Source: Trachipleistophora hominis
Taxonomy: Eukaryota; Microsporidia; Pleistophoridae
Direction of reading: 5' to 3'
DNA length: 11,237 nucleotides
NCBI GenBank assembly: GCA_000316135.1
Contig: JH994100.1
Coordinates: forward strand, 134,096 to 145,332
The notes below the pieces were generated by a model. It had not been told where the DNA came from and ran no database searches. It saw only the letters and a list, made by a program, of their open reading frames with translations. Within the stretch, counting starts at the first letter, position 1. Each line of letters begins with the position of its first letter. The position numbers and the translations under genes were made by a program. Of this stretch, positions 1-11,237 are shown in pieces.

Positions 1-177
1 TGCTTAGAATAGCTTTTTAGAATGGTTGAGGAGGTTATGGAGGAGAAATAGTGTTTAGATTGGATGTAGGATGTTATATTGAGAAATGTTACTATAAAAT
101 TTTTGATAGGACATGTGACAATATTTAAGATATTTTTAAGCCAGTTCTAACACTTACGATAGATGTAATATAAATTA

Positions 178-320
178 GACATTCTTTAGATATTATTAAT
201 GTAAATTTAATATTCTTTAAGATATTCTCTAACATTATTTAAGACGTTCTTTAATAAAATTTTAAGAAAATTTGATATTCTTTAAGATATTCTCAAGTTA
301 TTTAGACATTCTTAAGATGG
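178..320. repeat. Degenerate ~65-bp direct repeat, AT-rich
   Basis: Two imperfect copies with a period of 65 bp. The core TATTCTTTAAGATATTCTC occurs at 211-229 and again at 276-294, and each is followed by a TTATTTAAGAC / TTATTTAGAC block and another ATTCTTAAGA-like block. A weaker related stretch (GACATTCTTTAGATATT) starts at 178. The segment lies 250-380 bp upstream of the WOPR gene. No coding potential is seen. It may be simple tandem decay; a regulatory role is only a guess. Confidence 0.6.
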
Positions 321-402
321 TTCTATAGGACCTTGTTACTTCATTTAGACTACAGATCATCAGCAATCACACACATTCTCATTATCGGTTAAACACCAAT
401 AG

Positions 403-422
403 GATTGCGCATTCACGCAATC
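403..422. repeat. Perfect 7-bp inverted repeat upstream of the WOPR gene
   Basis: GATTGCG at 403-409 is followed by a 6-nt loop (CATTCA) and its exact complement CGCAATC at 416-422. It sits about 140 bp 5' of the WOPR start codon in a segment that is less AT-rich than its flanks. It could be a dimeric protein-binding site for the adjacent gene. It could also be chance, because short palindromes are common. Confidence 0.4.
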
Positions 423-536
423 TAAAGATCGTATACATTAGAATAACGGTGACAGCTGCTTATCACCAAACAAATCATATTAAGCGCAGCTAACCACTCT
501 CTCACTATGGAAATGATGACATTGCCTTGACAGTTC

Positions 537-545
537 TTTATATAA
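537..545 (+). promoter_or_regulatory. TATA-like element of the WOPR gene
   Basis: TTTATATAA lies about 20 nt 5' of the ATG at 564. Microsporidian transcripts often have very short leaders, so this spacing is possible. A separate ATG at 507 opens a 7-codon frame (507-530) that stops before this element and so would be excluded from a transcript initiated here. AT-richness makes TATA-like strings common; confidence is low. Confidence 0.3.
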
Positions 546-563
546 TCACGTATTTAACACACG

Positions 564-1217
564 ATGATAAACCACGAGAGTTATTTCGGATGCATGCACA
601 AACTGTCGCACTATCTATCATTATTTCAGCTTGCAGTCAACCACGAAGTGCCGACGCTCAAAAGACGATTATCAGATACCGAAAAGAATGCAGTACGTGC
701 GGGCAGCACGTACATCTACTCAGAAAATGAGAGTGGCATTAGAAGATGGACAGACCATCTATCATGGACACCCTCACGTGCAAGTAACGAGTGCGTATTC
801 TACCAAGAGATTGCTAATCATAACCAGCCAATGCTCAAGAAAGTGGTAACTGCCACGATTGATAAATGCAAATGGCATATTGTGAACTATAGCACGGTGA
901 GCGACGAGATAACAGGCACGTGCTGTGCAAAATATCAGGCGGTGTACGACGTGCCAATAACACACAATATCGTTGTGAAAACTAAAGTGCGCTGCAGTAG
1001 GAACACGCTTAGAAAATCGCTTAGCAGGAATTATGTGCGTAATAACGCTAAGAAGATATACAGCTTTGTGGATGAGAGTAATTTGTATGGAAGACGAATG
1101 GATGTAAAGCTGTTGGCTAATCAGAACCATTTATATAGAAGGAAGAGTGAGGAGAGTGTGAATGATGAGAATGAGGAATGTGATACCTTTGATTATAAGC
1201 GGTCGTGTTATGATTGA
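564..1217 (+). CDS. WOPR-domain (Gti1/Pac2/Wor1-like) transcription regulator
   Basis: 217 residues. The protein is almost entirely a WOPR DNA-binding domain, the fungal family of Wor1, Ryp1, Gti1 and Pac2, which are nuclear master regulators of morphological or developmental switching. Visible hallmarks: an N-terminal helix block (residues 6-30, YFGCMHKLSHYLSLFQLA), RRLSDTE (34-40), AVRAGSTYIYSENESGIRRW (43-62) leading into TDHLSW and TPSR (63-72), YQE (80-82), then the second half LKKVVTATID (91-100) with WHIVNYS (104-110). The ATG at 564 is chosen because the family's first conserved block begins only about 5 residues after it. After about residue 145 the sequence is a basic then acidic tail (RRKSEESVNDENEECD) without similarity I recognise. 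At 217 residues it is much shorter than typical ascomycete members, consistent with genome reduction. Domain assignment is by motif recognition; which process it controls is not visible. Confidence 0.85.
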   Translation: MINHESYFGCMHKLSHYLSLFQLAVNHEVPTLKRRLSDTEKNAVRAGSTYIYSENESGIRRWTDHLSWTPSRASNECVFYQEIANHNQPMLKKVVTATIDKCKWHIVNYSTVSDEITGTCCAKYQAVYDVPITHNIVVKTKVRCSRNTLRKSLSRNYVRNNAKKIYSFVDESNLYGRRMDVKLLANQNHLYRRKSEESVNDENEECDTFDYKRSCYD

Positions 1218-1354
1218 AGGTTGTTTGTATTTTGGTGTGGTTTAATTAAAATGGTAATGGAATTAGGGTTTAACCTTTAATGGTGTGGAGATTAAATTTA
1301 TTTATTGTTGTGGTTTATTTTGGATTGTTATATTTTATCACGGGGGGTTGAATT

Positions 1355-1412
1355 GTTTTTTAACTAAAAGTCAGTTTAATTATCTTCTTCATACACGCTA
1401 CCTAATCAAACA
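1355..1412 (-). repeat. Dispersed ~55-bp intergenic element, copy A
   Basis: Read on the minus strand this contains GTTTGATTAGGTA, then GATAATTAAACTGACTTTTA and a GTTAAAAAA end. The same ordered blocks recur near 2520, 3411, 4751, 6271 and 10641. The element lies 138 bp downstream of the WOPR stop codon. Outer flanks differ from those of the other copies (a G6 run follows it on one side), so this is a bounded unit rather than a larger duplication. Confidence 0.7.
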
Positions 1413-1437
1413 CACTCTTCAAGGTTGGGTTGAATTG

Positions 1438-1756
1438 ATATGGTTACCAAAATATTAATGATTGGGATTGTTTATTACTAGTGTGAGTATATTATGCTAT
1501 ATCATATAATATAGTTAACTGGTATAGTAACAAAAATATTAATGGTTGGGATTGTTTATTACCATAACTAATTCTATTACATCATATCGTATAATATAGT
1601 TAACTGGTATAGTAACAAAAATATTGATGGTTGGGATTGTTTATTACCATAATTAATCCTATTATACCATATCGTATAATATAGTTAACTGGTATAGTAA
1701 CAAAAATATTAATGGTTCATAATTGTTTATTACCATAATTAATCCTATTATACCAT
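1438..1756. repeat. Tandem array of an ~85-bp unit, about 3.8 copies
   Basis: The landmark GGTTGGGATTGTTTATTACC recurs with period 84, 85 and 85 bp (GGG at 1464, 1548, 1633; the fourth unit at 1718 has diverged to CATAA). The last part of the unit, GTTAACTGGTATAGTAAC, is almost invariant in three copies. Units contain a near-palindrome; in the third one ATTATAC and GTATAAT flank 6 nt (1661-1680). The first and last units are the most diverged, as expected for unequal exchange. No open frame runs through the array, so it is a non-coding minisatellite. Confidence 0.9.
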
Positions 1757-2519
1757 GCCGTTGAATTATCAATATATTGACATATTCGTTCAAGTAATAA
1801 TATTTTCATTTAACCTTATATAACAACCAGGGCTTGTTTGATACACCGTAGGTTGAAAACAAACCATTGATTAGAATATGATGTAACCGTAAAAATTAAA
1901 AAGAACTCTTTTACGCTGGCATTTACTTGTCAATATGGTTGGTTTAACTATAAATAATGAGACAGGACGTATAACAACACAGTGTTTTGTCTGTTTGGTT
2001 CTTATAAAAGAGTTTTATATATTTATACATGCCTTACAACACTACACTTTGTGTTCTTTGGGACAGATCGTACAATCGGCCTACTTACATAAACTTTTCT
2101 TCTTGATATCACATTGTGTGTATTGTATAGTTAAGCGTTTCTGGTAAGACACATATGTTTATTTGAAGGTAGTTTGATGATGTTACTTACTGATTCGTTT
2201 AAATAAAGAAAAATAGTTATTACAATGTATAAGCAGCAATTATAGATAATTATTCTATAGTAGATATGAATAAGGATCTTCGTTTGATATTAAATGCTAT
2301 TTAGTGTTTAAAATTATTAATGTAAGATTTTTGAATAAAATGGAGCGTATTTCATAATATTTTTACGTTTTATTTCGTTAATACCGAATATTAGTAAAAG
2401 TTGTTTTAGTTTATTTTATTTACTATGCTATATGTTATAAATTTAATTATTTTTTGGAGTAAATTAAGTATAATTTGTAATCCTGCGTAAGTCTACGATT
2501 TATTGAAATTTTCAAATTC
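1757..2519. other. AT-rich intergenic spacer, no gene seen
   Basis: A 70-codon frame at 1935-2147 has no recognisable domain and scattered Cys/Phe composition typical of chance reading of AT-rich DNA. I see no tRNA, clear palindrome or repeat here. Confidence 0.5.
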
Positions 2520-2575
2520 TTTTTTACTTAAAGTCATTTTAATTATCACCTCACAACGTATCATCCAACCAAACT
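2520..2575 (-). repeat. Dispersed ~55-bp intergenic element, copy B
   Basis: On the minus strand: TTTGGTTGGATGATACGTTG, then TGAGGTGATAATTAAAATGA and CTTTAAGTAAAAAA. It shares the GATAATTAAA..GACTTT..GTAAAAAA core with copy A, but its left half (GGTTGGATG) matches copy C instead of the GATTAGGTA version in A, E and F. Confidence 0.7.
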
Positions 2576-2995
2576 AATTCTCAATTTTTTTACAAAAAGT
2601 GCTTGTTTATAAACCTCGTTACTTTTGATTAAATTATTAAGTTTAGTTAGTTACATTTACTTGCTAATCTATAATGTTATACCAGATTATTTTAAAGAGT
2701 TTATCATATCGATGCAATAGCGATATTACACACACCAAAGATATTTTAAACGTGTTTCTGTCAAGTAGTTTTTACTTGAATTAGTTTATTCATCACACAA
2801 TACTTTTCTTTCTTACAATTGCTTTACTTCCCTGTTTATTGCAGATCGTACCTATGTAAAATGAATGAAGCTCTCAATTCCAATATTTCTACAATATAAA
2901 CGGTGTTGTACTAATTTTACATAAAATCATGAAGTATTAACGCTTTCTATTTAGTAGCTGACAATATGGCGATATGTATCGCTTACAGCTGTTGA
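2576..2995. other. AT-rich intergenic spacer
   Basis: No open frame of note. The only structure seen is a perfect 14-bp palindrome-like GCGATA-TG-TATCGC at 2969-2982. Confidence 0.4.
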
Positions 2996-3169
2996 ACTTG
3001 CTTTCAAACCTTAAGGTTGAACACAATAAATTATTGTGCAGAAGGACTGAATCTTACACATTACTATGATGTTCGTGTGCATGCGATCGATTACGACTAT
3101 TTGTACACTTTATACGATATGGTGCATCGCATTCGTATTATGAACGAAGTCGTCGTTTCTATGGTTTAG
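2996..3169 (+). pseudogene. Possible decayed coding fragment
   Basis: A frame without an early ATG stays open for 57 codons between TGA (2993-2995) and TAG (3167-3169). Its last 37 codons (from 3059) read HYYDVRVHAIDYDYLYTLYD followed by MVHRIRIMNEVVVSMV, a composition unlike the Phe/Ile/Asn/Lys-rich chance frames of the surroundings. This part is also less AT-rich, with many CG dinucleotides. No family is recognised. It may be a fossil of a gene whose 5' part is lost, or chance; a second short hydrophobic frame (ATG at 3065) overlaps it. Confidence 0.2.
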
Positions 3170-3410
3170 AAGTTTTTTTGTTTATTACTGTGCCAATTTT
3201 ATTACTATTTGCTCATGTGAGAGCAGTGAGACCGTGTTGTATTAAAAATATGTTGTTATTCTTTGATCATAATTATATTGCATTCTTATAGGTTCTTTTA
3301 ATATATTTTTTGGCAGATTTCAGAGTAAACAATTTAATTAGGGCAATCTCTTTAAAGAATGTAACTCGCATGTCAATGTAGTAAATAGTGCGACTTATAT
3401 GGAATTTTTT

Positions 3411-3465
3411 CTTTTTTAAAAAAGTTAGTTTAATTATTACCTCATACAACAACATCCAACCAAAA
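3411..3465 (-). repeat. Dispersed ~55-bp intergenic element, copy C
   Basis: On the minus strand: TTTGGTTGGATGTTGTTGTA, then TGAGGTAATAATTAAACTAA and CTTTTTTAAAAAAG. It is closest to copy B in its left half and keeps the AATTAAACT..CTTTT..AAAAAA core. Intergenic, 0.5 kb upstream of the secreted-protein gene. Confidence 0.65.
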
Positions 3466-3975
3466 TTGAACTTTGCTGAGTCTTTAATCGATTTCCTAAT
3501 AAAGAAAACAGTTTGTGATAAATAATGAATGTAATTACTGCTTCAGTTCGGCTTATTATATGGAGAATGATCTATGATAATTACAGAATGTAATTATTTC
3601 TTTAAATATACTCACTATCTAGGAAGCAGCTCATACCGTTTCTAGCAGATTTGTAATGTTTTTATTTTGTGAACAAAAATTTGCATAGTAACTCAGTTAG
3701 ACTACAAAATAAATTTAAGCTGTTACACTCACACTACATCTTTTTCTTCTTACATATTTATTTAGAAGCTCTTATACACATTCTACGATGTATGGTGAAG
3801 CTTTGCAGCCTCTGGCGTAAAAATCCTCGTATAACAAAAATTTTGCCTTATTTACACGCACGTGCTCTTTCCTAACACTGATGTTTCCCCTTCTACAGTC
3901 AAACCACGAATCACAATCAAAACAGCGCATACTAACACAAATCGTGTTTCACTCCAAAGTATAAAAAAGAACGAA
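3466..3975. other. Spacer and upstream region of the secreted-protein gene
   Basis: Frames reading through here begin only at GTG codons (3669, 3862) and have no recognisable content. TATAAAA occurs at 3960-3966, about 10 nt before the chosen ATG. TTTCCCCTTCTACAG (3884-3898) resembles a 3' splice site, but no upstream exon was found for it. Confidence 0.4.
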
Positions 3976-4578
3976 ATGATAAAATTAATGAATATTCTGC
4001 ATTTGATTAGTACAACCACGTTATTTACCTTTGTACTCACCTTCTCCAACAAAAAAAAGAACGGAAAAAAAGAGCCAAAAGATGAATTGGTCAAGAAAGA
4101 TGATGTTATACTGCAACCAAGCTTTGGCATCTTCGATAATAAGAACGACAAGACCAACAAGAACCACAAGGATGACAACATCCGAGATACATTCAAGGAT
4201 AGCGATAAGATAGCACCTATATTCACGAAAGATAAGCGGGACGACAAGAAAGAATCTGACGATAAAGATAAAGAAAAGGAAATAAGCAATGAAATAATGA
4301 CACAGAGTAGTTATAAACCACCTATGGTAACAATGCTGCTCAACAAAAACAAGAAAGAGGATGAAAGGAAAGAGCAGCTTGCTGAGTATGACCAGATGAG
4401 ACCCATTATGAATGACGCGCTGAAGAATCTTTATTCGGCCGTGAGCACTATGGATAAACTGGCAAATGTTTTGAGAGACGATATGAAGAAGGGAGAAGAG
4501 AAGAAAATGAAAAGTAGTGCACCCGAGGAGAGGATTGACTATAAAATTATTGAAGTTACCGATAACGACGGAAAATAA
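3976..4578 (+). CDS. Predicted secreted Lys/Asp-rich protein, lineage-specific
   Basis: 200 residues from the ATG at 3976. The frame is open further upstream but only from GTG, and the ATG places a signal peptide exactly at the N terminus: MIK, then a hydrophobic core LMNILHLISTTTLFTFVLTF (residues 4-23). The mature part has no cysteine and is highly charged (KKKNGKKEPKDELVKKDD from 26; KDKRDDKKESDDKDKEKE near 95), so most of it is probably disordered. A more ordered helical stretch, DQMRPIMNDALKNLYSAV then STMDKLANVL, lies around residues 139-166. No family recognised. By analogy with other secreted low-complexity microsporidian proteins it may act at the spore surface or in the host, but that is inference. 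Single exon. Confidence 0.75.
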   Translation: MIKLMNILHLISTTTLFTFVLTFSNKKKNGKKEPKDELVKKDDVILQPSFGIFDNKNDKTNKNHKDDNIRDTFKDSDKIAPIFTKDKRDDKKESDDKDKEKEISNEIMTQSSYKPPMVTMLLNKNKKEDERKEQLAEYDQMRPIMNDALKNLYSAVSTMDKLANVLRDDMKKGEEKKMKSSAPEERIDYKIIEVTDNDGK

Positions 4579-4583
4579 ATAAA
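4574..4583 (+). terminator. Polyadenylation signals overlapping the stop codon
   Basis: Two overlapping AATAAA hexamers (4574-4579 and 4578-4583); the first contains the TAA stop at 4576-4578. Overlap of stop codon and poly(A) signal is in keeping with the very short 3' UTRs of microsporidia. Confidence 0.55.
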
Positions 4584-4750
4584 ATTGTTAATGTTAACGT
4601 AATTTATTTTTATTGATATTAAATCTACATATATGAAAATTATTATATTATGATATAAAGCATTTGAACGATTAATAGTAGTATGTTTAGTTAACTAGTA
4701 ATATTTTTTTAAAAATTCAAGTATATGAGTACAACAATACATTCATTGAT

Positions 4751-4845
4751 GTGTTATAACTGTAATATTGTGAGATGATAATTAAACTGACTTTTGCTAA
4801 AAAATGTGTTATAACCGTATTAAAATGATAATTAAGTTTACAAAA
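4751..4845 (+). repeat. Dispersed element, copy D plus an adjacent partial copy
   Basis: The first unit (4751-4806) has GTTATAACTG, then TTGTGAGATGATAATTAAAC, TGACTTTTGC and TAAAAAA. It is followed directly by a shorter, more diverged unit, GTGTTATAACCGTATTAAAA then TGATAATTAAG (to 4845). This is the only locus with a tandem pair and the first in plus orientation. Confidence 0.65.
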
Positions 4846-6270
4846 CAATATGCGTATAAATAATTTATATGTGCATATCCTATCAATATTTTAAACCATG
4901 AGTTTGCACAACAACACTTTAATTAATAAACTAGTATGGTAGGACTAAGAATTTGTCATTGATAATAACTTAATTTCAATTTAATTGTATATTTGCTTAT
5001 GAATGGTGTGACGTAGCGAGGTGAGTGGTAATTGAAGTAATAAGTAAATTATATTTAATTAAAAAATTAATTCAATTGTATATGCCTTTGGTTAAAATTA
5101 AACACCGTGATTGTCATTGATAGTACGATAACTTTCATCCTATTAAATAGCATATCGATAGGATATGAATCCATGAATATATAGTGAACAGTTTTATTAA
5201 TGAACTTTTTACCTATCGAAGACGAAAATGAATCACAAAATTATGTAAAATATGATAATAATCTAGTTGTTATTGACATAATGGCACAAATTTAGAATTA
5301 ATTTCTCAAATAGTTGACCAAACATACACCCGAGTTAAGTTATAATTTATTTCTTTTCAAAAATGCCTTATTTATCTGTAGTTGAAGGTATAATAATCGT
5401 TTTGAGCACATGTATTATTCTAATAATATTTTTCTTATATCTTAACTTTCACAAACAAATATCATAATTAACCATTTACTAGCGCAGATAGTTATTGTTA
5501 AGAATTACATTTGTTTATAAACATGTTACCATCAACATTAATAAAAGATACCACAAAAGAAAACTGATGTGTTTAGGAAAAAAAAATAATTTCATGTTTT
5601 TATAACAATCGAGGACAACGCATCGTTATGTAATTTTCTGGTTCAGAAACATACTTAATAATCTTTTATTTAAGGTACTTGAAGAAAACTCTGACGCTGG
5701 CTGTGAAGTAATTTTTTGAACTGCTGTTAAAAAATGAAAGTTACGTGAAATTAATTATATTAAACATGAAAACGGAACTAAACAATATAAACTGTTCCTT
5801 AATTTATACAAGTCAACCTTTCGTTTTTTAAACGGCGTAGCTGCTGTATGTTAAATTACTATTCAATCAACAATTATCTTCCTTGTTAGTACGATATTCA
5901 TCAATTAAACTGTTTCAAATTATGATGAAAACCATACATCAGGGTTTTATTATTAAAAATGCTATTGTCTGCGTTTAAAAAGTATATTTTCAATATTTTA
6001 TAACTTCAAATACTTAATAAGCAATGTGATCTATTTTAATGATTGGTATCGAATTAGTAAACCAAGATAAGTTGGACGTATTCATGGTTATAATGTATGT
6101 TAATATAAACAATAAAGACGTAATTAATATATTATGAATTGTTATTCGTGATACATCGTTACCTAATTAGAAATTTTTATCACTATAATATTTGAAATAG
6201 AATAAGTTATGTGGTGATTAGCGATACTTGATCGCAAATAATAGGATGTATGTATCGCAAAAACGACGAA
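4846..6270. other. Long AT-rich spacer
   Basis: About 1.4 kb without a convincing gene apart from the small frame at 5363. Weak internal similarity is visible: TTGTCATTGATA with ATAACTT near 4956 and again near 5112, and AATTGTATAT near 4983 and 5075. A short inverted repeat, CATATC/GATATG, lies at 5151-5167. No RNA gene seen. Confidence 0.45.
5363..5467 (+). CDS. Possible 34-residue single-pass membrane peptide
   Basis: ATG at 5363, TAA at 5465-5467. The peptide begins MPYLSVVEG, has one long hydrophobic segment (IIIVLSTCIILIIFFLYL, residues 10-27) and ends with a short polar tail NFHKQIS. A CCC triplet lies at 5329-5331, about 32 nt upstream, in a TACACCCGAG context that recalls the C-rich boxes of the derlin and Rad17 genes. 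The topology resembles small tail-anchored subunits, but no family is recognised. In DNA this AT-rich, Ile/Leu/Phe strings arise by chance, so this is a candidate only. Confidence 0.2.
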   Translation: MPYLSVVEGIIIVLSTCIILIIFFLYLNFHKQIS

Positions 6271-6334
6271 GAGTGTATTTTATTAGGTAGTGTGGATGAA
6301 GGAGATAATTGAATTGACTTGTAGTTAAAAAAAT
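6271..6334 (+). repeat. Dispersed ~55-bp intergenic element, copy E
   Basis: GAGTGTATTTTATTAGGTAG, TGTGGATGAAGGAGATAATT, GAATTGACTTGTAGTTAAAA AAA in order. It is closest to copy A, with which it also shares the leading GAAGAGTGT (6268-6276 here). About 340 bp upstream of the 360-residue secreted-protein gene. Confidence 0.65.
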
Positions 6335-6615
6335 TGCAAAGACAGTGGAAAAATAAATAAAATATACAAAAAGACGAGTTGAGAGATTTTTGCCGGTTAG
6401 AAAGCGCTACGATTGGCTATAGAAGCAATTTAACCAGAACATTATCTCATTCTATACATAAATACAATAACAACAGATTCGTAATTTTAATATTTTTTAA
6501 TTAGAAAACAACCAGTTAAACGATTTTAATCAACCTTTAAACTTATGAATCGAATAAAAACCATCATTTATATGAACTACAGAGTTAACTACATTTTTAA
6601 TGCGTTTAGAACTAG

Positions 6616-6624
6616 TATATAAAA
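6616..6624 (+). promoter_or_regulatory. TATA-like element of the 360-residue secreted-protein gene
   Basis: TATATAAAA lies 52 nt 5' of the ATG at 6677, a spacing that would give a leader of roughly 20-30 nt. No C-rich box is present in front of this gene, in contrast to the derlin and Rad17 genes. Confidence 0.35.
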
Positions 6625-6676
6625 CAAAATCATACTTTTGTTCTAGAACATAATTGAAGTAATCTATAAATACGAA

Positions 6677-7759
6677 ATGTACATTATCTGTATGTTCATT
6701 TTATTTATAAATGTTTTACAGTGCACGAATATAGTAGAACAACGGATCAGCACTTTAAAAACAAAATTATGTAAGACAGTGAGCAACTTTCATGTTGACG
6801 AGGAACAGATGACGTACGTTAAGAACTGTGCGCAGATTAGAATTGCGCGTGAGCTACTAGTTGGTTATCAAACAGAGTGTTCAGTGCTTAAGCTGAATTT
6901 GTGGAATATAGTCAATGAGTGGAAGAATGGTGTAAGGTTATACGTCACTGAAATGGCGAGTGAAATTAAAAGTTGTGTAACGAAATGGAAGAAGGAATGC
7001 ATCGATAGTGTTATAAGAATTGTGGAGAGTTCAGAACAGGATAAAAGTATTGAAGATGTGAAAGTTACCATCAAAAATGAGGAAATAGGAGATGAGAAAG
7101 ATGTAAACTATATTATACAAGAATACGATGTAGAAAATAAAGAAACAAGGAGAAAACAAGGAGATATAAATGAAAATAGTACAATACAACCTGATACAAG
7201 CATGTATATACATCGTAATGATAAACGTTACTTTAAATCGTGGAACACGGGAATAGATCGTAGGAGTAGAGATAGAGATGTAATTAATATGATGGTTGCA
7301 ATCAACAGACTCTTCATTTCAGACAAAGACATAGATATAGCTGTTAATACGTATTTAGAGAGGGTGTATAAAAATGTTTATGATCCAACAGTTAAACTAT
7401 TCAATAGTAGTGGTTTATTACACAGCAGAATAATTAATAGCGTATCGGAGTACATTATAAAATATTTTTTGACTGTGAATGACAAGAGAACATTTATAGA
7501 CAAGGATATAACACGCCTCTACGATTGTATTAATGATAAATTAAAAGAATACAAACAAAACTATAAGAAGAAAATGGATATAACAAATGTAAAGGTAACA
7601 AATTTTATCAAACTATCATTATTAGAATTATATAAACGATATAACATAGAAATAAATGATTATCTGGAGAGATTGAATACATTATTAGAAGAATTATTTT
7701 TAAGGCATAAGAGACAGCACATTAAGAAATATGAGGAAGTAAAACTTGTGTTTCATTAA
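6677..7759 (+). CDS. Predicted secreted, largely helical protein, lineage-specific
   Basis: 360 residues from the first ATG of the frame. Residues 1-16 (MYIICMFILFINVLQC) form a short signal peptide. Three parts follow: an N-terminal helical region (17-118) carrying five cysteines (32, 51, 68, 100, 108) that could form disulfides; a charged linker (about 119-190) rich in Asp/Glu/Asn/Lys; and a C-terminal helical region (195-360) with regularly spaced Leu/Ile/Tyr (LYDCINDKLKEYKQNYKKKM, residues 281-300; YLERLNTLLEELFLRHKR, 329-346) and one cysteine (284). No transmembrane segment after the signal, no retention motif (ends VFH). No family recognised. Export to the wall, polar tube or host is inferred only from the signal peptide. 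Single exon; long spacers on both sides. Confidence 0.8.
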   Translation: MYIICMFILFINVLQCTNIVEQRISTLKTKLCKTVSNFHVDEEQMTYVKNCAQIRIARELLVGYQTECSVLKLNLWNIVNEWKNGVRLYVTEMASEIKSCVTKWKKECIDSVIRIVESSEQDKSIEDVKVTIKNEEIGDEKDVNYIIQEYDVENKETRRKQGDINENSTIQPDTSMYIHRNDKRYFKSWNTGIDRRSRDRDVINMMVAINRLFISDKDIDIAVNTYLERVYKNVYDPTVKLFNSSGLLHSRIINSVSEYIIKYFLTVNDKRTFIDKDITRLYDCINDKLKEYKQNYKKKMDITNVKVTNFIKLSLLELYKRYNIEINDYLERLNTLLEELFLRHKRQHIKKYEEVKLVFH

Positions 7760-8330
7760 TATTAGTACAAAGGAATGGTTTAAATACGTTACATGCATGT
7801 GCTAAAGAATGTTATGGTTTATTTTGTAATTATGGTTAAGTGTGCTAGGGTAACTAATCATATTTGGCACGTGCAAATTGCTAAAAATAGCATATTAACA
7901 CCAACCTTAAAATTTATTGCCAATAAATAGAACGATAGTTCTACCTAATGCGTAGAAATACCTATAGCATAAATTTAGCACTAATAATTGCTCAGGTTAT
8001 TATTTTTTGGTTTCTGATTTCTACAAAACGTCTTTCTGTAACAACGTTGTTATTGAACGCATACTAAAACAAGCCCACATCCAATAACGCGTAGAAATTA
8101 AGACAGGTTGTTTGGAAAGTGTAAATATTGTTTTGACACGGCTCTTTACATGCCATTACATAGTTATAGCTTGCATTCTTAGATGATGCGCAGTTATCAG
8201 TTAAAATACTTTCAAAAGCAACAGTATGATAAAACCATAAACACTTCGTATAACAGCATTACTGTTTTCGAAACCTTTTGCCATAAAATTTTTGTTTGCC
8301 TGCCATCGACTGCATTTTAATATTTCAATT
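7760..8330. other. Intergenic spacer upstream of derlin
   Basis: No gene, tRNA or copy of the dispersed element seen. A GCACGTGC palindrome occurs near 7867. Confidence 0.45.
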
Positions 8331-8340
8331 TTTCACCCTT
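8331..8340 (+). promoter_or_regulatory. C-rich ACCCTT start-proximal box of derlin
   Basis: TTTTTCACCCTT runs directly into the ATG at 8341 (ACCCTT at 8335-8340). C-rich (CCC/GGG) motifs just upstream of the start codon are a described promoter feature in several microsporidia. The same ACCCTT after a T-run occurs upstream of the Rad17 gene. It also supports the ATG at 8341 as the start. Confidence 0.5.
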
Positions 8341-9024
8341 ATGTTGCAACTTGAGACTGTTCCGCCCGTTGTTCTTGCGATTCTTCTATGCGCATCTGTT
8401 ATTCCATTGCTCGGCCTGCTATCACCACAGTTTACGATGTATTTTGTTTATGACAAATCGTATCTCAAAAGATTCGAGATATGGCGGTTATTTACAGGAA
8501 TATTTGTAACCGGTGTAAGTATATCACTGATAATGAGGCTCTATTTCATACATAAGTTCAGTTCGTTAATACTAGAGTACAACTGTCGTATCGATCATGT
8601 GCCCACAGAGATCGAACTCGCATTCTTTATGTTTACCATGTTTGTGCCGCTGATGATAGGAAATCAGCTGGAGGGCATTAACACGTTCTCAGAATGCATT
8701 CCTATTGCACTGATAAGATATTTCAGTGAACTTGTGCCCGATAATTTCAGGTTGAACTTTTTTGGCACGATAATGTCTGCCAAGACGTACAGCATCGTCT
8801 CTCTTGCTATTGATTATGTGCTTAACGGTGGTCGTTCCAAGGTTTACTACGGCTTTCTGCATGCACTTATTTATGTTTATCTGAGAAAGAAAGTCCTCAG
8901 AGTGCCGGCCGTGTTTGTTGAAATGATAGAACGAGCTAAGAGAATAAAGTTGGAAAGATTGTTTCGTACCCCTGAGGTGGGACGAAGGCTGGGTGGTGAA
9001 AAGAAAAATAAGAAAAAGGATTAG
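8341..9024 (+). CDS. Derlin (Der1-like ERAD membrane protein)
   Basis: 227 residues, near the usual derlin size. Derlins are rhomboid-fold pseudoproteases of the ER membrane that help move misfolded proteins to the cytosol with the Hrd1 ligase and Cdc48/p97. Seen here: TVPPVV start and first membrane helix (6-28), SPQFTMYFVY (28-37), the family's WR motif in EIWRLFTGIF (46-55), further hydrophobic helices (56-72, 92-107, 150-160, 171-182), and YGFLHALIYVYLRKKVLRVP (170-189), matching the last-helix G-x-x-x-H-x-x-x-Y pattern. The tail has FRTPEVGRRLGG (208-219), somewhat like a Cdc48-binding SHP box, and ends lysine-rich. Start: ATG 8341 just after an ACCCTT box; upstream in frame there is only a TTG. 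Convergent with the Rad17 gene. Confidence 0.85.
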   Translation: MLQLETVPPVVLAILLCASVIPLLGLLSPQFTMYFVYDKSYLKRFEIWRLFTGIFVTGVSISLIMRLYFIHKFSSLILEYNCRIDHVPTEIELAFFMFTMFVPLMIGNQLEGINTFSECIPIALIRYFSELVPDNFRLNFFGTIMSAKTYSIVSLAIDYVLNGGRSKVYYGFLHALIYVYLRKKVLRVPAVFVEMIERAKRIKLERLFRTPEVGRRLGGEKKNKKKD

Positions 9025-9025
9025 A

Positions 9026-9031
9026 AATAAA
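9026..9031 (+). terminator. Polyadenylation signal of derlin
   Basis: AATAAA begins 1 nt after the TAG stop (9022-9024), the same tight stop/poly(A) arrangement as at 4574. Confidence 0.5.
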
Positions 9032-9368
9032 AAAACGTATTAAATCGATTTATTCGTCCGACTTGTACATTTTTTTTCTTAGAAAGCCTTTATTTATCAT
9101 CTAAAGATACTTTCTCCCATATATATTTTTGTATTAAGGAGGGTTAAATACGGCATATGATCGTTAATTTACAAGTAATCTGTTCTATAGATTTATTATT
9201 CATGTAGATGGCAAGGACGCGGTTAGTAATTTCTTTTCTATGATAGGTTCATTGAATGGGCTTAATTAGTTATGGATACGTTGAATTGGGCGGTACAATC
9301 TTATACCAGCCCGATAAGAATTGATACACACGTTTTGACGTGTTTTATTTTATGGAGAGATCGGATAT
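9032..9368. other. Convergent spacer between derlin and Rad17
   Basis: No gene seen. It holds an AATAAA on the minus strand (9344-9349), about 20 nt past the Rad17 stop and probably its poly(A) signal. A 5-bp hairpin ACACG/CGTGT lies at 9328-9343. Confidence 0.45.
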
Positions 9369-10357
9369 TCAAGACAAGTCTTCAAATTCGTTCTTATAAT
9401 GCAGATGGATCGGTGATTGGCACGGGGGCTTAAACGAAATAAACTGGCCAGCTCTCCTATTTTTTATATGATACGCCATGTGAGTTATCAATTCATAACA
9501 GTGGCGTGCATATAAAAGAGAAAGATCGTCACAGAATGCATCATCATAATCATAGAAGAGCAAATAATTCTCAAACAAAAATTTTATGACGGTCTTGTTG
9601 TCAAAATAGTTGTGGTCTTTGTACGAAGGTTTTGAGTAAAATATTTTTCCTAGATAATGAAATATTGTGATTTGATTGGTGTAAGAAAATGTGAAAATAT
9701 TGGATGCTGAAAAAACGTAAGGGAAGAGATGCATGTTGCCTTGGAATATTGTTAGATCAGGGTTTACGTTGCTGTGAAGTGCTGATGATCGGAGGTGATC
9801 CTTAAACGAGGTGTTTGTTTTGTAAGGTATCATAGCTCTGCTTAAACATAAGTTTTGGGTCGTTCTACTGTTAATCGTATGAGTAAAGCTTGGCTCGTTC
9901 ATAAAACTTCGTTCGTTGTGCATGCTCTGTTTAATCTTCTGGTTGTTGTCGTAGATTCAGTGTATTCTCTCAAAACTTTTCTAATCTTTATGGCACTCAC
10001 CTTCCCAAACTTTATAAGCATAGCATTTCTTTCTCTCCCAACACTGCTAATACACCGGCTCTCTATAACAACGTTGTTTCTTGGCATATTTCTGAGATCT
10101 CGAATATCATCTGTATCAATGTATATAACATGTTTTTTGAAAAGAGTCTTTCCGCTAAATTTATCGGGTTCCATCACGTATTCCAATTGCATATCAAGCA
10201 TGGCAGCAATACTTCTTATATGAAATGATTTGCCGGTTCCAGTCGGTCCGTATATTAACAACGGCGTATTTGAAATATTTTTGAACGCGCCAATCAATTG
10301 GTCTAGTTTGTTTTTTGATAATGTAGATATTTTATATAATGAGCTGTGAGTGTCCAT
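9369..10357 (-). CDS. RAD17: Rad17/Rad24-like checkpoint clamp loader, split over two frames
   Basis: Rad17 (Rad24 in budding yeast) is an AAA+ ATPase that, with Rfc2-5, loads the 9-1-1 clamp at DNA damage. The first frame (10357 to TGA 9899-9901, 152 codons) has Walker A GPTGTGKS (residues 37-44), a Walker B-like VIYIDTDD (77-84), NVVIES (95-100), and IKFGKVSAIKIRKVL (115-129), matching the post-Walker helix of the family. The second frame (ending TGA 9369-9371) has IFHYLGKIFYSK (9630-9662), the Rad17 signature around LGKI-YSK, and LFENYLLFYDYDDAF (9534-9578), the NY-DF-DD block. The order and strand fit one gene; joining needs a -1 shift between about 9956 and 9902, or a spliced segment. 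ATG 10357 follows an in-frame TAA directly, so the usual N-terminal W-x-x-Y-x-P part is absent. The total of just over 300 residues is far below the usual 500-680. It may be a reduced functional gene with a sequencing error, or a young pseudogene. Confidence 0.75.
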
Positions 10358-10368
10358 TTAAAGGCTTG

Positions 10369-10387
10369 GTGGGAATTCGTAAAGGGT
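10369..10387 (-). promoter_or_regulatory. C-rich boxes upstream of the Rad17 start
   Basis: On the minus strand TTTTTTGACCCTTTACG precedes the ATG at 10357, with ACCCTT at 10387-10382 (25-30 nt upstream), followed by CCCACC at 10374-10369. The T-run plus ACCCTT is the same as in front of derlin. Confidence 0.45.
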
Positions 10388-10541
10388 CAAAAAATATTTT
10401 AATGATGTTAGCGAATTTGTACTGTGGTTAGATCAATAAGACGGAAAGAATTTGTTTGTTTATATTAAAGTATACAAAGAGAAAAATAAATACGAGGAAT
10501 AGGACAACATTTTTGTCAATCAAAAGGATCGTTATTTGTTT

Positions 10542-10676
10542 TTATTTATCGTAACACGTGCACACTTTTTCGCAATCCGCTGGGGTTTTGTCCATGAACC
10601 AGAGGCCGGTGGCTATGGTTGGTCCCAGCAGACAAAAAAAGCGTGTTTGATTAGGTAATGTGATGGTGTAAATCAA
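10542..10676 (-). pseudogene. GC-rich 3' coding remnant, 5' end lost at the dispersed element
   Basis: An open minus-strand frame with no early ATG (44 codons, after a TAA at 10679-10677). Its last 30 codons, LLGPTIATGLWFMDKTPADC then EKVCTCYDK, look like the end of a real protein: balanced composition, a hydrophobic stretch and a Cys-rich tail. The segment 10571-10630 is 36/60 GC, about twice the surroundings. The TAA stop (10544-10542) overlaps an AATAAA (10546-10541), as in the 3976 gene. The GC-rich part stops at about 10640, exactly where dispersed-element copy F begins. The only in-frame ATG (10595) would give 17 residues. Family not recognised. Alternatives: a terminal exon, or a very short secreted-type peptide. 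Confidence 0.35.
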
Positions 10677-10702
10677 TTAAACCGCTTTTAGTAAAAAAAC
10701 TG
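10641..10702 (+). repeat. Dispersed ~55-bp intergenic element, copy F
   Basis: GCGTGTTTGATTAGGTAATG, TGATGGTGTAAATCAATTAA, ACCGCTTTTAGTAAAAAAAC in order. The left half matches copy A (GTGTTTGATTAGGTA). Just beyond the A-run it carries GGGTTGGATAAC, reminiscent of the GGTTGGAT block that copies B and C have on the other side. It borders the GC-rich coding remnant. Confidence 0.65.
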
Positions 10703-11054
10703 GGTTGGATAACGGCTAATAGTTTTTTGTTTATGGAAAGACGTCCGCAAAGACTATATTTTTGCTTAATAATTCAGTTTGTGTCTTTTGGTAATCCTGT
10801 TATGAAAAAAATATTTTCTATAGGTCCTAGTTGTATTACTCCGTTCATAAAATGAAAATTGACTTAGTCTACATTTACAAGATTTACTTTTTTCCTTGCT
10901 CTTAATTTTATTTCAAGTCAGTTATCTGTTCTAAATCAGCGTGTTTGTGCGGTATTAAAAAAATGATTCAGAATTGCAAACGATATTTTCTTAGTAATAT
11001 TAATCTGAAAACATTTCCTAACATTAGAACCAGATAATTATATGCAACTTTTAC
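10703..11054. other. AT-rich spacer
   Basis: No convincing frame on either strand, no RNA gene and no further element copy seen. Confidence 0.45.
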
Positions 11055-11217
11055 TTAATTGTAGAACTGTTTTTTATTTTTCTTGGACATGTTAATCAAT
11101 TCGTAGGTTATTTTCTTATTGTGGTACACGACAGAATCAGGGATGCATTTATTAACATTTTCTACATTTATCTTAGGACGAAAGGTAAAATAAAGAAATT
11201 ATAGAGAAACTTTTCAT
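11055..11217 (-). pseudogene. Short secreted-type reading frame with a +1 frame break
   Basis: On the minus strand an ATG at 11217 opens MKSFSIISLFYLSS and then TAA, which looks like a signal peptide core. One base off, the next frame carries a coding-like stretch RPKINVENVNKCIPDSVVYH then NKKITYELINMSKKNKKQFY, ending at TAA 11057-11055. A +1 shift at the T-rich stretch around 11180-11190 would join them into a peptide of about 54 residues with one cysteine. Causes could be a homopolymer error, a decayed gene, or two unrelated frames; the downstream frame might also be a last exon whose gene lies past the window edge. Family not recognised. Confidence 0.3.
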
Positions 11218-11237
11218 ATTCTGATAGCTATGTAAAG

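What the first reader, a model, noticed from the sequence alone, without database searches (positions are those of the whole stretch)
1355..10702. A dispersed ~55-bp intergenic element at six loci in both orientations
Loci 1355-1412, 2520-2575, 3411-3465 (minus) and 4751-4845, 6271-6334, 10641-10702 (plus) share ordered blocks around GATAATTAAACTGACTTTTA and an A-run end. All are intergenic. Two left-half types are visible: GTGTTTGATTAGGTA (A, E, F) and TTTGGTTGGATG (B, C). The A-run at one end, small size and independent flanks could fit a non-autonomous mobile element of retroposed type, a solo terminal sequence of a larger element, or a conserved transcription-end or chromatin element. I do not recognise it as a named family.
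Basis: seen in the sequence. Interest (0 to 1): 0.75.

Follow-up and report, generated by a model that had tools for sequence, protein, structure and literature searches.

The report
Tiny retroposed tails of a LINE
The six short intergenic repeats are copies, most of them cut short, of a roughly 110-base piece from the end of a jumping gene (a LINE) in the parasite Trachipleistophora hominis, pasted into many gene-free places by reverse transcription.

Summary
The repeat is real. Its 20-base core (up to 3 mismatches) occurs 280 times in the window's 5.5 Mb genome, against 2 for the reversed pattern. The genome is Trachipleistophora hominis: a protein that NCBI names so is encoded letter for letter. 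Copies have target-site duplications (median 13 bp), a TT|AA target and an A-run end, as expected of target-primed reverse transcription; in the window only A and D have clear duplications.

The sequence is the 3' UTR of a degraded non-LTR retrotransposon, but most copies do not look like ordinary truncated LINEs. Of 110 core-selected copies, 75 end inside a ~110-nt unit, 24 at its start (CCATGAAC, 6 nt past the LINE stop codon), none in the next 75 nt, and 11 run into the LINE. A second family repeats this: 18 of 24 start at the same motif, with unrelated upstream sequence. On a tree, unit and LINE-attached copies are mixed, so units probably arose repeatedly. No Pol III box above chance and no Rfam relative was found.

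Best reading: SINE-like, 3'-UTR-only retroposons. How the ~110-nt RNA is made (internal CCC-type promoter or RNA processing) is open.

The parts
1356..1426 (-). Copy A, family F1, 5'-truncated unit, about 71 bp
   Evidence: Model hit E 3e-11; exact core; perfect 11-bp duplication on both sides, 1 of 300 random pairings as good
1345..1355 (.). Target-site duplication of copy A, 3' side of the element (CAATTCAACCC on the minus strand)
1427..1437 (.). Target-site duplication of copy A, 5' side of the element
2520..2575 (-). Copy B, family F1, TTTGGTTGGATG subfamily, 5'-truncated
   Evidence: Model hit E 2e-4; duplication doubtful (about 8% of random pairings as good)
3410..3464 (-). Copy C, family F1, same subfamily as B, 5'-truncated
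   Evidence: Model hit E 2e-3; no convincing duplication
4765..4803 (+). Copy D, family F1, very short 5'-truncated copy of 39 bp
   Evidence: Core with 1 mismatch; 16-bp duplication with 1 mismatch, 2 of 300 random pairings as good; not listed by the model at E up to 1
4749..4764 (.). Target-site duplication of copy D, 5' side
4804..4819 (.). Target-site duplication of copy D, 3' side
6264..6332 (+). Copy E, family F1, 5'-truncated
   Evidence: Model hit E 1e-7; duplication not above chance (8 bp with 1 mismatch; 29% of random pairings as good)
10592..10699 (+). Copy F, nearly full-length F1 unit that starts at CCATGAACCAGAGGCCGG
   Evidence: Model hit E 2e-15 over the whole model; head pattern with 1 mismatch at G000:C117:144687; no duplication above chance

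Best explanation
These are non-autonomous, SINE-like retroposons whose whole sequence is the roughly 110-nt 3' untranslated region of a non-LTR retrotransposon of Trachipleistophora hominis. SHOWN by sequence: the 3' end with its A-run is shared with LINE-attached copies; copies carry 9-21 bp target-site duplications at TT|AA; most copies are truncated at the 5' side; full-length short copies begin within about 2 nt of CCATGAAC, 6 nt after the LINE stop codon, in F1 and F2 (one case read in F3). INFERRED: the LINE enzyme nicks the target, primes on it and copies mainly a discrete RNA of about 110 nt that starts at CCATG, and only rarely the long LINE mRNA. INFERRED: units arose repeatedly from different LINE subfamilies. 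OPEN: how the RNA gets its 5' end. I favour, about equally, a promoter at the LINE ORF/3'UTR junction (CACTAATTTCCTCC before ATG, like the microsporidian AAATTT-CCC-ATG signal) and 5' processing or exonuclease arrest at the structured head (stem-loops SL1 and SL2).
For: 280 core matches against 2 control. Duplication scores of 10 or more in 38 of 110 copies against about 3.7 of 110 in shuffled pairing. Unit-length set: 26 of 59 at score 9 or more against 3 of 175; the upstream duplication ends at 0, -1 or -2 of the CC in 22 of 26. 5' ends of 110 copies: 75 inside the unit, 24 at its start, 0 in the next ~75 nt, 11 beyond. Whole-genome counts at up to 3 mismatches: head 127, LINE body 65 nt upstream 29, zinc-knuckle region ~290 nt upstream 12, controls 0; of the 100 head places listed, 17 have the body pattern upstream. 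Of 41 head places read, 30 stop at the head, 6 run into the F1 LINE, 1 runs 12 nt, 4 are family F3. RT pieces match RVT_1 and, for one piece, R2 and L1 enzymes. Family F2: 18 of 24 start at the same motif, upstream sequences unrelated (best 52% over 40 nt), duplications at score 8 or more in 10 of 18 against 1 of 87. LINE and unit labels mixed on the tree (15 changes, shuffled mean 15.6); a single LINE clade rejected, p-AU 4e-6. TT|AA target. Head stem-loops covary in F2 (score reached by 2 of 500 shuffles, 20 of 24 copies used).
Against: Four of the six window copies (B, C, E, F) lack a convincing duplication, and so do most genome copies at the thresholds used; age could explain it. The tree rests on 107 columns with few strong forks (5 of 69 inner branches starred). 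F2 showed no LINE body in 24 places, so a promoter that exists only inside a LINE does not explain F2 unless its LINEs are lost or missing from this 5.5 Mb assembly (8.5 Mb published). F1 covariation is weak (whole structure: score reached by 36 of 500 shuffles; 5' stem alone 7 of 500), the alternative F1 head fold shows none beyond shuffles, and relatedness alone can beat such shuffles. One copy (L105) ends 12 nt and one (L131) about 78 nt upstream of the head. The head sample left out two places known to carry the LINE body. No RNA evidence was available.
Confidence: 0.85

Rival explanations
1. Ordinary 5'-truncated LINE copies: the enzyme starts on full LINE mRNA and usually falls off within the last 110 nt.
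For: 3' end shared with LINE-attached copies; truncation is the rule for LINEs (recalled); 75 of 110 copies end inside the unit.
Against: Ends pile up at one position in F1 and F2 (one F3 case), and none of 110 fall in the next ~75 nt although 11 copies run further; the head pattern is 4.4 times commoner than the LINE body 65 nt upstream. An enzyme that has already opened the head stem-loops has no obvious reason to stop just past them.
Confidence: 0.1
2. A true SINE with its own internal promoter, which LINEs pick up repeatedly as a new 3' end by template switching.
For: F2 has unit-length copies but no LINE body in 24 places; L167 joins an F1 LINE body to an F3 3' end, so tails do get swapped; the tree mixes LINE and unit.
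Against: No Pol III A or B box better than in shuffled sequence; no Rfam family in the unit at E up to 5 in 14 loci; the unit starts with C, unusual for Pol III (recalled).
Confidence: 0.25
3. A conserved regulatory element (transcription end, insulator or chromatin site) rather than a mobile one.
For: 0 of 35 selected copies lie in ORFs of 120 aa or more.
Against: Duplications, graded 5' truncation and subfamily structure.
Confidence: 0.02
4. A DNA transposon remnant (MITE) or solo LTR.
For: Nosema genomes hold MITEs (PMC4405373; abstract opening in a listing, and one passage); gypsy-like elements occur in this genome.
Against: Duplications vary from 9 to 21 bp, truncation is one-sided, there is an A-run end, and the sequence is the LINE 3' UTR.
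Confidence: 0.01

Closest known systems
SINEs that share a 3' tail with a partner LINE (general knowledge; recalled)
   Same: Short, non-autonomous, dispersed, target-site duplications, 3' end shared with a LINE
   Different: The usual tRNA-, 7SL- or 5S-derived Pol III head was not found; the whole unit is the LINE 3' UTR
Non-LTR elements of Trachipleistophora hominis (Heinz et al. 2012, PMC3486916: abstract, sections 7, 8 and 21 read, other passages seen; Parisot et al. 2014, PMC4202319: passages seen, table lists 9 LINE families for T. hominis)
   Same: Same species and LINE kind; Heinz et al. report expansion and frameshifted coding sequences
   Different: What I saw mentions no short non-autonomous units; the word 'sine' has 0 occurrences in either main text. 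Supplements were not open to me
Trypanosomatid short retroposons with the Pr77 hallmark, such as SIDER (PMC4035085, PMC8190864, PMC5509151; abstract openings seen in a search listing; detail recalled)
   Same: Parasite genomes with short retroposons that share a structured segment with their LINE
   Different: There the shared segment is the LINE 5' end (promoter and HDV-like ribozyme); here it is the 3' UTR and no Rfam ribozyme matched
Entamoeba SINEs (PMC3118788, PMC3716655; abstract openings seen in search listings)
   Same: SINE and LINE partnership in a protist parasite
   Different: No sequence comparison was made here
Nosema MITEs (PMC4405373; abstract opening and one passage seen)
   Same: Short non-autonomous repeats in microsporidia
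   Different: DNA elements with inverted repeats, not retroposons

Membership tests
SINE | Short, non-coding, dispersed, many copies | tested here: met
   Unit about 110 nt; 280 core matches; roughly 850 copies by scaling 16 off-centre model hits at E below 0.01 in ~103 kb of 34 selected loci, a rough figure
SINE | Variable-length target-site duplications | tested here: met
SINE | 3' end shared with a partner LINE | tested here: met
   17 LINE-attached copies in the joint set of 76; not seen for F2 (0 of 24)
SINE | Internal Pol III promoter (A and B box) | tested here: not met
   Best box matches no better than shuffled sequence in F1 or F2; a consensus scan only, so a divergent promoter is possible. 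For this reason called SINE-like
SINE | Head derived from tRNA, 7SL or 5S RNA | tested here: not met
   No Rfam match at E up to 5 in 14 loci except two weak snoRNA hits outside the unit
SINE | Mobilised in trans by LINE proteins | not testable with these tools
   -
5'-truncated LINE copies | 5' ends spread through the LINE body | tested here: not met
   0 of 110 between +10 and +84, 24 at the unit start, 11 beyond
L1-like (APE) target-primed insertion | TT|AA target and duplications of roughly 7-20 bp (recalled) | tested here: met
   T at -1 in 27 of 41, T at -2 in 23 of 41, A at first duplication base in 27 of 41; 9-21 bp, median 13
L1-like (APE) target-primed insertion | Endonuclease domain in the LINE | not tested
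   Only RT and zinc-knuckle pieces were seen
Known ribozyme at the 5' end (HDV-like, hammerhead) | Match to a ribozyme family | tested here: not met
   No ribozyme family in Rfam at E up to 5 in 14 loci
MITE or solo LTR | Fixed-length duplication | tested here: not met
   9-21 bp

The most novel reading that the evidence does not exclude
LINE families of one microsporidian each give off a discrete ~110-200-nt RNA of their own 3' UTR, started at an internal promoter of the microsporidian CCC type or trimmed back to a covarying stem-loop head, and this RNA, not the full LINE mRNA, is the main template of insertion. SINE-like elements would then be born over and over from LINE tails without any Pol III gene.
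Probability: 0.4. Interest if true: 0.72.

Novelty: new variant of a known kind. Interest (0 to 1): 0.56.

Why it matters
T. hominis is unusually gene-sparse for a microsporidian (mean spacer 1.18 kb; PMC3486916 section 7), and these units are one visible contributor to its spacers. SINEs are thought to begin by joining a Pol III gene to a LINE tail (recalled); a system in which the LINE tail alone is the unit, with a fixed 5' end in F1 and F2 and probably repeated origins in F1, offers another route and makes it testable. My full-text searches listed no paper whose title or abstract opening describes a SINE-like family in a microsporidian: 20 listed of 804 papers; 17 of 17; 6 of 6; 15 of 33; 9 of 9; 1 of 1. 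Unlisted papers, most subscription journals and supplements were not searched.

Tried and rejected
Rfam at gathering threshold on the window: no match; at E up to 5 on 14 loci: only two weak snoRNA hits outside the unit. tRNA scan of the window: none. Microsporidian SSU rRNA family in the genome: none found, so the organism was fixed by exact protein identity and two nucleotide transporters instead. Pol III boxes: no signal. F1 head fold with GGCC/GGCC and ACCA/TGGT: no covariation beyond shuffles; the CCATG/CATGG fold does slightly better. A coding reading of the head (ATG AAC ...) was dropped because, by eye, F1 and F3 differ by a frame-shifting length between the stems. A ribosome parked at the stop codon as roadblock was considered: the recalled ribosome edge (~10 nt past the stop) does not fit the 6 nt seen. 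The Der1 protein search gave two relatives besides the window's own, without names.
Full report
OBSERVATION. The window is G000:C117:134096-145332 of a 5.51 Mb genome in 119 contigs. The core GATAATTAAACTGACTTTTA with up to three mismatches occurs 280 times in the genome (147 forward, 133 reverse), against 2 for the reversed pattern. A covariance model from 29 copies elsewhere in the genome recovers five of the six window copies at E 2e-15 to 2e-3. Copy D (39 bp) is below its reach, but it has the core and a 16-bp duplication. In 34 of the 3-kb loci the same model finds 16 further hits at E below 0.01 away from the selected core (two of them abut it, in L006 and L037) in about 103 kb, which scales to roughly 850 copies. 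This is a rough figure, since the loci were chosen for holding a copy.

ORGANISM. An RT fragment search returned a protein that NCBI names for Trachipleistophora hominis (P0008); it is encoded letter for letter in contig C21 (L031, L046, L047). Two ATP/ADP transporters of family PF03219 are present, typical of microsporidia (recalled; the abstract of PMC3486916 also names such transporters). In 25 unfiltered ORFs of 120 aa or more, CCC lies within 12 nt of the start codon in 6, against 2.8% of 8,385 ATGs, the microsporidian start signal (PMC2803860: abstract and section 8 read). The microsporidian SSU rRNA family gave no hit in this assembly. This genome is 5.5 Mb, the published assembly 8.5 Mb, so counts are lower bounds.

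RETROPOSITION. I collected 110 copies with at most three core mismatches from loci L001-L103 and the window; those loci were fetched around the 100 places listed of the 280, plus the hits. Matching the sequence after the A-run to the upstream flank gives a score of 10 or more in 38 of 110, against about 3.7 of 110 when flanks are swapped between copies; six of the 38 put the start more than 130 nt upstream of the core and may be chance. Duplications in 41 well-placed cases are 9-21 bp, median 13; T precedes the duplication in 27 of 41, T is at -2 in 23 of 41, and A is its first base in 27 of 41. That is the TT|AA pattern of L1-like endonucleases (recalled). In the window, A (11 of 11) and D (15 of 16) are clear; B, C, E and F are not. 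None of 35 central copies lies in an ORF of 120 aa or more, although 26% of flanking bases do.

THE LARGER ELEMENT. Several copies continue upstream into a shared sequence that ends in an ORF; a C-x2-C...H...C knuckle is read there by eye. Nine RVT_1 hits were found in the genome: five have stops inside the match, four do not, two loci (L039, L042) are gypsy-like, and in the LINE-type loci the enzyme is split between frames. Two RT pieces match RVT_1 at 2e-10 and 2e-13; the one compared with solved structures matches R2 and L1 enzymes at E 4e-11 and 3e-8. Heinz et al. 2012 likewise report frameshifted non-LTR elements (PMC3486916 section 8). A transcriptome paper reports that expression differs strongly within a family of retrotransposon reverse transcriptases, some members having none detectable (PMC4654818, passages seen).

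A DISCRETE UNIT. I extended each of the 110 copies upstream against ten LINE-attached references. In LINE coordinates 75 end inside the unit, 24 end within -1 to +9 of its ATGAA, none ends from +10 to +84, and 11 go further. Two of the 24 need a note: L069 is a LINE copy with an internal deletion, and L074 belongs to family F2. A second sample was chosen by the head, not the core: 40 loci from the 100 places listed of 127, at 0-2 mismatches, leaving out places already held and also two (C45:56197, C96:39987) known to carry the LINE body. Of the 41 head places in it, 30 show no upstream extension scoring 5 or more, 6 run into the LINE, L105 runs 12 nt, and 4 are family F3 (tally 34, 1 and 6). 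Free of that choice, 17 of the 100 listed head places have the LINE-body pattern 52-65 nt upstream. Across the whole genome the head pattern has 127 matches, the LINE body 65 nt upstream 29 and the knuckle region about 290 nt upstream 12, all with zero controls. In the joint set of 59 unit-length copies (the four F3 rows and L105 left in), 26 have a duplication score of 9 or more against 3 of 175 swapped pairings, and in 22 of the 26 the upstream duplication ends 0 to 2 nt before CCATG. In LINE copies the stop codon (TAA, in L133 and L040 TGA) ends about 6 nt before the unit, after a frame that is open for the whole ~103 codons looked at in L007, L009 and L079 and interrupted in others.

INDEPENDENT FAMILIES. 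Family F2 (47 pattern matches; 24 places read) has a different sequence in the second stem and the tail. Eighteen of 24 start at CATGAAC; their upstream 40 nt are unrelated (best 52%); duplications score 8 or more in 10 of 18 against 1 of 87. No F2 copy in this sample carries a shared upstream body. Family F3 (13 matches) was read at nine distinct places: six share a body of their own; L137 is cut about 7 nt upstream, with a duplication by eye; L164 is a unit-length copy that starts at CCATG with a matching 13-base duplication by eye; and L167 joins the F1 body to the F3 tail.

ORIGIN OF UNITS. On a tree of 72 sequences (four F3 rows dropped; one F2 row, L074, left in) 17 LINE-attached and 55 unit copies are mixed: 15 changes of label, shuffled mean 15.6, 211 of 500 shuffles as low. 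Holding the LINE copies together is rejected (p-AU 4e-6). The alignment has 107 columns and few strong forks; starred branches force only three changes. I read this as repeated birth of units from LINE 3' ends; tail swapping is the alternative.

RNA STRUCTURE. The head folds into two stem-loops. In F2 (20 of 24 copies aligned, four truncated or diverged ones left out) the inner SL1 and SL2 stems covary: covariation score reached by 2 of 500 shuffles, cells paired by 5 of 500. In F1 (29 copies) a 5' stem CCATG/CATGG, whose base is the unit's first nucleotide, has a covariation score reached by 7 of 500 shuffles, the whole structure by 36 of 500, and an alternative fold of the F1 head shows nothing beyond shuffles. 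The tool warns that relatedness alone can exceed such shuffles. SL2 keeps its pairing between families (GGTCC/GGACC in F1, GGCGC/GCGCC in F2, and GCCC/GGGC in F3, by eye).

HOW THE RNA MAY BE MADE. Not shown. (a) Promoter: most F1 LINE copies read CACTAATTTCCTCC or close to it before the ATG of the unit, and F3 bodies read CCTCC, TCTCC or CTTCC before it. Microsporidian genes have an AAATTT-like signal, a CCC-like motif and 5' UTRs under 7 nt (PMC2803860), and CCC is upstream of 977 T. hominis genes (PMC3486916 section 7). The junction is not clearly more conserved than its surroundings, so this is resemblance only. Units would lose this promoter on insertion, which fits the mixed tree, but F2 without a LINE body does not fit easily. 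(b) Processing or exonuclease arrest at the head: fits the 5' end at the stem base and the covarying head in F2. (c) Pol III: no boxes better than shuffled sequence, no Rfam relative. I give (a) and (b) about 0.35 each within the main reading.

NOVELTY. SINE-like retroposons that share a LINE tail are a known kind; a unit that is only the LINE 3' UTR, with a fixed 5' end in F1 and F2 and no detectable Pol III head, is a variant I do not know. The listings (some capped: 20 of 804 papers, 15 of 33) show no description of it in microsporidia; in the main text of Parisot et al. (PMC4202319) 'SINE' has no occurrence.

Noticed in passing
window 1406-1744: Tandem ~85-bp units next to copy A: three at 78-100% to the reference unit and a fourth at 60%
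   Followed up: no
window 177-294: Imperfect 65-bp-spaced repeat around ATATTCTTTAAGATATTCTC
   Followed up: no
window 564-1217, 8341-9024, 9899-10357: Genes for a Gti1/Pac2 (WOPR) regulator, a Der1-like protein and an AAA-type ATPase piece; the Der1 start is preceded by CAATTTTTCACCCTT, much like the microsporidian start signal
   Followed up: partly
L074, L144-L163: Second retroposon family F2 (47 pattern matches), unit-length copies but no LINE body in 24 places read
   Followed up: yes
L121, L137, L142, L143, L164-L170: Third family F3 with a longer tail; L167 joins an F1 LINE body to an F3 tail
   Followed up: partly
L043, L045 (and L040, the same place as L045): Broken LINE pieces lie beside ORFs that look like leucine-rich-repeat proteins (by eye); two contigs share both, as if duplicated together
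   Followed up: no
L039, L042: Ty3/gypsy-like pol fragments, found by the RT family search
   Followed up: no
L006 (1410-1608): What looks like one copy inserted into the head of another, with a 19-bp duplication made of element sequence; a head-to-tail pair is not excluded
   Followed up: partly
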